Assembly (NCBI GenBank): GCA_003331935.1
Contig: QOQE01000005.1
Location: forward strand, 1-64,000
From: Alphaproteobacteria bacterium
GTDB lineage: Bacteria; Pseudomonadota; Alphaproteobacteria; Rhodobacterales; Rhodobacteraceae
Reading direction: 5' to 3'
DNA: 64,000 bases
The first letter of the stretch is position 1. Each line of letters begins with the position of its first letter. Of this stretch, positions 1-64,000 are shown piece after piece. The translations under genes were made by a program, and so were the position numbers. Below the pieces are notes generated by a model. It searched no databases. It had not been told where the DNA came from and worked only from the letters and a program-made list of their open reading frames with translations.

Positions 1-1
1 C

Positions 2-583
2 CCTGTATTACCAAAAGTCGATGATGAGCTTGCGAAAAAATTCGGTTTTGAAAACCTTAAACTACTTCAAGAGGATCTAGAGAAGCAGGTCAAGGGAGAA
101 TTCGAACAAGCTTCAAGGGTTCTATTAAAAAAACAGTTAATGGACAAACTTGAGAAAGCTTTAAAATTTGATTTGCCAGAGTCATTAGTAACAACGGAGG
201 CCAATTCAATAGCTAAGCATCAAAATAACGAAACGATGCAGGGTAGTAAACCTGGCGAAAAGCCTGTAGCTACGAAGGAAGATAAAAAGATTGCTGAACG
301 TAGAGTAAGAGTGGGATTGTTTTTTGCTGAGTTTGGGATCCAGAAGAAGTTGGATTTGACTGAAGCGGAACTAAATGCAGCGTTTGAAGCGGAATCTAGA
401 AAATACCCTGGTCAGGAACAAGATTATCTTAAGTTTATTCAATCCAATCCCCAAGCTCAGCAAGCAATAAGAGGACCACTTTTTGAAGAAAAAGTTGTAA
501 ATAGCATACTTGGAACTGTAAGTCTCAAAGAAAAAAAGCTATCTGTAGACAAGTTCAAAGAACAGATGGAAAAACTTAATTAG
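2..583 (+). CDS. tig: Trigger factor, C-terminal part (5' end outside window)
   Basis: The frame is open from the first bases of the window, so this is the 3' part of a gene that begins upstream; about 193 residues are visible. Trigger factor is the ribosome-bound chaperone and prolyl isomerase that receives nascent chains. The visible part is the helical C-terminal chaperone domain: charged helices, a PEFGFE-like stretch near the window edge (KKFGFENLKLLQ), and the family's usual tail ending before a Lys-rich end. Placement directly before clpP and clpX, 28 bp upstream of clpP, is the classic tig-clpP-clpX order and supports the call. The ribosome-binding and PPIase domains cannot be judged because they lie outside the window. 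Confidence 0.9.
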   Translation, partial: PVLPKVDDELAKKFGFENLKLLQEDLEKQVKGEFEQASRVLLKKQLMDKLEKALKFDLPESLVTTEANSIAKHQNNETMQGSKPGEKPVATKEDKKIAERRVRVGLFFAEFGIQKKLDLTEAELNAAFEAESRKYPGQEQDYLKFIQSNPQAQQAIRGPLFEEKVVNSILGTVSLKEKKLSVDKFKEQMEKLN

Positions 584-611
584 ACTACAGTAGAAAAAAT
601 AAGGAGTAGTA

Positions 612-1247
612 ATGAAGGACATTAACGATATCTACATGAATACATTAGTTCCGATGGTGGTAGAACAAAGTGCAAGAGGTGAACGAGCTTATGATATCTT
701 TTCTAGACTTTTGAAAGAAAGGATTATTTTCATTTCGGGGCCTATACATGATGGAATGTCGACATTAGTTGTAGCGCAATTGCTGTTCTTAGAAGCGGAG
801 AATCCAAAAAAAGAGATTTCGATGTACATTAATTCGCCGGGCGGGGTTGTATCATCTGGGTTATCTATTTATGACACTATGCAGTATGTAAGACCAAAAA
901 TAGCGACAATGTGCGTTGGACAAGCAGCTTCGATGGGATCTCTTTTGCTTGCTGCTGGAGAAGAAGATATGCGCTTTTGTTTGCCTAACAGCAGGGTCAT
1001 GGTCCATCAACCTTCAGGAGGTTTTCAGGGTCAAGCGTCGGATATCGCTCTTCATGCTCAAGAAATATTGGATCTTAAGAAGAGATTAAATATGATTTAT
1101 GTAAAGCACACTAAACAAAAGATAGCTGCAGTGGAAAAGGCTTTGGATAGAGACAACTTTATGACATCTGAGCAAGCTCTAGAGTGGGGTATTATTGATA
1201 AAATAATTGATCGTAGAGAAAGTGAGTCAGTAGATAGTACGGAATAA
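612..1247 (+). CDS. clpP: ATP-dependent Clp protease proteolytic subunit
   Basis: Serine peptidase that forms the tetradecameric proteolytic chamber and works with the ClpX unfoldase encoded next to it. The protein has 211 residues, the normal length. The catalytic triad is intact: Ser107 in GQAASMGS, His132 in MVHQPSGG, and Asp181 in the DRDNFM motif. The INSPGG oxyanion strand is at 74-79. The ATG is preceded by AAGGAG at a normal distance. The N-terminal [10 protein letters not shown] segment carries the usual processing and axial-loop region. Regulated probably with tig; no separate promoter was obvious in the short gap. Confidence 0.97.
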
Positions 1248-1250
1248 AAG

Positions 1251-1280
1251 TTGCATATTGATAAAAAAACTTGGTAGAAT
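1251..1280 (+). promoter_or_regulatory. Possible promoter for clpX
   Basis: The clpP-clpX gap contains TTGCAT (1251-1256) and TAGAAT (1275-1280) with an 18 bp spacer, ending 26 bp before the clpX ATG. Each hexamer matches the housekeeping consensus at four or five positions. Independent clpX transcription is known in several bacteria, but here the call rests only on the hexamers. Confidence 0.3.
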
Positions 1281-1306
1281 TTATAAATTGATTAATATGG
1301 AAAATT

Positions 1307-2575
1307 ATGAGTAAGTCTGGATCAACATCTAACAAAAATACCCTTTTTTGTTCTTTTTGTGGAAAAAGTCAGCATGAAGTTAAGAAGCTCATAGCAGGTC
1401 CAACAGTCTTCATTTGCGATGAGTGCGTAGAACTTTGTATGGACATTATAAAAGAGGAAGTTAGGACAACTGAAGGAAAAGGAGCAAAGTCTTCTGTGCC
1501 TGCTCCTAAAGAAATTTTTGACGTGTTGAATGATTATGTTATTGGGCAATCCTCAGCAAAGAAGATCTTGTCTGTAGCAGTTCATAATCATTATAAACGA
1601 ATAGGCTATTCTCCCAAAAAGGGAGATGTTGAACTGCAGAAATCAAATATTATGCTAATCGGACCCACGGGGTGTGGAAAAACCCTTCTAGCTCAGACAT
1701 TAGCGCGTATTTTAGATGTACCCTTTACTATGGCAGATGCTACTACGCTTACTGAAGCGGGTTACGTTGGGGAGGATGTTGAAAATATTATTCTTAAGTT
1801 GTTGCAGCAAGCAGACTACAATGTTGAAAAAGCTCAAAGAGGGATCGTTTATATAGATGAAATTGATAAAATCAGTCGAAAGACAGATAACCCTTCAATT
1901 ACTAGGGATGTATCGGGAGAGGGAGTACAGCAAGCACTTTTAAAAATTATGGAGGGTACAGTCGCATCTGTGCCGCCCCAAGGTGGACGAAAGCATCCCC
2001 AGCAAGAGTTTCTTCAGGTCGATACAACAAATATCTTATTCATTTGTGGAGGAGCTTTCGCTGGCCTTGAAAAGGTTATTTCTTCTCGAGGTGAGACAAA
2101 AAGTATAGGTTTTGGAGCTGAGGTTGGTGGTCCTGATAGTAGAAAAATTGGAGATATAATAAGCGATGTTGAGCCCCAAGATCTGTTGAAGTTTGGACTT
2201 ATACCTGAGTTTGTTGGTAGGTTGCCTGTAATTGCAACCCTTAATGATCTAAATATTGACGCTATGATACAAATATTGACTGCACCCAAGAATGCACTGG
2301 TTAAGCAGTTTAAAAAACTATTTGAATTAGAAAGTGTCAAACTTACTTTCACTGATGAAGCGCTTAAGAGTATTGCGGATAAGGCAATTAAACGTAAAAC
2401 AGGAGCAAGAGCGCTACGTTCAATATTAGAAAAAATTCTTTTAGACTCCATGTTCGACTTACCTTCGTTGCATTCAGTTGAGGAAGTAGTAGTAAACGAA
2501 GATGCTGTCGATAAAGACACTGAACCATTGTTGATATATAGCAAAAGTTCTGAAGAACCCGCTTCTGCATCCTAG
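1307..2575 (+). CDS. clpX: ATP-dependent Clp protease ATP-binding subunit ClpX
   Basis: AAA+ unfoldase that recognises substrates and feeds them to ClpP. The 422-residue length is typical. An N-terminal zinc-binding domain uses Cys15, Cys18, Cys37 and Cys40. Walker A is GPTGCGKT (119-126), the pore-loop GYVG is at 152-155, and Walker B VYIDEID is at 181-187. The RKH loop (GGRKHP) and the IGF loop that docks on ClpP (KSIGFGAEV) are both present. In many alphaproteobacteria lon follows clpX; here the next gene is an NDUFA12-like gene only 10 bp downstream, so the usual protease cluster is broken. Confidence 0.97.
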
Positions 2576-2585
2576 GATCAAATTA

Positions 2586-2978
2586 ATGTTTGTTAAAAGT
2601 TTACTAAAGTATTTATTCACTTGGTGGAATGGAGATACAGTTGGAACTAAACTTTATACTTTTTTAAATGGTAAAAAGGTTGGGGAAGATTATTTAGGTA
2701 ATTTTTATTACGAAAGTAATGACCAAAAGAATCGTTGGTGTATCTACCGTGATCAGTCTGAGGCGTCAAGAATAAGTCCAGAGTGGAACAGCTGGCTTAG
2801 GTTTATTACGAACACTCGACCCCCAAGCAATAATCTCACCTATGAGTGGCAAAAGCGTTATGATGGTAATTCAACTGGTCTAGACAGCGCTTATAAGCCA
2901 AGTGTTTTAGGAATGGGTCAAACAAATAAGGATTTGAAGAATTTTCAATCTGACTATAAAGCGTGGAAGCCAGAGTAA
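2586..2978 (+). CDS. NDUFA12-family NADH:ubiquinone oxidoreductase accessory subunit
   Basis: Homologue of the mitochondrial complex I 17.2 kDa subunit, found almost only in alphaproteobacteria and mitochondria, where it sits on the peripheral arm of complex I and helps assembly. The 130-residue length is normal. Diagnostic features are the N-terminal TWWNG, the GEDYLGNFYYE segment, RWCIYR, ASRISPEWNSWL and the Pro-rich C-terminal half. The core nuo genes are not in this window, which is usual: this gene commonly sits alone near mlaD and aat. It lies 10 bp after clpX and 7 bp before mlaD, so probably shares their transcript. Confidence 0.93.
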   Translation: MFVKSLLKYLFTWWNGDTVGTKLYTFLNGKKVGEDYLGNFYYESNDQKNRWCIYRDQSEASRISPEWNSWLRFITNTRPPSNNLTYEWQKRYDGNSTGLDSAYKPSVLGMGQTNKDLKNFQSDYKAWKPE

Positions 2979-2985
2979 TTAGAGA

Positions 2986-3429
2986 ATGAAAGTCAACTTT
3001 CTTGATGCGTTTCTTGGGTTCTGCGTTTTGTTCGTAGCTAGCTTGTTTTTGTTTTACATTTATATCACAATCGATACCAAATTGTTTGGAAGTGATGGTT
3101 TTCAGTTACATGCGCGTTTCGATAATATTGACGGTATAGTAGCAGGAAGCAAGGTAAAGATGTCCGGAGTAAATATTGGGACTGTCAAAAATATTTCTTT
3201 AGAACCAGAAGACTTTTACGCACTCATCACAATGAATTTTGATAAGCAATTTAATTTTCCAGATGATACGGAAGCGTCTGTACAGCTTGAAGGTCTCTTA
3301 GGAGGAAGCTATATTTCGATCTTACCAGGAGGGTCCGACGTTATGCTATTAAACGATCAAGAAATATTATATACGCAGGGATCAACAAGTATTTTAAACT
3401 TAATGCTTAAGTTTGCAGATACCAACTAG
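2986..3429 (+). CDS. mlaD: MlaD-like outer-membrane lipid-asymmetry substrate-binding protein
   Basis: Component of the Mla phospholipid ABC transport system: a periplasmic MCE-domain protein anchored in the inner membrane that binds lipid in transit between the membranes. The 147-residue protein has one N-terminal membrane helix (about residues 8-29) and a single MCE domain (about 40-115), with the typical ARFDNIDGIVAGSKVKMSGVNIG motif divided across residues 45-65. The ATPase, permease and MlaC partners are not encoded nearby, a common situation for this isolated mlaD in alphaproteobacteria. Its stop overlaps the convergent aat stop by 4 bp. Confidence 0.88.
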   Translation: MKVNFLDAFLGFCVLFVASLFLFYIYITIDTKLFGSDGFQLHARFDNIDGIVAGSKVKMSGVNIGTVKNISLEPEDFYALITMNFDKQFNFPDDTEASVQLEGLLGGSYISILPGGSDVMLLNDQEILYTQGSTSILNLMLKFADTN

Positions 3430-4079
3430 TATCTTTTTTCTGCATTGTAAATAAGGTTTTTATCGATAATGTTCGGGCCTGGATAAGCGAATTTTGATTG
3501 TTGAAACATCGACTTTTGAAGTAGAGATAAAAACACATTTCTTGAAATTTCTTTGGCCCCCATGGTTTTCAGATGATTAGTCATAAATTGAATATCTAAT
3601 AATTGAAATTTATTTAATTCTAAAATTGCCATCAGTACGATTAACGCTATTTTGGATCCGTTAGAACTTTTAGAAAACATACTTTCAGCAAAAAATGCTT
3701 TGCCAATTGCTACTCCATAAAGCCCACCTTTAATTTTATCATCTTCCCATATTTCTATGGAGTGTGCGTACCCAAGATCATGCAATTTTTTGTATGTAGA
3801 AATAATTGACTCATTTATCCACGTTTCATCTCTGTCTGCGCAGTTTGCAATAGTTATTGCGAAATCATAGTTAATTGAAAACTTGAAAGTTTTTTTATTA
3901 CACAATCTTTTAAGACTTCGAGAAATATGTAGTTTAGAGATAGGTATTATTGCCCTTACTAGGGGATTACACCAAAAAATGTGATTGTTGTTATCGTGAT
4001 CTCCCATCGGGAAGATACCATTTTTATAATGTTTAATTACTGTCTTGGGATCGAGACTGTTGTAAGATGAATTATTCAA
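3426..4079 (-). CDS. aat: Leucyl/phenylalanyl-tRNA--protein transferase
   Basis: Adds Leu or Phe from charged tRNA to N-terminal Lys or Arg of proteins, marking them for ClpS-ClpAP degradation (N-degron pathway). The 217-residue length and the motifs YKNGIFPMG, WCNPLVRAIIP, ISRSLKR and GVAIGKAFFAESMF are diagnostic of the GNAT-like Aat family. The proposed start is TTG at 4079, immediately after the accC stop with no gap; the N-terminus (residues 1-25) aligns with the short alphaproteobacterial form, so the non-ATG start is reasonable. It is translated last in the accB-accC-aat operon, an arrangement common in this class. Confidence 0.93.
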   Translation of the reverse strand: MNNSSYNSLDPKTVIKHYKNGIFPMGDHDNNNHIFWCNPLVRAIIPISKLHISRSLKRLCNKKTFKFSINYDFAITIANCADRDETWINESIISTYKKLHDLGYAHSIEIWEDDKIKGGLYGVAIGKAFFAESMFSKSSNGSKIALIVLMAILELNKFQLLDIQFMTNHLKTMGAKEISRNVFLSLLQKSMFQQSKFAYPGPNIIDKNLIYNAEKRY

Positions 4080-5426
4080 CTATTGCGCTTGATCTGTGAG
4101 CCAATTTTCTAGCCAATGTATATTATACTCTCCACTTTTAAATTGTTCTTCATTTAGAATCTCTTTGAACAGGTCCAGTGTTGTATATACACCATCTATT
4201 ATAAGTTCATCTAGGGCTCTTGCTAGCCTTCTGACAGCCATCTGTCTATCATCAGCGTGTACAATCAATTTGCCGATTAGACTGTCGTAGTGAGGGGGAA
4301 CGGTAAAACCATTATAAATGGCACTATCCATTCTAATTCCAATTCCTCCAGGCGAATGAAATTCTTTAATATTGCCTGGTGATGGAGAAAAAGTAGGGAG
4401 CCGCTCAGCATTTATACGGCACTCTATTGCATGCCCCTTAGGTTCAAGGCTCTCCTGCGAAAAAGACATACCTTCTCCAGAAGCGACGCAGATTTGTTCC
4501 TTTACTAGATCTATTCCAAAAACAGCCTCGGTAATTGGATGCTCAACTTGTAGCCTAGTATTCATCTCAATAAAGAAAAAATTTTTATCTTCATATAAAA
4601 ACTCTATGGTTCCAGCTCCTTCATACTTCATTTTACTTATTGCGTTTGCGCTAATTTCTCCAATTTCTTTTATCTCTTCTGCCGAGACGCCTGGACTAGG
4701 AGTCTCTTCAAGAACTTTTTGATGTCTTCGTTGAATGGAACAGTCTCTTTCTCCTAAATATACGCCTCCCCCTTTTCCATCTCCAAAAACTTGTATTTCA
4801 ATATGTCTGGGCTTTTCCAAGTATTTTTCTATGTAAATGGTATCGTCATTGAAGCTCTTTTTTGCTTCAGATTTTGCTTGAAAGAATAGTGTCTCCAACT
4901 GAGGATCATCAAATACTATTTTCATGCCTATACCCCCACCTCCGGCAGCCGCTTTTAACAACACAGGAAAACCGATCTCTCTTGCAGTAATGCGAGCATC
5001 CTCAATATTGTTTACCGCACCATTCGACCCTGGAACACAAGGAACGCCAAATTCTACCATTTTATTCTTTGCATTAATTTTATCGCCCATTGTGTTGATA
5101 TGCGACACTGAAGGGCCAATAAACTTTATTTCGTGATCTCCTAATATTTCAGCAAACTTAGCATTTTCTGAAAGAAATCCGTAGCCAGGATGTACGGCTT
5201 CGCTTCCGGTAATTTCACATGCAGAGATTATTGACGGAATCGAAAGGTAACTCTTTGTGCTCTCTGCTGGTCCAATGCAGACACTTTCATCTGCCATTCT
5301 GACATGCATAGCATTTACATCAGCTTGGGAGTAAACTGCTACAGTCTTTATGCCCATTTCCTTACAAGTTCTTATTACTCGAAGGGCAATTTCACCTCTG
5401 TTAGCAATTAAAATTTTTTTGAACAT
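4080..5426 (-). CDS. accC: Acetyl-CoA carboxylase, biotin carboxylase subunit
   Basis: ATP-grasp enzyme that carboxylates the biotin of AccB in the first step of fatty acid synthesis. The 448-residue length is standard. Visible motifs are the N-terminal KILIANRGEIALRVIR, the Gly-rich ATP loop KAAAGGGGIGMK, the RDCSIQRRHQK stretch, the metal and catalytic segment EMNTRLQVEHPITE, and the C-terminal biotin carboxylase domain. It lies 7 bp downstream of accB and abuts aat. A second biotin carboxylase domain occurs in this window inside the single-chain carboxylase at 57,210, which belongs to a different subfamily. Confidence 0.97.
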   Translation of the reverse strand: MFKKILIANRGEIALRVIRTCKEMGIKTVAVYSQADVNAMHVRMADESVCIGPAESTKSYLSIPSIISACEITGSEAVHPGYGFLSENAKFAEILGDHEIKFIGPSVSHINTMGDKINAKNKMVEFGVPCVPGSNGAVNNIEDARITAREIGFPVLLKAAAGGGGIGMKIVFDDPQLETLFFQAKSEAKKSFNDDTIYIEKYLEKPRHIEIQVFGDGKGGGVYLGERDCSIQRRHQKVLEETPSPGVSAEEIKEIGEISANAISKMKYEGAGTIEFLYEDKNFFFIEMNTRLQVEHPITEAVFGIDLVKEQICVASGEGMSFSQESLEPKGHAIECRINAERLPTFSPSPGNIKEFHSPGGIGIRMDSAIYNGFTVPPHYDSLIGKLIVHADDRQMAVRRLARALDELIIDGVYTTLDLFKEILNEEQFKSGEYNIHWLENWLTDQAQ

Positions 5427-5433
5427 TTATAAA

Positions 5434-5913
5434 TTATTCTATAATAACTAGTGGTGTATCAAACTCTACAGGACTTTCATTGTTTACCAATATTTCTTTG
5501 ACCGTACCCTCTATGGATGAAGGAATTTGATTCATTGTCTTCATCGCCTCAATTATTAAAATGGTATCGCCTTTATTTATTTTTTTCCCAACATGAATAA
5601 ATGCCGGCTCTTCTGGTGAAGGTGATAAATAAACTGTTCCAACCATAGGAGATTTAATGGTATTCACGCTAAAAGTTGAGTTAGAAGGATTGTTCTTTAC
5701 AATGAATTCTTCTTTAGAAACTGGGCTATAATTACTTGTAATAATTGATTCTTTTTGGGCTGGAAAGTAATTAGAGTTACAGATCTTTATTTTAAGTCTT
5801 TTTTCGTCCTCAAAAGTACGTGTCACTTCTAATGAAGACAAATTTCTTTCTTTCATTGTCTCTACGAGGTAGTCAATAAAGGCTTTCTCCATTTCTAGAT
5901 CAATTTTTTTCAT
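5434..5913 (-). CDS. accB: Acetyl-CoA carboxylase, biotin carboxyl carrier protein
   Basis: Carries the biotin shuttled between biotin carboxylase and carboxyltransferase. The 159-residue protein has an N-terminal helical segment, a low-complexity linker (about 45-85) and a C-terminal biotinyl domain with the acceptor Lys125 in EAMKTMN. The protruding thumb expected of acetyl-CoA carboxylase carriers is represented around [14 protein letters not shown] (97-110). aroQ, which often precedes accB, is absent; instead rne lies 104 bp upstream on the same strand. accB-accC-aat is probably one operon. Confidence 0.95.
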
Positions 5914-6017
5914 AGCTCAATTTCCAAATTAAAGAGGATTGTGTCTTGAAAGTAACATGGATCTTTATATTAGCAATATATTCTTTAAAAGCTTGAAATC
6001 TCTATGGCTCTTGGGTA

Positions 6018-8243
6018 TCAACGGTCCCACCAACCTTTTTTACCCATTTTTTTGTCTTTATAGTTGTCGTTATTTTGGACTAGCTCTTTATCATCATTTT
6101 TAAGCGCCTCTATTGTTTTTTTTGCACTAGCCTTGGTACGAGGTTTTGCTGGCTTCTCCTTTTTTTTGTTTAACTCAGTGCTTATATTTTCCTTTTGATC
6201 AAGAATAGCTTTTTCCATAGAGGCACTTCGATTATCGTTTTCTACAGATTGTTCTGCGTCTATTGTGTTCTCAGGCGTTAAAGGGTCAGATTTATTATTT
6301 ATATTTTTGCTTGTGGCTCGAGAGTCGATATCCTTTTGATATTTTCTCTTTCTTTTTCGTTTTCTCTTTTTTTGATCTTCAACATCTTCCCCATTACTTA
6401 CATTAACCAAGTTAGTTGAAATATTTTGATCTTGTATATTCCCAGATTTTACTCTATTGGTTTCTTTATCTCTTTTTCTAGCTCTTGGCTTATTATTATC
6501 TGCATTCTTCTTTCCTCGTTTATCCTCAATTGGTCTCTCTATTGAATAATGAGGGGAAAGTAAGTTTACTTCGGCATGCAATTCTATTTTTATTTGATAT
6601 CTGTTCTCAATAACAAGCAAGTGTTCTCTTTTATTATTGATTAAAAAATTAGTTGTTTGGACCGGAGATTTGACTAAAACCTTATCTTGATATCTTGATG
6701 TAGACCCTTCTTTTTCTAAATCTCTGAGTATCTGTAGTGCTAATGATTCATCTGAACGAGTAGTGCCAGTCCCTGAACAAAATGAACAGGGCATGGTTGT
6801 TGACTCTATCATTCCTGGTCTTAACCTTTGCCTGGACATTTCGAGTAAACCAAACGAGGAAATTCTTCCAATTTGTATTCTAGCTCTGTCCAGGCTAATA
6901 CAATCTTTCATCTTTTTTTCGACTGCAATATTGTTTTTCCTTTCCTCCATATCAATGAAATCAATAACTATAAGACCTGCCAAATCCCTAAGTTTTAATT
7001 GCCTAGCTATTTCTGATGCGGCTTCTAGATTTGTTTTCAAAGCGGTCTCTTCTATGCTTCGTTCTTTTGTAGCCCGTCCTGAGTTAACATCAATGGCAAC
7101 CAGTGCCTCAGTTATTCCAATTACTATATATCCGCCTGAATGGAGTTGGACCACGGGATTGAACATTTCTTGTAGATAGTTTTCAACTTCATAGAATGAA
7201 AATATAGGTACCTTTCCATCATATCTTTTTACATATTTTGCATGTGATGGCATTAGTAACTTGAGATATGCTTTAGCCTCTTTGTAAGCGTTGTCTCCTT
7301 CAACTATAATTTCTTTAATATCTCTATCATATAGATCTCTAATTGCCCTTTTTATGAGGTTTCCTTCAGCATGAATCAGTGTTGGAGCGATAGAGTTTAA
7401 AGTTTGCTCTCTAATTGACTCCCAGCTTTTAAGCAAGAACTCATAATCTCTTTTAATTTCAGTTTTTGTACGATTTGCACCAGCTGTACGAATAATCAAC
7501 CCACTGTTAGGTTTCAAGTCTAGACCTTCAATAATTTTTTTAAGCTTTAAACGATCTTTTAACATCGTTATCTTTTTTGAAATCCCTCCACCCCGTGAAG
7601 TGTTGGGCATTAAAACGCAATATCTCCCAGCTATAGATAGATAGGTTGTTAAAGCTGCACCTTTATTTCCTCTTTCTTCTTTAGTAACTTGCACCAATAA
7701 TATCTGACGAACTTTTATTACCTCTTGAATTTTGTATTTTCGTTGAACCAGCCTTTTCTTTGGAAATGGATCTTCTTCTAACACCTCAGCCACTATATTT
7801 TCACTATCGCCAGAAGTAGCAGAAGTATATCCTTGTTGCGATACATTTTCTGTGCTTAGTCCAAGAGAGCCTTCGAGGCTAGGCGTTTGATTGATGGGTG
7901 AGTCTAGTTCTTCAACACTTTCAGTGTCGATTTCCCTTCCAAGATCATCTTTTTCAGCTTCTATCTGCTCTGCTAACAATGCCTCTTTATCAGCCGTTGG
8001 TATCTGATAATAGTCAGGATGTATCTCTGAAAAAGCTAAAAATCCGTGCCTATTCCCACCATAATCAAGAAATGCTGCTTGCAAAGAAGGCTCAACTCTT
8101 GTTACCTTTGCAAGGTAGATATTTCCAGTAATTTGTATTTTCTCGTTGCTCTCAAAATCGAAATCATGTGTTTGAGAGGACTCAGCAACGACCACTCTCG
8201 TTTCTTCTGGGTGCGCTGCATCGATAAGTAGTTTCTTTTCCAT
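6018..8243 (-). CDS. rne: Ribonuclease E/G family endoribonuclease
   Basis: Main endoribonuclease for mRNA decay and rRNA/tRNA processing. The 741-residue protein starts at an ATG with the typical KKLLIDAAHPEETRVVV opening. The S1 domain (from about residue 37) is split by an acidic insertion (about 85-165). The catalytic metal ligands are Asp385 (AIDVNSGR) and Asp428 (IVIDFIDME). The zinc-link cysteines are Cys486 and Cys489 in MPCSFCSGTG. The C-terminal tail (about 570-741) is low complexity and strongly basic with KRKRKRK runs, a likely RNA-binding or degradosome scaffold. It is shorter than many alphaproteobacterial RNase E proteins because the tail is reduced. Confidence 0.94.
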   Translation of the reverse strand: MEKKLLIDAAHPEETRVVVAESSQTHDFDFESNEKIQITGNIYLAKVTRVEPSLQAAFLDYGGNRHGFLAFSEIHPDYYQIPTADKEALLAEQIEAEKDDLGREIDTESVEELDSPINQTPSLEGSLGLSTENVSQQGYTSATSGDSENIVAEVLEEDPFPKKRLVQRKYKIQEVIKVRQILLVQVTKEERGNKGAALTTYLSIAGRYCVLMPNTSRGGGISKKITMLKDRLKLKKIIEGLDLKPNSGLIIRTAGANRTKTEIKRDYEFLLKSWESIREQTLNSIAPTLIHAEGNLIKRAIRDLYDRDIKEIIVEGDNAYKEAKAYLKLLMPSHAKYVKRYDGKVPIFSFYEVENYLQEMFNPVVQLHSGGYIVIGITEALVAIDVNSGRATKERSIEETALKTNLEAASEIARQLKLRDLAGLIVIDFIDMEERKNNIAVEKKMKDCISLDRARIQIGRISSFGLLEMSRQRLRPGMIESTTMPCSFCSGTGTTRSDESLALQILRDLEKEGSTSRYQDKVLVKSPVQTTNFLINNKREHLLVIENRYQIKIELHAEVNLLSPHYSIERPIEDKRGKKNADNNKPRARKRDKETNRVKSGNIQDQNISTNLVNVSNGEDVEDQKKRKRKRKRKYQKDIDSRATSKNINNKSDPLTPENTIDAEQSVENDNRSASMEKAILDQKENISTELNKKKEKPAKPRTKASAKKTIEALKNDDKELVQNNDNYKDKKMGKKGWWDR

Positions 8244-8575
8244 CTTGAAATCTCGCCTTTAAAGGAAAGAAAATAAAATCTAATTATTTTTTCCTGTTTA
8301 AACAAATAACTTTCCTCACGTCTATTTCTTTTCTATTTAGAAGAAAAATTAATAGACAGTTTTTAATTCTTAATAATGCCAGATTTTGTATAATGTAGAC
8401 CCTGGCCCATATTTATAAATTAAACAATCATAATAAAATATACAAGCTAATTAGTTACATTTTTATTTATTATATAGGTAAGCCTAATTTACAAATGCTA
8501 GTTTTGATCAATTAATTTTGATATACTACGCAAGCAGATTATTTGTTTTTAATTTTTTTCGTAATAAGTTTTTTC
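8244..8575. other. Divergent rne-prfB intergenic region
   Basis: About 330 bp without a coding sequence I can support, very AT-rich, separating the divergent rne and prfB genes. On the minus strand a TATAAT (8474-8469) would give rne a leader of roughly 220 nt, compatible with the long 5' UTR through which RNase E regulates its own mRNA elsewhere; no good -35 accompanies it. On the plus strand there is a TATAAT at 8389-8394 and an extended -10 at 8519-8527. No tRNA or other RNA gene is recognisable. Confidence 0.5.
8519..8527 (+). promoter_or_regulatory. Possible extended -10 promoter of prfB
   Basis: TG-A-TATACT is an extended -10 element (TGn plus a 5/6 match to TATAAT) about 48 bp before the ATG chosen for prfB. 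The upstream -35 region (TAGTTT at 8499-8504, 17 bp spacer) is weak, as is usual with extended -10 promoters. A palindrome TTGATCAA (8504-8511) lies between the two elements. Motif-only evidence. Confidence 0.3.
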
Positions 8576-9673
8576 ATGAGTGCAGAAATTCAAAAATACA
8601 TTAGTGAAATTTCAAACTCTTTTAGCTTAATCTCTAGAAGGATACAGTTTGAAACACTTAAAGATAGGATATCTAGTAAGACATTGGAATGTGAAAACCC
8701 GGACATATGGAAAGATCAATCTTTAGCAAAGGGGTTAATGAGAGAAAGGCAAGATTTAATAGAGAAGTTTGAAACCTTTACAAAGCTCACGAATGAATTT
8801 GACGACATCAAGACTCTTTACGAAATTGGAGCAAAAGAAAAAGATGAGGTGCTATTAATCGAACTAGAAAGCTCGTTCTCAAAGTTAAAAGTTGAGGCTG
8901 CAGAAATGGAAGTCTTGTCCTTGCTCGATGGAGAAGCGGATTCAAATGATTCTTTTTTAGAAATAAATTCTGGTGCTGGAGGAACTGAAAGTTGTGATTG
9001 GGCACAAATGCTTGCGAGGATGTATTACAGATGGGCTGAAAAGAAAAAATATAAGATTGAGCTAATCTCCGAGAGTTCTGGTGACGAAGCTGGCATAAAA
9101 TCATGTTGTTATAAAATTAGTGGGAATAATGCGTACGGATGGCTGAAAGCTGAAAGCGGAGTTCATCGACTCGTTCGCATATCTCCCTTTGACAGTTCAT
9201 CACGAAGGCATACTTCATTTTCGTCTGTGTGGGTTTATCCCGTAGTAGACGACAATTTTGATATAGAGATTAATCCGTCCGAGCTACGCGTTGACACTTT
9301 TAGATCATCAGGACCAGGGGGTCAGCATGCAAACAAAACAGACTCCGCTGTAAGAATAACACATTTGCCAACAGGTATAGTTGTAACTAGTTCTGAAAAA
9401 TCGCAGCATCAAAACAGAGCAAATTGTATGACAGCATTAAAATCTAGATTGTACGATCTAGAGATGCGCAAAAGGAATGAAAGCATACAAGAGAGCCATA
9501 ACCAAAAGGGGGAAGCGGGTTGGGGTAATCAAATAAGATCTTACGTGCTTCACCCTTACCAAATGGTGAAAGACCTAAGAAGTGGAAAAGAAAGTAGTGA
9601 TAGCCAAAAGGTTCTAGATGGTAATTTAGATGCTTTTATGTCCTCAGTATTATCTTTAACATCTTCTAAATAG
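8576..9673 (+). CDS. prfB: Peptide chain release factor 2
   Basis: Class I release factor reading UAA and UGA stops. I start it at ATG 8576 (365 aa): the open frame reaches back to a TTG at 8543, but those 11 residues are a hydrophobic AT-rich run not found in the family. The stop-recognition tripeptide is SPF (203-205), which identifies RF2 and not RF1, and the catalytic GGQ is at 248-250 in SSGPGGQHANK. The gene reads through without the programmed +1 frameshift used in many other bacteria. The usual alphaproteobacterial upstream genes amiC and mrcA are not between rne and prfB here. Confidence 0.95.
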   Translation: MSAEIQKYISEISNSFSLISRRIQFETLKDRISSKTLECENPDIWKDQSLAKGLMRERQDLIEKFETFTKLTNEFDDIKTLYEIGAKEKDEVLLIELESSFSKLKVEAAEMEVLSLLDGEADSNDSFLEINSGAGGTESCDWAQMLARMYYRWAEKKKYKIELISESSGDEAGIKSCCYKISGNNAYGWLKAESGVHRLVRISPFDSSSRRHTSFSSVWVYPVVDDNFDIEINPSELRVDTFRSSGPGGQHANKTDSAVRITHLPTGIVVTSSEKSQHQNRANCMTALKSRLYDLEMRKRNESIQESHNQKGEAGWGNQIRSYVLHPYQMVKDLRSGKESSDSQKVLDGNLDAFMSSVLSLTSSK

Positions 9674-9674
9674 G

Positions 9675-10154
9675 TTATTTCTTTTTCTCTGGTGCGTTCT
9701 CAAACGGATTATCCGTACGCTGAACAGTTCCTTCAAAGTGTGCGCCGCTTTCAATTGCTATTGCTTTATGTATTATGTCACCTTGAACCCTAGCTTTATT
9801 TGTTAGACGTACTTTTAGGCCACGCACGCACCCAATTACGTTCCCATTAATAATCACGTCATCTGCTATAATTTCTCCTTTGATTTTTGAGGTTTCGCCT
9901 ACCGTTAGTAAATGAGCTTGAATATCTCCTTCTATAATTCCCTCAATCTGAATATCTCCAGAAGTTAAAAGATTGCCTTTAACTTTAAGATCACTTGATA
10001 AAACAGATGGGGCAACTTTTGTGAAGACCTTATTTTCGACGGGCGGACTTGAGGTTTCCATTGCAGATTTATCTTCCTTTGTATCCTTTGGTGGTATTGG
10101 TACAGGCGCTACTACCACATCTTTATTTTCAGATTTTTTTGATTTACTAAACAT
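9675..10154 (-). CDS. Bactofilin family cytoskeletal protein
   Basis: Bactofilins polymerise without nucleotide into membrane-associated filaments that position cell-wall enzymes. The 159-residue protein has the characteristic layout: disordered Lys/Pro-rich N-terminus (1-45), a central right-handed beta-helix domain (about 50-140) with repeated short Gly/Ile turns such as IEGIIEGDI and GDIIHKAIAIESGAHFEG, and a short disordered tail. The partner M23 peptidase gene usually found upstream in alphaproteobacteria is absent; the flanking 295 bp are non-coding. It is convergent with prfB, with one base between the stops. Confidence 0.9.
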   Translation of the reverse strand: MFSKSKKSENKDVVVAPVPIPPKDTKEDKSAMETSSPPVENKVFTKVAPSVLSSDLKVKGNLLTSGDIQIEGIIEGDIQAHLLTVGETSKIKGEIIADDVIINGNVIGCVRGLKVRLTNKARVQGDIIHKAIAIESGAHFEGTVQRTDNPFENAPEKKK

Positions 10155-10404
10155 ATTTGTACCTATGGATTAATTTACTGTTAATTAAATATCTTCGCTT
10201 ATTTCTTAAACTCAAAGAGTCGAGCTCCTAACAAAATTATAATGACAACCTTTAAAGCTGTAAACATATTACACTATTTCTATCTCTTTAACTATTTGAC
10301 TTCTCGTTGATCATTGGCAAAAATTTCACCAGTTAAACAAAAAGGGTATGGGGAACCTAAACTATCTTTTTATTCTACACAATTTATTTTTTAGTTTAGA
10401 GTCT

Positions 10405-10430
10405 AAAATAAGTTTACGTTAGCTTATTTT
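10405..10430. repeat. 8 bp inverted repeat downstream of the peroxiredoxin gene
   Basis: AAAATAAG (10405-10412) and CTTATTTT (10423-10430) are perfect complements around a 10-nt loop. It lies 20 bp after the stop of the minus-strand peroxiredoxin gene, so it may be a weak terminator, but the stem is almost all A/T and no clear U-run follows. It could also be an operator for the bactofilin gene. The rest of the 295 bp between the two genes (10155-10449) shows no coding sequence or RNA gene. Confidence 0.35.
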
Positions 10431-10449
10431 GAGAATTTCTTGATAGCTC

Positions 10450-10923
10450 TTAAATCATTTCTTTGCATTTATCAAAAACTTGGTTCACATGGTCGTCGAC
10501 TTTAACTTTTCTCCAAATGTGCTTCGTTACCAAATTCTTATCAAATAAAAATGTCGACCTTTCAGCTCCCATATATTTTTTTCCATACATCGATTTTTCT
10601 TTCCATGCATTTAAATCCTGAATAAGTTGGGTTTGCGGGTCAGAAATCAGAGAAAATTGCAAATCAAGTTTTTTAGAAAATGAAATGTGGCTGGCTAACG
10701 TATCTTTGGATAACCCAAAAATTTCAACTCCTAACGACTTGAAGTCTGAATATCTTTCATTAAACTCCCGTGCTTCTCTGGTGCATCCAGAGGTGTTGTC
10801 TTTTGGGTAAATGAAAAGGATAGTCCAGTGACCTAGCAAATTGGTTTCGCTACACGTATTTAAAATTGTAGCCTCTAAACTAAAGCTTGGAATCTTATCG
10901 TGCAAGCTTATCTCATTCTTCAT
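10450..10923 (-). CDS. bcp: Bcp/PrxQ-type thioredoxin-dependent peroxiredoxin
   Basis: Thiol peroxidase that reduces H2O2 and organic hydroperoxides in the cytoplasm. The 157-residue length and the motif YPKDNTSGCTREAREF identify the BCP/PrxQ family, with the peroxidatic cysteine at Cys47. The resolving cysteine found five residues later in many members is Arg52 here, so this looks like a 1-Cys-type member or one that uses Cys24 or Cys152. The gene is divergent from the large AsmA-like gene, which matches a neighbourhood common in alphaproteobacteria. Confidence 0.92.
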   Translation of the reverse strand: MKNEISLHDKIPSFSLEATILNTCSETNLLGHWTILFIYPKDNTSGCTREAREFNERYSDFKSLGVEIFGLSKDTLASHISFSKKLDLQFSLISDPQTQLIQDLNAWKEKSMYGKKYMGAERSTFLFDKNLVTKHIWRKVKVDDHVNQVFDKCKEMI

Positions 10924-11004
10924 GTAAACATCCTTTTTTTTATAGGTCAGCTAATTTATATACTTTATAATGGAACTACATTCGTACATTAATCAAGAAC
11001 AAAA

Positions 11005-14000
11005 GTGAGTACAGATAGTAAACATATGCTTGGTATTTTGAAAAAGTATTCTTCAAGTGTAAGAAAGCGCCTAGCTTTAGGGGGTTCTTTGCTTCTAGCG
11101 CTGATATTGACCGCTACAATTATCTCTTCACTTTTTCTATCGGACACAGCTCTCCAAAAACTAGCGCGCTCACAGTATCTACAAAGCAAGGTCTATAAAG
11201 TCTTAAAGCAAAACGAAATATATCCAGAAAATCTTATATCTATAGAATTTAGAACGTTCGGCATTGCCCATGTAAATATTGATAAAGCTGAACTTAAAAA
11301 ATTCGGCACTTTAGTTTGTCATGATATTAATTTTAAAGTTGATTTTATCAAATATTGGCTTGGTCTGAGTTTTGTTAATGAAGTGTCTATTAAGGAGTTA
11401 GTATATAACTTGCCTAAAAAGCTAAGCCTGAATTCTAATGAAGCGGTTGGCTTAGATGTCCAATTCCTTACTCCTTATTTATACCAATCTTTGAACAAGC
11501 TTTATTCAAAATCAATTTATATCAAAAAAGGATCGCTCAAAATTGAGAGTGAGACATTTGAATTTAGGAATATTCATCTAGCTAAAAATAAAGAATTATT
11601 AACTGCCGAAGCAAGCTTGGGTCATGACAAAAACTTAGACGGAACGTCTTTTTCTGCTCTGGCTAATCTGTCATTAAATAATGCAAATATTTTGAATTTT
11701 AATATTGACCTGCAAGCCAATGATTTTAAATCCTTTTTTCGTCTTGGAAACTTATCAAAAATGGTTCGTTCGTTTTTAGACAGCTCTGTTAGCGATGCGG
11801 CCTTGCTGATTAAAAATCCCATAGCCGCTAAATTAGTCGGCGCTTATGATTTAAATTCTACTAATTTCGAGTTTGAATTATCTAATCCAACAGACCGTTT
11901 TGGTTTTAAATCAACAATCAATATACTAAAGTCAGTCAATGCGCAAAGCTTGCTCTTTAAAAATGCTGAACTAGGTTTAAAAGATTTTTCCCTTCTGTTA
12001 TCTGACTTGGACGTTAATCTAACTGATCAAACCTTTGAAGCAAGAGGAACTGAAGTCTTCACTCCAAATGCAAGTCCGTTTGGTTTTTTGGATAAAGTAA
12101 TCATTAAGGGTATGTTTCCTTCCTCAGACAACATCTTAGCCAAAATAAATATAATTGGTGAAGACCCATCTAGGTTAAACGCAAGCTTAAAGATAGTAGA
12201 TTCTTCAATTGGATCAGATGATGAATCCCCTTTATTTGATTTTTTTGTAGCTTTAGAGTCTTTAAAAAAAACAAATTTGAAGGAGTTAGGTTTTTTATCT
12301 CGCCTTTTTTCTTTAGAAGACAATTCAGGGATAAACTTATCAAATGCAGTTGCTCAAGTTGGTGTTAGGTTTGGAAGGCAGAGCATCGAATTTAAATCAT
12401 TTAAAGGAAAAATAGATGAGCTAATTTATCTAAAAAATAATAAATCTTTTATTGAGTTTGACAACATAGATCTTGAGGCAAATTCCCAGCAGGGTTACGC
12501 AACTATCCGTTCATTGACAAAGGTTAAGTCTTCGATGAGAAAATATAAAGATATAGTATTAGAATTTAGCTCAACCCGAGATATCGAAAAAGAAAAGGAA
12601 GTTACCTTAAGCTTTAAATCAAATATTGGTGATCTTATTTCCCTGACCACGCAACCGAACAATAATCTAACGTGGGTTGATTTTCTTACTGCCTCTCAAG
12701 GAGAAAAAGAAGTTTTATTTACATATACCAAAGAGGTCTCTCTTAATAAAATTGAAGATTTCTTCACGCTTGAAGACATTATGTTTGAGCTTGATATAGA
12801 AAATTTAAAAATTCCTTTAACTGCTGAGAATACTCTTGAATTAGCAACACTTAATCTCAAAGGCATAGGGGATACCATTTTTTTTGATGGTGTTATAGCT
12901 TCTAATAATAAAGAAATCAGAGGTTCAATTTATAATGGACTCCCTCACATATTAAGTAAAAATAAAGATAGAAACCTAATTATGTTCATTGAGAATTTTA
13001 GTTCGAATGATTTTTTCCCTAAATTTTCAGCGTTCAGTGTAAATGGTCCGATCGAGCTTACGTTTTTGCCCGTCGGAAAGAATGAAAAGACTGTTGTTCG
13101 AAGTAATATAAAAGTTACAAATGCAAATGTACATATCCCATCGCTAGCACTAAAAAAAATGAAAGGAGTTTACGGTAAACTGAAGTTCGACTTTACAAAA
13201 GATAATAAATCTAGCTTCGAATACTCGCAAAATAACGTCTTCGTTTCTGGGAGCGGTATTCATGAAACTATTTTTAAAGTTAACAAGGTAAATTATTCCA
13301 GCATTAAAACTCCAGATATTCAAATTAGAGAAGCAACGTTTGAAAAGTTTAGCAACTATAATCAATTTAAAACTAATAAAGGAACCATATCCCTAGACTT
13401 TTTAACTAACCTAAGTTTCAAAAATAGAAAGATACCTCTTGATATAGTTTTTAGTGACCTCGTTGTAACTTTCAACAAAAATGTATTTTTGGAATCAGTC
13501 AAAGGTGAAGTTCGATCGTTTAAAGGTCTTAGAGGGTACGCAAAGGCAGAGTTTTTATCGAAATCAAATCTTGAAGTAATTCTAAGTCCACACAAAGAAA
13601 GTGGGATAAATTTGGTTGTCTCAGGCAACGACGCCGGTGAGCTGTTGCGTAGAGGAGATTACTATAAAAACGGTTTCGGTGGTATTTTTAAGGCATCTAT
13701 TGTCTATAAGAACAAAAATCAAATAGATGGCTCGGTTAAGATCCAGGATTTTAGGTTGAAGAATGCTCCGGTATTAGCTCAGATTATTTCCTCTGCCAGT
13801 ATAGTAGGATTGCTTGATAATCTTAACGGTAATGGGCTGTTATTTACAAAAATAGAAGGAACCTTTGTTTATAAAGAAGATAAGCTAACTCTGAAAGATG
13901 GAGTGGCAGTAGGACCCTCACTTGGATTAACTATGAATGGTTTTGAGCGATATGGAAAAAGAGAAAATATCGTTGATGTGAGAGGAGTTGTTTCTCCAGT

Positions 14001-14187
14001 GTATATAATAAACGGGGTGGTAAAAGCCATTCCTATAATTGGCAAAATCTTTGGTGGTGAAAAAGGTGAGGGTGTTTTTGGAGTTTCATATAAAGTGCTA
14101 GGCAAGTCAAGTAATCCAAAAGTGTTAGTTAACCCACTCTCGATTCTTACTCCTGGTGCGTTTAGAAAGATATTTAGTGTTGAATAG
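11005..14187 (+). CDS. AsmA-like/YhdP-type large envelope protein
   Basis: Very large (1,060 aa) protein with a single N-terminal membrane helix (about residues 22-47) and a long beta-rich periplasmic remainder. The C-terminal 250 residues, with LSPHKESGINLVVSGNDAG and a GLTMNGFERYG region, resemble the DUF3971/AsmA-like C-terminal domain of alphaproteobacterial proteins encoded beside bcp. AsmA-like proteins are thought to form hydrophobic grooves that bridge the periplasm and carry phospholipid to the outer membrane; that role is inferred from the family. The start is GTG 11005, or ATG 11026 (1,053 aa); neither has a convincing ribosome site. A TATAAT occurs at 10966-10971. Confidence 0.82.
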   Translation: MSTDSKHMLGILKKYSSSVRKRLALGGSLLLALILTATIISSLFLSDTALQKLARSQYLQSKVYKVLKQNEIYPENLISIEFRTFGIAHVNIDKAELKKFGTLVCHDINFKVDFIKYWLGLSFVNEVSIKELVYNLPKKLSLNSNEAVGLDVQFLTPYLYQSLNKLYSKSIYIKKGSLKIESETFEFRNIHLAKNKELLTAEASLGHDKNLDGTSFSALANLSLNNANILNFNIDLQANDFKSFFRLGNLSKMVRSFLDSSVSDAALLIKNPIAAKLVGAYDLNSTNFEFELSNPTDRFGFKSTINILKSVNAQSLLFKNAELGLKDFSLLLSDLDVNLTDQTFEARGTEVFTPNASPFGFLDKVIIKGMFPSSDNILAKINIIGEDPSRLNASLKIVDSSIGSDDESPLFDFFVALESLKKTNLKELGFLSRLFSLEDNSGINLSNAVAQVGVRFGRQSIEFKSFKGKIDELIYLKNNKSFIEFDNIDLEANSQQGYATIRSLTKVKSSMRKYKDIVLEFSSTRDIEKEKEVTLSFKSNIGDLISLTTQPNNNLTWVDFLTASQGEKEVLFTYTKEVSLNKIEDFFTLEDIMFELDIENLKIPLTAENTLELATLNLKGIGDTIFFDGVIASNNKEIRGSIYNGLPHILSKNKDRNLIMFIENFSSNDFFPKFSAFSVNGPIELTFLPVGKNEKTVVRSNIKVTNANVHIPSLALKKMKGVYGKLKFDFTKDNKSSFEYSQNNVFVSGSGIHETIFKVNKVNYSSIKTPDIQIREATFEKFSNYNQFKTNKGTISLDFLTNLSFKNRKIPLDIVFSDLVVTFNKNVFLESVKGEVRSFKGLRGYAKAEFLSKSNLEVILSPHKESGINLVVSGNDAGELLRRGDYYKNGFGGIFKASIVYKNKNQIDGSVKIQDFRLKNAPVLAQIISSASIVGLLDNLNGNGLLFTKIEGTFVYKEDKLTLKDGVAVGPSLGLTMNGFERYGKRENIVDVRGVVSPVYIINGVVKAIPIIGKIFGGEKGEGVFGVSYKVLGKSSNPKVLVNPLSILTPGAFRKIFSVE

Positions 14188-14201
14188 ATTGGTAAGATAC
14201 G

Positions 14202-15254
14202 ATGAGTGATTATTTAGAAAACTATAACTTTTTTTATCCCGATGATTTAGTTGCTTTGAGCCCCTTAGCTAAAAAAGATCATGCAAATATGCTTGTCTTT
14301 AAGGAAAATAGTTTTTCTCATCAAAAAGTATTCGATTTGCTGAAACATATTTCTGAAAATGATTTATTAGTTTTTAATAATACTAAGGTCTTGCCATGTA
14401 GACTGATTGGACAAAGAGTCCGGCTGGAGCAAGAAACTACAAAAACAAAAGTAAGTGTTACTTTAAATAAAGTTATTGATCAGAATATATGGACTACATT
14501 TTGTAAGCCACTTAAAAAACTTAAAGAAGGTGATAAAATTATTTTTTCAGAAGAACTACATGCTAATATAATTTCCTTTAGTGCTGGACAATGCGTCATG
14601 AGCTTCGAGACTGGAGGTAGAGAGTTCATATCATGCTTAAAAGAAATAGGGGATATGCCTCTGCCACCATACATTACTAAAAAACGTGGTGCAAAAAAGA
14701 AAGATTTTAAAACTTATCAATCGCCTTTCGCTGAAGTTAATGGATCTGTAGCAGCCCCTACGGCGTCTTTGCATTTTTCCAATGAATTTTTAGTGAGCTT
14801 AAAGAAAAAAAATATCCCTCACTGTTTTATTACATTGCATGTAAGTGGGGGGACTTTTTTGCCAATTCGTGAAAAAAACCTTAAAAATCACAAAATGCAT
14901 TCTGAGTATGCAAGTGTTGAAGAAAATGCTGCATTACAAATACGCAAGACGCTTAAAAGGGGAGGAAAATTAATTGCCGTTGGTACAACGGTTATGAGAG
15001 TATTAGAGAGTTCTGTTTTTGCTGATAATGGTTTTCAAGCATTTGATGGGTCAGTTGACACTTTTATTAAGCCAGGCCACCATTTTAAAGTATGTTCAGG
15101 TTTGTTTACCAATTTTCATCTGCCAAAATCCACTCTTTTTATCCTTGTAAATGCCTTTATAGGTATCAAAAATGCTAAAAAGCTTTATAACCTAGCAATA
15201 AAAAAAAGATATAGACTCTTTTCATATGGTGATTGCAGTCTATTGTTTCCGTAA
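14202..15254 (+). CDS. queA: S-adenosylmethionine:tRNA ribosyltransferase-isomerase
   Basis: Transfers and isomerises the ribosyl group of SAM onto preQ1 in tRNA to form epoxyqueuosine, a late step of queuosine synthesis. The 350-residue length is normal. Recognisable segments are the N-terminal FYPDDLVALSPLAKKDHANMLVF, the LLVFNNTKVLPCRL motif, MPLPPYI, and the C-terminal FTNFHLPKSTLFILVNAFIG. tgt, which commonly follows queA, is not next to it here; lpdA follows after 52 bp. The ATG lies 14 bp after the upstream gene. Confidence 0.95.
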   Translation: MSDYLENYNFFYPDDLVALSPLAKKDHANMLVFKENSFSHQKVFDLLKHISENDLLVFNNTKVLPCRLIGQRVRLEQETTKTKVSVTLNKVIDQNIWTTFCKPLKKLKEGDKIIFSEELHANIISFSAGQCVMSFETGGREFISCLKEIGDMPLPPYITKKRGAKKKDFKTYQSPFAEVNGSVAAPTASLHFSNEFLVSLKKKNIPHCFITLHVSGGTFLPIREKNLKNHKMHSEYASVEENAALQIRKTLKRGGKLIAVGTTVMRVLESSVFADNGFQAFDGSVDTFIKPGHHFKVCSGLFTNFHLPKSTLFILVNAFIGIKNAKKLYNLAIKKRYRLFSYGDCSLLFP

Positions 15255-15306
15255 AGTTTTATTTTAAATTCGTAAGCTAAGTGTTATATAGTCGTGGGGG
15301 GATAAT

Positions 15307-16692
15307 ATGGATTTTGATTTGGTTATAATTGGTTCAGGGCCTGGGGGTTATGTGGCTGCGATTAGAGGGGCTCAATTAGGTCTAAATGTAGCAATTATTG
15401 AAAAAGAGGCTTTAGGAGGTATATGCCTTAACTGGGGATGTATTCCTACTAAATCATTTTTGAGATCAGCAGAAGTTCTTAAAATTATAAAAAGTTCAGA
15501 AAAATATGGAATTAAAAGCGAATTAGGTCATGTAGATATCAGTGAGATTGTTAAAAGATCTCGTTCAATTGCTAAAAAATTATCCAATGGTGTACAGTAT
15601 CTTTTGAAGAAAAACAAAGTTAGGATCTTTTATGGTGAGGCTTCCTTCAAATCATCCAAATGTATAAAAATTAAGTCTAGAAATAACACAGTTCAAGAAA
15701 TAAGCGGTGAAAATATATGTATTGCCAGTGGTGGCAGGCCACGTGAAATCAGCGGAATTTCAAATCCTAATAGTGTGTGGTTCTATAAAGAAGCTCTTCA
15801 AGTTGAAAAAATTCCTAATAAGCTTCTTGTAGTTGGTTCGGGAGCTATTGGTGTTGAGTTTGCAAGTTTTTTTGCTCAGATGGGCTCTGATGTTTCTTTA
15901 CTAGAGTCAAAGCCCACCATTCTCCCAAATGAAGATCTTGATGTATCAAACTTTGTAGAAAAGCAGTTTTTAAATAGGGGTATTAAGATTTATAAAAACC
16001 ATTCACTTTTATCTTTTCGTGAAAAAGGAGAGTTATTCGAGGCCGAGTTGAAAAGCAAAGATAAAATGCTTAGCTTGGAGTTCGACAAGGCTATTTTAGC
16101 TGTAGGTATTGTTGGTAATATAGAAAATCTAAATCTTGAGGGCGTGAACATTAAAGTTTCAAATGGTAGCATTTTAGTGGATGAATTCTGTAGGACAAAT
16201 GTAGATAATATTTATGCGATAGGAGATGTCGCAAGCCCACCGTGGCTAGCACACAAAGCAAGTCATGAAGGTATTTCCGTTGCTGAACAAGTTGCTGAAT
16301 TGGAGGTGCATCCTATCAAAAAAGATCGAATACCAGCTTGTACCTATTGTGATCCCGAAGTAGCAAGTATTGGCCTCACCGAAAAGGAAGCAGTTGAAAG
16401 GAATATTGAGTATAAGGTTGGAATGTTTCCTTTCAGTGCTAATGGTAAAGCAATGGCTATGGGATATGAAAATGGTTTTATTAAAACAATTATTGATAAA
16501 GGGACTGGAGAATTTTTAGGTGTTCACATGGTTGGAATGGGAGTTACTGAATTAATACATAACTATGCTTTGGCGAAGGAAGCGGAGATTATACAAGAAA
16601 ATATTGAAAACACTATTTTTCCTCACCCCACATTATCAGAGGCTATTCATGAAAGTGTTTTAAAAGCATCTGATAAAGAGATACACATATAA
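15307..16692 (+). CDS. lpdA: Dihydrolipoyl dehydrogenase (E3)
   Basis: FAD flavoprotein that reoxidises dihydrolipoamide in 2-oxoacid dehydrogenase complexes and the glycine cleavage system. The 461-residue protein has the FAD-binding GSGPGG (9-14), the redox-active disulfide Cys40-Cys45 in GGICLNWGCIPTKS, a second dinucleotide fold (VVGSGAIGVEFASFF), the FAD-binding AIGDV segment, and the catalytic C-terminal HPTLSEAIHE. A strong G-rich ribosome site precedes the ATG. Position before lipA matches the tail of alphaproteobacterial pyruvate dehydrogenase operons, but the E1/E2 genes are not adjacent here. Confidence 0.95.
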   Translation: MDFDLVIIGSGPGGYVAAIRGAQLGLNVAIIEKEALGGICLNWGCIPTKSFLRSAEVLKIIKSSEKYGIKSELGHVDISEIVKRSRSIAKKLSNGVQYLLKKNKVRIFYGEASFKSSKCIKIKSRNNTVQEISGENICIASGGRPREISGISNPNSVWFYKEALQVEKIPNKLLVVGSGAIGVEFASFFAQMGSDVSLLESKPTILPNEDLDVSNFVEKQFLNRGIKIYKNHSLLSFREKGELFEAELKSKDKMLSLEFDKAILAVGIVGNIENLNLEGVNIKVSNGSILVDEFCRTNVDNIYAIGDVASPPWLAHKASHEGISVAEQVAELEVHPIKKDRIPACTYCDPEVASIGLTEKEAVERNIEYKVGMFPFSANGKAMAMGYENGFIKTIIDKGTGEFLGVHMVGMGVTELIHNYALAKEAEIIQENIENTIFPHPTLSEAIHESVLKASDKEIHI

Positions 16693-16704
16693 TATAAGAA
16701 AAAG

Positions 16705-17673
16705 ATGAATAAAAGATTTCAAATAAGGCATCCTGAAAAGGTTAAAAACCAACCAATACCTATGGCAAAAAAGCCTTCCTGGATAAAGGTGAAAGCACCA
16801 CTATCCGAAGGCTACAGAGAAACAAGGAAGCTTGTAAAGCAAAGTAATCTAAAAACAATCTGTGAAGAGGCCAGTTGTCCTAATATAGGTGATTGTTGGT
16901 CCAGGGGGCATGCCACATTCTTGATTATGGGAGATATCTGTACGAGAGGATGTGCATTTTGTAATGTCAAAACAGGTATGCCTTTAAAGTTAGATTTTTT
17001 AGAGCCAGAAAGAATAGGGCTTTCTGTGCAAAAAATGAATCTAAGACACGTAGTTATTACTAGCGTGGATAGAGACGATTTGCCAGACGGAGGAGCTCAG
17101 CATTATGTAAAAACAATCGAGGCTATAAAAAAACTCTCTCCCTCTACTACAATTGAAATTTTGACGCCAGATTTTTTGAAATGTGATGCTGATGTTATCT
17201 TTCCAATATTAAATGCTGAACCCGATGTTTTTAATCATAACTTAGAAACAGTGCCAAGCCTTTATCCTGTAGTACGACCTGGCGCTAGATATTTTACCTC
17301 ATTGAGATTACTAAGTAGGGTGAAAGAGGCAAATCAGTCCATTTTCACTAAATCAGGAATTATGGTTGGGATGGGTGAGACTAGAATAGAAGTTAGCCAG
17401 CTAATGGATGACTTAAGAGCAGCTAATGTAGATTTCTTAACTATTGGTCAATACTTGCAACCAACTCCTAGGCACTTTCCAGTTAAAGAATTTGTGCTTC
17501 CTGAAACGTTTGAACATTATAAAAAATTAGCACTGGGAAAAGGGTTTCTTTTAGTCTCATCAACACCACTAACAAGATCTTCTTTTCATGCTGATGATGA
17601 TTTTGAACTTTTAAAAGATGCTAGAAGAAAAGCCTTGAATGCTCAAAAAAAAGTTAACAAAAAAAGTTTATGA
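16705..17673 (+). CDS. lipA: Lipoyl synthase
   Basis: Radical-SAM enzyme that inserts two sulfur atoms into protein-bound octanoyl groups to give lipoyl cofactors. Both iron-sulfur sites are intact: the auxiliary cluster Cys53, Cys58, Cys64 and the radical-SAM cluster Cys79, Cys83, Cys86. The C-terminal RSSFHAD motif provides the serine ligand of the auxiliary cluster. The 322-residue length is normal. It sits 12 bp after lpdA, whose product depends on lipoylated partners, and its 3' end overlaps the next gene by 35 bp. Confidence 0.96.
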
Positions 17674-18085
17674 TTGTAAGGCTATTGATCTACTAACTGT
17701 AGTAGCTGATGTAAAATCATATGCAGACTTTATTCCTTTTTGCTCTGACGTTGATATTTACGATAATTTTGTTTCAAAAGAACTCGAGTATTTTTCTGCA
17801 TGTTTATTTATAAATTTTAAATTGGCTACCGAAAACTTTGAAACTAAAGTAGTAGTTAACAGAAAATTAAACATTATTTCAATCACAGGTAATACTAAAC
17901 CTTTCAGATCTTTAATTGCCAAGTGGTCTTTTATTGAAAAAGAAAACTTTTGCGAAGTTACCTTTTCTTTAGATGCAGCGTTTACATCTTATATAAAAGA
18001 GAAACTTGTAGCAATTAGTTTTGAAAAGATAGCAGTAAACATTATTGACGCCTTTGAAAGCAAGGCCAAAGGAAAATTTTTTTAA
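17639..18085 (+). CDS. COQ10/RatA-like START-domain protein (type II toxin-like / ubiquinone-binding)
   Basis: The 148-residue SRPBCC (START-like) protein matches the family of yeast COQ10, a ubiquinone-binding helper of respiration, and E. coli RatA. Evidence is [17 protein letters not shown] (residues 20-36), the beta-sheet core, and the C-terminal amphipathic helix. In alphaproteobacteria this gene follows lipA, and a role in ubiquinone handling is the better inference; the toxin label comes from RatA only. The ATG at 17639 lies inside the end of lipA (35 bp overlap), suggesting translational coupling. The 3' end overlaps the convergent cinA gene by 4 bp. Confidence 0.88.
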
Positions 18086-18576
18086 GTACGTTCTAATATA
18101 TCAAGGCCCATTTTAAGTGCCTTATTTACGCTTTTTTGCTGAATTTTATGCCTTTCAATGTCTCCAAAGTTAAGTTGTGTAATTTTCTTGGTACCACAAG
18201 AGGATATTTTTACACCGATAAAAACTAATCCTACTGGTTTAGCCTCAGACCCACTTGGCCCAGCGACTCCCGATATTGCTACGGCCAAAGTTTTAGAGGT
18301 TGCTAGCTTACATAAACCAATCAACATCTGCTCTACCGTTTCGTAACTTACTGCGCCAAAGGTATTTAAAGTGTTTTCATTTACATTTAAGAATTTTTTT
18401 TTTGACTCATTTGAATAACAAATGAAGCCATATGAAAAAACATTCGAAGATCCCGCTATTCCAGTGATATTTGCACTTAAAAGCCCACCAGTGCAGCTTT
18501 CCGCAACCAATAACTTCACATTTTTTTCAAAGCATACTTCCAAAAGTTTTTTGGACAATTTTTGGGAATTTAGCAT
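18082..18576 (-). CDS. CinA C-terminal domain protein (NMN amidohydrolase family, PncC-like)
   Basis: A stand-alone 164-residue CinA C-terminal domain; family members deamidate nicotinamide mononucleotide in pyridine nucleotide salvage. Motifs are LLVAESCTGGLLSANIT near residue 22, GSSNVFSYGFICYSNESK, FGAVSYETV and AVAISGVAGPSGS. The N-terminal molybdopterin-binding-like domain of full CinA is absent, which is the usual alphaproteobacterial form. It starts directly after the pgpA stop with no gap, so pgpA and cinA are probably co-translated. Confidence 0.92.
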   Translation of the reverse strand: MLNSQKLSKKLLEVCFEKNVKLLVAESCTGGLLSANITGIAGSSNVFSYGFICYSNESKKKFLNVNENTLNTFGAVSYETVEQMLIGLCKLATSKTLAVAISGVAGPSGSEAKPVGLVFIGVKISSCGTKKITQLNFGDIERHKIQQKSVNKALKMGLDILERT

Positions 18577-19041
18577 TTAAAATCTCAATACAAACGTTAA
18601 TAAAAGTGCTGCAAAAATACCCGCTAAAATATCATCAAAGATAACTCCAAAAGTATTATTCATCTTATCAATTTTGTTAATTGGGTAAGGTTTAACGATG
18701 TCAAAAAATCTAAAAAAAAACAATGAAATTAAACATATAAAAAATTTTGGTGATGTATTTTCTTCATAAATTAAAAGAGGTAATAAGGCAATAGATTGTC
18801 CTATTACCTCGTCGATAACTATCTCGCTTCTATCTTTTTCTAAAAGGTCAGTTGTATAAGCACCTACAGCGACAAAGGATAAAAGTGTAACAGCCGAGAT
18901 GGTCAAAATAAATGAAAAAACGTTAAAATATTTTGCAAACGCATAAAAAATAATAACCGTTGCAAAGCTTGCAATAGTGCCCGGTGCGATCCTTACATTT
19001 CCTACAAAAAAAAATGTAACTATTAATTTAAATAAATTCAT
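18577..19041 (-). CDS. pgpA: Phosphatidylglycerophosphatase A
   Basis: Membrane phosphatase that makes phosphatidylglycerol from its phosphate precursor. The 154-residue protein contains four hydrophobic segments and the family motifs GTIASF near residue 22, the acidic DLLEKDRSEIVIDEVIGQ (63-81) and FRFFDIVKPYPINKIDK with DDILAGIFAA. The ATG lies inside the end of ispF (14 bp overlap) and its stop abuts cinA, making an ispD-ispF-pgpA-cinA operon. Confidence 0.93.
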   Translation of the reverse strand: MNLFKLIVTFFFVGNVRIAPGTIASFATVIIFYAFAKYFNVFSFILTISAVTLLSFVAVGAYTTDLLEKDRSEIVIDEVIGQSIALLPLLIYEENTSPKFFICLISLFFFRFFDIVKPYPINKIDKMNNTFGVIFDDILAGIFAALLLTFVLRF

Positions 19042-19507
19042 GTAATAGGACTGAGCACATTGATGCTATTCCTTCCTCTCGCCCTGTGAAACCTAGTCTC
19101 TCAGTGGTGGTTGCTTTAACATTAATTTTATTATCTTCTAGTGCACAGATCTTTGAAAGATTAAAAATTAATTGCTTTCTATAACTATTGATTTTTGGTT
19201 TTTCGCAAATGATAGTTAGATCAATATTGGTCAATTTAAAGTTCATCTGTTTTGCTCTTTCTAGAGACCAACTTAGAAAGATGATAGAGTCTGCCTCTTT
19301 CCACTTTGTATCTGTATCTGGAAAATGCAACCCTATATCGCCTAGTGCTAAAGCTCCTAGTATTGCATCAGTAAGCGAGTGAAGAGCTACGTCTGCGTCT
19401 GAATGCCCAGCAAGACTTTTATCGAAGGGAATTTCAATTCCGCACAACACTATCTTTTTTCCAGGTTTGAACGCATGAACATCAAACCCTGTTCCGATCC
19501 TATACAT
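19028..19507 (-). CDS. ispF: 2-C-methyl-D-erythritol 2,4-cyclodiphosphate synthase
   Basis: Zinc enzyme of the MEP isoprenoid pathway that cyclises CDP-methylerythritol phosphate with release of CMP. The 159-residue protein starts with RIGTGFDVHAF, giving metal ligands Asp9 and His11; the third ligand His lies in the GHSDADVALH segment. The C-terminal TTTERLGFTGREEGIA motif is also present. Many alphaproteobacteria carry a fused IspDF protein; here the two enzymes are separate, with the ispD stop and ispF start overlapping by one base (TAATG). Confidence 0.96.
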   Translation of the reverse strand: MYRIGTGFDVHAFKPGKKIVLCGIEIPFDKSLAGHSDADVALHSLTDAILGALALGDIGLHFPDTDTKWKEADSIIFLSWSLERAKQMNFKLTNIDLTIICEKPKINSYRKQLIFNLSKICALEDNKINVKATTTERLGFTGREEGIASMCSVLLHEFI

Positions 19508-20196
19508 TAAAAAAGTTTCTCTGCAATTTTAATATCCTCCTGGGTCGTAATTTTAAAGTTATATTCACTTCCAGCAATAATTTCGATTTTCTTATTGTCT
19601 AGAAACGCTAAATTTACATCATCCGTATAATGTTCGCTACTGCTCATATGTCTTTTATAAATATAGTCAAATCGAAATGCTTGAGGTGTTTGCGCTCTTA
19701 TAAGAGAGTCTCTACTAGGACCAAGTTTGCTTATGGTATCTCTACTACTTTCCTTTTTTTTTAAATAGAGAGTATCTGGAATATTAATTCCAGGAAAAAC
19801 CACATCGAACTTATCAAGACCTTTAATACATTTTCTTATAATCTTACTGCTGGTGAAAGGCCTTGCTCCATCTTGGATAAGTATTTTCGTGCAATCCTTA
19901 TTTGCTATAGCTTCAAGACCATTTTTAACAGAGTGAGATCTGGTCTTTCCACCAAAGCAAAAGGGTAAAAGCTTGATAGAGTCAATTTTGCCAATTGCTT
20001 CCTTATAAAAAGCTACATGTTTTTTATTTATTACTACTTGAATGAAATCTATTAAAGGTTCTCTAAGAAAATTTGCAATATTCATTCCTAAAACACTCTG
20101 ATTACCAAAATGAAGATATTGCTTTGGAATAATTGACTTCGACCTTATGCCTTTTCCTGCGGCAACAATTAGGACACCTGTAAACTTTTTTTTCAT
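19507..20196 (-). CDS. ispD: 2-C-methyl-D-erythritol 4-phosphate cytidylyltransferase
   Basis: Third step of the MEP pathway: transfers CMP onto methylerythritol 4-phosphate. Motifs are VLIVAAGKGIRS with the nucleotide-binding Gly/Arg/Lys loop, PKQYLHFGNQSVL, ILIQDGARPFTS and FKITTQEDIKIAE. I start it at ATG 20196 (229 aa), where the sequence KKKFTGVLIVAAG fits the family; the open frame continues to a TTG at 20226, adding ten Asn/Tyr-rich residues that look spurious. ispF follows with a one-base overlap. Confidence 0.93.
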   Translation of the reverse strand: MKKKFTGVLIVAAGKGIRSKSIIPKQYLHFGNQSVLGMNIANFLREPLIDFIQVVINKKHVAFYKEAIGKIDSIKLLPFCFGGKTRSHSVKNGLEAIANKDCTKILIQDGARPFTSSKIIRKCIKGLDKFDVVFPGINIPDTLYLKKKESSRDTISKLGPSRDSLIRAQTPQAFRFDYIYKRHMSSSEHYTDDVNLAFLDNKKIEIIAGSEYNFKITTQEDIKIAEKLF

Positions 20197-20233
20197 AAAG
20201 AAATTATTGTAATTGTAACAGTTCAAGTTTAAA

Positions 20234-20279
20234 TTGACAGCTTAACGAATGCAATAACAAACGGTGTAGAGTTTGTTAT
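20234..20279 (+). promoter_or_regulatory. Candidate ntrB promoter with a palindromic operator
   Basis: A perfect TTGACA (20234-20239) is followed by a perfect 9 bp inverted repeat: ATAACAAAC (20254-20262) and GTTTGTTAT (20271-20279) with an 8-nt spacer. The left arm covers the place where the -10 hexamer should be, and no strong -10 is visible, as expected for a regulated promoter. The ntrB ATG is 26 bp downstream. The repeat does not resemble the NtrC site (TGCAC-N5-GTGCA type). The regulator is unknown. Confidence 0.45.
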
Positions 20280-20305
20280 GAAATTTTATCGTCTGAGTAG
20301 GAAAG

Positions 20306-21379
20306 ATGGATTATAAAGACTTATGGGAATCTGTACCTTATCCTGCGTTCGTATTAGACAGGAAATACGATATCAAACTAGCCAATTCATTATCGCAACA
20401 ATATTGTGAAACTTCTCTAGATCGTTTATTGGGTCAAGGTCTAAGAAAATTTATAGGTCAGAACAGTGCTGTTTTCGAGGTATTAGAGAAAATAGCTATT
20501 AACTCTTCTGCAATTGTAAAATTCGATGTGCCGATAAATTGGAAAAACAAGGGGAGCCAAGTTTTTGATATGTATGCTGTGAATGTTGAAACAGGTTTGA
20601 GCAGCCTAATTTTTTTTCATCCGAAGCAGCTTAAAGGTAAAATGGAACAGGCAATGCAAAATCAAAGCTCTATGAAGTCAGTTAGCGCTATGGGATCGGT
20701 GCTATCTCATGAAATTAAAAATCCTCTTGCTAGTATTATTGGAGCAGCGCAATTACTTGAAAGCTCTAATGTCAAAAATAAGAAAAATTTAACCCAAATT
20801 ATTCTTGAGGAAGCTAAGAGAATAGAAAACATTGTTAATAGGGTTCAACTTCTTGCAGAAGTTAATAGGTACGATTTTAGCAAGTTAAATATTCATGATG
20901 TAATTGAAAAAGTGAAAAGGTCTGCCTCACAAGGATACGGTTCGCACGTATTTTTTGAAGAAAATTATGATCCATCTATTCCTGACGTGGTTGGAGACTT
21001 TGAACTTCTTACGCAAGCTTTTCATAATTTAATTAAAAATTCTTGTGAAGCAGTAAGCAAGAAGGGTGGGAGAATAAATATAAAAACGTCTTTTTATTCT
21101 GGATTGGCACTAGGTTCTTTTGGAGAAAAGAATAAAAAGCTTAAACTCATGATAACTTTAACTGATAACGGACCAGGGGTTTCAAAAAATATTATTGCTG
21201 ATATTTTTGATCCATTCAGTACTACAAAAATGGGAGGCTCAGGGCTTGGCCTTCCTTTGGTTGCTAAAATAATCTCTGAGCACGGTGGCTTTGTTGAACT
21301 TGATGATATGTATGAAGGAGCGTGCTTTAAAATTTATTTGCCTGCTGAAAATAGTTCAGAATCTGAAAGGATCTACTAG
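20306..21379 (+). CDS. ntrB: Nitrogen-regulation sensor histidine kinase NtrB
   Basis: Cytoplasmic kinase/phosphatase of the NtrB-NtrC pair that reports nitrogen status through PII. The 357-residue protein has an N-terminal PAS domain (about 5-105), the phospho-acceptor His135 in LSHEIKNPLASIIGAAQLL, and a GHKL ATPase domain with N-box LIKNSCEAV, G1 DNGPGV and G2 GSGLGLPL. No membrane segment is seen. dusB, which precedes ntrB in many alphaproteobacteria, is missing. The stop overlaps the GTG start of ntrC by one base. Confidence 0.93.
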   Translation: MDYKDLWESVPYPAFVLDRKYDIKLANSLSQQYCETSLDRLLGQGLRKFIGQNSAVFEVLEKIAINSSAIVKFDVPINWKNKGSQVFDMYAVNVETGLSSLIFFHPKQLKGKMEQAMQNQSSMKSVSAMGSVLSHEIKNPLASIIGAAQLLESSNVKNKKNLTQIILEEAKRIENIVNRVQLLAEVNRYDFSKLNIHDVIEKVKRSASQGYGSHVFFEENYDPSIPDVVGDFELLTQAFHNLIKNSCEAVSKKGGRINIKTSFYSGLALGSFGEKNKKLKLMITLTDNGPGVSKNIIADIFDPFSTTKMGGSGLGLPLVAKIISEHGGFVELDDMYEGACFKIYLPAENSSESERIY

Positions 21380-22791
21380 TGGAAGGAAGTGTAATACTTG
21401 CAGATGATGATAGATCCTTGAGAATGATATTAAGCCAAGCGCTTACACGTGCTGGTTGTAAAGTTAGAGCTACAGGTACTCTAAGTACTCTATGGCGTTG
21501 GCTTGAAGATGGAGAAGGTGATGTATTGGTAACAGACGTTATGATGCCTGATGGAGATACTATTGAGCTTATACCAAGAATAAAAAAGAGGCGACCAGAT
21601 ATGCCTATTATTGTCATGTCAGCAAAAAACAACATAAATACTGCTATGAGAGCAAATCAATTTGGTGCTTATCAATACTTGCCTAAACCATTTGATCTAA
21701 AAGATTTAGTATCGGCAGTGAATACTGCTTTGAAGTTAAAAATTAGTTCTCCGGCAAATTTACAAAATAATTTTTCAAAAAGTAATGGTCATTTAGAAGA
21801 TAATTTACCGATAGTTGGTAGTTCACCTACGATGCAAAACGTCTATCGCATTTTGTCAAAAGTAATCAATACAGATTTTAATATATTCATTGAAGGAAGG
21901 GCTGGAACCGGGAAAAATTTGATTGCAAGAGTGTTACACGATTTTGGAAAAGATAGGGACAAAATTTTCTTAAGTATAAATTTCTCATTTATATCCTTAG
22001 ATGAGTTAAAAGCCATTTTTGCAAAAAATTTTGAAAATACAATTAGTGAACCTGTTGGGACTATATTTTTTGATGAAATAAACAATGCAAATATTGATCT
22101 TCAAAATTTTATTCTTGCTATTCTTAACAAAAGAGAGTCTTCACCTGATACTTACGAGAATGTTAAAATAGTAACATCTTCAAGTCAGGATCTTAAAGAA
22201 GCTGTTGAAAATGGTAGATTTCGAGAGGATCTCTACTACAGGTTGAATGAAGTATCACTTGTGATCCCGCTACTGGAGGAAAGATTAGAAGATATACCAG
22301 AGCTTGCCACTCATTTTTTAAAAGAATTCTCAAAAAATGATATCGAACCTAAATCTCTTACAAAAAATTCTATTGAACTTATTAAAAAGAAAAAATGGTC
22401 AGGCAACGTTAGAGAATTCAGAAATTTTATTGGTCGACTTTCATTGGTTTCAAACACAGAAGTTATTAGTGAAAAAACAATAAAACATGAACTTTCAATG
22501 ATCAGCACTGAGGAATCTGATGTAAATGTACTAGAAGGATCTAAAATATCAAAGTCAGTTGAACTGCATTTATCTCATTATTTTCAATCTCTTGGAGATA
22601 GTTTGCCAGCACCCGGCTTATATCAAACAGTATTAAAGGAAGTAGAGGTTCCTTTAATAAACACGACATTGTCTCTCTGTAATGGTAATCAAATTAAAGC
22701 AGCTAACTTACTCGGCATTAATAGAAATACATTGAGAAAAAAAATTAAAGACTATGATTTAGTTGTTACACGTGGTAAAAAATTGATGTAA
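21379..22791 (+). CDS. ntrC: Nitrogen-regulation response regulator NtrC, lacking the GAFTGA loop
   Basis: Response regulator of the NtrB-NtrC system. The 470-residue protein starts with GTG and has a receiver domain with Asp53 and the PKPF Lys at 103, a central AAA+ domain with Walker A GRAGTGKN (173-180) and Walker B IFFDE (229-233), and a C-terminal Fis-type helix-turn-helix (ANLLGINRNTLRKKI). The stretch between the Walker motifs is short and has no GAFTGA, the loop that contacts sigma-54. It therefore probably does not remodel sigma-54 polymerase, and may act with the housekeeping sigma factor, as known for Rhodobacter capsulatus NtrC. Confidence 0.9.
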   Translation: MEGSVILADDDRSLRMILSQALTRAGCKVRATGTLSTLWRWLEDGEGDVLVTDVMMPDGDTIELIPRIKKRRPDMPIIVMSAKNNINTAMRANQFGAYQYLPKPFDLKDLVSAVNTALKLKISSPANLQNNFSKSNGHLEDNLPIVGSSPTMQNVYRILSKVINTDFNIFIEGRAGTGKNLIARVLHDFGKDRDKIFLSINFSFISLDELKAIFAKNFENTISEPVGTIFFDEINNANIDLQNFILAILNKRESSPDTYENVKIVTSSSQDLKEAVENGRFREDLYYRLNEVSLVIPLLEERLEDIPELATHFLKEFSKNDIEPKSLTKNSIELIKKKKWSGNVREFRNFIGRLSLVSNTEVISEKTIKHELSMISTEESDVNVLEGSKISKSVELHLSHYFQSLGDSLPAPGLYQTVLKEVEVPLINTTLSLCNGNQIKAANLLGINRNTLRKKIKDYDLVVTRGKKLM

Positions 22792-22808
22792 TTTTGCAAC
22801 AAAAGGTC

Positions 22809-25082
22809 ATGAAGATTGTAAATGTAAGTAAAAATAAGTTCGGTGTAAGCAATATACTAGATAGCTTGTTAACCTCTAGCTTTGCCACTTTTATAGTTGT
22901 TTTCTTGGGCCCCTTGTTATCTATAATTACTTTTCTAGCTTTTAGTATTACTGAAGACTCCTCCAGACCAGAGTTATTATCGTCGATCATTATACTAGAT
23001 TTGTTATACATATTAATTGTAGGGATATTGATCTTATTAAAGGTTTCTAAAGTATTTGCTAACCGTAGAAATAGGGGAGGTGGATCGACACTACATCTTA
23101 GGATTACCTCGGTCTTTTCAATTTTAGCAATATCTCCTGCTATAATAGTAGCAGTCTTCGCGACGATATCACTTAATTTTGGCTTGGAGGGCTGGTTTTC
23201 GGAGAAGGTCCAAAGAGTGGTAGGAAATTCATTAGAGTCTGCGCGCGCATATAAAATGGAACATACGCAAAGTTTGAAAAATGACGCTTTATGGTTATCA
23301 AAAGTTTTAAACACTGAAAAGCAATTCAGACCCTTCTTGAGCGATGGGGACTTAAGGAAAATTCTCAATGTCAACAAGCAAGAAGGTATATCTAAATCAT
23401 TTTTAATCAATTTTTCCGGAGTGCTGAAAGTAAGAGGCGATAGGAGTTACCTTTTCGATTTCAAGCCAGTTACAGACTATGATGTCTTAGTGGCTAAAAA
23501 TGAGGGTATTTCAGTAATTGAGGATCTTGAAAATAATGAGTTTCGGGCGATTGTTTACATGGAAGCATTTCCTGACAGGTTACTTTATGTAACGAGAAAT
23601 GTAGATGGTGAAGTTCTTTCCTTATTGGATCAAACAAAAGAGACCGTGGTCTTGTATGACAAAATTGAAAAAGAAAGGGGACAGTTGCTTTTTGAGTTTG
23701 GTCAGCTTTATCTGGGTTTCTCAATTGTGTTAATCTTATCAGCGATCTGGTTTGCTCTTTGGATTGCCGAAAGATTAACAAGGCCTGTGAGCAATTTAGT
23801 TGCCGCTGTTGCAAAAGTAGCTGATGGAGACCTTACAGTAGAGGTATCTGAAGAAAAAGGAAAAGATGAGGTCGCAATTCTTGGCAAAGTATTTAACAAA
23901 ATGACAAGACAAATAAAGAAGCAAAGGGATTCACTTTTATTGATGAACAGCAAAACAGAAGAAAAGAATCGACAATTCGAGGCTGTTCTTGATGGTGCTT
24001 CAGGTGGAATTATCGGAACTAATTCGGATGGGACCGTCGAGGTGATTAACACCGCAGCTCAAAAAATATTAGGTTTATCTGAAAAAGAGGGTTTAACAAA
24101 AGATTTAAAAGACATTGCTCCAGAGTTTGCTCCCCTATTTAATAAGGCTGTTTTTTTAGATGGAGGTTCATTGGATGATGAGGTTGAAATCCAGAGAGAA
24201 AATATTAAAGAAAAAATATTTCTTAAAATCTCCGTGATAACTTCTGATAAAGGTCAACTTGAGGGGTATGTTTTTACATTTGATGATTTGACTGATTTGG
24301 TGGCAGCACAGCGTTCGGCCGCTTGGGGAGATGTGGCTCGCCGAGTTGCTCATGAAGTAAAAAATCCACTTACACCAATTAAATTAGCTGCTGAGAGGTT
24401 AAAAAAGTATTTCCTGAAATTAAATGAGAAGGATAAACTCTCTGCTTCTGAGTACGCAAATATGATCATTCGTCAGACTGAGAGCCTAAGTCGGTTAGTA
24501 ACTGAGTTTAGCAATTTTTCTAGATTACCGACACCCAAAAAGGTAAACTTAGATCTGTGTAAGCTAACAGAAAGTGTTATTTTATTGCAAAAAGTTGCTC
24601 ATAAAGATATTATCTTTAAATTCAAAAAGAGTGAGGAAAGCATTTATGTTTTCGGCGACGGCCAAATGCTTAATCAAGCATTTTTAAATCTCATTAAAAA
24701 CTCGATCGAGTCAATAAAATCTGCACAAAAAAATTTACTTATTGATGATACACAGTCTTATGGTCAAGTAGAAATTGACATTAGGACGCAAAACAATGAA
24801 GTTTGCGTAACCATATTAGACAATGGAATTGGGCTCCCAAAAAATATTAATCGCTTGTTTGAGCCTTACGTTACAATAAAAAAAGATGGCACAGGTTTAG
24901 GCCTTTCAATCGTAAAGAAGATTATTGAAGATCACTTAGGTGGCTTATTTCTTTTTCCCGGTCAGAAAATGAAGGGGTGTACTCACTTCGGAGCAGAAGC
25001 AAAAATCATTTTACCCGTTATTAGCCCTGAAAAGCTAAAAATTGACACTAAATTTGCTAGCGCAGGAGCGCAGATGAAATGA
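22809..25082 (+). CDS. ntrY: Transmembrane sensor histidine kinase NtrY
   Basis: Membrane kinase of the NtrY-NtrX pair, linked in alphaproteobacteria to nitrogen metabolism, redox and envelope control. I start at ATG 22809 (757 aa); a TTG 15 bp earlier is possible. Order: three N-terminal membrane helices (about 22-105), an extracytoplasmic sensor region (about 125-290), another helix (about 293-318), a HAMP domain (AERLTRPVSNLVAAVAKVADG), a PAS domain (about 390-495), phospho-acceptor His515 in VAHEVKNPLTPIKL, and a GHKL ATPase domain (LIKNSIES, DNGIGLP, GTGLGLSI). It overlaps ntrX by four bases (ATGA). Confidence 0.93.
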   Translation: MKIVNVSKNKFGVSNILDSLLTSSFATFIVVFLGPLLSIITFLAFSITEDSSRPELLSSIIILDLLYILIVGILILLKVSKVFANRRNRGGGSTLHLRITSVFSILAISPAIIVAVFATISLNFGLEGWFSEKVQRVVGNSLESARAYKMEHTQSLKNDALWLSKVLNTEKQFRPFLSDGDLRKILNVNKQEGISKSFLINFSGVLKVRGDRSYLFDFKPVTDYDVLVAKNEGISVIEDLENNEFRAIVYMEAFPDRLLYVTRNVDGEVLSLLDQTKETVVLYDKIEKERGQLLFEFGQLYLGFSIVLILSAIWFALWIAERLTRPVSNLVAAVAKVADGDLTVEVSEEKGKDEVAILGKVFNKMTRQIKKQRDSLLLMNSKTEEKNRQFEAVLDGASGGIIGTNSDGTVEVINTAAQKILGLSEKEGLTKDLKDIAPEFAPLFNKAVFLDGGSLDDEVEIQRENIKEKIFLKISVITSDKGQLEGYVFTFDDLTDLVAAQRSAAWGDVARRVAHEVKNPLTPIKLAAERLKKYFLKLNEKDKLSASEYANMIIRQTESLSRLVTEFSNFSRLPTPKKVNLDLCKLTESVILLQKVAHKDIIFKFKKSEESIYVFGDGQMLNQAFLNLIKNSIESIKSAQKNLLIDDTQSYGQVEIDIRTQNNEVCVTILDNGIGLPKNINRLFEPYVTIKKDGTGLGLSIVKKIIEDHLGGLFLFPGQKMKGCTHFGAEAKIILPVISPEKLKIDTKFASAGAQMK

Positions 25083-26446
25083 GTTACATACTCGTAGTTG
25101 ATGATGAAAAAGATATTAGAGATTTAATCGGTCAAATTTTGCTAGATGAGGGCCACATAGTAAAGCCAGCTTATAACTCAACTTCAGCAATGGATTACAT
25201 TAATAACGAGGAGCCTTCTTTAATAATCCTAGATATTTGGCTAAAAGATAGTGAAATGGATGGTATTGAGATACTAAAATCAGTGAAACAAAATAATCCT
25301 TTATGCCCGGTGGTTGTCATATCTGGACATGGAAACATAGAAATAGCAGTAGCGGCTGTTAAACAGGGTGCCTATGACTTTATAGAAAAACCGTTTAATA
25401 CTGATCAACTTCTGCTTGTGCTTAATAGAGCTTTAGAAGCCTCAAGATTAAGAAAAGAAGTTTTTTCTTTGCAAAATAAAGAATTGAACGAGAGTAAAAT
25501 GGTCGGTGATACTAGTGCTTTTAAGTTATTAAAGCAAAAGTTAGATAAGTTGATGAAGTCAAATGGAAGAATACTTATTTCAGGGTTATCTGGGTCTGGG
25601 AAAGAAATTGCCGCTAGATACATTCACCAAAATTCCCAGCGTGCTAAAAATAGGTTCGTAACAGTAGCATGTGCCTCTATTCAAGCAGAAAAAATGGAGG
25701 AACTTCTTTTTGGAGAAGAAATAAGCGGAAATATAAATCCAGGACTTTTTGAAAAAGCTCACGGAGGAACTTTGTTTTTTGATGAGGTTGCAGAATTGCC
25801 TCTTGGTACTCAAGCGAAAATCTTAAGAATTTTAGTTGATCAAGTTTTTACAAGAGTAGGTGGTAAAAACTTGGTGAGAGTGAATTGTAGGATAATCTCT
25901 TCTACTTCAAGGGATTTGGCAAGGGAGATAGAGCTAGGACATTTCAAGGAAGAGCTATATCATAGGTTCAACGTTGTTCCAATAAGAATACCGTCTCTTG
26001 AAGAGAGAATTCTTGATATCCCATTATTATCAAACTACTTCATAGATTGGTTATCCAAAAATGAAGGCTTGCCTGTAAAACAATTGTCTGAATCTGCCGT
26101 AAGAAAGTTGCAAAATATGAGTTGGCCAGGAAATATTAGACAATTAAAAAATACAATTGAAAGAGCGCTTATTTTAGGCAGAAGTAAGACGGATATATAT
26201 CCTAATGATATTTTTGAATTTGTAGAAACAGAAAAAAACAATTTGCAAAATAATGTTTTGGATTTTAATAGCGAATTTTTTGCAGATAAATCTCTTCGAT
26301 CTGCAAGAGAAGAATTTGAAAGAGCTTACTTAAAATATCAAATCAGTAAATTTGGAGGGAACGTGTCTAAGACTGCTAGTTATGTTGGAATGGAAAGATC
26401 TGCACTTCATAGAAAAATGAAATTATTAAATATCGAGAGCACGTAA
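25079..26446 (+). CDS. ntrX: Response regulator NtrX
   Basis: Response regulator partner of NtrY. The 455-residue protein has a receiver domain with Asp52 and EKPF, an AAA+ domain with Walker A GLSGSGKE (169-176) and Walker B LFFDE (232-236), the arginine-finger segment FKEELYHRFN, and a C-terminal Fis-type helix-turn-helix (TASYVGMERSALHRKM). Like other alphaproteobacterial NtrX proteins it has no GAFTGA loop (the region reads FGEEISGNINPGLFEKAHGG), so it is expected to act without sigma-54 remodelling. Confidence 0.94.
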   Translation: MSYILVVDDEKDIRDLIGQILLDEGHIVKPAYNSTSAMDYINNEEPSLIILDIWLKDSEMDGIEILKSVKQNNPLCPVVVISGHGNIEIAVAAVKQGAYDFIEKPFNTDQLLLVLNRALEASRLRKEVFSLQNKELNESKMVGDTSAFKLLKQKLDKLMKSNGRILISGLSGSGKEIAARYIHQNSQRAKNRFVTVACASIQAEKMEELLFGEEISGNINPGLFEKAHGGTLFFDEVAELPLGTQAKILRILVDQVFTRVGGKNLVRVNCRIISSTSRDLAREIELGHFKEELYHRFNVVPIRIPSLEERILDIPLLSNYFIDWLSKNEGLPVKQLSESAVRKLQNMSWPGNIRQLKNTIERALILGRSKTDIYPNDIFEFVETEKNNLQNNVLDFNSEFFADKSLRSAREEFERAYLKYQISKFGGNVSKTASYVGMERSALHRKMKLLNIEST

Positions 26447-26481
26447 AAATAAAAATAAAGAACGCTTTAGAGGATAGTTGA

Positions 26482-27861
26482 ATGAAAATTATAGTTTGCG
26501 GTGCTGGTCAAGTCGGGTTGCAAATTGCGAAGCACTTATCCGATGAAAGAATGGATGTAATAGTTATTGACAAGTCCTCCGACCTAATCAAGAAAGTCGT
26601 TGATGAGCTCGATGTTTCTGCTGTTTGTGGTTATGCATCTTACCCTAATGTTTTGGAACAAGCAGGTGCTCATGACGCAGATATGATAATAGCAGCTACA
26701 TTGTCGGATGAGGTAAATATGGTGATATGCCAAATTGCGCACTCTATTTTTTCTATTCCAAGAAAGATTGCTAGGATCAGATCAAACTTTTACCTCGAGG
26801 AAAATTATTCTAGTTTTTATCGTTCTGATCATCTTCCAATAGATGAGATAATTTCTCCTGAGAGAGAGATCGCCGAGGGATTATTAAAAAGGTTGGAGGT
26901 TCCAGCTGCATTTGAGGCTACTGAGTTTTTAGACGGTTCAGCTGTTTTAATTGGTCTCACTCTAAAGGAGGAGTGTGCTGTATTATCAACTCCCTTGAGG
27001 CAGCTATCTGAACTTTTTTCTACACTTAATGCAATTGTTGTAGGAATAAGAAGAGGTAATAAGCTTTTTGTTCCAAACCCAGAAGATGAATTGCACTCAA
27101 ATGATAATATTTATATTTTTAGTGACAAAAAAGACCTAAGCCGTACGGTTGAGATTTTTGACAATAAAAGTTTTGTTGGTAAGTCAGTTGTAATACTAGG
27201 AATGGGTGCCATAGGTCAAAATGTTGCAAAAATGTTAGAAAATAAGAAAAATGAAGGTATCAGTGTAAAGGTTATTGAGAAGTCAAAGGATAGAGCAGTA
27301 GATGCCGCTGACTTGCTTGAAAAAACAGTCGTATTAAATGGAGACGGGCTTGATACCGAGACATTGGATGAGGCAAACGTTAGTTTGGCTGATTTTTTTG
27401 TGGCATTGACCGATGATGATAAAACAAATTTAATTGCTTGCGCAAAGGCAAAATCATCTGGTTGCAAATACACAATGGCTTTAATTAATGATCCTTCACT
27501 GGATAAAATGATTGTGACAATGGGGATAGATGCTTTTATTAGTCCAAAATCTATTACAGTTTCATCAATTCTGCGTCATCTTAGGCATGGTATGGTGAGG
27601 TCAGTATACTCCCTAAGCGATGGGGAGGCTGAGGTTTTGGAGTTCAGAGTTCTCGAGTCTTCTCCCATCGCAGGAAAAACACTCAAAGACGTAGATTGGC
27701 CTAAAGATACATTAGCTGGTTTATTAAAAAAAGACAGCGAAGTGCTAGTACCACGAGGAAATACAAAATTCGAAACTGGAGATGTCCTTACAGTGTTTTG
27801 TTTGCGAGATGACATTAATAAGGTAGAAAATTTATTTCAAGTGGGCGTGGACTTTTTTTAA
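26482..27861 (+). CDS. trkA: Trk system potassium uptake regulator TrkA
   Basis: Peripheral NAD(H)-binding protein that gates the Trk potassium channel. The 459-residue protein has two RCK repeats: the first opens with KIIVCGAGQVGLQIAKHLS, the second with SVVILGMGAIGQNVAKML near residue 233, each followed by a TrkA-C domain. The channel subunit TrkH/TrkG is not in the window. Position between ntrX and hfq is the conserved alphaproteobacterial order. Confidence 0.94.
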   Translation: MKIIVCGAGQVGLQIAKHLSDERMDVIVIDKSSDLIKKVVDELDVSAVCGYASYPNVLEQAGAHDADMIIAATLSDEVNMVICQIAHSIFSIPRKIARIRSNFYLEENYSSFYRSDHLPIDEIISPEREIAEGLLKRLEVPAAFEATEFLDGSAVLIGLTLKEECAVLSTPLRQLSELFSTLNAIVVGIRRGNKLFVPNPEDELHSNDNIYIFSDKKDLSRTVEIFDNKSFVGKSVVILGMGAIGQNVAKMLENKKNEGISVKVIEKSKDRAVDAADLLEKTVVLNGDGLDTETLDEANVSLADFFVALTDDDKTNLIACAKAKSSGCKYTMALINDPSLDKMIVTMGIDAFISPKSITVSSILRHLRHGMVRSVYSLSDGEAEVLEFRVLESSPIAGKTLKDVDWPKDTLAGLLKKDSEVLVPRGNTKFETGDVLTVFCLRDDINKVENLFQVGVDFF

Positions 27862-27900
27862 ATAACTGATAGTTTACAAAAAAATATAGAGGTAAGAAAC

Positions 27901-28143
27901 ATGGCGTCATCGCAATCCAATTTACAAGACAGTTTTCTTAATGCAGTTAGGAAGACCAAAAATCCAGTGACACTTTTTTTAGTCAATGGTGTGAAACTTC
28001 AGGGTGTGATAACATGGTTTGATAACTTTTCTGTTCTCTTGAGAAGAGAGGGGACGGTACAGCTTGTCTACAAGCATGCTATTTCAACTGTTATGCCTTC
28101 GTTACCTCTTGATCTAATGGGTGAGGAAACAGAAGAAGGATAG
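27901..28143 (+). CDS. hfq: RNA chaperone Hfq
   Basis: Hexameric Sm-like protein that pairs small RNAs with target mRNAs. The 80-residue protein has the Sm1 motif ([21 protein letters not shown]) and the diagnostic Sm2 motif YKHAIST. The C-terminal tail is short and acidic, as in other alphaproteobacteria. The ATG is preceded by AGAGGTAAG. Its last 23 bases overlap the GTG start of hflX. Confidence 0.97.
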
Positions 28144-29413
28144 AATTCAAGACTTGCGTACATTTGTTATTTCCGTAAATTTTTCGGGTCAACATGATGG
28201 TAATTATAAGGAGTATGAATTTCTTAAATTAGCAAAGTCATTAAGCGTATTAAGTATAAAAAAAAGTACGGCTTTACGTTTGTTAAAGAGTGACCCCGCG
28301 TTTTTTCTTTCCAAGGGTCATCTAAACAACACTAAAATGTTCGTCGCAGAGAACAATATTGGGCTCGTTTTAATTGATAATCCTCTAACGCCCATTCAGC
28401 AAAGAAATCTAGAAAAAAAACTAGACGCAAAAGTTTTGGATAGAACCGGTTTAGTTTTAGAAATATTTGGAAGCAGAGCGCAAACAAAAGAGGGTATGCT
28501 TCAAGTTGAACTTGCTCATCTTTTGCATCAAAAATCTAGACTAGTCAGAAGTTGGACTCATTTAGAACGACAAAGAGGGGGGAAAGGATTTCTTGGCGGT
28601 CCTGGGGAAACACAGATCGAGTCTGATAGACGAAGTCTAGCTTCCAAAATTGTTGGAGTAAAGAATGCTATTAACAAAGTCAAGAAAACTAGAGGTGTAC
28701 AAAGAAACTTAAGACTAAAAAATAATATACCGTTGATATCTTTTGTAGGCTACACAAATGCTGGAAAATCAACTCTTTTTAATGCCTTTCCAAATAAGAA
28801 AACTAAGTCTGAAAACAGGCTTTTTTCAACTCTTGATCCATATCTAAAAAAATGTGGCTCGCCAAACAAAGAGTATATAATTTCAGATACAGTAGGGTTT
28901 ATCAGAAATCTTCCAACCTCATTAGTAATAGCTTTTAGAGCAACATTAGAAGAAATAAGCTATTCAGATCTCATTGTTCATGTTGTAGATATTTCCGACG
29001 AAAATGCAGATGAAAAGGCTGATGTAGTTTATAAAACACTAGAGACCCTCGGTGTAGAAATTAGAAATTCAAATAAAATTGTTGAAGTTCATAATAAAGT
29101 TGACATTAGCTTTCGTAAAAGGTCTACACCTTTTTTAAAGGGCTTACCTAAAAATAAAGTTTACTCAATTTCTGCTGCAAATAAACAAGGCCTCAACCCT
29201 TTTTTTCGAGGAATTGAACAAAACTTATATAAAAAATTAATTAAGGAAAACATTATTTTGGATGTATATGAAACCGAAAAAATTAAGTGGCTTTATCAAA
29301 ATCAGTTAGTTAAATCATCTGAGTTAAATGAAAGTAGTTTAAAGCTTCAATTGCTTTGGAATAATGATCAAAGAGAGCAGTTTAATAGAAGTTTTGTGGA
29401 GAAGGCTTTATAA
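28121..29413 (+). CDS. hflX: GTPase HflX
   Basis: Ribosome-associated GTPase that splits stalled or heat-damaged ribosomes. The 430-residue protein has the N-terminal HflX nucleotide-binding domain, the Gly-rich linker helix ([22 protein letters not shown] split around residues 149-169), a G domain with P-loop GYTNAGKS and the DTVGFI switch, and a short C-terminal domain. The start is GTG inside hfq, giving translational coupling. The 3' end overlaps the convergent C92-family gene by 32 bp, longer than other convergent overlaps here. Confidence 0.93.
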
Positions 29414-30086
29414 CTTTGAAAAAAGGGGAAATATCGAAATCCTTTGGTAAACAAAACGATGGATGGCGCATTATTAAGGATTGTAATTTACCCTTAAATG
29501 GGAGTATCGGATGATCTATTTCTTTGAAGGCTTGCGCAATTAGAGAGGAACAGATTGCTTTCGTTGGGTCTCCTGCACCAATACCAATTAAATTTCTTCT
29601 AAATTTTTTTGGAATGGGTGGGTTTGGATATATATACCTAATCAGGTCAATGATGTTTTTCAAATCGTATTTTGCGCCTATTTTCTTGACTAAATAATTA
29701 ATTAAAATCTTTTTTTTTCTTTTATCCAGGAATATCGGTCTGCATACCCTAAGATTATGGTGCATGTAAGTATTGATATCGGTATATGTACATCCATCAA
29801 CAGCCTTAACCTCTATCAAACAGTGGTTAAAATAATCTGTTTTTCCAATGAAAACTGCCGCATGGGACCAGTTAGAGTTAGTTATGAATTGGATCGCGCT
29901 GCTTACTCGGCTCTGTCCTTCAACCAAAACTACGTCACCAGGTTTCAAAATAGATTTTATATCATCAATACTAATTCTGTAGTATGCATCATTTTGAATG
30001 TGCTCCTTGGTAAGAAACTTTGCTAATTGAGTTCCAATCAGTTCCAGAAACGACAATTTAACTAACGCTCCATCAGCTGTCGCCAA
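29382..30086 (-). CDS. YiiX/YebB-like permuted papain amidase (C92 family), lipo-like protein
   Basis: A 234-residue member of the circularly permuted NlpC/P60 (C92) family. The catalytic His is in SNWSHAAVFIG (near residue 76) and the catalytic Cys in KAICSSLIAQAF (near 190). The LKPGDVVLVEGQSRVSSAIQ opening and RNLIGIGAGDPTKAI segment match an alphaproteobacterial subgroup of unknown substrate; amide or thioester cleavage of cell-wall or lipid compounds is a family inference. No signal peptide is visible. TTG 30086 overlaps tdk by 25 bp; an internal TTG at 30056, 11 nt after a GGAG, is an equally plausible start. Confidence 0.8.
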   Translation of the reverse strand: MATADGALVKLSFLELIGTQLAKFLTKEHIQNDAYYRISIDDIKSILKPGDVVLVEGQSRVSSAIQFITNSNWSHAAVFIGKTDYFNHCLIEVKAVDGCTYTDINTYMHHNLRVCRPIFLDKRKKKILINYLVKKIGAKYDLKNIIDLIRYIYPNPPIPKKFRRNLIGIGAGDPTKAICSSLIAQAFKEIDHPILPFKGKLQSLIMRHPSFCLPKDFDISPFFKVIKPSPQNFY

Positions 30087-30640
30087 TGCACTCTACACAA
30101 AGATTCGTATAGATCATTTCCACCAATTTGTATTTGAGATCCATCTTTTAAAGGTTTATTATTAGGGGACTTTCTTACAACCATAGTAGCTTTTTTTCCA
30201 CAATGGCATATTGTCTTTATTTCCTTTAATTCGTCGGCTAAGCCAAGAAGCGCAGATGATCCTGGAAATAAATTTCCTTGAAAGTCTACCCTAAGTCCAT
30301 AACACAAAACTGGTAGAAAAAGATCATCTACGGCTCTTGCTAGTTGCCACACCTGATCTTTGGTCAAGAATTGAGCCTCATCAATTAAAACACATGCAAT
30401 TGAAGAACTTTTTTGCTTTAATTTTAATAGATTATACAGGTTTACTCTGTCATTGAAAGTATCAGCTTGTTTCTCTATTCCTATTCGACTGGCAATTTTT
30501 CCTTCGCCAGATCTATTATCAATTTCTGCTGTTAGAAGATAAGGAACCATTCCTCTTTCTTCATAGTTATGCGCAGCTTGCAATAGTATAGTTGATTTTC
30601 CTGCATTCATCGTTGAGTAATTGAAAAATAACTTTGCCAT
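30062..30640 (-). CDS. tdk: Thymidine kinase (type II)
   Basis: Phosphorylates thymidine for dTTP salvage. The 192-residue length is standard. Walker A is MNAGKST (near 11-17), with DEAQFL as the Walker B/lasso entry region, and a structural zinc site formed by the CHC pair in TICHCGKKAT and the Cys and His of LCRVHW near the C-terminus. It is followed by the overlapping C92 gene and preceded by the BKACE gene, with only 3 bp between them. Confidence 0.95.
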   Translation of the reverse strand: MAKLFFNYSTMNAGKSTILLQAAHNYEERGMVPYLLTAEIDNRSGEGKIASRIGIEKQADTFNDRVNLYNLLKLKQKSSSIACVLIDEAQFLTKDQVWQLARAVDDLFLPVLCYGLRVDFQGNLFPGSSALLGLADELKEIKTICHCGKKATMVVRKSPNNKPLKDGSQIQIGGNDLYESLCRVHWRQLMER

Positions 30641-30643
30641 AGA

Positions 30644-31468
30644 CTATTCTAGCTCTAAAATTTCACGTGCCTTTTTCCAAGAAGCAACAGGTCTATTGTA
30701 TTGTTCACAAATATCTTTGGCAATTTTTACCAAACTTGCGTTTGAAGGTGCTAGGTTATCCTTGTCAATTCTTATATTATCTTCCAAACCGGTCCTCACG
30801 TGTCCTCCTAGCTTTACACACCATTCATTTAATATTTTTTGATCTTTACCTATTCCTGCGCCACACCAAGATGCTTTTGGCAAAAGTCGTTTGACAGTTG
30901 AAATATAGTATTCGAAAACGTTAAGATCGGCTGGCATTGCGTTTTTGACACCCATAACAAATTGAATATATAGATTATCTTTTAATTTATTTTGCTTAGC
31001 TAACATAGCAGCTTGATGGATATGAGATAGGTCAAAAATCTCTATTTCAGGCTTAATTGAATTTACAATCATTTCTTTTGCTAGCCAATCAACAAGGTCT
31101 GGAGGATTCTCGTACACTCTTGTGGGAAAATTATTGGAGCCAACTGTCAAAGAAGCCATATCAGGTTTGAGAGGAAGCATTTTTCCGCGGTCAAAACCAT
31201 GACCCGAACGACCACCAGTAGAGAGTTGTATTATCATTCCAGGGCAGTATTTCTCAATCCCCTCTTTAAGTAATCTATATTTATCAGGATCAATGCTAGG
31301 TGTCCCATCATCGTTACGAACGTGACAATGAACAATACTTGCACCAATCTCAAAGCACTCTTGGGTACTTTCTATCTGCTCCGGTATACTTATTGGGACT
31401 GCGGGATTATCTTTTTTTGTAGGAACAGATCCTGTAATTGCGACACATATGATACAAGGGTTATCCAT
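30644..31468 (-). CDS. BKACE-family beta-keto acid cleavage enzyme (DUF849)
   Basis: TIM-barrel zinc enzyme that condenses a beta-keto acid with acetyl-CoA to give a new CoA thioester and acetoacetate; the founding member cleaves 3-keto-5-aminohexanoate in lysine fermentation. The 274-residue protein has the metal ligands His47 and His49 in VHCHVRN and the conserved Glu229 in HVRTGLED, which match the characterised enzyme. The substrate differs widely across this family and cannot be read from sequence. It is divergent from the aromatic-type catabolic run, so a shared pathway is possible. It is followed by tdk on the same strand. Confidence 0.88.
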   Translation of the reverse strand: MDNPCIICVAITGSVPTKKDNPAVPISIPEQIESTQECFEIGASIVHCHVRNDDGTPSIDPDKYRLLKEGIEKYCPGMIIQLSTGGRSGHGFDRGKMLPLKPDMASLTVGSNNFPTRVYENPPDLVDWLAKEMIVNSIKPEIEIFDLSHIHQAAMLAKQNKLKDNLYIQFVMGVKNAMPADLNVFEYYISTVKRLLPKASWCGAGIGKDQKILNEWCVKLGGHVRTGLEDNIRIDKDNLAPSNASLVKIAKDICEQYNRPVASWKKAREILELE

Positions 31469-31549
31469 CCCCTCAATATAGATTGAAATAAGGTCAATTA
31501 AAAATAAAATATCGGTGGATTATGTGTTCTTATCTTATTAAAGTTAAGC

Positions 31550-32386
31550 ATGTCCTATGCTGCGTTCAATTCCAATGCCTACTTACACCATATTGCTTTG
31601 AAAACAAGGCATCCTTTGGAATTAGCGAAGTTTTACGAAAATGCATTGTGTTTAGAAAAGAAGCGCATATCTGGCGGTTGGCTTTTATCTGGAAGCAATA
31701 GACGAGTTCTTATATTGAATGATAAGAAAAATAGCCTTGGTTTTGCCAGTTTTGCCTGTCAAGACATTCGCTCATTTAAAATTTTAAAAAGAAATTTTAT
31801 GGAAAAGGGTATAAAGACATTCCAAGATGATATGTCTCTTTTTGGTAAAGATAATTTTTTTATTTCAGATTGTGATGGTAACAAGATTTATTTCGGGCTC
31901 AACAAAAATAGAAAAGAAAAAAGCTCAAACCTATATGCGCCACTCCAACATATTACCTTTACCTCAAAAAATTTGGATAACTTTGTTCAGTTTTATGTTG
32001 ATAAGCTTGGATTTAAAATATCCGATAAAGTTATGAATAAAGACGGTAAACTCACTACTTGTTTTATGAGATCAAATCAGGAGCATCATACTATTGCTTG
32101 CTTTTTAAGCAATAAATCTGGTTTAGATCACTTTAGTTTTGAAGCAGGCACATGGGAATGGATAAAAAATTGGTGCGACCATTTTTCTAAGCAGAAAATT
32201 GAATTGATTTGGGGGCCAGGTCGTCATGGGCCTGGAAATAATCTATTTGCATTCATTGAAGATCTTGATGGAAACAAAATAGAAATTTCTGGTGAGTTAG
32301 AAATTATTCATGATAGGAAAATTAAAAAATGGCCCCATGAACCAAGAACTTTAAATTTATGGGGTAGTGCAATAATGCGCTCGTAA
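31550..32386 (+). CDS. Two-domain type I extradiol ring-cleavage dioxygenase (VOC superfamily)
   Basis: Likely Fe(II)-dependent meta-cleavage enzyme for a catechol. The 278-residue protein has two VOC domains (about 10-118 and 130-250). The catalytic C-terminal domain carries the metal triad His134 (LQHITF), His194 (GLDHFSFE) and Glu245 (DGNKIEISG), plus His179 and His226 in the positions of the known acid-base residues. The usual active-site Tyr of the F-x-Y motif appears as Phe235. It opens the plus-strand run leading to an FAH hydrolase and an FAD hydroxylase, which supports aromatic catabolism; the exact catechol is unknown. Confidence 0.82.
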   Translation: MSYAAFNSNAYLHHIALKTRHPLELAKFYENALCLEKKRISGGWLLSGSNRRVLILNDKKNSLGFASFACQDIRSFKILKRNFMEKGIKTFQDDMSLFGKDNFFISDCDGNKIYFGLNKNRKEKSSNLYAPLQHITFTSKNLDNFVQFYVDKLGFKISDKVMNKDGKLTTCFMRSNQEHHTIACFLSNKSGLDHFSFEAGTWEWIKNWCDHFSKQKIELIWGPGRHGPGNNLFAFIEDLDGNKIEISGELEIIHDRKIKKWPHEPRTLNLWGSAIMRS

Positions 32387-32398
32387 TGGAGGAAATTT

Positions 32399-33268
32399 AT
32401 GAAATATGTAAGTTTTGTTAGACTAGGTGAAACCTGTTTTGGAGCTTTCCATCATGGTAAGGTTTATGACTTGACGTATCAGTTGGCAGGAGGTTCCTCA
32501 AGCTTAAAGGAAGCTATTTATTTTGGAACTATTCCAGATAATACAGAAGAATTAGAAGGCTATTTAGCTAATGTTACTGCTTATGACCCTGCTGATATAA
32601 CATTTTTGCCCGTAATACCAGATCCAGGAAAGATATTTTGTATTGGGCTGAATTATGAAAACCATAGAAAAGAAACTGAAAGACCAGAGGTTCAATATCC
32701 CACTATTTTTACGAGATTTGCAGAAAGCCAATTGGCTCATAGAGAGGCAGTAATTAAGCCTGCTTTATCCGATAAAGTAGACTTTGAAGGTGAGTTAGCT
32801 GTGGTAATTGGAAAGGGAGGTAAAAATATTTCCACTGAAGAAGCTATGAAAAGTATCGCGGGATATACTTGTTATAACGACGTTTCCATTAGAGATTATC
32901 AGAGACATACAAGTCAATTTGTCCCCGGAAAAAACTTTTCTAAAACAGGTGGTTGCGGCCCATTTTTAACGCTCGAGTCCTTTATTAAAGATTATCAAAG
33001 CCTGTCAATTAAAACAATATTGAATGGTGAGGTTATGCAAGAAGCTAAGCTCGATCAATTAATTTTCAAAATACCCGAGATTGTCTCCTATATTTCGTCT
33101 TTTACTCCTTTAGTCGCAGGAGATATTATAGTAACGGGAACACCTGGTGGTGTTGGGGATAGGCGAGATCCTCCTTTGTATATGAAAAATGGAGACATCG
33201 TAGAGGTTGACATTTCGGGTGTTGGTCGGCTTGTTAACCCCGTGCTTGACGAAAGCATTATCCTGTAA
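32399..33268 (+). CDS. Fumarylacetoacetate hydrolase family protein
   Basis: FAH-superfamily enzymes hydrolyse or decarboxylate or hydrate the keto-enol products of ring cleavage. The 289-residue protein has an N-terminal subdomain (1-70) and the catalytic core from KIFCIGLNYENHRKE (79-92). The metal-binding Glu130 and Glu132 lie in DFEGELAVVIG, with Asp161 in CYNDVSIRD, and a GTPGGVG loop near the C-terminus. A GGAGG ribosome site precedes the ATG, 12 bp after the dioxygenase. In context it probably acts on the meta-cleavage product; hydratase, isomerase or acylpyruvase activity are all possible. Confidence 0.87.
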   Translation: MKYVSFVRLGETCFGAFHHGKVYDLTYQLAGGSSSLKEAIYFGTIPDNTEELEGYLANVTAYDPADITFLPVIPDPGKIFCIGLNYENHRKETERPEVQYPTIFTRFAESQLAHREAVIKPALSDKVDFEGELAVVIGKGGKNISTEEAMKSIAGYTCYNDVSIRDYQRHTSQFVPGKNFSKTGGCGPFLTLESFIKDYQSLSIKTILNGEVMQEAKLDQLIFKIPEIVSYISSFTPLVAGDIIVTGTPGGVGDRRDPPLYMKNGDIVEVDISGVGRLVNPVLDESIIL

Positions 33269-33286
33269 ACACTTTTTAACTTTACT

Positions 33287-34879
33287 GTGAAAAAAAAATT
33301 CGACGTAATTATTGTTGGAATGGGTCCTTCGGGCCTTGTTTTATGTGGGTTGCTTAATAACTATGGTGTCAAGGTAGGTATTTTTGAGAAGAATAAAAGT
33401 ACTGTTACAGAACCAAGAGCGGTTTCTATAGATGATGAGTCTCTTCGAATTCTTCAAAGCTTTTCATTGCATCAAGCTGTACTGAGAAATGTTTCTCAAA
33501 ATTATGGATCACATTACTATGATGCAAAAGGTAGGCTCTTTTTGAAAGTTGAGCCGAATTCACGTGAAAATGGTTTCTTTAAAAGGAATGCTTTTGATCA
33601 GCCGACCTTTGAAAGGACTTTATGGAAACACTTAGAGAAACAAAAAAATGTTAACATTAATTTTTCACATACGCTGGTCTCTATAAAAAATGAGATAAAT
33701 CGTGTTACAGCGTCTTTTGTAGATAGCAAGGGATTAAAAAAAAGCTTTCAGGCAAAGTATCTCGTGGGTTGTGATGGTGGGCAATCAACCGTTAGAGGCT
33801 TAATTGGCGCAATAATGAAAGGCAGTAGTTTTAATCAAAATTGGTTAGTGGTTGATGTAGATAAAACATGTAATTTTTTCCGACACACGCAAGTGTATTG
33901 CAGCCCAAAGCGTTCATCCATAACCTTACCTGGGCCTCATGGTATAAGAAGATATGAGTTTAAATTGAAGGATGGAGAGAGCTCTGAAAAATTAGGTGAA
34001 GATTTCATAAGAAAACTTTTAGTAAGTGTAGGAAAAGATGGAAAAGCAAAGATTAGAAGATCACAGGTATATCAATTCCATGCTTTGATATCTTCAGAAT
34101 GGAAAAAAAAATCGGTAGCAATTGCAGGCGATGCAGCGCACTTGTCTCCTCCTTTCGCTGGGCAGGGAATGAATAGTGGAATTAGAGATGTTGGCAATCT
34201 GGGGTGGAAGTTAGCACTAGCAATAAAAAAACCAAAATCAAAAGATATATTAGAAACCTATTTTCTTGAGAGAAAAGAACATTGTTGGGCTCTAATTAAT
34301 TTGGCGATAAGAATGGGTCAAATAATGGTGCCAAAAAACAGATTTAGTTCGTTTTTTATCGTATCTTTTTTCAGGCTGATAAAAATAAACAAAACGTTAC
34401 TTAATTATGTTTCTCAAATGAAGTATCGGCCCAAACCTAAAATAGGCAGGGGAATAATTTATTTTCATGGGAAAAATACAAGAAATGATAAAAAATTAAT
34501 TGGAACGCTATTTCCACAACCCCTAGTGGAAAATATAAAAGGTAAAGAGTCTTATTTGGATGATGTGCTAGGAAACAAGTTTTCTTTAGTCTTTTATATA
34601 AAAAACATTGATGCCTATATTAGTTTCGAAAAGTGGCTCAATAAACTTTCAAAGACCTGTAAAGTTGTTGTTTTATTGCATCAATCATGCATGATCTTTC
34701 CAAGCCGATATGAAGTTATTCGAGATTCGAATAATCTATTAGAAAACTCTAATCCAAGGGTGCCAGAAAATAGTGTTGTTTTAATTCGACCTGATAAATT
34801 AGTTTCTGCAATCTACACGAAAAATAATCTTCATTATTTAGCAGATTTATTGAATAATGATGAGATATTTAGTTTTTAA
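33287..34879 (+). CDS. FAD-dependent aromatic hydroxylase, MhpA-like (first copy)
   Basis: Group A flavoprotein monooxygenase that would add a hydroxyl to a phenolic acid using NAD(P)H and O2. The 530-residue protein starts with GTG. It has the Rossmann FAD motif GMGPSG (11-16), the DG motif VGCDGGQSTVR, and the GDAAHLSPPFAGQGMNSGIRD motif that closes over FAD and pyrophosphate, followed by a C-terminal thioredoxin-like domain from about 410. Closest described type is 3-(3-hydroxyphenyl)propionate hydroxylase; the substrate is not determined. It is 18 bp after the FAH gene. Confidence 0.83.
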   Translation: MKKKFDVIIVGMGPSGLVLCGLLNNYGVKVGIFEKNKSTVTEPRAVSIDDESLRILQSFSLHQAVLRNVSQNYGSHYYDAKGRLFLKVEPNSRENGFFKRNAFDQPTFERTLWKHLEKQKNVNINFSHTLVSIKNEINRVTASFVDSKGLKKSFQAKYLVGCDGGQSTVRGLIGAIMKGSSFNQNWLVVDVDKTCNFFRHTQVYCSPKRSSITLPGPHGIRRYEFKLKDGESSEKLGEDFIRKLLVSVGKDGKAKIRRSQVYQFHALISSEWKKKSVAIAGDAAHLSPPFAGQGMNSGIRDVGNLGWKLALAIKKPKSKDILETYFLERKEHCWALINLAIRMGQIMVPKNRFSSFFIVSFFRLIKINKTLLNYVSQMKYRPKPKIGRGIIYFHGKNTRNDKKLIGTLFPQPLVENIKGKESYLDDVLGNKFSLVFYIKNIDAYISFEKWLNKLSKTCKVVVLLHQSCMIFPSRYEVIRDSNNLLENSNPRVPENSVVLIRPDKLVSAIYTKNNLHYLADLLNNDEIFSF

Positions 34880-34887
34880 AGTGTATA

Positions 34888-34932
34888 GTTATTGTAAATT
34901 TATAATTTAATAACATCTGGGGAGGAAGTTAA
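34888..34932 (+). promoter_or_regulatory. dctP leader: TATAAT, imperfect palindrome and strong ribosome site
   Basis: In the 53 bp before dctP, TATAAT lies at 34901-34906, flanked by the inverted arms GTTATT (34888-34893) and AATAAC (34909-34914), with inner arms AAATT/AATTT. This looks like an operator over a -10 box. A strong Shine-Dalgarno GGGGAGGAAG (34919-34928) follows, 4 nt before the ATG, matching a highly translated binding protein. No good -35 is seen. Confidence 0.4.
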
Positions 34933-35961
34933 ATGAAATTATTTTTGAGATTTTTAGTAGCATCTGCTTCTGTATTGTTTCTTTCAATATCTGCATACGC
35001 GGGGGAAGTAGTACTAAAGTTCCATTCATTTCCACCAATGCCTGCTAATTCTAATGCAAAGTTTGTTAAGCCATGGAGCGAAAAGGTATTAGCGGAGTCT
35101 AACGGTGAAATAAAAGTTGAGATTTATCCTGCAATGCAATTGGGTGGGAAACCACCGCAACTCGTTGATCAAGTGAGGGATGGTGTTGTGGACATCGTTT
35201 GGACTGTTGCCGGCTATACGCCAGGAAGATTTCCACATTTGGAGGCCTTTGAATTACCATTTATGCCAGCTTCAGCAGAAGCGACATCACAAGCTCTTCA
35301 AGAATACGTGGATACTGTAGCTGCCTCTGATCTTAAGGATTATAAGGTTTTGGCTGTCTTTTGCCATGCTCCAGGAAAAATCCATACTAAGGAAAAAGTT
35401 ATAAAGTCTGCGGCTGATTTAAATGGAATGAAGATGCGTGGTCCTACAAGAGTGATTACTAAAATGCTTGAAGGTTTAGGTGCTACTCCTGTAGGAATGC
35501 CTGTTCCTGCAGTTGCCGGAGCATTATCTAAGGGCGTGATCGATGGAATGGTTGTACCTTGGGAAATTATGCCTTCTTTTAAACTACACGAGTTGACTAA
35601 AGCACACACAACAGTTTCAGGGTCAAGAGGTCTTTATACGACACCATTTTTGTTTTTAATGAATAAAGCAAAGTATGAGTCTCTGAGTGATGAACACAAA
35701 AAGGTCATCGATAATAATGCTGGTCTCGCTCTTGCAAAGCTTGCTGGACAACTTTGGGACGGTTTTGAGGTTCCAGCTAGGAAGTTAGCATTAGATGCAG
35801 GTGGAACTATACATTCTCTATCAGGAGGTCCTCTTGCAGAAATGAAGGCGGCTGGCGAAGGACTTGAAAAGGATTGGATAAAATCTGCTAATGATCGTGG
35901 CTTGGATGGTGCAATGCTTGTTAAAACTGCGAAAGACTTAATTTCGAAATATGATAAGTAA
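34933..35961 (+). CDS. dctP: TRAP transporter substrate-binding protein DctP
   Basis: Periplasmic receptor of a tripartite ATP-independent transporter, which imports organic anions using the sodium or proton gradient. The 342-residue protein has a clear signal peptide (cleavage after AYA, residue 23). The conserved Arg169 in MKMRGPTR binds the carboxylate of most TRAP ligands, and the AGALSKGVIDGMVVPWE segment is typical. Location between ring-hydroxylating and ring-cleaving genes suggests the ligand is an aromatic or phenylalkanoic acid, an inference. Its gene has its own leader and is followed by a hairpin that may end most transcripts. Confidence 0.9.
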   Translation: MKLFLRFLVASASVLFLSISAYAGEVVLKFHSFPPMPANSNAKFVKPWSEKVLAESNGEIKVEIYPAMQLGGKPPQLVDQVRDGVVDIVWTVAGYTPGRFPHLEAFELPFMPASAEATSQALQEYVDTVAASDLKDYKVLAVFCHAPGKIHTKEKVIKSAADLNGMKMRGPTRVITKMLEGLGATPVGMPVPAVAGALSKGVIDGMVVPWEIMPSFKLHELTKAHTTVSGSRGLYTTPFLFLMNKAKYESLSDEHKKVIDNNAGLALAKLAGQLWDGFEVPARKLALDAGGTIHSLSGGPLAEMKAAGEGLEKDWIKSANDRGLDGAMLVKTAKDLISKYDK

Positions 35962-36484
35962 AAATACCTTCTTGGATATTGAAGATACTGAGCGCCCAAA
36001 TGATATTTTTGGGCGCTTTTTACTTAAACTTGTAACTTATCTAGCAATTTGCGGAGGTTTAGTGCTTGTTGTCATAGTACTGATAAATTTTATTTCTATT
36101 GCTGGAAGGACAATGTTCGACAAGCCCCTAACAGGAGATTTTGAACTTGTAGAAATGGGCTGTGCTGTTGCAATATTTTCATTTCTACCACTTTGTCAAT
36201 TTAAGAACGGTAATGTGATGGTAGATTTTTTTACAATTAACCTATCGAACAAAATCAAAAATAGCTTAAATGGGCTTGGTGCTTTTTTGTTTTTTTTAGT
36301 CTCATCTTTTTTTACATGGAGAATGGTATACGGAACCTTAGACATGTACAAATATAATGAACAAACAATGTTGCTTCAAATTCCTGTTTGGATTCCTTTT
36401 ATTCCAGCTGTAATCTCTTTCGGTGTCCTATCGATAACCTGCCTCTATACGTCAGTAATATTTTTCAAATCGGCTTTAAAATAG
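35951..36484 (+). CDS. dctQ: TRAP transporter small permease DctQ
   Basis: Small membrane subunit that links the DctM channel. The 177-residue protein has four membrane helices (about 27-50, 66-84, 98-119, 139-165), the family pattern. The ATG at 35951 overlaps the end of dctP by 11 bp. The sequence coding for residues 14-23 also forms a hairpin. A later start would remove part of the first helix, so the hairpin is inside the coding region. Its ribosome site lies within dctP, so translation is coupled. Confidence 0.88.
   Translation: MISKNTFLDIEDTERPNDIFGRFLLKLVTYLAICGGLVLVVIVLINFISIAGRTMFDKPLTGDFELVEMGCAVAIFSFLPLCQFKNGNVMVDFFTINLSNKIKNSLNGLGAFLFFLVSSFFTWRMVYGTLDMYKYNEQTMLLQIPVWIPFIPAVISFGVLSITCLYTSVIFFKSALK
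35991..36020 (+). terminator. Terminator-like hairpin inside the dctP-dctQ junction
   Basis: AGCGCCCAAA (35991-36000) and TTTGGGCGCT (36008-36017) are perfect 10 bp complements with a 7-nt loop, followed at once by TTT (36018-36020) extending the run to four T. It begins 30 bp after the dctP stop and lies in the first 25 codons of dctQ. It is the most GC-rich and strongest stem in an AT-rich region. Likely role: partial terminator or 3' stabiliser that keeps dctP mRNA in excess over dctQ-dctM. Confidence 0.7.
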
Positions 36485-36496
36485 CAACTATTTATT

Positions 36497-37816
36497 ATGG
36501 ATAGACTCTACCTAGGCATATTAGCTTTCCCAATTCTTTTTTCCTTATTGGCTGTGAGGGTTCCGATTGGTTTAGCAATGTTAGTCGTAGGCTGCTCAGG
36601 GACAATTTTTATAGCGGGTTGGTTGCCCATTATGTCTCAAGTAAAGACAAGTGCATGGCACCTTTTTTCTAATTATTCCTTTACCGTTATTCCTCTTTTT
36701 TTACTGATGGGAAATTTTGCGTCTAAGGCAGGAATGAGTGAATCTTTATTTAGGTTTGCTGGTGCTTGCCTTGGACACAGACGAGGTGGAGTTGCTATGG
36801 CTGCCGTTGGCGCTTGTGCTGGGTTCGGAGCCATTTGCGGTTCATCTCTTGCAACGGCTGCTACTATGGGCCGTGTGGCTCTTCCAGAGCTCCGTAGAAT
36901 GGGTTATTCCGGGTCGCTGAGTACTGGGGCCTTAGCTGCTGGAGGCACTTTAGGCATTTTGATACCTCCATCAGTTATTTTGATTATTTACTCAATACTA
37001 ACAGAACAAAATATTGCTAAAATGTTTTTAGCAGCGTTTGTCCCTGGAATTCTTGCCGCCATCGGATACCTAATAGCAATAGCTATTTTTGTTAGGATAA
37101 AACCAGATTCTGGACCTCCCACAAGCTATGTGGGGTGGAGACAGAGACTGAGTTTATTTGGGCAAGTTTGGCAAATACTTGTTATATTTTTTCTTGTTAT
37201 TGGAGGTATATATCTTGGTTGGTTTACGCCTACAGAGGGTGCTTCAATTGGTGCAGCTGGCACTGGAATTATGGCTCTATTCACAAGGGGGTTTAATTTT
37301 AATGATTTGATAGAGGTTATTAAAGACACAGCAGTAACATCCGCTATGATTTTTTTAGTATTGTTGGGGGCAGAATTCTTTAACTCTTTTATTGCGCTTA
37401 CCCAAATAACTAATCAATTGGCAACATTTGTAATTACTAATCAGCTCTCGCCATACCTAGTTGTATTTTGTATTTTAGTTTTATATGTTTTTCTCGGATG
37501 TCTTATGGATAGCTTAGCCATGATACTACTGACGATCCCAGTATTTTTTCCAATTATTATTGAATTGGATTTTGGCATGAGTATTGAAGAGGTTGCCATC
37601 TGGTTTGGTATTCTAACTTTAATCGTTGTAGAAGTGGGCCTTATAACGCCACCAGTTGGCTTAAATGTTTTCATTATTAATAAAATGGCAAAAAATGTTC
37701 CAATTTCAGATACGTTTATTGGGGTTTTGCCATTTTTGATAAGCGATCTTATTAGGGTTGGAATACTATTTATATTTCCAGGTATAAGTTTGTTTTTAAT
37801 TAGGCTATTAGGGTAG
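36497..37816 (+). CDS. dctM: TRAP transporter large permease DctM
   Basis: Main transport channel of the TRAP system, moving the ligand delivered by DctP with sodium or protons. The 439-residue protein has about 12 hydrophobic segments and the family motifs GVAMAAVGACAGFGAICGSS, ATMGRVALPE, GALAAGGTLGILIPPS and, near the end, LITPPVGLNVFIIN. It begins 12 bp after dctQ. Together the three genes form a complete DctPQM set. Confidence 0.93.
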   Translation: MDRLYLGILAFPILFSLLAVRVPIGLAMLVVGCSGTIFIAGWLPIMSQVKTSAWHLFSNYSFTVIPLFLLMGNFASKAGMSESLFRFAGACLGHRRGGVAMAAVGACAGFGAICGSSLATAATMGRVALPELRRMGYSGSLSTGALAAGGTLGILIPPSVILIIYSILTEQNIAKMFLAAFVPGILAAIGYLIAIAIFVRIKPDSGPPTSYVGWRQRLSLFGQVWQILVIFFLVIGGIYLGWFTPTEGASIGAAGTGIMALFTRGFNFNDLIEVIKDTAVTSAMIFLVLLGAEFFNSFIALTQITNQLATFVITNQLSPYLVVFCILVLYVFLGCLMDSLAMILLTIPVFFPIIIELDFGMSIEEVAIWFGILTLIVVEVGLITPPVGLNVFIINKMAKNVPISDTFIGVLPFLISDLIRVGILFIFPGISLFLIRLLG

Positions 37817-37829
37817 ATGAAGATTCATA

Positions 37830-38378
37830 ATGAAAAATGAACAGATAGTTGATGAATTAAAGGTTATTAAGTGTCAGCATGTTTCCTTGGAAGTGAGCAA
37901 TGTGGACGCCTCATTACACTTTTATAGAGAATTTCTAGGGCTTAAACTTTCGGAGAGGCATTACGCTAACGAAAACCCTGCTATACCATTTGAGATGGCG
38001 TTTATGAGGCTTGGCAAGCAACACCACGATCTTGTCTTGACTCATGATCCAAATAGAGACTATACAGAAAAAGTATTTAATTCAGGTCCTGCCGGAATTC
38101 ACCATTACGCATTTGAGTGCCCTAATAAAGAAAGCTTTGATATGCATTTAGAAAGAGCTAAAGAAATGTCTCTTGAGATTGTAAGAGGTCCAGTTCTCCA
38201 TAGTGCATATCAAGCCAAAGGTGATGGTACATGGGGAGAAAATTGGAGTTTCTACGTTCTAGACCCAGACAAGCATCGTATAGAAATTTTTTGTGAAATG
38301 GCAGAAATAGACAACTTTGGTCATTACATCATGGAGAATGGTAAAAAGGTACCAAACAAAAAAGCAGAAGAAATTTAA
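37830..38378 (+). CDS. Single-domain extradiol-type VOC enzyme
   Basis: A 182-residue VOC protein with the features of a catechol dioxygenase domain: His17 (CQHVSLEV), His91/His92 (GIHHYAFE) and Glu152 (KHRIEIF) as candidate metal ligands, plus His65/His66 in KQHHDLVL. DPDKHRIEIFCE is the typical C-terminal motif. Being a single two-module domain it must dimerise to form sites. It may be a second ring-cleavage enzyme for a different catechol, or an isomerase/lyase of the same pathway. It is 13 bp after dctM and 12 bp before the second hydroxylase. Confidence 0.75.
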   Translation: MKNEQIVDELKVIKCQHVSLEVSNVDASLHFYREFLGLKLSERHYANENPAIPFEMAFMRLGKQHHDLVLTHDPNRDYTEKVFNSGPAGIHHYAFECPNKESFDMHLERAKEMSLEIVRGPVLHSAYQAKGDGTWGENWSFYVLDPDKHRIEIFCEMAEIDNFGHYIMENGKKVPNKKAEEI

Positions 38379-38390
38379 CTTAAAACACAA

Positions 38391-39857
38391 ATGAAAAAAA
38401 ATTTTGATTGCATCGTTATTGGTTACGGTCCTGTCGGCGCTTTACTCTCGATATTTTTATCAAAATTAGGTTTAAGCGTTGCCGTAATAGATAAAAATTT
38501 AGATATCTACCCATTGCCTAGAGCAATACATTTTGATGAAGAAGTAATGCGTATTTTCCAGATGGTTAATCTTAGTGAGAAAATTTCTGAGATTTCACGA
38601 ATAGGTACCAAGGGAATGCATTTTGTAGATAATGAAGACACTGTTTTAATGGAAAGAAAAGGATCGGACGCGATAGGAGAGCTGGGATGGCAAAAAAGTT
38701 GGTATTTCCACCAACCACAGCTTGAAAAGCTTTTGAGGTATAACGCTGAGAAGGATAAAAATTTTGTAAGCTTTTTGGGCTATGAAGCACAAAAAATTTT
38801 TCAAGATAATAATTTAGTAACCGTAAAATCATATAGTAAAAAACTTAAGAAAGAGCTTATACTCCATTGCAAATACCTAGTAGGTTGTGACGGAGCGAAC
38901 TCAATTACTAGCGACTGTATTGGGAAAGAAATAAAGGATTATGGATTAAAAGAAAAGTTTTTAGTCCTCGACCTAAAAGTCGATAATAGATACCAAAACA
39001 TAAAGAATTTGCCAGATTTTACCGTCCAGCACTGTGATAAAGTAAGACCAGTTACCAGGTGCTACATAAGCAAAAAAAGAAGAAGGTGGGAAGTAAAAAT
39101 ATTGCCTGGTGATAATGAGAAAGAGTTTTTAAAAAGCAAATCTATTTGGAAATTCTTGAGCAAATGGATAGAAAAGAAAAACGCAACGATTGAGCGAAGC
39201 CAACTCTATATATTTAGGTCAATACTTAAGAAGAAATGGTATAAAAATAGGATAATTTTAGCTGGAGATAGTGCACATCTTTCTCCTCCTTTTCTTGGAC
39301 AAGGCATGTGCGCTGGTATTCGTGACGTGGCAGTATTGGCATGGCGTTTAAAAGGGTTTGTCAACAATAAGCTTTCTTCTCATGACTTAAATAACTATCA
39401 AAGAGAGAGAATTCCGCATGTATCAGCATTTATCAAGTTAGCTTCTGAGGTCGGCAAAATAATGTCCAACCCAGATATTCTTAAAAAATCAGAAAAATCA
39501 CAAAGTATGCGATTATTTGATTTTCCTAAACCGAGATTAACGAAGGGATTTTTTTATAATTGTTCGTTATCAGGTACTCTTTTTCCTCAATTTGTCGAAA
39601 GCGATAAGAGAAGTGATGACACCCTTGGGTATGAGTTTGTTTTTTTAGCTTTAAAAGAAGACGCGTTTAGTGATGTTGATATTGATAATAAAATATTATT
39701 AAGAAAAACTGCTAAAGGGTTTTTGAGGGACTGGATAGTGAAAAGAAAAATAGTTGGCCTTATCATACGGCCAGATAAATATATTTTTGGCAGTGCCACG
39801 AATGAAAAAAATGTAAAAGCGTTAGTAAGTCATTTTTACAATTTGTATCGGATATAA
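38391..39857 (+). CDS. FAD-dependent aromatic hydroxylase, MhpA-like (second copy)
   Basis: A 488-residue paralogue of the hydroxylase at 33,287, from the same group A flavoprotein family. FAD motifs are present: GYGPVG (residues 11-16), the acidic DG motif VGCDGANS and the GDSAHLSPPFLGQGMCAGIRD motif. The DG motif continues with ITSDCIG, so the Arg usual in the family (xSxxR) is replaced. The C-terminal thioredoxin-like domain is shorter than in the first copy. Two hydroxylases in one run suggest two consecutive hydroxylations or two substrates. Confidence 0.8.
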   Translation: MKKNFDCIVIGYGPVGALLSIFLSKLGLSVAVIDKNLDIYPLPRAIHFDEEVMRIFQMVNLSEKISEISRIGTKGMHFVDNEDTVLMERKGSDAIGELGWQKSWYFHQPQLEKLLRYNAEKDKNFVSFLGYEAQKIFQDNNLVTVKSYSKKLKKELILHCKYLVGCDGANSITSDCIGKEIKDYGLKEKFLVLDLKVDNRYQNIKNLPDFTVQHCDKVRPVTRCYISKKRRRWEVKILPGDNEKEFLKSKSIWKFLSKWIEKKNATIERSQLYIFRSILKKKWYKNRIILAGDSAHLSPPFLGQGMCAGIRDVAVLAWRLKGFVNNKLSSHDLNNYQRERIPHVSAFIKLASEVGKIMSNPDILKKSEKSQSMRLFDFPKPRLTKGFFYNCSLSGTLFPQFVESDKRSDDTLGYEFVFLALKEDAFSDVDIDNKILLRKTAKGFLRDWIVKRKIVGLIIRPDKYIFGSATNEKNVKALVSHFYNLYRI

Positions 39858-39892
39858 GTCCAATAATAAAAATTATACGCAAATTATTGATT

Positions 39893-40309
39893 TTATTGAT
39901 ATTTTATAACATTATTATCTTCTAAAATCCAAGCTTTTATTCCCTTTGTGTTATAGATTGCAGGAAAATCATTTGTTTTCTCCAACGTTTCTGCAATTGC
40001 AGTGGTTCTTCTTCCAGATCTACAAAAGAGTATTATTCCCTTTTCAGAATTTGAAATCTTCTTAATTTTGGTTATAAAACTTTCAAGGTCATATTTTCCA
40101 TTTATATCGAAGAACGTATGCAGGTAGCTGTTTTCGATAACCCCGGTAGAAATCCATTCATCTCTACGTCGAACGTCTATAAGTGGTATGCCTAACGACA
40201 TCAGTCTCTTTATTTCACTATTTCCTATGTTCTTTATCTCTGCGTAACCGAAGTTTGCAAACAAGAATAAAGATAAAAAAAGAAGAGAAGTAATACGTTT
40301 AGTTTTCAT
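39893..40309 (-). CDS. Periplasmic rhodanese-like protein
   Basis: A 138-residue single-domain rhodanese with a signal peptide (cleavage near GYA, residue 23). The active-site Cys96 lies in LFCRSGRRTT, the CxxGxR-type loop of sulfurtransferases. It would act in the envelope on sulfur transfer or on thiol detoxification; the substrate is unknown. It is a single gene, convergent with the second hydroxylase and divergent from yejA. Confidence 0.85.
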   Translation of the reverse strand: MKTKRITSLLFLSLFLFANFGYAEIKNIGNSEIKRLMSLGIPLIDVRRRDEWISTGVIENSYLHTFFDINGKYDLESFITKIKKISNSEKGIILFCRSGRRTTAIAETLEKTNDFPAIYNTKGIKAWILEDNNVIKYQ

Positions 40310-40323
40310 TTCGGTACGAATAG

Positions 40324-40352
40324 TTGGAATCCAAATATAATACTACTATATT
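40324..40352 (+). promoter_or_regulatory. Likely promoter of the yejABEF operon
   Basis: TTGGAA (40324-40329) and TATATT (40347-40352) are separated by exactly 17 bp, and match the housekeeping consensus at four and five of six positions. The predicted start lies about 45 bp before the yejA ATG, after which an AGGGAAA ribosome site follows. No other good promoter is seen between the two divergent genes. Confidence 0.5.
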
Positions 40353-40402
40353 CGAGCGTAGCGGATCTGATTACGACTTAATCATAAGTAGGGAAAATTT
40401 CA

Positions 40403-42247
40403 ATGGATAAAATCAAATCTTTCGTTACGGTATTATTTTTTTGCCTATCAACAAATTACTGTCTGGCTCAAAGCGATATTATTTCTCACGGTATTTCAAC
40501 TTTTGGAGATTTAAAGTATGAGAAAGACTTTAAACATTTGTCATACGTGAACCCAGATGCGCCAAAAGGAGGAGAAATTTCTTTTTGGGCGTTTGGTTCA
40601 TTCGACTCAATGCATCCATACACAAGAAAGGGTAGAGCAGGAGCGTACTCTTCAATATTTTTTGAAAGCCTACTGGAAGGTACTGCAGACGAAATAGACT
40701 CAGCTTACGGTTTAATTGCAAAGGAGATTGAATATCCGGAGGATCGTTCATGGGTTATTTTCACACTTAGAAATAACGTGACTTTTTCTGATGGATCTCC
40801 TTTAACTGCACAGGATGTACTCTTCTCCTATTATTTACTTAAACAAAAAGGACTTCCATCTTTCAGAGCTGTTTTGGAAAAAGATGTGAAAAATGCAGAG
40901 TTAATTTCTGACTTAAAAATAAAATTTACATTTAATGATGATGTACCTAAAAGAGATTTAATTAATACGGTTGGTGGGTTACCAATTTTTTCGGAAAAAT
41001 ACTTTACAGATAATAAAGTGGATTTTGAGGCATCAACACTTACTCCTGCTTTAGGTTCAGGGCCTTACATCTTGGATAAAGTAGATGTTGGGAAACAAAT
41101 TATATATAAAAAGAACGCAACTTATTGGGGTAATGATCTTCCAATTAATAAGGGTCGATACAACTTCAATAAATTCAGAATCGAGTATTTTGCAGACTAT
41201 AATTCTGCATTCGAAGGTTTTAAAGCTGGTACATATACTTTCAGGAATGAAGCATCTTCAAAAATATGGGCTACTGGTTATGATTTCCCTGCATTAGAAA
41301 AGAATTGGGTTAAGAAAACGACTCTTCCAGACGGAAATTTATCCTCCGGGCAATCATTTGTTATTAATTTGAGGCGAGAAAAATTTCAAAATATTAAGGT
41401 TAGAAAAGCCATCGGGTTAATGTTCAACTTTGAATGGTCTAATAGCACTCTTTTTTATGGTCTTTATGAACGCATAAATTCATTTTGGGACAATAGTGAC
41501 CTCAAGGCCTCAGGGTTGCCAACAAATCAAGAACTGCAAATTCTTAGCAAATATAAGTCTATCTTAGACGCGAATAACTTTAGCGAAGAAGTTTTTACAT
41601 TTCCTAAATCATCATTAAAACAGCTTGATCGAAAAAACTTGAGGCAGGCATCAAAATTATTGGACGATGCAGGTTGGGAGGTTAGTGACGACGGTTTGCG
41701 AAGAAACGCTGAAGGTAAAACCCTCGATATTGAGATATTGAACGATAGTCAGGCATTCGACCGTATAATTAACCCTTATATAGAAAATTTAAAAAAGCTA
41801 GGTATCAATGCCGTCAATACTAAAATCGATAATGCACAGATGACAGATCGGCGTAGGAAATTCGATTTTGATATACTGGTTGGTTTCTTAAGTACCCAAT
41901 TAACTCCAGGTTCTGAGCTAGAACAGTATTTTGGATCTGAATCAGCTGATTTTTCCATATTTAATTTAACCGGTATCAAAGACCAGGGTGTCGACGCAAT
42001 TATTAAAGAAGTTAGAGCGGCAGAGTCCAGGGAACAATTGGGGTTTGCAATCAGGGCATTAGACAGGATCTTAAGAAATAAAGTTATTTGGGTGCCCCAG
42101 TGGTTTAAGAATAAACATACTATTGCCTATTACGACATGTATGAGCATCCTAAAGCGTTGCCACAATATGATATTGGTGTGCTAGATACATGGTGGATAA
42201 ATTCTGACAAATATAGTGATTTAAAGGAAAAAGGTGCTCTAAAATAA
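40403..42247 (+). CDS. yejA: Oligopeptide-type ABC transporter substrate-binding protein YejA
   Basis: Periplasmic receptor (SBP family 5) of the Yej importer, which takes up peptides and is known for microcin C uptake in enterobacteria. The 614-residue protein has a signal peptide (cleavage near CLA, residue 22) and the Yej-type N-terminus ISHGISTFGDLKYEKDFKH with YVNPDAPKGGEISFW. The SBP5 core includes LTAQDVLFSYYLLK and the C-terminal WVPQWFKNKHTIAYYD. It heads a complete yejA-yejB-yejE-yejF operon. Confidence 0.92.
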   Translation: MDKIKSFVTVLFFCLSTNYCLAQSDIISHGISTFGDLKYEKDFKHLSYVNPDAPKGGEISFWAFGSFDSMHPYTRKGRAGAYSSIFFESLLEGTADEIDSAYGLIAKEIEYPEDRSWVIFTLRNNVTFSDGSPLTAQDVLFSYYLLKQKGLPSFRAVLEKDVKNAELISDLKIKFTFNDDVPKRDLINTVGGLPIFSEKYFTDNKVDFEASTLTPALGSGPYILDKVDVGKQIIYKKNATYWGNDLPINKGRYNFNKFRIEYFADYNSAFEGFKAGTYTFRNEASSKIWATGYDFPALEKNWVKKTTLPDGNLSSGQSFVINLRREKFQNIKVRKAIGLMFNFEWSNSTLFYGLYERINSFWDNSDLKASGLPTNQELQILSKYKSILDANNFSEEVFTFPKSSLKQLDRKNLRQASKLLDDAGWEVSDDGLRRNAEGKTLDIEILNDSQAFDRIINPYIENLKKLGINAVNTKIDNAQMTDRRRKFDFDILVGFLSTQLTPGSELEQYFGSESADFSIFNLTGIKDQGVDAIIKEVRAAESREQLGFAIRALDRILRNKVIWVPQWFKNKHTIAYYDMYEHPKALPQYDIGVLDTWWINSDKYSDLKEKGALK

Positions 42248-42256
42248 CCATAAAAA

Positions 42257-43336
42257 ATGCTTAGTTATATTTTTAGAAGACTAATCCTTATAGTCCCTAC
42301 GCTCATAGGGATAATGTGTATCAATTTTCTTTTGGTACAGTTTGTTCCGGGTGGTCCTGTCGAACAAATAATAAGTGATTTAGAAAAAAATAGCTCTTTT
42401 CTTGATAGTATTGGTGGGGGTGCTCAAGAAATAAAAACGAGTGATGGGACTGGGCCATACAAAGGATCGGTTGGGTTACCAAAAGACTTTATTGATGAAC
42501 TGGAAGCACAATTTGGTTTTGATAAGCCGCTTTGGGAACGCTTCTTCTCAATGATGTTCGATTATATTACGCTTGACTTCGGAGATAGCTACTTCCGCTC
42601 AATTTCGGTTATAGAACTTGTAATAGAAAAGATGCCCGTTTCTATATCATTAGGTTTATGGACAACTCTCTTGGCGTACATGATATCTATTCCCTTAGGA
42701 ATAAGAAAAGCTTTACTGGATGGTTCAAGTTTTGACAACTGGACATCTACGCTTATTATAATTGGATACTCTATTCCCGGATTTTTATTTGCAATTTTTC
42801 TTTTGGTTCTTTTTGCCGGTGGCTCCTATTTACAATTATTTCCTATTAGAGGATTAGTGTCATCAAATTTTGAAAATATGTCTTTTTTTGAGCAGATAAA
42901 AGACTATTTTTGGCATATTGCTCTGCCAGTATTGGCATCCACAGTTTCAGCTTTTGCTACGTTGACGCTACTAACGAAAAACTCTTTTTTAGACGAAATA
43001 AAGAAACAGTACGTAACGACCGCAAGATCCAAAGGCTTAAGTGATCGAAAAGTATTGTATGGCCATGTTTTTAGAAACGCGATGTTAATTATAATTGCTG
43101 GGTTTCCTGGGCTTTTCATTTCCGTTTTTTTTGGATCATCTCTAATAATAGAAACTATTTTCTCTTTAGATGGGCTGGGTCGTTTGGGTTTTGAAGCCGC
43201 AGTATCAAGAGACTATCCGGTAGTATTCGGTACTCTTTACATTTTTGGTCTATTAGGATTGGTGGTAGGACTTCTGTCAGACTTAATGTACGTCTGGATT
43301 GACCCAAGAATTGATTTTGAAAAGAGACAATCTTGA
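42257..43336 (+). CDS. yejB: ABC transporter permease YejB
   Basis: First membrane subunit of the Yej importer. The 359-residue protein has an N-terminal helix (YIFRRLILIVPTLIG) and the BPD-type permease core with an EAA loop (VTTARSKGLSDRKVLYGHVFRNA split over residues 254-276), characteristic of DppB-like permeases. It is 9 bp after yejA and overlaps yejE by four bases (TTGA). The YejB subfamily insertion (residues about 32-75) between the first helix and the core is present. Confidence 0.94.
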   Translation: MLSYIFRRLILIVPTLIGIMCINFLLVQFVPGGPVEQIISDLEKNSSFLDSIGGGAQEIKTSDGTGPYKGSVGLPKDFIDELEAQFGFDKPLWERFFSMMFDYITLDFGDSYFRSISVIELVIEKMPVSISLGLWTTLLAYMISIPLGIRKALLDGSSFDNWTSTLIIIGYSIPGFLFAIFLLVLFAGGSYLQLFPIRGLVSSNFENMSFFEQIKDYFWHIALPVLASTVSAFATLTLLTKNSFLDEIKKQYVTTARSKGLSDRKVLYGHVFRNAMLIIIAGFPGLFISVFFGSSLIIETIFSLDGLGRLGFEAAVSRDYPVVFGTLYIFGLLGLVVGLLSDLMYVWIDPRIDFEKRQS

Positions 43337-44421
43337 GCAAACAACTTAATTGGAAACGATGGGAAAACTTTAGAAAAAATAGGCGTGCCTTTTTTTCAGC
43401 CATCATTTTTGGATTACTTTTTTTTCTATCTTTATTTGCAGATTTCTTGGCAAATGACAAACCGTTATATATTAAGTCTCAAGACAAGGCATACTTCCCT
43501 ATATTTAACTTTTATTCTGAAGTTGAGTTTGGTGGTGACTTGAAAACAGAGGCAATATACGCTGATATAGAAATACAATGTCTAATTTTGACTGGAGGCA
43601 ATGATGAATGTTGGAACTCACCTGAAACAACTATATCTGAGGGTTATAAAAACAGTACAAATAATGGACTAATAATATGGCCTCTTATCCGCTTCAATCA
43701 TAATACAATTGCAGACTTAAATGAACCGGCCCCATCTCCACCGGACAGTAAGCATTGGCTTGGTACTGATGATACAGCAAGAGATGTCTTAGCAAGAATA
43801 ATCTATGGATTTCGTATCTCCGTGATTTTTGGATTAACCGTTACTTTTTTTGCTAGTGTGATTGGTATCTTTGCAGGTGCCATTCAAGGTTATTTTGGTG
43901 GGAAAATTGATTTATTCACGCAGCGTTTCATAGAAATATGGAATTCTGTGCCATCCCTTTATGTAATAATTATTTTGTCAGCCTTTTTGAGAATAGATTT
44001 TTTAATGCTAATGCTATTAATAACTTTATTCAGTTGGACAGCGTTGGTAGGTGTTGTGCGAGCTGAATTCTTAAGAGCTAGAAACTTTGAGTATGTGATG
44101 GCAGCGAAGGCTCTTGGTGTTTCAACGGGGTCAATTATTTTTAAACATTTATTGCCCAATGCGATGGTTGCAACGCTCACCTTAGTGCCATTTATACTTA
44201 CAGGGTCTATAGGGTCTTTAGCAGCACTTGACTTTCTAGGATTTGGGTTGCCCGCTTCGTACCCATCGCTTGGTGAACTCACGATGCAAGCAAAGCAAAA
44301 CCTTCAAGCCCCCTGGTTGGGCTTAAGTGCGTTCTTTGTATTTTCTATAATGCTTGCGCTTTTGGTTTTTATTTTTGAAGGCATAAGAGATGCTTTTGAT
44401 CCGAGAAAGACATTTGTATGA
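43333..44421 (+). CDS. yejE: ABC transporter permease YejE
   Basis: Second membrane subunit of the Yej importer. The 362-residue protein starts with TTG overlapping the yejB stop. The N-terminal RRAFFSAIIFGLLFFLSLF helix is followed by a periplasmic insertion (about 40-125) with RFNHNTI and HWLGTDDTARDVLARIIYGFR, then five helices with the EAA loop VMAAKALGVSTGSIIFKHLLPNA. It overlaps yejF by four bases (ATGA). Confidence 0.94.
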   Translation: MSKQLNWKRWENFRKNRRAFFSAIIFGLLFFLSLFADFLANDKPLYIKSQDKAYFPIFNFYSEVEFGGDLKTEAIYADIEIQCLILTGGNDECWNSPETTISEGYKNSTNNGLIIWPLIRFNHNTIADLNEPAPSPPDSKHWLGTDDTARDVLARIIYGFRISVIFGLTVTFFASVIGIFAGAIQGYFGGKIDLFTQRFIEIWNSVPSLYVIIILSAFLRIDFLMLMLLITLFSWTALVGVVRAEFLRARNFEYVMAAKALGVSTGSIIFKHLLPNAMVATLTLVPFILTGSIGSLAALDFLGFGLPASYPSLGELTMQAKQNLQAPWLGLSAFFVFSIMLALLVFIFEGIRDAFDPRKTFV

Positions 44422-46004
44422 GCACAAATTTATTAAGCTTAGACAACTTATGTATTTATTTAAATGGTCTGAATGGTGGATCTAAAAAGTTAGTTTCTAA
44501 TGTAAATTTTAATATTTCGAGAGGAGAATTCGTTGCATTAATAGGAGAGTCTGGGTCAGGAAAGTCGTTATCTGCACTTTCTACAGTTGGGTTATTGCCC
44601 TCGGCTATAAAAGCCTCAGGTAAAGGAAAGTGGCTAGATCTAACCTATGATTTAGCCGATCATAACTCTTTAAAAATGTTTCGTGGAAAGGAAATAGGTT
44701 TTATATTTCAAGAACCCTTAGTATCTCTTAATCCTCTTCACACTATAGGTAAACAAATTGGAGAGTGTATAACCACACATACAAGCATATCAAATGTTGA
44801 TCTTAAAGATAAAGTTATCGCTTTATTGAAAGATGTAAAACTTGATGATCCAGAGAGGCGTTTTAATCATTATCCACACCAATTATCAGGTGGCCAACGT
44901 CAAAGAGTAATGATTGCCATGGCGCTTTCAAACAATCCAAAGCTTCTAATAGCAGATGAGCCTACTACCGCCTTAGATGTAACCATTCAAAAAGAGATCC
45001 TTGATTTGTTACACTCCTTAAGAGCTTCTTACGATCTTTCAATATTGTTCATAACGCATAACTTAAAGATTGTTAAAAATTTGGCCGATCGCTTATATAT
45101 TATGAAAGATGGAAAGATAATTGAAAGTGGTAAAACCAAAGTTATTTTTAAAAGGCCAACTCATATATATACCAAAGACTTAATCGAGCCAAAAATTAAA
45201 ATCACAAAATCAAAGTTTAATGCTTCAAAGGTTCTATTATCAGCCGAAAACTTATCAGTTAAGTATAAAGGCCCTAGAAGCTTATTTAGATCTTCGTCTA
45301 AAGACTTTTATGCATTAGATAAAGTTTCCTTGAGTATTAAATTTGGTGAGACACTTGGAGTTGTAGGTGAAAGTGGTAGTGGTAAAACCAGCTTAGCTCT
45401 ATCCATACTTAAGTTGATAGATTATCAAGGAGACATAAATTTATATCTTCCTGAAGTTGTGTGCAGAAAAAAGGATAAGCTAAAAAACTATAGACGTAAT
45501 GTACAGATTGTTTTCCAAGACCCTTTTTCATCTCTTTCACCGAGGCTTTCAATTCGTGATATTATCGGTGAAGGTATAATTTCTCATCGTATATTTTCTA
45601 AAGAACAGGTGGAAGAGAAAATAGGATTAGCTCTTAGAAGAGTAGACCTTGACAAAGCTACTCTCGAAAGGTATCCCCACGAGTTTTCTGGTGGGCAACG
45701 CCAGCGCATCGCAATTGCAAGAGCGATAATTATGGAACCAAAGCTCCTAATTTTAGATGAACCAACATCATCCTTGGACGCAGCTGTTCAAAAACAGATA
45801 ATTAAGTTGTTAATTGATTTACAAAAAGATCTTAATTTATCTTACTTATTTATAAGTCACGATTTAGAATTAGTATCAACTATTTCCCATAGAATGGTAG
45901 TAATGAAAGATGGTAAGATTGTTGACGAGGGAACTTCCACAAAACTATTAAGACTTTCAAAAAATAAGTACACGAAAAGGTTAGTAGAAAGTTCAATTTT
46001 TTAA
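44418..46004 (+). CDS. yejF: ABC transporter dual ATP-binding protein YejF
   Basis: Both ATPase domains in one chain. The 528-residue protein has Walker A GESGSGKS (about 43-50) and signature LSGGQRQRV in the first half, and Walker A GESGSGKT and signature FSGGQRQRI in the second half, each with a DEPT Walker B. The Gln-loop/FQEPLVSLNPLHT and FQDPFSSLSPRLS segments are typical of oligopeptide importers. It completes the YejABEF set. Confidence 0.95.
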   Translation: MSTNLLSLDNLCIYLNGLNGGSKKLVSNVNFNISRGEFVALIGESGSGKSLSALSTVGLLPSAIKASGKGKWLDLTYDLADHNSLKMFRGKEIGFIFQEPLVSLNPLHTIGKQIGECITTHTSISNVDLKDKVIALLKDVKLDDPERRFNHYPHQLSGGQRQRVMIAMALSNNPKLLIADEPTTALDVTIQKEILDLLHSLRASYDLSILFITHNLKIVKNLADRLYIMKDGKIIESGKTKVIFKRPTHIYTKDLIEPKIKITKSKFNASKVLLSAENLSVKYKGPRSLFRSSSKDFYALDKVSLSIKFGETLGVVGESGSGKTSLALSILKLIDYQGDINLYLPEVVCRKKDKLKNYRRNVQIVFQDPFSSLSPRLSIRDIIGEGIISHRIFSKEQVEEKIGLALRRVDLDKATLERYPHEFSGGQRQRIAIARAIIMEPKLLILDEPTSSLDAAVQKQIIKLLIDLQKDLNLSYLFISHDLELVSTISHRMVVMKDGKIVDEGTSTKLLRLSKNKYTKRLVESSIF

Positions 46005-46018
46005 AAAAGGATCTTGAG

Positions 46019-46444
46019 ATGAGCTACGATGAACAAAATATTTTTGCAAAAATTATCAGAGGCGAATTGCCTGCAGAAAAAATTTATGAGGACCAAATGG
46101 TCTTAGCCTTTATGGATATAATGCCTAGATCACCAGGCCATTTTCTTGTTATACCAAAGGCGAGTGCAAGAAACATCTTGGATATTGATAATGAAAATCT
46201 GTGTGCTGTGATTAAAGTAGTAAAAAAACTTGCAGTCGCATCCAAGAAAGCAATGAATGCAACAGGTATAACAATCCAACAATTTAGTGAAGCTGATGGG
46301 GGACAAGAGGTATTTCACCTGCATTTCCATATAATTCCTAGATATGAAGGAAAACCAATGGACAGACCTGGTCAAATGGTAAAAGATATGTCGATTTTAT
46401 CGTTGCAGGCTAACAAAATAAAGGCCGAGTTAGGATCTGGTTAG
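46019..46444 (+). CDS. HIT family nucleotide-binding protein
   Basis: HINT-like nucleotide hydrolase or transferase of the histidine triad family; bacterial members hydrolyse AMP-linked conjugates. The 141-residue protein contains the triad His100-x-His102-x-His104 in FHLHFHIIPR and the N-terminal IFAKIIRGELPAEKIYED. AGGATCT lies near the ATG, 14 bp after yejF. Microcin C-type compounds enter by Yej and are aminoacyl-AMP analogues, so the neighbourhood could be meaningful, but HIT genes are found in many contexts. Confidence 0.92.
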   Translation: MSYDEQNIFAKIIRGELPAEKIYEDQMVLAFMDIMPRSPGHFLVIPKASARNILDIDNENLCAVIKVVKKLAVASKKAMNATGITIQQFSEADGGQEVFHLHFHIIPRYEGKPMDRPGQMVKDMSILSLQANKIKAELGSG

Positions 46445-46450
46445 ATAGTC

Positions 46451-47134
46451 ATGTATGAATACAATGGTAGAGCTTTAATATTTGGTGCCAGTGGGGGAAT
46501 AGGCTTAGCATTTAGCAAGTTCTTAGAAAATAAGCTCGGTATCGAAAATGTGATAAAATTGAGCCGATCCTTTAACGGGTTTGAGATTTCAGACGAAGAA
46601 AAAATATTAAAATTTTCTGAATCAATAGAAGGCTCTTTCAATTTGATTATTAACGCGATAGGGGTTTTGCAAACCACTGAAATAGGGCCTGAGAAAACGA
46701 TTAATGCTGTCAAACAAAAATCAATGATTGATATGATGACGATTAATGCAATTGGACCAGCCTTATTATTAAAGAATTTTTCTAAAAAATTGGATAAGAC
46801 AAAATTTAGTGTATTCGTTAATCTTTCTGCTCGAGTTGGATCCATAACCGATAATAGACTTGGTGGATGGATTTCGTATAGGTCATCTAAAGCTGCTCTA
46901 AATCAAATCATTAAAACTTCTTCCATAGAGATAAATAGGAGAAATAAAAATGCTATATGTGTAGGTCTGCATCCAGGTACAGTTAAAACAAGGTTTACAG
47001 AAAAATTTCAAAATACTACTGAAACTATTTCGCCGGAAGAGTCTGTTGAGATGATGATGAAAGTTATTGAAAGCCTTTCTGTGGATGACAATGGATATTG
47101 TTTTGCTTATGATGGGAAGGTAATTCCTTCATGA
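46451..47134 (+). CDS. SDR family NAD(P)-dependent oxidoreductase (C-factor-like)
   Basis: Short-chain dehydrogenase of 227 residues. It has the nucleotide-binding FGASGGIG near residue 11, the NAIG segment in place of NNAG, and the catalytic SARVG Ser with YRSSK (Tyr-x-x-x-Lys). The C-terminal HPGTVKTRFTEKF matches the C-factor/CsgA-like subgroup of cytoplasmic SDRs. The substrate is unknown. It is 6 bp after the HIT gene. Confidence 0.82.
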   Translation: MYEYNGRALIFGASGGIGLAFSKFLENKLGIENVIKLSRSFNGFEISDEEKILKFSESIEGSFNLIINAIGVLQTTEIGPEKTINAVKQKSMIDMMTINAIGPALLLKNFSKKLDKTKFSVFVNLSARVGSITDNRLGGWISYRSSKAALNQIIKTSSIEINRRNKNAICVGLHPGTVKTRFTEKFQNTTETISPEESVEMMMKVIESLSVDDNGYCFAYDGKVIPS

Positions 47135-47203
47135 ACTTTCCACTCTAACTTTCCGTTTTAGGACTTGCGCGGTTTTTTTGTTCAATTGAAAGGTATTTTA
47201 TAG

Positions 47204-48073
47204 TTGATTAGTGAGAACACAAAGGGAGCATTTCTAATCTCTCTTGCAGCAGCTTGCTACGTGATGAGTGACATTTTCATGAAATTTCTTTCATCTGAGA
47301 TTTCAATGTTTCAAATAACATTTTTAAGAGGACTGTTGGTAACCTTTTTTCTCTTTTGTTACTGCTATATTAGTAAAGCATCTTTTTTTATAACAGAATG
47401 GAAAGATCGAATCGTAATAACAATAAGATCTATTCTAGAAGTTATTATGACTTATGCTTTCTTGGCAGCTCTATTTAATATGAATGTAGCCAATGCTAAT
47501 GCTATTCTCCAACTAATTCCTCTGATGGTTCTTTTAGGATCATTCACTTTTTTGCGGCAATCACCAAAAACGCACGAATGGATTGCTGTCTTGGTTGGAT
47601 GTTTAGGTGCAGTCATAATTATTCGTCCGGGAGCATCAGATTTTAACTTCTTTACAATTCATGCATTGGTTGCGGTTTTTTGTTTATCAGCACGTGACTT
47701 AATAACTGTAAGATTAAATAAAAATATCCCATCAAATATAATAGCTTTCTACAGTGCGCTAATGCTAACAATAGTTAGCTTTTTATTAAGTAAAGACACC
47801 GTTCATTTCGGTGAAGTAAGAAATTCCTTTTTTATAGTTTATACGGCTATATTCGTTTCTGTTGGTTATACTGCATCGGTTGCTGCTATGAGATATGGTG
47901 AAGTAACATTTGTTTCTCCATTTAGATATACCGCCTTACTATGGGCTAGTGTCATGGGGTTCGTTTTTTTTGGTGAGATCCCTAAGTTTAGTACACTATT
48001 TGGAGGATCCATTATAATCCTTGCCGGGATCTTTATTTTTTATAAGTCTAAAGACAATAAAAAAACTTTATGA
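47204..48073 (+). CDS. EamA/DMT family transporter
   Basis: Inner-membrane metabolite exporter or importer of the drug/metabolite transporter superfamily. The 289-residue protein has ten predicted helices in two EamA repeats (about 5-135 and 145-285). The TTG start at 47204 is 9 nt after AAAGG, which supports it; a near-perfect palindrome TTCAATTGAA (47181-47190) is just upstream. The substrate cannot be told. Confidence 0.87.
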   Translation: MISENTKGAFLISLAAACYVMSDIFMKFLSSEISMFQITFLRGLLVTFFLFCYCYISKASFFITEWKDRIVITIRSILEVIMTYAFLAALFNMNVANANAILQLIPLMVLLGSFTFLRQSPKTHEWIAVLVGCLGAVIIIRPGASDFNFFTIHALVAVFCLSARDLITVRLNKNIPSNIIAFYSALMLTIVSFLLSKDTVHFGEVRNSFFIVYTAIFVSVGYTASVAAMRYGEVTFVSPFRYTALLWASVMGFVFFGEIPKFSTLFGGSIIILAGIFIFYKSKDNKKTL

Positions 48074-48094
48074 AAACTATTTATTAAATATTAA

Positions 48095-48442
48095 ATGTCA
48101 AACCAGGAAACTCTCGAACATACTTTGGATCTTCTAGCTGGCGAAGAAGGCATCTCTTTTAAAAGAATGTTTGGTGGGTATGGATTATTTAAAAATGAGC
48201 TCGCTGTAGCGCTGATACTGCGCTCAGAAATTTTCATGAAAGTTGATCAATCAAATATAAATGATTATAAATCTGCTTTATCTAAACCATTTACATACAA
48301 GAAAAATGGAAAAGATATCTCGCTATCAAACTGGTCGCTTCCCTCTGAAATTTTAGAAGATAAAGATTTATTTATTGAATGGTTTTTGAAGTCCTACAGA
48401 GTTGCTGTTGAAAAGAAAATAGGAAAAAAAGTTGAGTATTGA
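48095..48442 (+). CDS. TfoX N-terminal domain protein
   Basis: A 115-residue protein with only the TfoX-N domain: FKRMFGGYGLFKN near residue 21 and the C-terminal SLPSEILEDKDLFIEWF segment. Full TfoX/Sxy controls competence in gammaproteobacteria; this short form is widespread in alphaproteobacteria with no defined role, so competence should not be inferred. It overlaps the next gene by 11 bp. Confidence 0.87.
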   Translation: MSNQETLEHTLDLLAGEEGISFKRMFGGYGLFKNELAVALILRSEIFMKVDQSNINDYKSALSKPFTYKKNGKDISLSNWSLPSEILEDKDLFIEWFLKSYRVAVEKKIGKKVEY

Positions 48443-49082
48443 AAGTTGGTTATATCTTATTTTAATTTGTCTTATGGGTGCTGCTTCTCCAGGTCCTAGC
48501 TTGATAGTGATTTTACGACACGCAGTTGCTGACGGTAGAAGTGCAGGCATTTATGCCGCAGCAGGTCATGGCTTGGGCATTTTTATATATGCTCTTGTTT
48601 CAGCGATCGGCTTAAGTTTTATATTAATTAGTTTTCCAAAGATATTTTTGTTTGTACAAATTTTAGGTGCACTATTCTTACTGTGGATAGGTTTTCAAAT
48701 ACTCCGGGAGGTCCTGTCAAAAAAAGACTTATCAAATTTAGGGGAATATAAAGCGAAATCAGTAGGCACCACATTAAATCATTTTAGAGATGGTTTTGGT
48801 ATAGCAATCCTGAACCCAAAAATACTGGCTTTTTTCTCTTCTTTGTTTAGTCAATTTTTGTCTCCAGAGCAAAGCATGTCTATTCACGTGTTAATGGCAA
48901 TTATCGCTGGGTTTATTGATGTAAGTGTCTATGTTATCATTGTGTTTTTAGTAACTCTTAAAAGCTTGCTGAAACTCTATAAAGAAAAGATATTTTTATT
49001 AGAGGTCGCATTTGGATTATTGCTAATCCTCTTGGGTTTTTCTATATTTGTAGTAAACTTCAATATTACTAATTTTGGTTAA
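48432..49082 (+). CDS. LysE/RhtB family amino-acid exporter
   Basis: Membrane exporter of amino acids or their derivatives. The 216-residue protein has six hydrophobic segments and the family's N-terminal signature MGAASPGPSLIVILRHAVADGRSAGI divided over residues 13-38, with a Pro-containing FGIAILNPKILAFFSS segment in the middle. The TTG start lies within the end of the TfoX-N gene, giving coupling. The exported substrate is unknown. Confidence 0.9.
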   Translation: MSIESWLYLILICLMGAASPGPSLIVILRHAVADGRSAGIYAAAGHGLGIFIYALVSAIGLSFILISFPKIFLFVQILGALFLLWIGFQILREVLSKKDLSNLGEYKAKSVGTTLNHFRDGFGIAILNPKILAFFSSLFSQFLSPEQSMSIHVLMAIIAGFIDVSVYVIIVFLVTLKSLLKLYKEKIFLLEVAFGLLLILLGFSIFVVNFNITNFG

Positions 49083-49087
49083 AAAGA

Positions 49088-50851
49088 ATGAACGAAAATA
49101 AAATTGATAGAAAAATTGCTGTTATTTTTGTAACGGATGTAGTTGGTTTCAGTAAACTTATGGAGAAGAATGAGGATCAAACTCTTAAAAGTTTTCGATC
49201 ATGCAGAGAAATTCTAGATAATTTATTTAAAGAGCACGGTGGCCGAGTTTTTAATACGGCGGGTGACTCGGTTCTTGCAGAGTTTCAAAGTGCAGTTTCC
49301 GCAGTAGTTTGTGCGTCTGAATTTCAAAAGTTAATTTCTGAACGAAATTCCAGTGTATCCGAAGATAGCGAAATGCATTTTCGAATTGGTATAAATATGG
49401 GAGACGTTATAGTAGAGGGCGACAATCTTTATGGCGACGGCGTAAATGTTGCGGCACGTCTAGAGGCACTTTCGCAACCTGGCGGTGTATGTTTGTCAAA
49501 AAGCATACATGATTTTGTGAATAAAAAGACAGAGTTTTTATTCAATGATATTGGTGAGCAACGAGTAAAAAATACAGATGTTCACGCATTCGATTTAGCG
49601 CTTAATAATCTCGAAAAAAGAGAGGCTAAGAAAGAAGAGAGACTTGATGATGATAGTGATGATGGCAAGCCCCCAGCCATTGCGGTTCTTCCTTTTAAAA
49701 ACTTGAGTAATGACGAAGAACAGGAGTATTTTGCTGATGGGATCACAGAGGATATAATTGCCAACCTTTCATTGTGGAAAACTTTTCCCGTTATCTCGCG
49801 GAACTCTAGTTTTTCTTTTAAAAACACTACTGAGAAATCGGACGTAATATCGAAAGCACTTGGAGCAAGGTATTTAGTTGAAGGAAGTGTAAGAAAAGCG
49901 GGAAATAAAGTTCGAATTACAGCACAGTTAACTTCAGCAGATGATGATAAACAAATTTGGTCAAAAAGATGGGATAGATCGCTTGAAGACATTTTTGAGG
50001 TTCAAGATGAAGTATCGCGGGACGTAGCCGCACTAATTTCTCCTGCTTTGAAAGATCAAGAGCAGGTAAAGCTGAGCACTAAAGGGAAGAAAAACTTTGG
50101 CGCGTGGGATGAATATCTTCAAGGGCTTAACATATACAATACGCAAGATTTTGTTGGAACAACATTAGGTGATACGGTTATTGAGCATTGTAAGAGAGCA
50201 ATAGAACTTGATGCAAACTTTTGTGACGCATACGTTCTCTATTGTAACGTGCTGCAAGGAAAGATTTATAGTCATGAACATCAAGATAAGCGAGAAGAAA
50301 ACACTAAGCTCTTTCATCAAATGGCCCAAAAAGCAGTTGATACTGATCCTGAAAATCCTGACGCGATGTCGTCATTAAGCCTGTCTTATAGCATAAAAAA
50401 AGATCTGAATAAAAGGCTTGAGACAGCTGAAAAAGCATTAGAATTGAATCCAAGCCATCCACGTTCCAATTTTTCTTATGGTCAAGCCTTAACGAATTTT
50501 GGAAGGAACGAAGAAGCGCTGACCTATGTCAATAAAGCAATTGAGCTGGATCCTCAATCTAAAAGAAATTACGAAGGGTTTTTCCCTCTTTTGTATATAG
50601 CTCTCAAAGACTGGGAAAATGCAATAACGTGGCTAAATACAGCTCATGAGCGAAGTCCTCACTCTAGGTACTTTGGCTGGAAGGCTGCGGTATATGGAAA
50701 AATGAATGACTTAGATTCTGCCAAAGAAAATCTAAAATCTTTTCTTAGGGAACGACCCGAGATCAAGACATTAGAGGATTATGAAAAAGTTGCTCCAACA
50801 ATAATAAAAGATACACTACTAGAAGGCCTAAAAATAGCTGGATTAAAATGA
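49088..50851 (+). CDS. Class III adenylate/guanylate cyclase with FlgO/TolB-like and TPR domains
   Basis: A 587-residue multi-domain signalling protein. The N-terminal class III cyclase domain (about 8-170) has the metal aspartates Asp17 (VTDVVGFSKLM) and Asp60 (FNTAGDSVLAEF) and the GDGVNVAARLEA motif. Next comes a Lys/Asp-rich linker and a FlgO/TolB-N-like domain (about 195-320, AVLPFKNLSNDEEQEYFADG), then TPR repeats (about 330-587; LNPSHPRSNFSYG, IELDPQSKRNYEG). No membrane helix is visible. This architecture is common in alphaproteobacteria, but substrate (cAMP or cGMP) and input are not known. Confidence 0.87.
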   Translation: MNENKIDRKIAVIFVTDVVGFSKLMEKNEDQTLKSFRSCREILDNLFKEHGGRVFNTAGDSVLAEFQSAVSAVVCASEFQKLISERNSSVSEDSEMHFRIGINMGDVIVEGDNLYGDGVNVAARLEALSQPGGVCLSKSIHDFVNKKTEFLFNDIGEQRVKNTDVHAFDLALNNLEKREAKKEERLDDDSDDGKPPAIAVLPFKNLSNDEEQEYFADGITEDIIANLSLWKTFPVISRNSSFSFKNTTEKSDVISKALGARYLVEGSVRKAGNKVRITAQLTSADDDKQIWSKRWDRSLEDIFEVQDEVSRDVAALISPALKDQEQVKLSTKGKKNFGAWDEYLQGLNIYNTQDFVGTTLGDTVIEHCKRAIELDANFCDAYVLYCNVLQGKIYSHEHQDKREENTKLFHQMAQKAVDTDPENPDAMSSLSLSYSIKKDLNKRLETAEKALELNPSHPRSNFSYGQALTNFGRNEEALTYVNKAIELDPQSKRNYEGFFPLLYIALKDWENAITWLNTAHERSPHSRYFGWKAAVYGKMNDLDSAKENLKSFLRERPEIKTLEDYEKVAPTIIKDTLLEGLKIAGLK

Positions 50852-50883
50852 GATCCATCTTTTATAACTAAAAGGATAAGGAG

Positions 50884-51993
50884 ATGAAAACTAAATCCGC
50901 AGTTGCATTTGAAGCCTCTAAACCATTAGAGATCGTTGAGTTGGATTTGGAGGGTCCAAAAGAGGGTGAAGTTCTTGTTGAAATTAAGGCTTCTGGGATT
51001 TGCCATACTGATGCTTATACTTTATCTGGAGCAGATCCTGAGGGAATATTTCCATCTGTATTAGGGCACGAAGGAGCTGGTATTATTGTTGATATTGGCA
51101 AAAATGTTACCTCTGTATCGGTTGGTGACCATGTAATTCCTTTATACACTCCCGAATGTAGAGAATGTGAATATTGTCTTAATCCTAAAACAAATCTTTG
51201 CCAGGCGATAAGAACCACCCAAGGTCAAGGGTTAATGCCTGATGGAACAAGTCGCTTTAGTTATAAAGGTAAGCCTATCTTTCATTACATGGGTACATCG
51301 ACTTTTTCTCAATACACAGTTATGCCCGAGATTGCGGTAGCAAAAATTTCTAAAAGTGCCCCCTTTGAGAAAGTTTGTTATGTAGGCTGTGGTGTTACAA
51401 CTGGAATTGGTGCCGTAATTAACACTGCGAAAGCTGAAGCTGGATGCAGAGCAGTGGTGTTTGGTCTAGGGGGTATTGGGCTAAATGTCATCCAGGGTCT
51501 AAAAATGATCGGTGCCGAAATGATAGTTGGTGTGGATATGAATGCTTCTAAAGAGGAGTGGGGAAACCGTTTTGGTATGACGCACTTTGTAAATCCATCC
51601 GAAGTAAAAGGTGATTTAGTCTCGCACCTAGTCGATCTGACCAAAGGAGGTGCCGATTACTCGTTTGAGTGTATTGGTAACGTTAATATTATGAGAACAG
51701 CGCTGGAATGTGCACATAAAGGGTGGGGAGAAAGTATAATCATTGGTGTTGCAGGTTCTGGAGAAGAAATAAGTACTAGACCGTTTCAATTAGTTACCGG
51801 CAGAAGTTGGAGAGGGTCAGCATTTGGTGGGGCAAGAGGTCGAACAGATGTGCCGAAAATAGTTGATTGGTATATGGATGGAAAAATTGAGATCGACCCA
51901 ATGATTACCCACGTTATTGACTTTGAAAGAATTAATGAGGGTTTTGATCTACTGCACGAAGGAAAGTCTATAAGATCTGTAGTTACCTATTAA
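50884..51993 (+). CDS. frmA: S-(hydroxymethyl)glutathione dehydrogenase / class III alcohol dehydrogenase
   Basis: Oxidises the glutathione adduct of formaldehyde with NAD. The 369-residue protein has catalytic zinc ligands Cys40 and His62, structural zinc cysteines Cys92, Cys95, Cys98 and Cys106, and the GLGGIGLNVIQG nucleotide motif. The SGADPEGIFPSVLGHEGAGIIV signature is typical of class III. The partner S-formylglutathione hydrolase is not adjacent. An AAGGAG ribosome site precedes the ATG. It overlaps the convergent EamA gene by 4 bp. Confidence 0.95.
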   Translation: MKTKSAVAFEASKPLEIVELDLEGPKEGEVLVEIKASGICHTDAYTLSGADPEGIFPSVLGHEGAGIIVDIGKNVTSVSVGDHVIPLYTPECRECEYCLNPKTNLCQAIRTTQGQGLMPDGTSRFSYKGKPIFHYMGTSTFSQYTVMPEIAVAKISKSAPFEKVCYVGCGVTTGIGAVINTAKAEAGCRAVVFGLGGIGLNVIQGLKMIGAEMIVGVDMNASKEEWGNRFGMTHFVNPSEVKGDLVSHLVDLTKGGADYSFECIGNVNIMRTALECAHKGWGESIIIGVAGSGEEISTRPFQLVTGRSWRGSAFGGARGRTDVPKIVDWYMDGKIEIDPMITHVIDFERINEGFDLLHEGKSIRSVVTY

Positions 51994-52886
51994 CTATTTT
52001 GTATGTCGGATATCTTTATATAAGCGATGATAGAAATCGTCACAATAAGAGCGCCTATAACCATCTGAAGAGATGGCCGCTCATCTATAACAAGCCATAC
52101 CCAAAATGATCCCAATACTAACTCCAGGAGCATTATTAAGCTAACAGTAGATGCTCTAGTATATTTTGGCGCTATTAGCAGCAAAGCGAAGGAAAAGGGT
52201 AAAATGATTATTCCCATCATTATAACACTAAAGGGTGCCGAGAAGTTTAAATTCGGTTCGTTTGATAGATAAAAACAAAAGACTCCACTTACTATACACC
52301 CTATAGCCGTTGCAGGCATGACGGATAAGTTTTGGTATTTTCGGACCATTGTAAATGTGAAAGAAATGCCCAAAGCAGAAATTAATCCGTATGTAGCGCC
52401 TAGAATAACGGAGCCATCAGGTGCATTTTCAGCAGTATTTGACCCACTGACGGCAAGAGAAATGCCACACACAGCAAAAATTAATATTAACCACGAGATT
52501 AAGTTTTGTTGCTCATTTAAAAATAAAACTGATAACAAAGCTGTTAAAAGAGGCATAGTCGCTAGCGCGGTTAAAACAATAATTACGGACGTTTCGCTTA
52601 TACCAAGAGTAAAGCTCACTGAATTAATGGCCATCGCTGCAATAATTAGCAGCCCGGGAATAGAAAATGTTGTTAGAAACTCCCTTTTGTGTTCCTTTCT
52701 TCTTGAAAATATCCAGATAAAAAAGAGGGTAGTGCCCATAAGCACACCTCTCCATCCTCCTAATTGCCATTTTTCAAGTTCTGATAATCTCATAAATAGA
52801 GTATCTGGTGTTAACAACAGAACGCCAAAAACGGCTAAGGCTATACCTTTAGATCTATTATCTAATATATTGAATTTATTAATCAT
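51990..52886 (-). CDS. EamA/DMT family transporter
   Basis: A 298-residue member of the drug/metabolite transporter superfamily with ten predicted helices in two repeats. N-terminal NRSKGIALAVFGVLLLTPDTLFMRLSE fits a common alphaproteobacterial subgroup (YdcZ-like/EamA). The substrate is unknown. It is distinct in sequence from the EamA protein at 47,204. It is divergent from the photolyase-related gene with 105 bp between starts. Confidence 0.88.
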   Translation of the reverse strand: MINKFNILDNRSKGIALAVFGVLLLTPDTLFMRLSELEKWQLGGWRGVLMGTTLFFIWIFSRRKEHKREFLTTFSIPGLLIIAAMAINSVSFTLGISETSVIIVLTALATMPLLTALLSVLFLNEQQNLISWLILIFAVCGISLAVSGSNTAENAPDGSVILGATYGLISALGISFTFTMVRKYQNLSVMPATAIGCIVSGVFCFYLSNEPNLNFSAPFSVIMMGIIILPFSFALLLIAPKYTRASTVSLIMLLELVLGSFWVWLVIDERPSLQMVIGALIVTISIIAYIKISDIQNS

Positions 52887-52991
52887 TAATTGTTTTTGAT
52901 AAAAAATTGTAAAATGTTCTGCTCTTCATAATCCCCACAAGAAAAGATTAAGAAAACTTTAAAATAATCAATATCAGACTATCTCTGGGAC

Positions 52992-54488
52992 ATGAAGAAT
53001 TTATTTGTGATTTTAGGTAATCAACTTTTTCACCCTAAATTGTTAAAGGAAAAAGGGTGCACCGATGTATTTATGGCGGAGGACTTTGGTCTATGCACAT
53101 ATGTGAAGCACCATAAGCTAAAGATCTATTTTTTTCTATGCTCTATGAGAGAATATGCAGATGAACTGAGGACAACTGGAATAAATGTTCATTATTTTAA
53201 ATTAAGTGAAAGGGATAAAAGCCAGTCATACGCAGAATTGCTTTGTTCTTTTTTGAATGACAAGAAAGTAGCTAATTTAAATCTATTTGAGATAGAGGAT
53301 AAGTCTTTCGAATTGCCCTTTCTTAAAGCACTAGCTAACGAAGGCATTACATATTCTATCATCGGCTCACCTATGTTTTTGTTCTCAAGAAAGGATTTTT
53401 CTGATTTTCATAAAGGATCAAAGCAATTTAGAATGAATTCGTTTTATATATATGGAAGAAAGAAATTTGATATTTTACTAGATAATGATCAAAAACCAGT
53501 GGGTGGTAAATGGTCTTATGACGCCGAGAATAGAAAAAAAATTCCACCAAATACGGTCATTCCTGAGCTTCCTAAGTACAATATCTCTTCGCATCATGAA
53601 TGCGTTTCTGATTTAATAAATCAACACTTTTCAGATCATCCAGGAGAACTTAATGAAATTTGGTTCCCTGTTCGAAGAGAGGATGCCTCCATTCAACTTG
53701 AAAAATTTTTAGAAGAAAGATTAAAGTGCTTCGGAGTATATGAAGATGCATTAGTGGAAGGTAAGAACTTTCTGTTTCACAGTTGTTTAAGTTTGTTACT
53801 CAATGCTGGATTAATTACTCCTGACGAAATAGTAAAAAAAACCTTGGATATGTATGAAAAAGATAATCTACCGTTAAACTCGGTTGAAGGATTTTTAAGA
53901 CAAATAGTAGGGTGGAGAGAGTTCATAAGAGGTATATATCAACAGAAAGGAGATTTCCAAGCTAAATCAAACTTTTTTGGTCATAAAAGAGGACTTATGG
54001 AAAGTTGGTATACAGGGACAACTGGAATTTTGCCTCTTGATGACTCTATTAGGAAGGCATTAAGAGATGGATACAACCATCACATACCTCGATTAATGAT
54101 AATTAGTAATATTATGAATCTTTGTGAAATAACTCCTACGGAGACTTATAATTGGTTTATGGAGATGTACATCGACTCATCCGATTGGGTAATGGTGCCA
54201 AATGTATTTGGCATGGCCACCTATTCAGATGGAGGCTTGATGTCAACTAAACCTTATACATGTGGATCAAACTATATCTTGAAGATGAGTAATTATAAAA
54301 AAGGGGATTGGTGTGATACTTTAGATGGCTTATATTGGCGTTTTATTGAAAAGCATATTGATTTTTATAAATCTAATCCGAGACTGTCCTTTATACACAG
54401 GACACTAGATAGAATGTCTTCCGAAAGAAAGCTTCTTATATTTGAGAAGGCAGAAATTTTTATTGAGAAAAATACAAATGAAGGATGA
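52992..54488 (+). CDS. Cryptochrome/photolyase-related FAD protein (FeS-BCP/PhrB-like clade)
   Basis: A 498-residue flavoprotein of the deoxyribodipyrimidine photolyase-related family, whose characterised members repair (6-4) photoproducts. N-terminal Rossmann-like antenna domain (1-130) starts LFVILGNQLFHPKLL; the FAD helical domain contains GFLRQIVGWREFIRGIY, IPRLMIISNIMNLCEI and DWVMVPNVFGMATYSDGGLMSTKPY. Cysteines near the cluster site are Cys378, Cys424 and Cys441; the three-Cys C-terminal group of iron-sulfur PhrB is not complete, so a 4Fe-4S cluster is doubtful. DUF2256 follows with an 11 bp overlap. Confidence 0.88.
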   Translation: MKNLFVILGNQLFHPKLLKEKGCTDVFMAEDFGLCTYVKHHKLKIYFFLCSMREYADELRTTGINVHYFKLSERDKSQSYAELLCSFLNDKKVANLNLFEIEDKSFELPFLKALANEGITYSIIGSPMFLFSRKDFSDFHKGSKQFRMNSFYIYGRKKFDILLDNDQKPVGGKWSYDAENRKKIPPNTVIPELPKYNISSHHECVSDLINQHFSDHPGELNEIWFPVRREDASIQLEKFLEERLKCFGVYEDALVEGKNFLFHSCLSLLLNAGLITPDEIVKKTLDMYEKDNLPLNSVEGFLRQIVGWREFIRGIYQQKGDFQAKSNFFGHKRGLMESWYTGTTGILPLDDSIRKALRDGYNHHIPRLMIISNIMNLCEITPTETYNWFMEMYIDSSDWVMVPNVFGMATYSDGGLMSTKPYTCGSNYILKMSNYKKGDWCDTLDGLYWRFIEKHIDFYKSNPRLSFIHRTLDRMSSERKLLIFEKAEIFIEKNTNEG

Positions 54489-54624
54489 AAAAATTTGTAA
54501 AGTTTGCAAAAAACCTTTTACCTGGCGGAAAAAATGGAAGAAAGACTGGGAGCAGGTTCTTTTTTGCAGTGAGCGTTGTCGAAGAAGTAAAAATAGGGTC
54601 AAAAACGACCTCTCCAATATGTAA
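54478..54624 (+). CDS. DUF2256 small zinc-ribbon-like protein
   Basis: A 48-residue protein, start ATG 54478, with CKVCKKPFTWRKKW near residue 7 and CSERCR near residue 33, giving two Cys pairs as in DUF2256. These small proteins are typically encoded beside photolyase/cryptochrome-related genes and probably bind zinc; function is not established. It overlaps the photolyase-related gene by 11 bp in another frame, so coupled translation is likely. The open frame extends 12 codons upstream, but that part lies inside the photolyase gene and is not family-like. Confidence 0.88.
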   Translation: MKDEKICKVCKKPFTWRKKWKKDWEQVLFCSERCRRSKNRVKNDLSNM

Positions 54625-54640
54625 ATCAATTGGTAATATT

Positions 54641-55777
54641 TTATTTAGCTGCGAAATACCTTTGAAAGAATAGTAGTATAAAAGTCAATATAGAGCACGT
54701 TGATAAGGTGAAAATAACTATATCAGGACTTCCATCAAAAAAAGTCGTACTTGTACCGCTTACAACTATCGCTATGAGCGTAGAAAGTGATCCAATAATT
54801 GACGATGCGTATCCAGCAATATGACCAAAAGGATTTATAGCTAATGCATTTAAGTTCCCGAAAATAAAGCCGAAAAAAGAAAAACTAATCATTATAAATA
54901 TCGAGAACCAGACAAGATTCAATGAAAAGTAATTAATTTGGAATGCAAGAGTTATCAATGTCCAAATCATCAACATCAAAGAAAAAGATAGAGCTATTTT
55001 ACCTGCACCAAATTGCCAAACATATTTTGAGTTTAAATACGATGACAAACCAAGCATCGAGGCTATGAGAGCAAAAAATAGGGGAAATTTGGAGCCCATG
55101 TCAAAATAATTAAGATAGAGTGGTTGGCAAATATTTATAAATGTAAGCAAACCTCCTAGAAGGAGACCTAAGCACACTATATAAATCATAGAGTTTAAGT
55201 TTTTCAAAACTTCTTTAAAATTCTTTAAGATATTAACGAAGTTTATTTTTTGGGGTTCCTTCAGGGTTTCTTCAATATTCACCATAAGAACGCTTGTCGT
55301 TACCAAAGAGAACAGAATAAAAAATGCGATGATATACTTCCAATAAAACAAAAACAAAAAGCCTTGGCCTATCAGTGGTGCAACCACGGGAACTAAGATA
55401 AAAATACTCATAATAAATGAGTTAATGCTTGCCAACTTATTCCCATTGAATAAGTCTCGGCATATTGCTTGTGAAACAACTCTAGGTCCGCCTATACCAA
55501 AGCCTTGAATAAACCTTCCCAAAACAAATATCAAATATGTATTACTCACTAGGCATACAAGACAACCGATCCAGTAAATGCCAACTCCTAGGAGTACTGA
55601 GTTTTTTCTACCTATACGGTCTGATACTGGTCCAAATAATATCTGACCCAACGAAAAACCTAAAAACAGAGCTGTTATAATCCAATGTAATTGGGTGTCT
55701 ACAATCAGAAATTCCCTTTTTATTATTGTATATGCAGGAAGTAATGTATCTATTGTAAGCGCAACAAATGAAATCAT
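54641..55777 (-). CDS. Bcr/CflA-type MFS drug exporter
   Basis: Major facilitator exporter of the bicyclomycin/chloramphenicol-resistance subgroup. The 378-residue protein has about twelve helices and the MFS A-motif GPVSDRIGRKNSVLLG with the SISQ-like SLGQILF. The ATG at 55777 leaves the first helix short (ISFVALTIDTLLPAY); the frame stays open upstream with hydrophobic residues (NTFFCFIIAG) but no ATG, GTG or TTG before the in-frame stop, so a rare ATT/CTG start is possible. The substrate is unknown. Confidence 0.85.
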   Translation of the reverse strand: MISFVALTIDTLLPAYTIIKREFLIVDTQLHWIITALFLGFSLGQILFGPVSDRIGRKNSVLLGVGIYWIGCLVCLVSNTYLIFVLGRFIQGFGIGGPRVVSQAICRDLFNGNKLASINSFIMSIFILVPVVAPLIGQGFLFLFYWKYIIAFFILFSLVTTSVLMVNIEETLKEPQKINFVNILKNFKEVLKNLNSMIYIVCLGLLLGGLLTFINICQPLYLNYFDMGSKFPLFFALIASMLGLSSYLNSKYVWQFGAGKIALSFSLMLMIWTLITLAFQINYFSLNLVWFSIFIMISFSFFGFIFGNLNALAINPFGHIAGYASSIIGSLSTLIAIVVSGTSTTFFDGSPDIVIFTLSTCSILTFILLFFQRYFAAK

Positions 55778-55908
55778 CCCAGCAATTATGAAGCAAAAAA
55801 AAGTATTGGAAATTTTCAGAGTTACAGTCCCATTAATAAAGAAATTGTTGTAGGATAATAAGTAGCGGAATACACTTATTTTTTTATTTTAACAAGAACT
55901 TATAGTAA

Positions 55909-56322
55909 ATGAACGAAATAGGACACGATGGTCAAAGTAACGCTGCTAAGCTTTTAAGTTTGAAATTTTTAAAAGAGTTCAACGAATGCTTTGTTTTTTC
56001 GGTTATTTTTCCTCAAGCTTCTAAAAATATATATGGTTGTGTGCAAGGAGGAATGATTTCTGCGGCGCTAGATGAGGCAACCTTTATTAGTATCTTGCGA
56101 AGTCAAAAAGATATTGAAAGAGTAAGCAGTACAAACCACCATGTATTATTTCATAAGCCAGTGCTTCTTGGAGAAAATACAATCAAAACCAAGTTTAAAA
56201 AAATTGGTAAAAGAGTTATAAATATCGAAGGAAATATATATGGAGTTGATCAAGAACTAGCAGCCACTCTTATACATTCTACTTCAATTATTAGATCAAG
56301 TGAGGGATCAGATGAATTTTAA
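55909..56322 (+). CDS. PaaI-like hotdog-fold thioesterase
   Basis: A 137-residue acyl-CoA thioesterase-like protein with the hotdog signature VQGGMISAALDEA near residue 46, where the Asp/Glu acts in hydrolysis. It begins an acyl-CoA gene cluster and its end overlaps the SDR by 11 bp. The chain length of its substrate is unknown. Confidence 0.82.
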   Translation: MNEIGHDGQSNAAKLLSLKFLKEFNECFVFSVIFPQASKNIYGCVQGGMISAALDEATFISILRSQKDIERVSSTNHHVLFHKPVLLGENTIKTKFKKIGKRVINIEGNIYGVDQELAATLIHSTSIIRSSEGSDEF

Positions 56323-57178
56323 AGAGAAAACTGTTTTTATAACTGGAGGAAGTAGAGGAATTGGTCTTGAGGTTGTTAAAAAACTGGCGCTTGATGGTGC
56401 CAACATAATTATAGCCGCGAAGACAGCAGAACCTCACCCTAAGCTACCTGGAACAATCTTTACAGCAGCAAATGAAATTGAGGAATTAGGAGGAAAATGT
56501 CTTCCAGTTGTATGTGATATTCGCTTCGAAGATGACGTGGTTACAGCTGTAGAGAAGGGTGTTCAGCATTTTGGAGGAATTGATATTTGTATTAATAATG
56601 CGAGTGCAATAGTTCCATTTCCAACGGGGTCTGTTGATATGAAAAGATATGATCTGATGCAAGATATCAATACTCGTGGAACCTTTTTAGTATCAAAGAT
56701 TTGTCTGCCCTATTTAAGGAAAAGTGATCACGCGCACATATTGACTTTTTCTCCTCCTCTTGATTTAGATGATAAATGGTTTGCGCCACATGTTGCATAC
56801 ACTATTTCTAAGATGGGTATGAGTCTTCTAACGCTTGGGCATGCACGAGAGTTTAAAAAATTCTCAATTGGTGTAAACTCTCTTTGGCCTTTAACCGCTA
56901 TTGATACGGCGGCTGTAAGAAATGTTCTCGGAGGCGAAAATACGGCGAAAAGCAGTCGTGATGTGAGTATAATGGCTGACGCAGCTTATGAAATTTTAGT
57001 TAAAGACCCAAAGTTGTGTACTGGCAACTTTTTCATTGACGAGGTTGTTTTGAGGGATGCTGGTGAAACTAATTTTGAAAAATATCGTATATCCAACAAC
57101 GAATTGATAAGAGATTTTTTTGTTCCAGATAATGTAGCAGATGAACTGCCTACAAAAACTGTAAGTATCTACAAGTGA
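56312..57178 (+). CDS. HSDL2-like SDR family oxidoreductase
   Basis: A 288-residue short-chain dehydrogenase. I start it at ATG 56312, five bases after GAGGG; a GTG at 56300 is the only upstream alternative. It has the TGGSRGIG nucleotide motif, the AAKTAEPHPKLPGTI segment typical of human HSDL2-like proteins, NNAS, and Tyr/Lys in AYTISKMGM. In HSDL2 the enzyme acts on fatty-acyl or steroid-like substrates; here the link with an acyl-CoA carboxylase suggests acyl-CoA or lipid oxidation. The TFSPPL Ser segment is preserved. Confidence 0.87.
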   Translation: MNFKEKTVFITGGSRGIGLEVVKKLALDGANIIIAAKTAEPHPKLPGTIFTAANEIEELGGKCLPVVCDIRFEDDVVTAVEKGVQHFGGIDICINNASAIVPFPTGSVDMKRYDLMQDINTRGTFLVSKICLPYLRKSDHAHILTFSPPLDLDDKWFAPHVAYTISKMGMSLLTLGHAREFKKFSIGVNSLWPLTAIDTAAVRNVLGGENTAKSSRDVSIMADAAYEILVKDPKLCTGNFFIDEVVLRDAGETNFEKYRISNNELIRDFFVPDNVADELPTKTVSIYK

Positions 57179-57209
57179 TTTGATATTTTATATCTAGGAA
57201 GAGGTTTAT

Positions 57210-60200
57210 ATGAATACAATTAAATCAGTTTTAATTGCTAATCGAGGTGAAATAGCAATTAGAATTTCTAAAACCTTAAACGAGATGGGTATTGAGGCTT
57301 ATGGGGTCTATAGCAAAGACGATAGATCAGGCACACATCTTTCATATTGTTCCAAAGTATTTGCGTTGAGTGGGATAGGGCCCAGTGCTTATCTAAATAT
57401 GGATGAAATTTTGTCTATTACAAAAAATAATAAAATAGGAGCAATTCATCCAGGCTATGGTTTTTTGAGTGAAAACCAATCATTCGCTTCAGCTTGCTTA
57501 GAAAATCAAATAGTCTTTATTGGACCTAATGAAAAAATATTAAAGACGTTCGGTGATAAAGAAAAAGCAAAAAAACTAGCTCAAAAATTAGATTTACCAA
57601 CATGTTTGTCGGTCGGGCCAATCGAGAAAAAGTCGGATATACTTAATTTTTTTAAAAAAATAAAAAAGAACAAAATTATTTTGAAGGCAAATTTTGGCGG
57701 AGGGGGTAGGGGATCGAGAATAGTTCATAAAAGTGAAGATATCTCTGAAGTTCTATCTTTGGTAAAACAAGAGGCAGAGTCATTCTCTGGTTCTAATCTA
57801 GTGTTTGCGGAAGAAGTAATAGAAGGCGCCAGACATATTGAGGTTCAAATTTTGGGTGACGGGCATTCCTGTATTCATCTTTTTGAGAGAGATTGTTCTT
57901 TCCAAAGAAATTTTCAAAAATTTATTGAGTTTTGCCCAGCGCCAAATCTTAAAACGCAAACTAAAGAGAAGCTTTACAACTACGCTATAGGTTTGTGTCA
58001 AAGCGTTGGATATAAAGGATTAGGCACTGTTGAATTTCTAGTTGATAAAAATGAAAAAATTTACTTTATGGAAGTAAATCCGAGAGTGCAAGTTGAACAC
58101 ACAATTACCGAAGAACTAACTGGAATTGATCTTATTCGAGCTCAGATAAATGTTTTTTGTGGACTTTCAATTCAAGATCAAAAACTTTCAGAGGTGCAAA
58201 TATCAGGGAAGCGTGCTTCCATACAGGCGCGGCTTAATATGGAAAGCTATGATAACAAAATACAGCTTGTTCCGGCTACAGGAACTATAAAAGAGTATGA
58301 TATTGCATTAGGTCCTGGAATAAGGGTTGATGACGCCGGGACAGTTGGTTTGGAAAATAACGGCCTTTATGATTCATTACTAGCCAAAGTCATTGCTACA
58401 AGTGATTTTGGTCTATCCGAAGCTGTACGAAAGCTCAATTTTACTTTGAGAATGTCAAAAATTTCAGGAATTGAGACAAATAAAGATCTTATTATTGAGG
58501 TGTTAAACCAAGAAAATATTGAGAGTGGGTCAGTAAATATCTCTTCAATTGATATGAAACTCGCAAGTTACCTTCAAAAGTTGGAGAGCAATTCACAAAA
58601 GAGTGTAACAGAAAATAAAGTCTATGAAGTTCCTTATAAGCCTCAAATTGATAGTCCTTTATCAGAGAATGTTATTCAATCTGAGCTCGTTGGTACCGTA
58701 ATTAGTGTAAATGTTGCACCAAACCAAAAAATTAAGCAGGGAGATACAGTTTTAATTCAGGAATCGATGAAAATGCACCACCCTATAAAAGCCCCCCTGA
58801 ATGGGCTTATCACAAAGTTTTTTGTTGATATTGGTGACACTGTGTCAATAGGATTGCCTCTGTTTGAATTTATTCCAGATGTAAATAAAAACCAAAGACG
58901 GCTAAAGACAGGTAAGTCAAAAAAATCAAAAACAATGAGAAAAGATCTTTTAGACCTTGTTGAGAGAAGGAAACTAACGCTTGATAAAAATAGGACTGTA
59001 GCAGTAAAAAAAAGGAAAAAACTTGGGAAAAGAACTGCCAGAGAAAATATAAAGTCTTTAATTGGAAAGAATGATTTTTTTGAGTATGGAGATCTTGTTT
59101 ATGCAGCGCAGAGATCAAGAAGATCGCTCGATGATTTGATAAAAAACACTCCTGGAGATGGATTGATAACAGGAGTAAGCTTCGTCAACTCTGATCTATT
59201 TGATAAAGAAAAAGCTAAGACAGCAATTATGCACTATGACTATATGGTTTTGGCAGGAACACAAGGTATAAATAATCATAAAAAGCTGGATAGGATGATT
59301 GATGTTATTAGGGGATTAAAAACCCCTTTGATATTCTTTTGTGAAGGGGGAGGAGGGCGACCGGGTGATGTGGATGCAGGAGATCAAAATATTGCTGGTT
59401 TGAATATACCATCTTTCCATGATTTTGCGCGCCTTTCAGGAGTTGTACCATTAGTTGGAATTGGTTCAGGAAGGCTTTTTGCCGGCAATGCTGCCTTGTT
59501 GGGTTGCTGTGATGTTATTATCGGTACAAAAGACCTCAATCTAGGCATGGGAGGCCCCGCAATGATTGAAGGAGGGGGGTTGGGTGTATATAAACCAGAG
59601 GAAGTTGGTCCCACTAGTGTTCAGTATCCAAATGGAGTAATTGATATATTAGTTGATAACGAAGATGATGCCGTCGCGACTGCAAAAAAATATTTATCAT
59701 ATTTTCAAGGAGATTTTGAAAGCTGGGAAGCTCCAGATAAAGAAAATTTAAGGGCTGTTATTCCTGAAAACAGATTAGAGGTTTATAATATTCGTGACGT
59801 AATTGATAATATTGCCGATATAGGCTCTGTGTTAGAAATAAAGGCTGGCTTTGCCAAGGGGATGTTTACGGGATTTATAAGAGTACGAGGCAAGCCTTTA
59901 GGATTAATTGCGAATAATCCTTTATATTTAGCTGGAGCGATTGATAGTAACGGGGCTGATAAAGCTTCTAGATTTATTAAGTTATGTGAAAATTATAATA
60001 TTCCTATATTAAGTCTTTGTGATACGCCTGGCATGATGGTAGGCCCAGAAGTTGAAGAGACTGGCCTTGTACGCCACTGTTGTCGCTTGTTTTTGGCAGG
60101 AGCAAATGTAACAGTACCAATGTTGACCATTGTCTTAAGAAAAGCTTATGGCCTTGGAGCTCAAGCTATGGCAGGAGGTAGTTTTATGGCGCCGCAATTT

Positions 60201-60494
60201 GTTGTGGGCTGGCCAACGGCTGAGATTGGAGCTATGGGTTTGGAGGGCGCCGTTAAACTAGGTTATAGGAAAGAGCTAGAAGCAGAAAGTAATGAAGAGA
60301 AAAAGGAGAATCTTTTCAAAAAATTAGTAGATGAGCTCTATGAAAAAGGGAAGGCAATTAACGCTGCAAGTTTGCTTGAGTTTGATACAGTTCTGGATCC
60401 AATAGAATCTCGTGATTGGATATCTATGGTTGTAGAAAGTTCTGCTGATAACTCTATAAAGGCTCCCAAAAACAGATATATAGATTCCTGGTAA
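57210..60494 (+). CDS. Single-chain biotin-dependent acyl-CoA carboxylase (BC-BCCP-CT)
   Basis: A 1,094-residue protein joining all three carboxylase activities: biotin carboxylase (about 1-450; SVLIANRGEIAIR, EVNPRVQVEHTITEELTG), biotin carrier (about 490-560) with the acceptor Lys521 in QESMKMHH, and a carboxyltransferase (about 580-1094) with both N- and C-terminal crotonase-like halves (GSGRLFAGNAALLG, KAYGLGAQAMAGG). The arrangement matches the long-chain acyl-CoA carboxylase type. The biotin motif reads SMKM and not AMKM. The substrate is unknown. AGGAAGAGG precedes the ATG. Confidence 0.88.
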   Translation: MNTIKSVLIANRGEIAIRISKTLNEMGIEAYGVYSKDDRSGTHLSYCSKVFALSGIGPSAYLNMDEILSITKNNKIGAIHPGYGFLSENQSFASACLENQIVFIGPNEKILKTFGDKEKAKKLAQKLDLPTCLSVGPIEKKSDILNFFKKIKKNKIILKANFGGGGRGSRIVHKSEDISEVLSLVKQEAESFSGSNLVFAEEVIEGARHIEVQILGDGHSCIHLFERDCSFQRNFQKFIEFCPAPNLKTQTKEKLYNYAIGLCQSVGYKGLGTVEFLVDKNEKIYFMEVNPRVQVEHTITEELTGIDLIRAQINVFCGLSIQDQKLSEVQISGKRASIQARLNMESYDNKIQLVPATGTIKEYDIALGPGIRVDDAGTVGLENNGLYDSLLAKVIATSDFGLSEAVRKLNFTLRMSKISGIETNKDLIIEVLNQENIESGSVNISSIDMKLASYLQKLESNSQKSVTENKVYEVPYKPQIDSPLSENVIQSELVGTVISVNVAPNQKIKQGDTVLIQESMKMHHPIKAPLNGLITKFFVDIGDTVSIGLPLFEFIPDVNKNQRRLKTGKSKKSKTMRKDLLDLVERRKLTLDKNRTVAVKKRKKLGKRTARENIKSLIGKNDFFEYGDLVYAAQRSRRSLDDLIKNTPGDGLITGVSFVNSDLFDKEKAKTAIMHYDYMVLAGTQGINNHKKLDRMIDVIRGLKTPLIFFCEGGGGRPGDVDAGDQNIAGLNIPSFHDFARLSGVVPLVGIGSGRLFAGNAALLGCCDVIIGTKDLNLGMGGPAMIEGGGLGVYKPEEVGPTSVQYPNGVIDILVDNEDDAVATAKKYLSYFQGDFESWEAPDKENLRAVIPENRLEVYNIRDVIDNIADIGSVLEIKAGFAKGMFTGFIRVRGKPLGLIANNPLYLAGAIDSNGADKASRFIKLCENYNIPILSLCDTPGMMVGPEVEETGLVRHCCRLFLAGANVTVPMLTIVLRKAYGLGAQAMAGGSFMAPQFVVGWPTAEIGAMGLEGAVKLGYRKELEAESNEEKKENLFKKLVDELYEKGKAINAASLLEFDTVLDPIESRDWISMVVESSADNSIKAPKNRYIDSW

Positions 60495-60520
60495 CCTAAA
60501 ATCTATGCAAAGGAAAAAGA

Positions 60521-61570
60521 ATGAGCAGAAATGATCAAGAATTGATACCCCCTTTAGAAAAGCATAAATTTGATACCCATAGTCTTATAAATTGGATGGA
60601 GCAAAACAATATAGAAAGTAAGGGGTTAAAGGTGCAGCAGTTTCAAGGGGGAATGTCTAACCCAACGTTTTTTCTTGAGAGTGAAAACAATAAATACGTT
60701 TTAAGAAAAAAACCTCCAGGAAAACTTTTGCCAAAAGCACATGCAGTTGATAGAGAATATAAAGTTATGGATGCACTGGGAAAAATAGATTTTCCTGTAC
60801 CCAAAATGCTTGGTTTTTGTGATGACCCGAGCGTCATAGGGACTGAATTTTTTATGATGGACTACTTAGACGGTAGAATCATTACGACACCAGAAATAAC
60901 GGGATTTTCAAAGGAAGAAAGAAATACCATTTGTGAATCTTTAGCAGAGACGTTAGCGAAGTTACACAACGTAGATTACAAATCTGTTGGACTTGAGGCC
61001 TTTGGAAGACCAGAGGGATATATTCAACGTCAAATAAAACTATGGTCAGACCAATTCCAAAGATCAAAGGAAGATATTACTGTAGCAGCAAACTTTAAAG
61101 AAATGGACTTACTTAGTGCCTGGCTTAAAGAAAACTCTATTATAGACGATGAGTTTGCTATTGCGCACGGTGATTACCGTTTGGGTAATACAATAATTGA
61201 CAAAAACAACTCCACTGTGATTGGTGTTCTTGATTGGGAATTATCAACATTAGGCCACCCTTTAGCGGATCTTGGGTATTATTGTATTCCATACAGGTAT
61301 GGATTTGAGAATTTAAATCTAGAACAATTGGGTATACCCACTGAAAAAGAATTTCTTGAGTTGTATATGAAGTATTCAGGTAGAGACACAATTCCAAATT
61401 GGCCCTTATTTTTATCATTCGCACTTTTTCGTAGCGCTGCAATTATTTTTGGAGTTGCTGCACGAACCCTACTTGGAAATGTCAGTTCCGAAAGCTCAAA
61501 TGTCTTTGAGCAAATTAAAAGAGCAGAGGATATGGCTCGAATTGGCTACGGAATTTGTTCCAACTCTTAA
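60521..61570 (+). CDS. Phosphotransferase family protein (ACAD10/11 kinase-like, APH fold)
   Basis: A 349-residue aminoglycoside-phosphotransferase-like kinase. The catalytic loop is AIAHGDYRLGNTI (near residue 212) and the metal-binding DWE follows in GVLDWELSTLGHPLADLGY. Proteins of this type occur with acyl-CoA dehydrogenases or as the N-terminal half of ACAD10/11, where they phosphorylate 4-hydroxyacyl-CoAs. Beside the acyl-CoA carboxylase a similar role in hydroxy-acid degradation is an inference. It is 26 bp after the carboxylase gene. Confidence 0.87.
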   Translation: MSRNDQELIPPLEKHKFDTHSLINWMEQNNIESKGLKVQQFQGGMSNPTFFLESENNKYVLRKKPPGKLLPKAHAVDREYKVMDALGKIDFPVPKMLGFCDDPSVIGTEFFMMDYLDGRIITTPEITGFSKEERNTICESLAETLAKLHNVDYKSVGLEAFGRPEGYIQRQIKLWSDQFQRSKEDITVAANFKEMDLLSAWLKENSIIDDEFAIAHGDYRLGNTIIDKNNSTVIGVLDWELSTLGHPLADLGYYCIPYRYGFENLNLEQLGIPTEKEFLELYMKYSGRDTIPNWPLFLSFALFRSAAIIFGVAARTLLGNVSSESSNVFEQIKRAEDMARIGYGICSNS

Positions 61571-61583
61571 ATAGTTTTGTAAC

Positions 61584-62774
61584 TCAGAGTGGTGGCCAAC
61601 AGGTTTGTTGTAGGTTATTATCTCTTTGATACAGACCTATTGCACGCCTTGTTTTGTAACCAATAAGACCGTCAATGCCACCTGTGTCATACCTTTTAGA
61701 TAGCATTTCTTGTACACCTATTATTTCATTTTTGGTTAATGTTTCGGTTTTTTCCCAAGGTCTAAAAAAATCGTGGGACTTATACTTAATTTTATCTGCA
61801 ATGAATCCAACCGATAAAGCATATAAATCGGAGTTATTGTATTCTTTAAGGGTATAAAAGTTCTTACTTACCAAATAAATAGGTCCATATATGCCAGCGG
61901 GAAACATAAGGCTGTACGAATTGTTAAGATCATTTTGAGGGAATTTTTTTCCTTTAAATCTTGATACTCCTAGCTTTTTCCACTGGCTCAAGCTTCTAGA
62001 ATGATCTGGTCCCTCGAGGTAGCAACTAATGCTCTTTGTCAGTTTAACTTCATATCCCCATTCTAAGCTATTGTCCCATCCAAACTGTTTTAAATAGTTT
62101 GCAATGGAAGCCAATATATCAGACTGACTGCTCCATATGTCTATATTTCCGTCATTATCGAAATCTACAGCGAATTTAACAAGAGTAGAAGGTAGGAACT
62201 GAGGTTGCCCAAGAGCACCCGCTTTTGAAGCCTTTATTTCTTTAATATTAATTTTATTTTCTATTGCAAAATCAATTAGATAAAGTAGCTCTTTCAAGTA
62301 AAATAGTCTATTTTTTGATGAAAAGCTGAGCAAGGAGAGCACTTGTAGCGCGTTTAGCCTCGGCCTAACTTTGCCAAAGAATGTCTCGGTAGCCCATATA
62401 GCAAGCAAAAAATGTTTGTCCACCTTATAAATATTTTCAATTTCTTCTAATGTTTTGTGTAGGCTTTTAACATTTTTTTTTCCTTCCTCTGTTTTTTGTA
62501 AAATGAGTTTTTTGTTGAAATACTTTGAGGGCTCAGAAAACTCAGCCTGCTTGTTTTTTTTAAGTAGCCTCTTCAATGTTATTACCGAGTCTATATTGTT
62601 TTTAAGATGCATATCAATTTCATCAATAATTTTGTGGCTATGATATTTTTGCTGAAGTTTTGGTAGCAAAAATTCGTCCAGCCAGTATTCATATACTTTT
62701 GTGCTCTGCGAAAAAATAGGTGCCGGGAAGGATATGAAAATTATAGAAAAAATAATTGTGAAAATGTTTTTCAA
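61584..62774 (-). CDS. Lytic murein transglycosylase (MltB-like) with peptidoglycan-binding domain
   Basis: Cleaves glycan strands in the periplasm. The 396-residue protein has a signal peptide (about 1-22), an SLT_2 domain (about 25-320) with catalytic Glu130 in WATETFFGKV, the GALGQPQFLPSTL motif, an EF-like DFDNDGNIDIW Ca-binding loop, and a C-terminal PG-binding_1 domain. The TTG start overlaps the upstream SDR stop by four bases (TTGA). No lipobox Cys is seen, so this form is soluble or loosely bound. Confidence 0.88.
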   Translation of the reverse strand: MKNIFTIIFSIIFISFPAPIFSQSTKVYEYWLDEFLLPKLQQKYHSHKIIDEIDMHLKNNIDSVITLKRLLKKNKQAEFSEPSKYFNKKLILQKTEEGKKNVKSLHKTLEEIENIYKVDKHFLLAIWATETFFGKVRPRLNALQVLSLLSFSSKNRLFYLKELLYLIDFAIENKINIKEIKASKAGALGQPQFLPSTLVKFAVDFDNDGNIDIWSSQSDILASIANYLKQFGWDNSLEWGYEVKLTKSISCYLEGPDHSRSLSQWKKLGVSRFKGKKFPQNDLNNSYSLMFPAGIYGPIYLVSKNFYTLKEYNNSDLYALSVGFIADKIKYKSHDFFRPWEKTETLTKNEIIGVQEMLSKRYDTGGIDGLIGYKTRRAIGLYQRDNNLQQTCWPPL

Positions 62775-63613
62775 GATGAAAATCTATCTATTATTTTAGT
62801 GCTTTCTAGCCATAATCGATCTGCAATATCTGATTTTAACGCTTCTTTTGAGGGTTTTGACTCGCTTCTATTTATGAAATACTTGCCGGAGAGATTTTGA
62901 ACGATTTCGTTTGTTGCTAGATAGACAAGAGTGTCCGCGCCTTCCTCAGGTGATATACCTCTGTATTTTAAAATTAATCTAATAATAAACTGTAAAATTC
63001 CTTTGTGATCTTGACCAATGTTCGTATTTACGATTCCTGGATGGACGCAATTCACAGATATATTCTTTTTGGCAAGTTTTTCCGATAACTTCAGTGTAAA
63101 TAACAAATTACATAACTTAGACCTTGAATAACGCTCGTACCAACTTTTCGACTTACTACTGTCTAAATTATTAAAATCGAGAACTGCAGTTTGATGAGCG
63201 CTGCTCCCTACATTAATTATTCTGCCACCCTCATGGATCAAATTTTTTTCAATAAGCCTAGTTGTAAGATAAAATGGACCTAGATGGTTTGTCGCAAATA
63301 CTTTTTCAATTCCCATACTATTATACGATTTCTTAAATAAAATAGCTCCGGCGTTATTAATCAGACAATCCAGTTTTATTTTAGATTTGCTAACTACATT
63401 CACAATTTCATTGATTTGATCAGGCTCAGATAAATCACATTTCAAGAAAGTAATCTTTTCGTTGTCGTAAAATGTTTTAAGTTCATGTTTTACTGCATCT
63501 AATTTTTTTTTATTTCGATAGGTAACAAAAAGACGGTGTTTCATAGCCAATAAGGACTTTGTAGCTGATAGTCCAATTCCATCAGTTCCTCCCGTAAGAA
63601 ATATATTTTGCAC
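62771..63613 (-). CDS. SDR family oxidoreductase (retinol dehydrogenase-like)
   Basis: A 280-residue short-chain dehydrogenase: TGGTDGIG (8-15) for nucleotide binding, NNAGA near 87, Ser in NVGSSAHQT, and Tyr/Lys in RYSRSKLCN. The ATNHLGPFYLT and HPGIVNTNI segments are typical of the WWOX/retinol dehydrogenase-like group. The substrate is unknown. Its coupling with a lytic transglycosylase is probably only positional. Confidence 0.84.
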   Translation of the reverse strand: MQNIFLTGGTDGIGLSATKSLLAMKHRLFVTYRNKKKLDAVKHELKTFYDNEKITFLKCDLSEPDQINEIVNVVSKSKIKLDCLINNAGAILFKKSYNSMGIEKVFATNHLGPFYLTTRLIEKNLIHEGGRIINVGSSAHQTAVLDFNNLDSSKSKSWYERYSRSKLCNLLFTLKLSEKLAKKNISVNCVHPGIVNTNIGQDHKGILQFIIRLILKYRGISPEEGADTLVYLATNEIVQNLSGKYFINRSESKPSKEALKSDIADRLWLESTKIIDRFSS

Positions 63614-63714
63614 AAACCTTCTCTTAAAAAAACTTAATCCAATTAATAGCTTTCTTTAAAGCACTAAAAAGTATTTTAGCTATTCAATGTTCAAATGATA
63701 ATAAGATAATTTAT

Positions 63715-63775
63715 TTACGCAACGTAAGACTTGTAATATTAAACGCTATGCATTAAATCACGAAATATTAGGAGG
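63715..63775 (+). promoter_or_regulatory. Upstream region of the RND gene: short palindrome and strong ribosome site
   Basis: TTACG (63715-63719) and CGTAA (63723-63727) form a perfect 5 bp palindrome with a 3-nt centre, the spacing often seen in repressor sites. A perfect AGGAGG (63770-63775) lies 5 nt before the RND ATG. No convincing promoter hexamers were seen near the palindrome (TTTACG at 63714-63719 and TATTAA at 63737-63742, spacer 17, are weak). Confidence 0.3.
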
Positions 63776-63780
63776 ACTTT

Positions 63781-64000
63781 ATGATAGAGACTTGGTCAAA
63801 TCAAGTTATTAAAAATAGAGTTTTTATACTTATATTTACAGTTTTACTGGTAATAGCATCTATTTTTTCTGTTTCTAAAAACCCAATAGGTGTCAATAAC
63901 TCAAATGAAATGTGGTTCCTTGAAGGAGACCCAACACTTCTAGCTCATGATAAGATGAGAGATCTATTTGGAAGTACTGAGTCTCTTGTAGTCGGTATCG
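63781..64000 (+). CDS. RND superfamily (HAE3/MmpL-like) exporter, N-terminal part
   Basis: Only the first 73 residues are in the window; the gene runs off the end. One N-terminal membrane helix (about 12-33) is followed by a periplasmic start with NEMWFLEGDPTLLAHDKMRDLFGSTESLVVG, the signature of hydrophobe/amphiphile efflux-3 type RND proteins (predicted exporters, relatives of hopanoid transporters). The ATG has a perfect ribosome site. The specific substrate cannot be told. Confidence 0.8.
   Translation, partial: MIETWSNQVIKNRVFILIFTVLLVIASIFSVSKNPIGVNNSNEMWFLEGDPTLLAHDKMRDLFGSTESLVVGI

Follow-up and report, generated by a model that had tools for sequence, protein, structure and literature searches.

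A conserved nine-gene locus around a TRAP transporter as a probable aromatic-acid uptake and ring-cleavage unit in a marine alphaproteobacterium

Introduction

Several described systems resemble parts of the locus reported here. TarP-type aromatic-acid TRAP transporters are represented in the PDB by entries 5I5P, 5I7I, 5IGA and 5IZZ and by TarP_Csal (7NSW, 7NRR, 7NTD); where consulted, these entries give no operon or organism. The mhp and hpa systems, with the textbook Mhp pathway as reference, resemble the locus through NCBIfam matches to MhpA-group hydroxylases, an HpaD-like VOC protein and an HpaG-like FAH protein. In the 2,6-dichlorobenzoate cluster of plasmid pBAM2 from Aminobacter sp. 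MSH1, relatives of the VOC1 (44%) and FAH (54%) proteins described below are adjacent, and a TRAP transporter is found on the same catabolic plasmid. In fde and isoflavone clusters, according to the accessible part of PMC11069340, an FAD hydroxylase (FdeE) and a ring-cleaving VOC protein (FdeC) act on the same ring. The accessible part of PMC8963497 reports beta-keto acid cleavage enzymes (BKACE) in pca operons, including one operon with a BKACE gene of the same family as ours between pcaG and pcaB. Aromatic degradation is described as uncommon in the Roseobacter group, taken here as a point of comparison only, in the available excerpt of PMC12661815. Another 2,3-dihydroxybenzoate meta-cleavage cluster (excerpt of PMC6362003) was considered as a counterpart and set aside.

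Results

The window, i.e., the whole 64,000-nucleotide stretch analysed, contains eight plus-strand ORFs between positions 31550 and 39857, in the order VOC1-FAH-MhpA1-DctP-Q-M-VOC2-MhpA2, with intergenic gaps of 12 to 53 nt and an 11-nt overlap between dctP and dctQ. A BKACE gene (30644–31468, minus strand) is divergent at the upstream edge, separated from VOC1 by an 81-bp gap. The Pfam scan of the cluster proteins identified two PF00903, one PF01557 and two PF01494 proteins as well as DctP, DctQ, DctM and PF05853, all above the curated cut-offs. ORFs and Pfam assignments thus confirmed the gene content that an earlier sequence-only reading had described, namely a strand-uniform run of two VOC, one FAH and two MhpA-like proteins with DctPQM and a divergent BKACE, as well as its statement that the classic MhpABCDEF order is absent; the comparison with mhp and hpa that it had proposed revealed neither the mhp order in the cluster nor any aldehyde dehydrogenase of the hpa type.

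Gene order was compared in 15 stretches from the genus. All nine genes were found in one order in nine of these (L046, L047, L049–L052, L054–L056); contig ends interrupt the cluster in four (L048, L053, L057, L058), L059 carries a partial and divergent copy, and L060 contains no cluster genes. BKACE is split over two frames in L054. Across this marine alphaproteobacterial genus, the cluster genes showed dN/dS values of 0.011 to 0.143 at a near-saturated mean dS of 0.77 to 1.72; the nine-gene order is under purifying selection and is not due to chance. Block order and spacing are also preserved in L118, L119 and L131, which belong to the best 80 of 477 confirmed VOC1 relatives. The nearest named loci among the matches listed are from uncultured Alphaproteobacteria (AG-918-C19, AG-916-C10, AG-430-P14 and AG-904-M20), and the host is a small-genome marine alphaproteobacterium. 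A literature search that covered few subscription journals found no publication on this gene cluster.

The strongest functional evidence comes from the transporter. DctP (34933–35961, plus strand), a TarP-type aromatic-acid binding protein, is identical at 318 of 318 residues (25–342, the mature protein) to PDB 5I5P/5I7I, entitled "marine metagenome TRAP solute binding protein specific for aromatic acid ligands"; the visible titles end before the ligand name. The genes for the small membrane subunit DctQ (35951–36484, plus strand; PF04290) and the large subunit DctM (36497–37816, plus strand; PF06808, TIGR00786 above cut-off) share an operon with dctP, as in TarP-type aromatic TRAP transporters. 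Because the crystallised aromatic-acid binder is this very protein, uptake is largely settled: the import of aromatic acids predicted for DctPQM is nearly shown, and the binding of aromatic acids to DctP, which the sequence-only reading had proposed to measure, is in effect answered by the PDB. Predicted folds of DctP had a poor mean pLDDT of 35.4 from the single sequence and 64.7 with 12 rows, and were used solely for reaching the PDB titles. We take the ligands of 5I7I and 5IZZ to be 3-hydroxybenzoate and m-hydroxyphenylacetate. A literature search for GOS_1523157 found no report.

VOC1 (31550–32386, plus strand; PF00903) is a two-domain type I extradiol-dioxygenase-like protein whose profile alignment with homoprotocatechuate 2,3-dioxygenase (HPCD) keeps the metal ligands. 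Residues H134, H194 and E245 align with the 2-His-1-Glu metal site of HPCD, as do H180, a second-sphere His, and H226, in agreement with the claim that metal-site residues are present; the residue roles in HPCD are general background. VOC1 has F235 at the position of the HPCD active-site Tyr257, and its scores against the curated HpaD, catechol 2,3-dioxygenase and BphC models (78.5, 74.2 and 44.8 bits) lie below the cut-offs of 320 to 366, which assigns it to none of these enzymes. Among the loci of the best 80 of 477 VOC1 relatives, 43 of which span at least 18 kb, FAH was matched in 46, and FAH together with an MhpA1-type gene (at least 35% identity) in 30.

The FAH-family protein (32399–33268, plus strand; PF01557) is a proposed acylpyruvate hydrolase. 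By NCBIfam and PDB, its closest names are of the HpaG/HpcE type, and since these denote isomerase-decarboxylases and score below the NCBIfam cut-offs, acylpyruvate hydrolysis is a guess; the chemistry considered for FAH and BKACE proteins is that generally known for these families. Both hydroxylases are MhpA-like FAD aromatic hydroxylases of PF01494: MhpA1 (33287–34879, plus strand) scores 512 bits against NF004831 (cut-off 546), and MhpA2 (38391–39857, plus strand) scores 428 bits against NF004829 (cut-off 390).

VOC2 (37830–38378, plus strand; PF00903) is a single-domain extradiol-like VOC protein of 182 aa, in which H92, E152 and Y142 align weakly with HPCD; H17 and H66 are invariant in 10 sequences, and their putative metal role is a reading of the fold. 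Homologues of VOC2 were found in three of 384 other genomes of the class, in each case next to an AhtL-like molybdenum protein and the iron-sulphur protein that partners it. The three loci represent two genera only (G313 and G406 are one genus), and two of them also contain FAH and DctPQM. A resorcinol hydroxylase of the AhtL-like molybdenum superfamily yields hydroxyhydroquinone, according to the accessible part of PMC10100899; the position of VOC2 homologues beside enzymes of this type supports a mechanism involving a trihydroxylated ring. Among the best 80 of 477 VOC1 relatives, SAR116-type loci contain two VOC proteins and one hydroxylase, with a BphC-like extradiol protein in the place of VOC2 and adjoining an MhpA2-like gene; the details of SAR116 are general background. 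Variovorax VOC-MhpA2-IclR-FAH clusters (L041, L042) were rejected as a VOC2 module because their VOC proteins are 21–23% identical and the second metal His is missing.

BKACE (PF05853) carries HCH and GLEDN motifs, with metal residues as we presume them for the family, and is by NCBIfam a predicted 3-oxoadipate-type enzyme (3-oxoadipate:acetyl-CoA acetyltransferase, NF053568, 459.6 bits, cut-off 350). The divergent region between BKACE and VOC1 (31469–31549) is unusually conserved, with a mean identity to the window of 88.7% in 11 genus loci, as compared to 64.9% in 8 loci for the single control divergent gap; no inverted repeat was found around it. BKACE is retained in 13 of the 15 cluster-holding genus genomes, and in both exceptions a contig ends inside the cluster. 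Since the genes are adjacent and the assemblies incomplete, this tie within the genus is confounded. The sequence-only reading had treated BKACE as an edge gene; its divergent position stands, and the gene should be counted as a cluster member. In the family, among the best-scoring 29 loci from 68 other positive genomes of 99, examined with 1.5-kb flanks, pca (beta-ketoadipate) genes adjoin BKACE in 18. That BKACE is a bystander of the neighbouring Tdk was rejected, as Tdk or another cluster gene occurs in none of these 29 loci. BKACE also adjoins pca genes in three distant loci that share the eight genes of the cluster, where the pca operon alone would explain its presence. BKACE is missing from 73 loci of the best 80 of 477 VOC1 relatives and accompanies VOC2 in seven of seven loci vs. 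none of 73 (Fisher test; kinship ignored, four of the seven being from the window's genus). An intradiol dioxygenase (PF00775) was found in none of the 15 cluster-holding genus genomes, nor in G000, and in one of all 22 genus genomes, a genome without the cluster. Knock-outs in Roseovarius nubinhibens show that PcaIJ handles 3-oxoadipate (accessible part of PMC12442348); BKACE is therefore not the rule in the group.

Within the coding sequence of dctQ, we also identified an RNA hairpin of 12 pairs with a T-rich tail (35990–36018, plus strand). In alignment A5, which comprises 20 of 25 rows after omission of five genus rows letter-identical to L057, 97.5% of 240 cells are paired and five pairs are changed on both sides; L111, in which the pattern used found no RP...FGR motif, is outside A5. 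The hairpin model gave three matches in 61 genomes of the family, one in the window and two weak ones in loci without the query genes, and among 25 sources it matched the window and L111. No Rfam match was found over positions 30000–40500, and the terminator scan overall showed no excess (8 sites vs. 6.8 expected by shuffling). This covarying hairpin inside dctQ is a new element, and it probably ensures that more binding protein is made than membrane subunits; should it act in this way, it would be a simple means of setting their ratio.

Discussion

The locus is very likely an aromatic-acid uptake and ring-cleavage unit, in which known enzyme types in an undescribed combination probably open the ring and feed the pieces to central metabolism. 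As a whole, the best explanation is a single catabolic unit for aromatic carboxylic acids, including the chemistry and the hairpin, to which we assign a probability of about 0.45. After import by DctPQM, MhpA1 and MhpA2 would hydroxylate a (meta-)hydroxyphenyl acid, giving a ring with an ortho-diol and a third hydroxyl, e.g., a 2,3,5-trihydroxyphenyl acid, and VOC1 and/or VOC2 would cut the ring beside the diol. Owing to the third hydroxyl, the ring-opened product would be an acylpyruvate (a 1,3-diketone), which FAH may hydrolyse to pyruvate and a keto diacid, predicted to be oxaloacetate from benzoates, 3-oxoglutarate from phenylacetates and 3-oxoadipate from phenylpropionates. BKACE would then convert the beta-keto acid and acetyl-CoA to an acyl-CoA (succinyl-CoA from 3-oxoadipate) and acetoacetate. 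Such a route would require no CoA ligase, thiolase or aldehyde dehydrogenase. The trihydroxy and BKACE chemistry is tentative, and a single route would use just one ring-cleaving enzyme, which counts against it, as do the two VOC proteins beside one hydroxylase in SAR116-type loci. The fully specified version is unlikely: a CoA-ligase-free route from 3-hydroxyphenylpropionate-type acids through 2,3,5-trihydroxyphenylpropionate to pyruvate and 3-oxoadipate, with a BKACE from a lost pca operon giving succinyl-CoA and acetoacetate, meta-cleavage thus meeting the beta-ketoadipate end point, and a translated, covarying dctQ hairpin setting the balance between binding protein and permease.

It is doubtful, but conceivable, that the locus instead encodes two parallel meta-cleavage branches, MhpA1/VOC1 and MhpA2/VOC2, acting on different phenolic acids and sharing one promiscuous transporter and one FAH, with BKACE a relic or serving one branch. 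Loci with one of the pairs would fit this arrangement: several plasmid loci contain VOC1-FAH-MhpA1 without VOC2 or MhpA2, and L213 and L214 contain VOC2 without VOC1 nearby, alongside another hydroxylase, FAH and DctPQM; in L106, both hydroxylase/VOC pairs are found around a single TRAP system. However, the genus and the loci L118, L119 and L131 retain the genes as a single block with conserved order and spacing, and the single FAH would have to be promiscuous for two different products.

A gentisate- or homogentisate-type route, with para hydroxylation of 3-hydroxybenzoate or 3-hydroxyphenylacetate, VOC cleavage and FAH acting on maleylpyruvate or maleylacetoacetate, is quite improbable. It would suit meta-hydroxy acids as the presumed DctP ligands, and maleylpyruvate hydrolase 6JVV (2e-19) is among the weaker PDB matches of FAH. 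No classic gentisate 1,2-dioxygenase (TIGR02272) was found in 22 genus genomes, a result with a weak control (four genomes matched, none above cut-off), and gentisate routes are reported for some pelagic Roseobacter clusters, according to the available part of PMC12661815. VOC1, however, aligns with ortho-diol extradiol dioxygenases, and homogentisate is already served in the genus by HmgA, found above cut-off in 10 of 22 genomes and not in the window's own genome. That the locus is a variant mhp pathway, its hydrolase, hydratase and aldolase being encoded elsewhere in the genome, is very unlikely. NCBIfam assigns MhpA1 and MhpA2 to the MhpA group, but the cluster lacks the mhp gene order and has an FAH protein, recurrent with VOC1, rather than an alpha/beta hydrolase.

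Under our preferred reading of a single catabolic unit, the aromatic meta-cleavage operon that the sequence-only reading had suggested holds for uptake, through the identity of DctP, and probably for ring cleavage, through the VOC1 residues, and does not extend to the exact substrate. As for its alternatives of an incomplete or a different route, the cluster need not be incomplete if a trihydroxylated ring, FAH and BKACE suffice. An orphan crystal structure from anonymous marine DNA can now be assigned to a bacterium and an operon and be given a likely role, and the locus points to aromatic-acid use by small-genome ocean alphaproteobacteria. With six purified enzymes, the route could be tested through the end products predicted for it, namely pyruvate together with oxaloacetate, 3-oxoglutarate or 3-oxoadipate.

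Compared with known systems, the locus is undescribed only in part: precedents exist for aromatic TRAP binding proteins, for the VOC1-FAH-MhpA1 block and for a BKACE within pca operons. DctP, the 5I5P/5I7I protein from residue 25 and 37–42% identical to TarP_Csal, sits here within an extradiol cluster. In pBAM2, a Rieske-type oxygenase and glutathione-dependent enzymes take part, as is known for the BAM pathway, whereas MhpA-like hydroxylases are found here; the pBAM2 TRAP proteins are 28–30% identical to ours, and no BKACE was seen there. The fde and isoflavone clusters differ in their flavonoid substrates, and are likened here by the description in the accessible part of PMC11069340 rather than by FdeC and FdeE sequences. 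From mhp and hpa, the locus differs in gene order and, by Pfam, in having neither the alpha/beta hydrolase nor the aldehyde dehydrogenase (HpaE) in the cluster. While pca operons rely on an intradiol dioxygenase, BKACE in the genus of the window adjoins the extradiol-like VOC1 instead.

Gene Content and Conservation within the Genus

The eight open reading frames at 31550–39857 (+), in the order VOC1, FAH, MhpA1, DctP, DctQ, DctM, VOC2, and MhpA2, and the divergent gene for a beta-keto acid cleavage enzyme (BKACE; 30644–31468, −) were all found to be real in an ORF check, confirming the gene set that a sequence-only reading had described as a possible aromatic meta-cleavage operon built around a TRAP transporter. 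The window is located on contig C24 of an assembly (G000; 1.56 Mb, 28 contigs) that is 90% complete. A profile scan identified a rhodanese gene at one flank of the cluster; by our reading, the other flanking genes are HflX-, NlpC-, and Tdk-like on one side and Opp-like beyond the rhodanese on the other.

VOC1 (79–86% identity) and DctP were each found in 13 of the 21 other genomes of this marine alphaproteobacterial genus, and one or both in 14; the seven genomes matching neither are 62–77% complete. As the Tdk gene of one of these seven (G001) stops at a contig end and no Tdk match was found in the other six, genuine loss of the cluster was seen in no genus genome. All nine genes were present in one order in nine of the 15 genus stretches fetched; four were cut by contig ends inside the cluster, one contained a divergent partial copy, and one lacked the genes. 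The divergent copy (L059, G021:C52), cut at the contig start, encodes DctP and MhpA2 proteins 92% and 57% identical to those of the window, respectively. dN/dS ratios relative to the window (nine loci for BKACE, 11 for each other gene), which are rough because mean dS (0.77–1.72) is near saturation, indicated the strongest constraint for DctP (0.011), followed by DctM (0.019), VOC2 (0.029), BKACE (0.039), DctQ (0.056), FAH (0.060), VOC1 (0.085), MhpA2 (0.104), and MhpA1 (0.143). In one locus (L054, G019:C2), the BKACE sequence runs over two frames, because of an assembly error or because the gene is decaying. HmgA matches over the cut-off were found in 10 of 22 genus genomes; G000 gave no HmgA match, reflecting either an assembly gap or a real loss.

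Probable Transport of Aromatic Acids

Residues 25–342 of DctP are identical to the protein in PDB entries 5I5P and 5I7I, titled “marine metagenome TRAP solute binding protein specific for aromatic acid ligands” (Sorcerer II Global O...), which supports the uptake part of the aromatic reading; entries 5IGA and 5IZZ differ from DctP by three Lys-to-Ala changes. Ligands in these structures presumably include 3-hydroxybenzoate and m-hydroxyphenylacetate. The next relative is a Rhodoferax protein (5IM2, 45%); TarP_Csal, with structures containing coumarate, caffeate, and ferulate, is 37–42% identical to DctP.

Candidate Ring-Cleavage Enzymes and Proposed Route

Ring cleavage, the other part of the aromatic reading, is plausible from the encoded enzymes. 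Homoprotocatechuate 2,3-dioxygenase (HPCD) aligned with the VOC1 profile over most of the length of VOC1, placing H134, H194, and E245 as metal ligands, H180 as second-sphere His, H226 in a GRHG motif, and F235 at the position of HPCD Tyr257; W221 and L268 occupy two further aligned positions, which in HPCD we take to bind the substrate carboxylate. VOC1 scores far under the NCBIfam cut-offs of named extradiol enzymes. VOC1 thus appears to be an extradiol dioxygenase of the ortho-diol type that acts on a substrate other than that of HPCD. VOC2 is a single-domain protein with residues of the same kind and weak similarity to true dioxygenases; in SAR116-type loci and in one further locus (L106), its place is taken by a two-domain BphC-like extradiol protein adjoining an MhpA2-like gene, which favours a ring-cleaving role for VOC2. 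NCBIfam assigns both hydroxylases to its MhpA group, with MhpA2 passing a subfamily cut-off and MhpA1 falling slightly short of its best one, and FAH is closest to HpaG/HpcE isomerase-decarboxylases, below cut-off.

FAH enzymes typically act on 1,3-diketones or related compounds; the meta-cleavage product of a plain catechol is no 1,3-diketone, while a ring with a third hydroxyl yields one. The two hydroxylases could supply this third hydroxyl; a 2,3,5-trihydroxyphenyl acid would then be cut between C1 and C2, and FAH hydrolysis would release pyruvate with oxaloacetate (from the benzoate), 3-oxoglutarate (phenylacetate), or 3-oxoadipate (phenylpropionate), the last being the substrate named by NCBIfam for this BKACE family. 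If the trihydroxy/FAH/BKACE chemistry that we infer here is correct, the earlier concern that the gene set is incomplete may not hold. SAR116-type loci combine one hydroxylase with two VOC proteins, which this scheme leaves unexplained. VOC2 homologues (50–52%) were found in three of 384 other genomes of the class, representing two genera, and all three genes (L212, L213, L214) adjoin genes for a molybdopterin AhtL-like protein and an iron-sulphur subunit; L213 and L214 also contain FAH and DctPQM, and the third locus lies at a contig start. Resorcinol hydroxylase, of the same superfamily as the AhtL-like protein, is reported to make hydroxyhydroquinone, a trihydroxybenzene (PMC10100899); the hydroxylase thus seems to have been swapped while VOC2 was kept, an independent hint for a trihydroxy ring. 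In these three loci, a molybdenum hydroxylase possibly feeds an aerobic meta-cleavage route.

Proposed Role of BKACE

BKACE orthologues (59–71% identity) were found in 68 of 99 other genomes of the family, and in 18 of 29 fetched family loci, pcaG and pcaH were matched no more than 1.5 kb away. In Methylobacterium, a gene of this kind is reported to lie between pcaG and pcaB, and a predicted action on beta-ketoadipate is cited (PMC8963497); against a general BKACE rule, Roseovarius nubinhibens is reported to depend on PcaIJ at this step (PMC12442348). A search of the 22 genus genomes for intradiol ring-cleavage enzymes (PF00775) gave one match, of the catechol-1,2 type, in a genome without the cluster. 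BKACE is present in 13 of the 22 genomes, always with the cluster; in the two cluster genomes without it, a contig end falls inside the cluster. The 81-bp gap between BKACE and VOC1 (31469–31549) is 88.7% identical over 11 loci, compared to 64.9% for a single control gap between divergent genes, measured over eight loci. A search around the BKACE–VOC1 gap found no inverted repeat. Given the missing intradiol gene, the constant association, and the conserved gap, we read BKACE as retained in the genus for use by this cluster, although co-occurrence carries less weight here because the genes are neighbours in incomplete assemblies. None of the cluster genes was recognised as a regulator, while IclR-type regulators are found in related clusters.

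A Conserved RNA Hairpin within dctQ

While a promoter and terminator scan gave no overall excess of terminator-like sites (eight vs. 6.8 expected), one of these sites is a stem of 11 base pairs followed by a T-rich tail at 35990–36018 (+). It lies in the 5' part of the dctQ reading frame, with its first nucleotide 29 nt beyond the end of dctP. This hairpin is present in all 13 genus loci examined and 11 further TarP-type loci; a model search found a weaker version in L111. In an alignment (A5) of 20 distinct sequences, 97.5% of the 240 cells formed by 12 pairs are paired, with both-sided changes in five pairs and double changes in 23 cells; slid versions pair at 22–59%. Shuffles, which ignore relatedness, never matched the observed value in 500 trials for four measures and did so in 6 of 500 for a fifth. 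An Arg codon and a Gly codon have their third positions in columns 18 and 36, respectively (CG in 12 sequences, UA in three, UG in three, AU in two, no mismatch); the conserved peptide RPNDxFGR alone is therefore insufficient to account for the pairing. TarP-type operons from several lineages of marine alphaproteobacteria thus share this covarying hairpin. It could act as a translated attenuator or stabilise the end of the dctP message, and may control how much binding protein is made relative to permease.

Related Clusters

Among the best 80 of 477 loci with VOC1 relatives, all 80 from named genomes, FAH and MhpA1 matches were each found in 46 (some MhpA1 matches at only 21–25%), FAH with MhpA1 at at least 35% in 30, DctP at at least 60% identity in 16, and VOC2 and BKACE in the same seven. 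Four of these seven belong to the window's genus. In the remaining three (L118, L119, L131), the order of the eight cluster genes is the same, and directly upstream lie pcaH, pcaG, BKACE, and a divergent pobA-like gene, an arrangement (L119:3908–18468 and its counterparts in L118 and L131) that is possibly ancestral. A pcaD gene is found in both L119 and L131; L119 additionally contains a pcaC-type gene and a pcaB-like one, the latter below cut-off.

Seven plasmid regions with VOC1 relatives were also opened. VOC1, FAH, and an MhpA1-type gene occur together in five (Phaeobacter, L037; Shinella, L038; Aminobacter aminovorans, L040; Variovorax, L044; Rhizobium, L045) and are scattered in Martelella (L039). 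The plasmid pBAM2 (L036) carries VOC1–FAH alone, without an MhpA1-type gene; it is reported to encode 2,6-dichlorobenzoate degradation, with a TRAP system suggested for uptake of this compound (PMC8460812).
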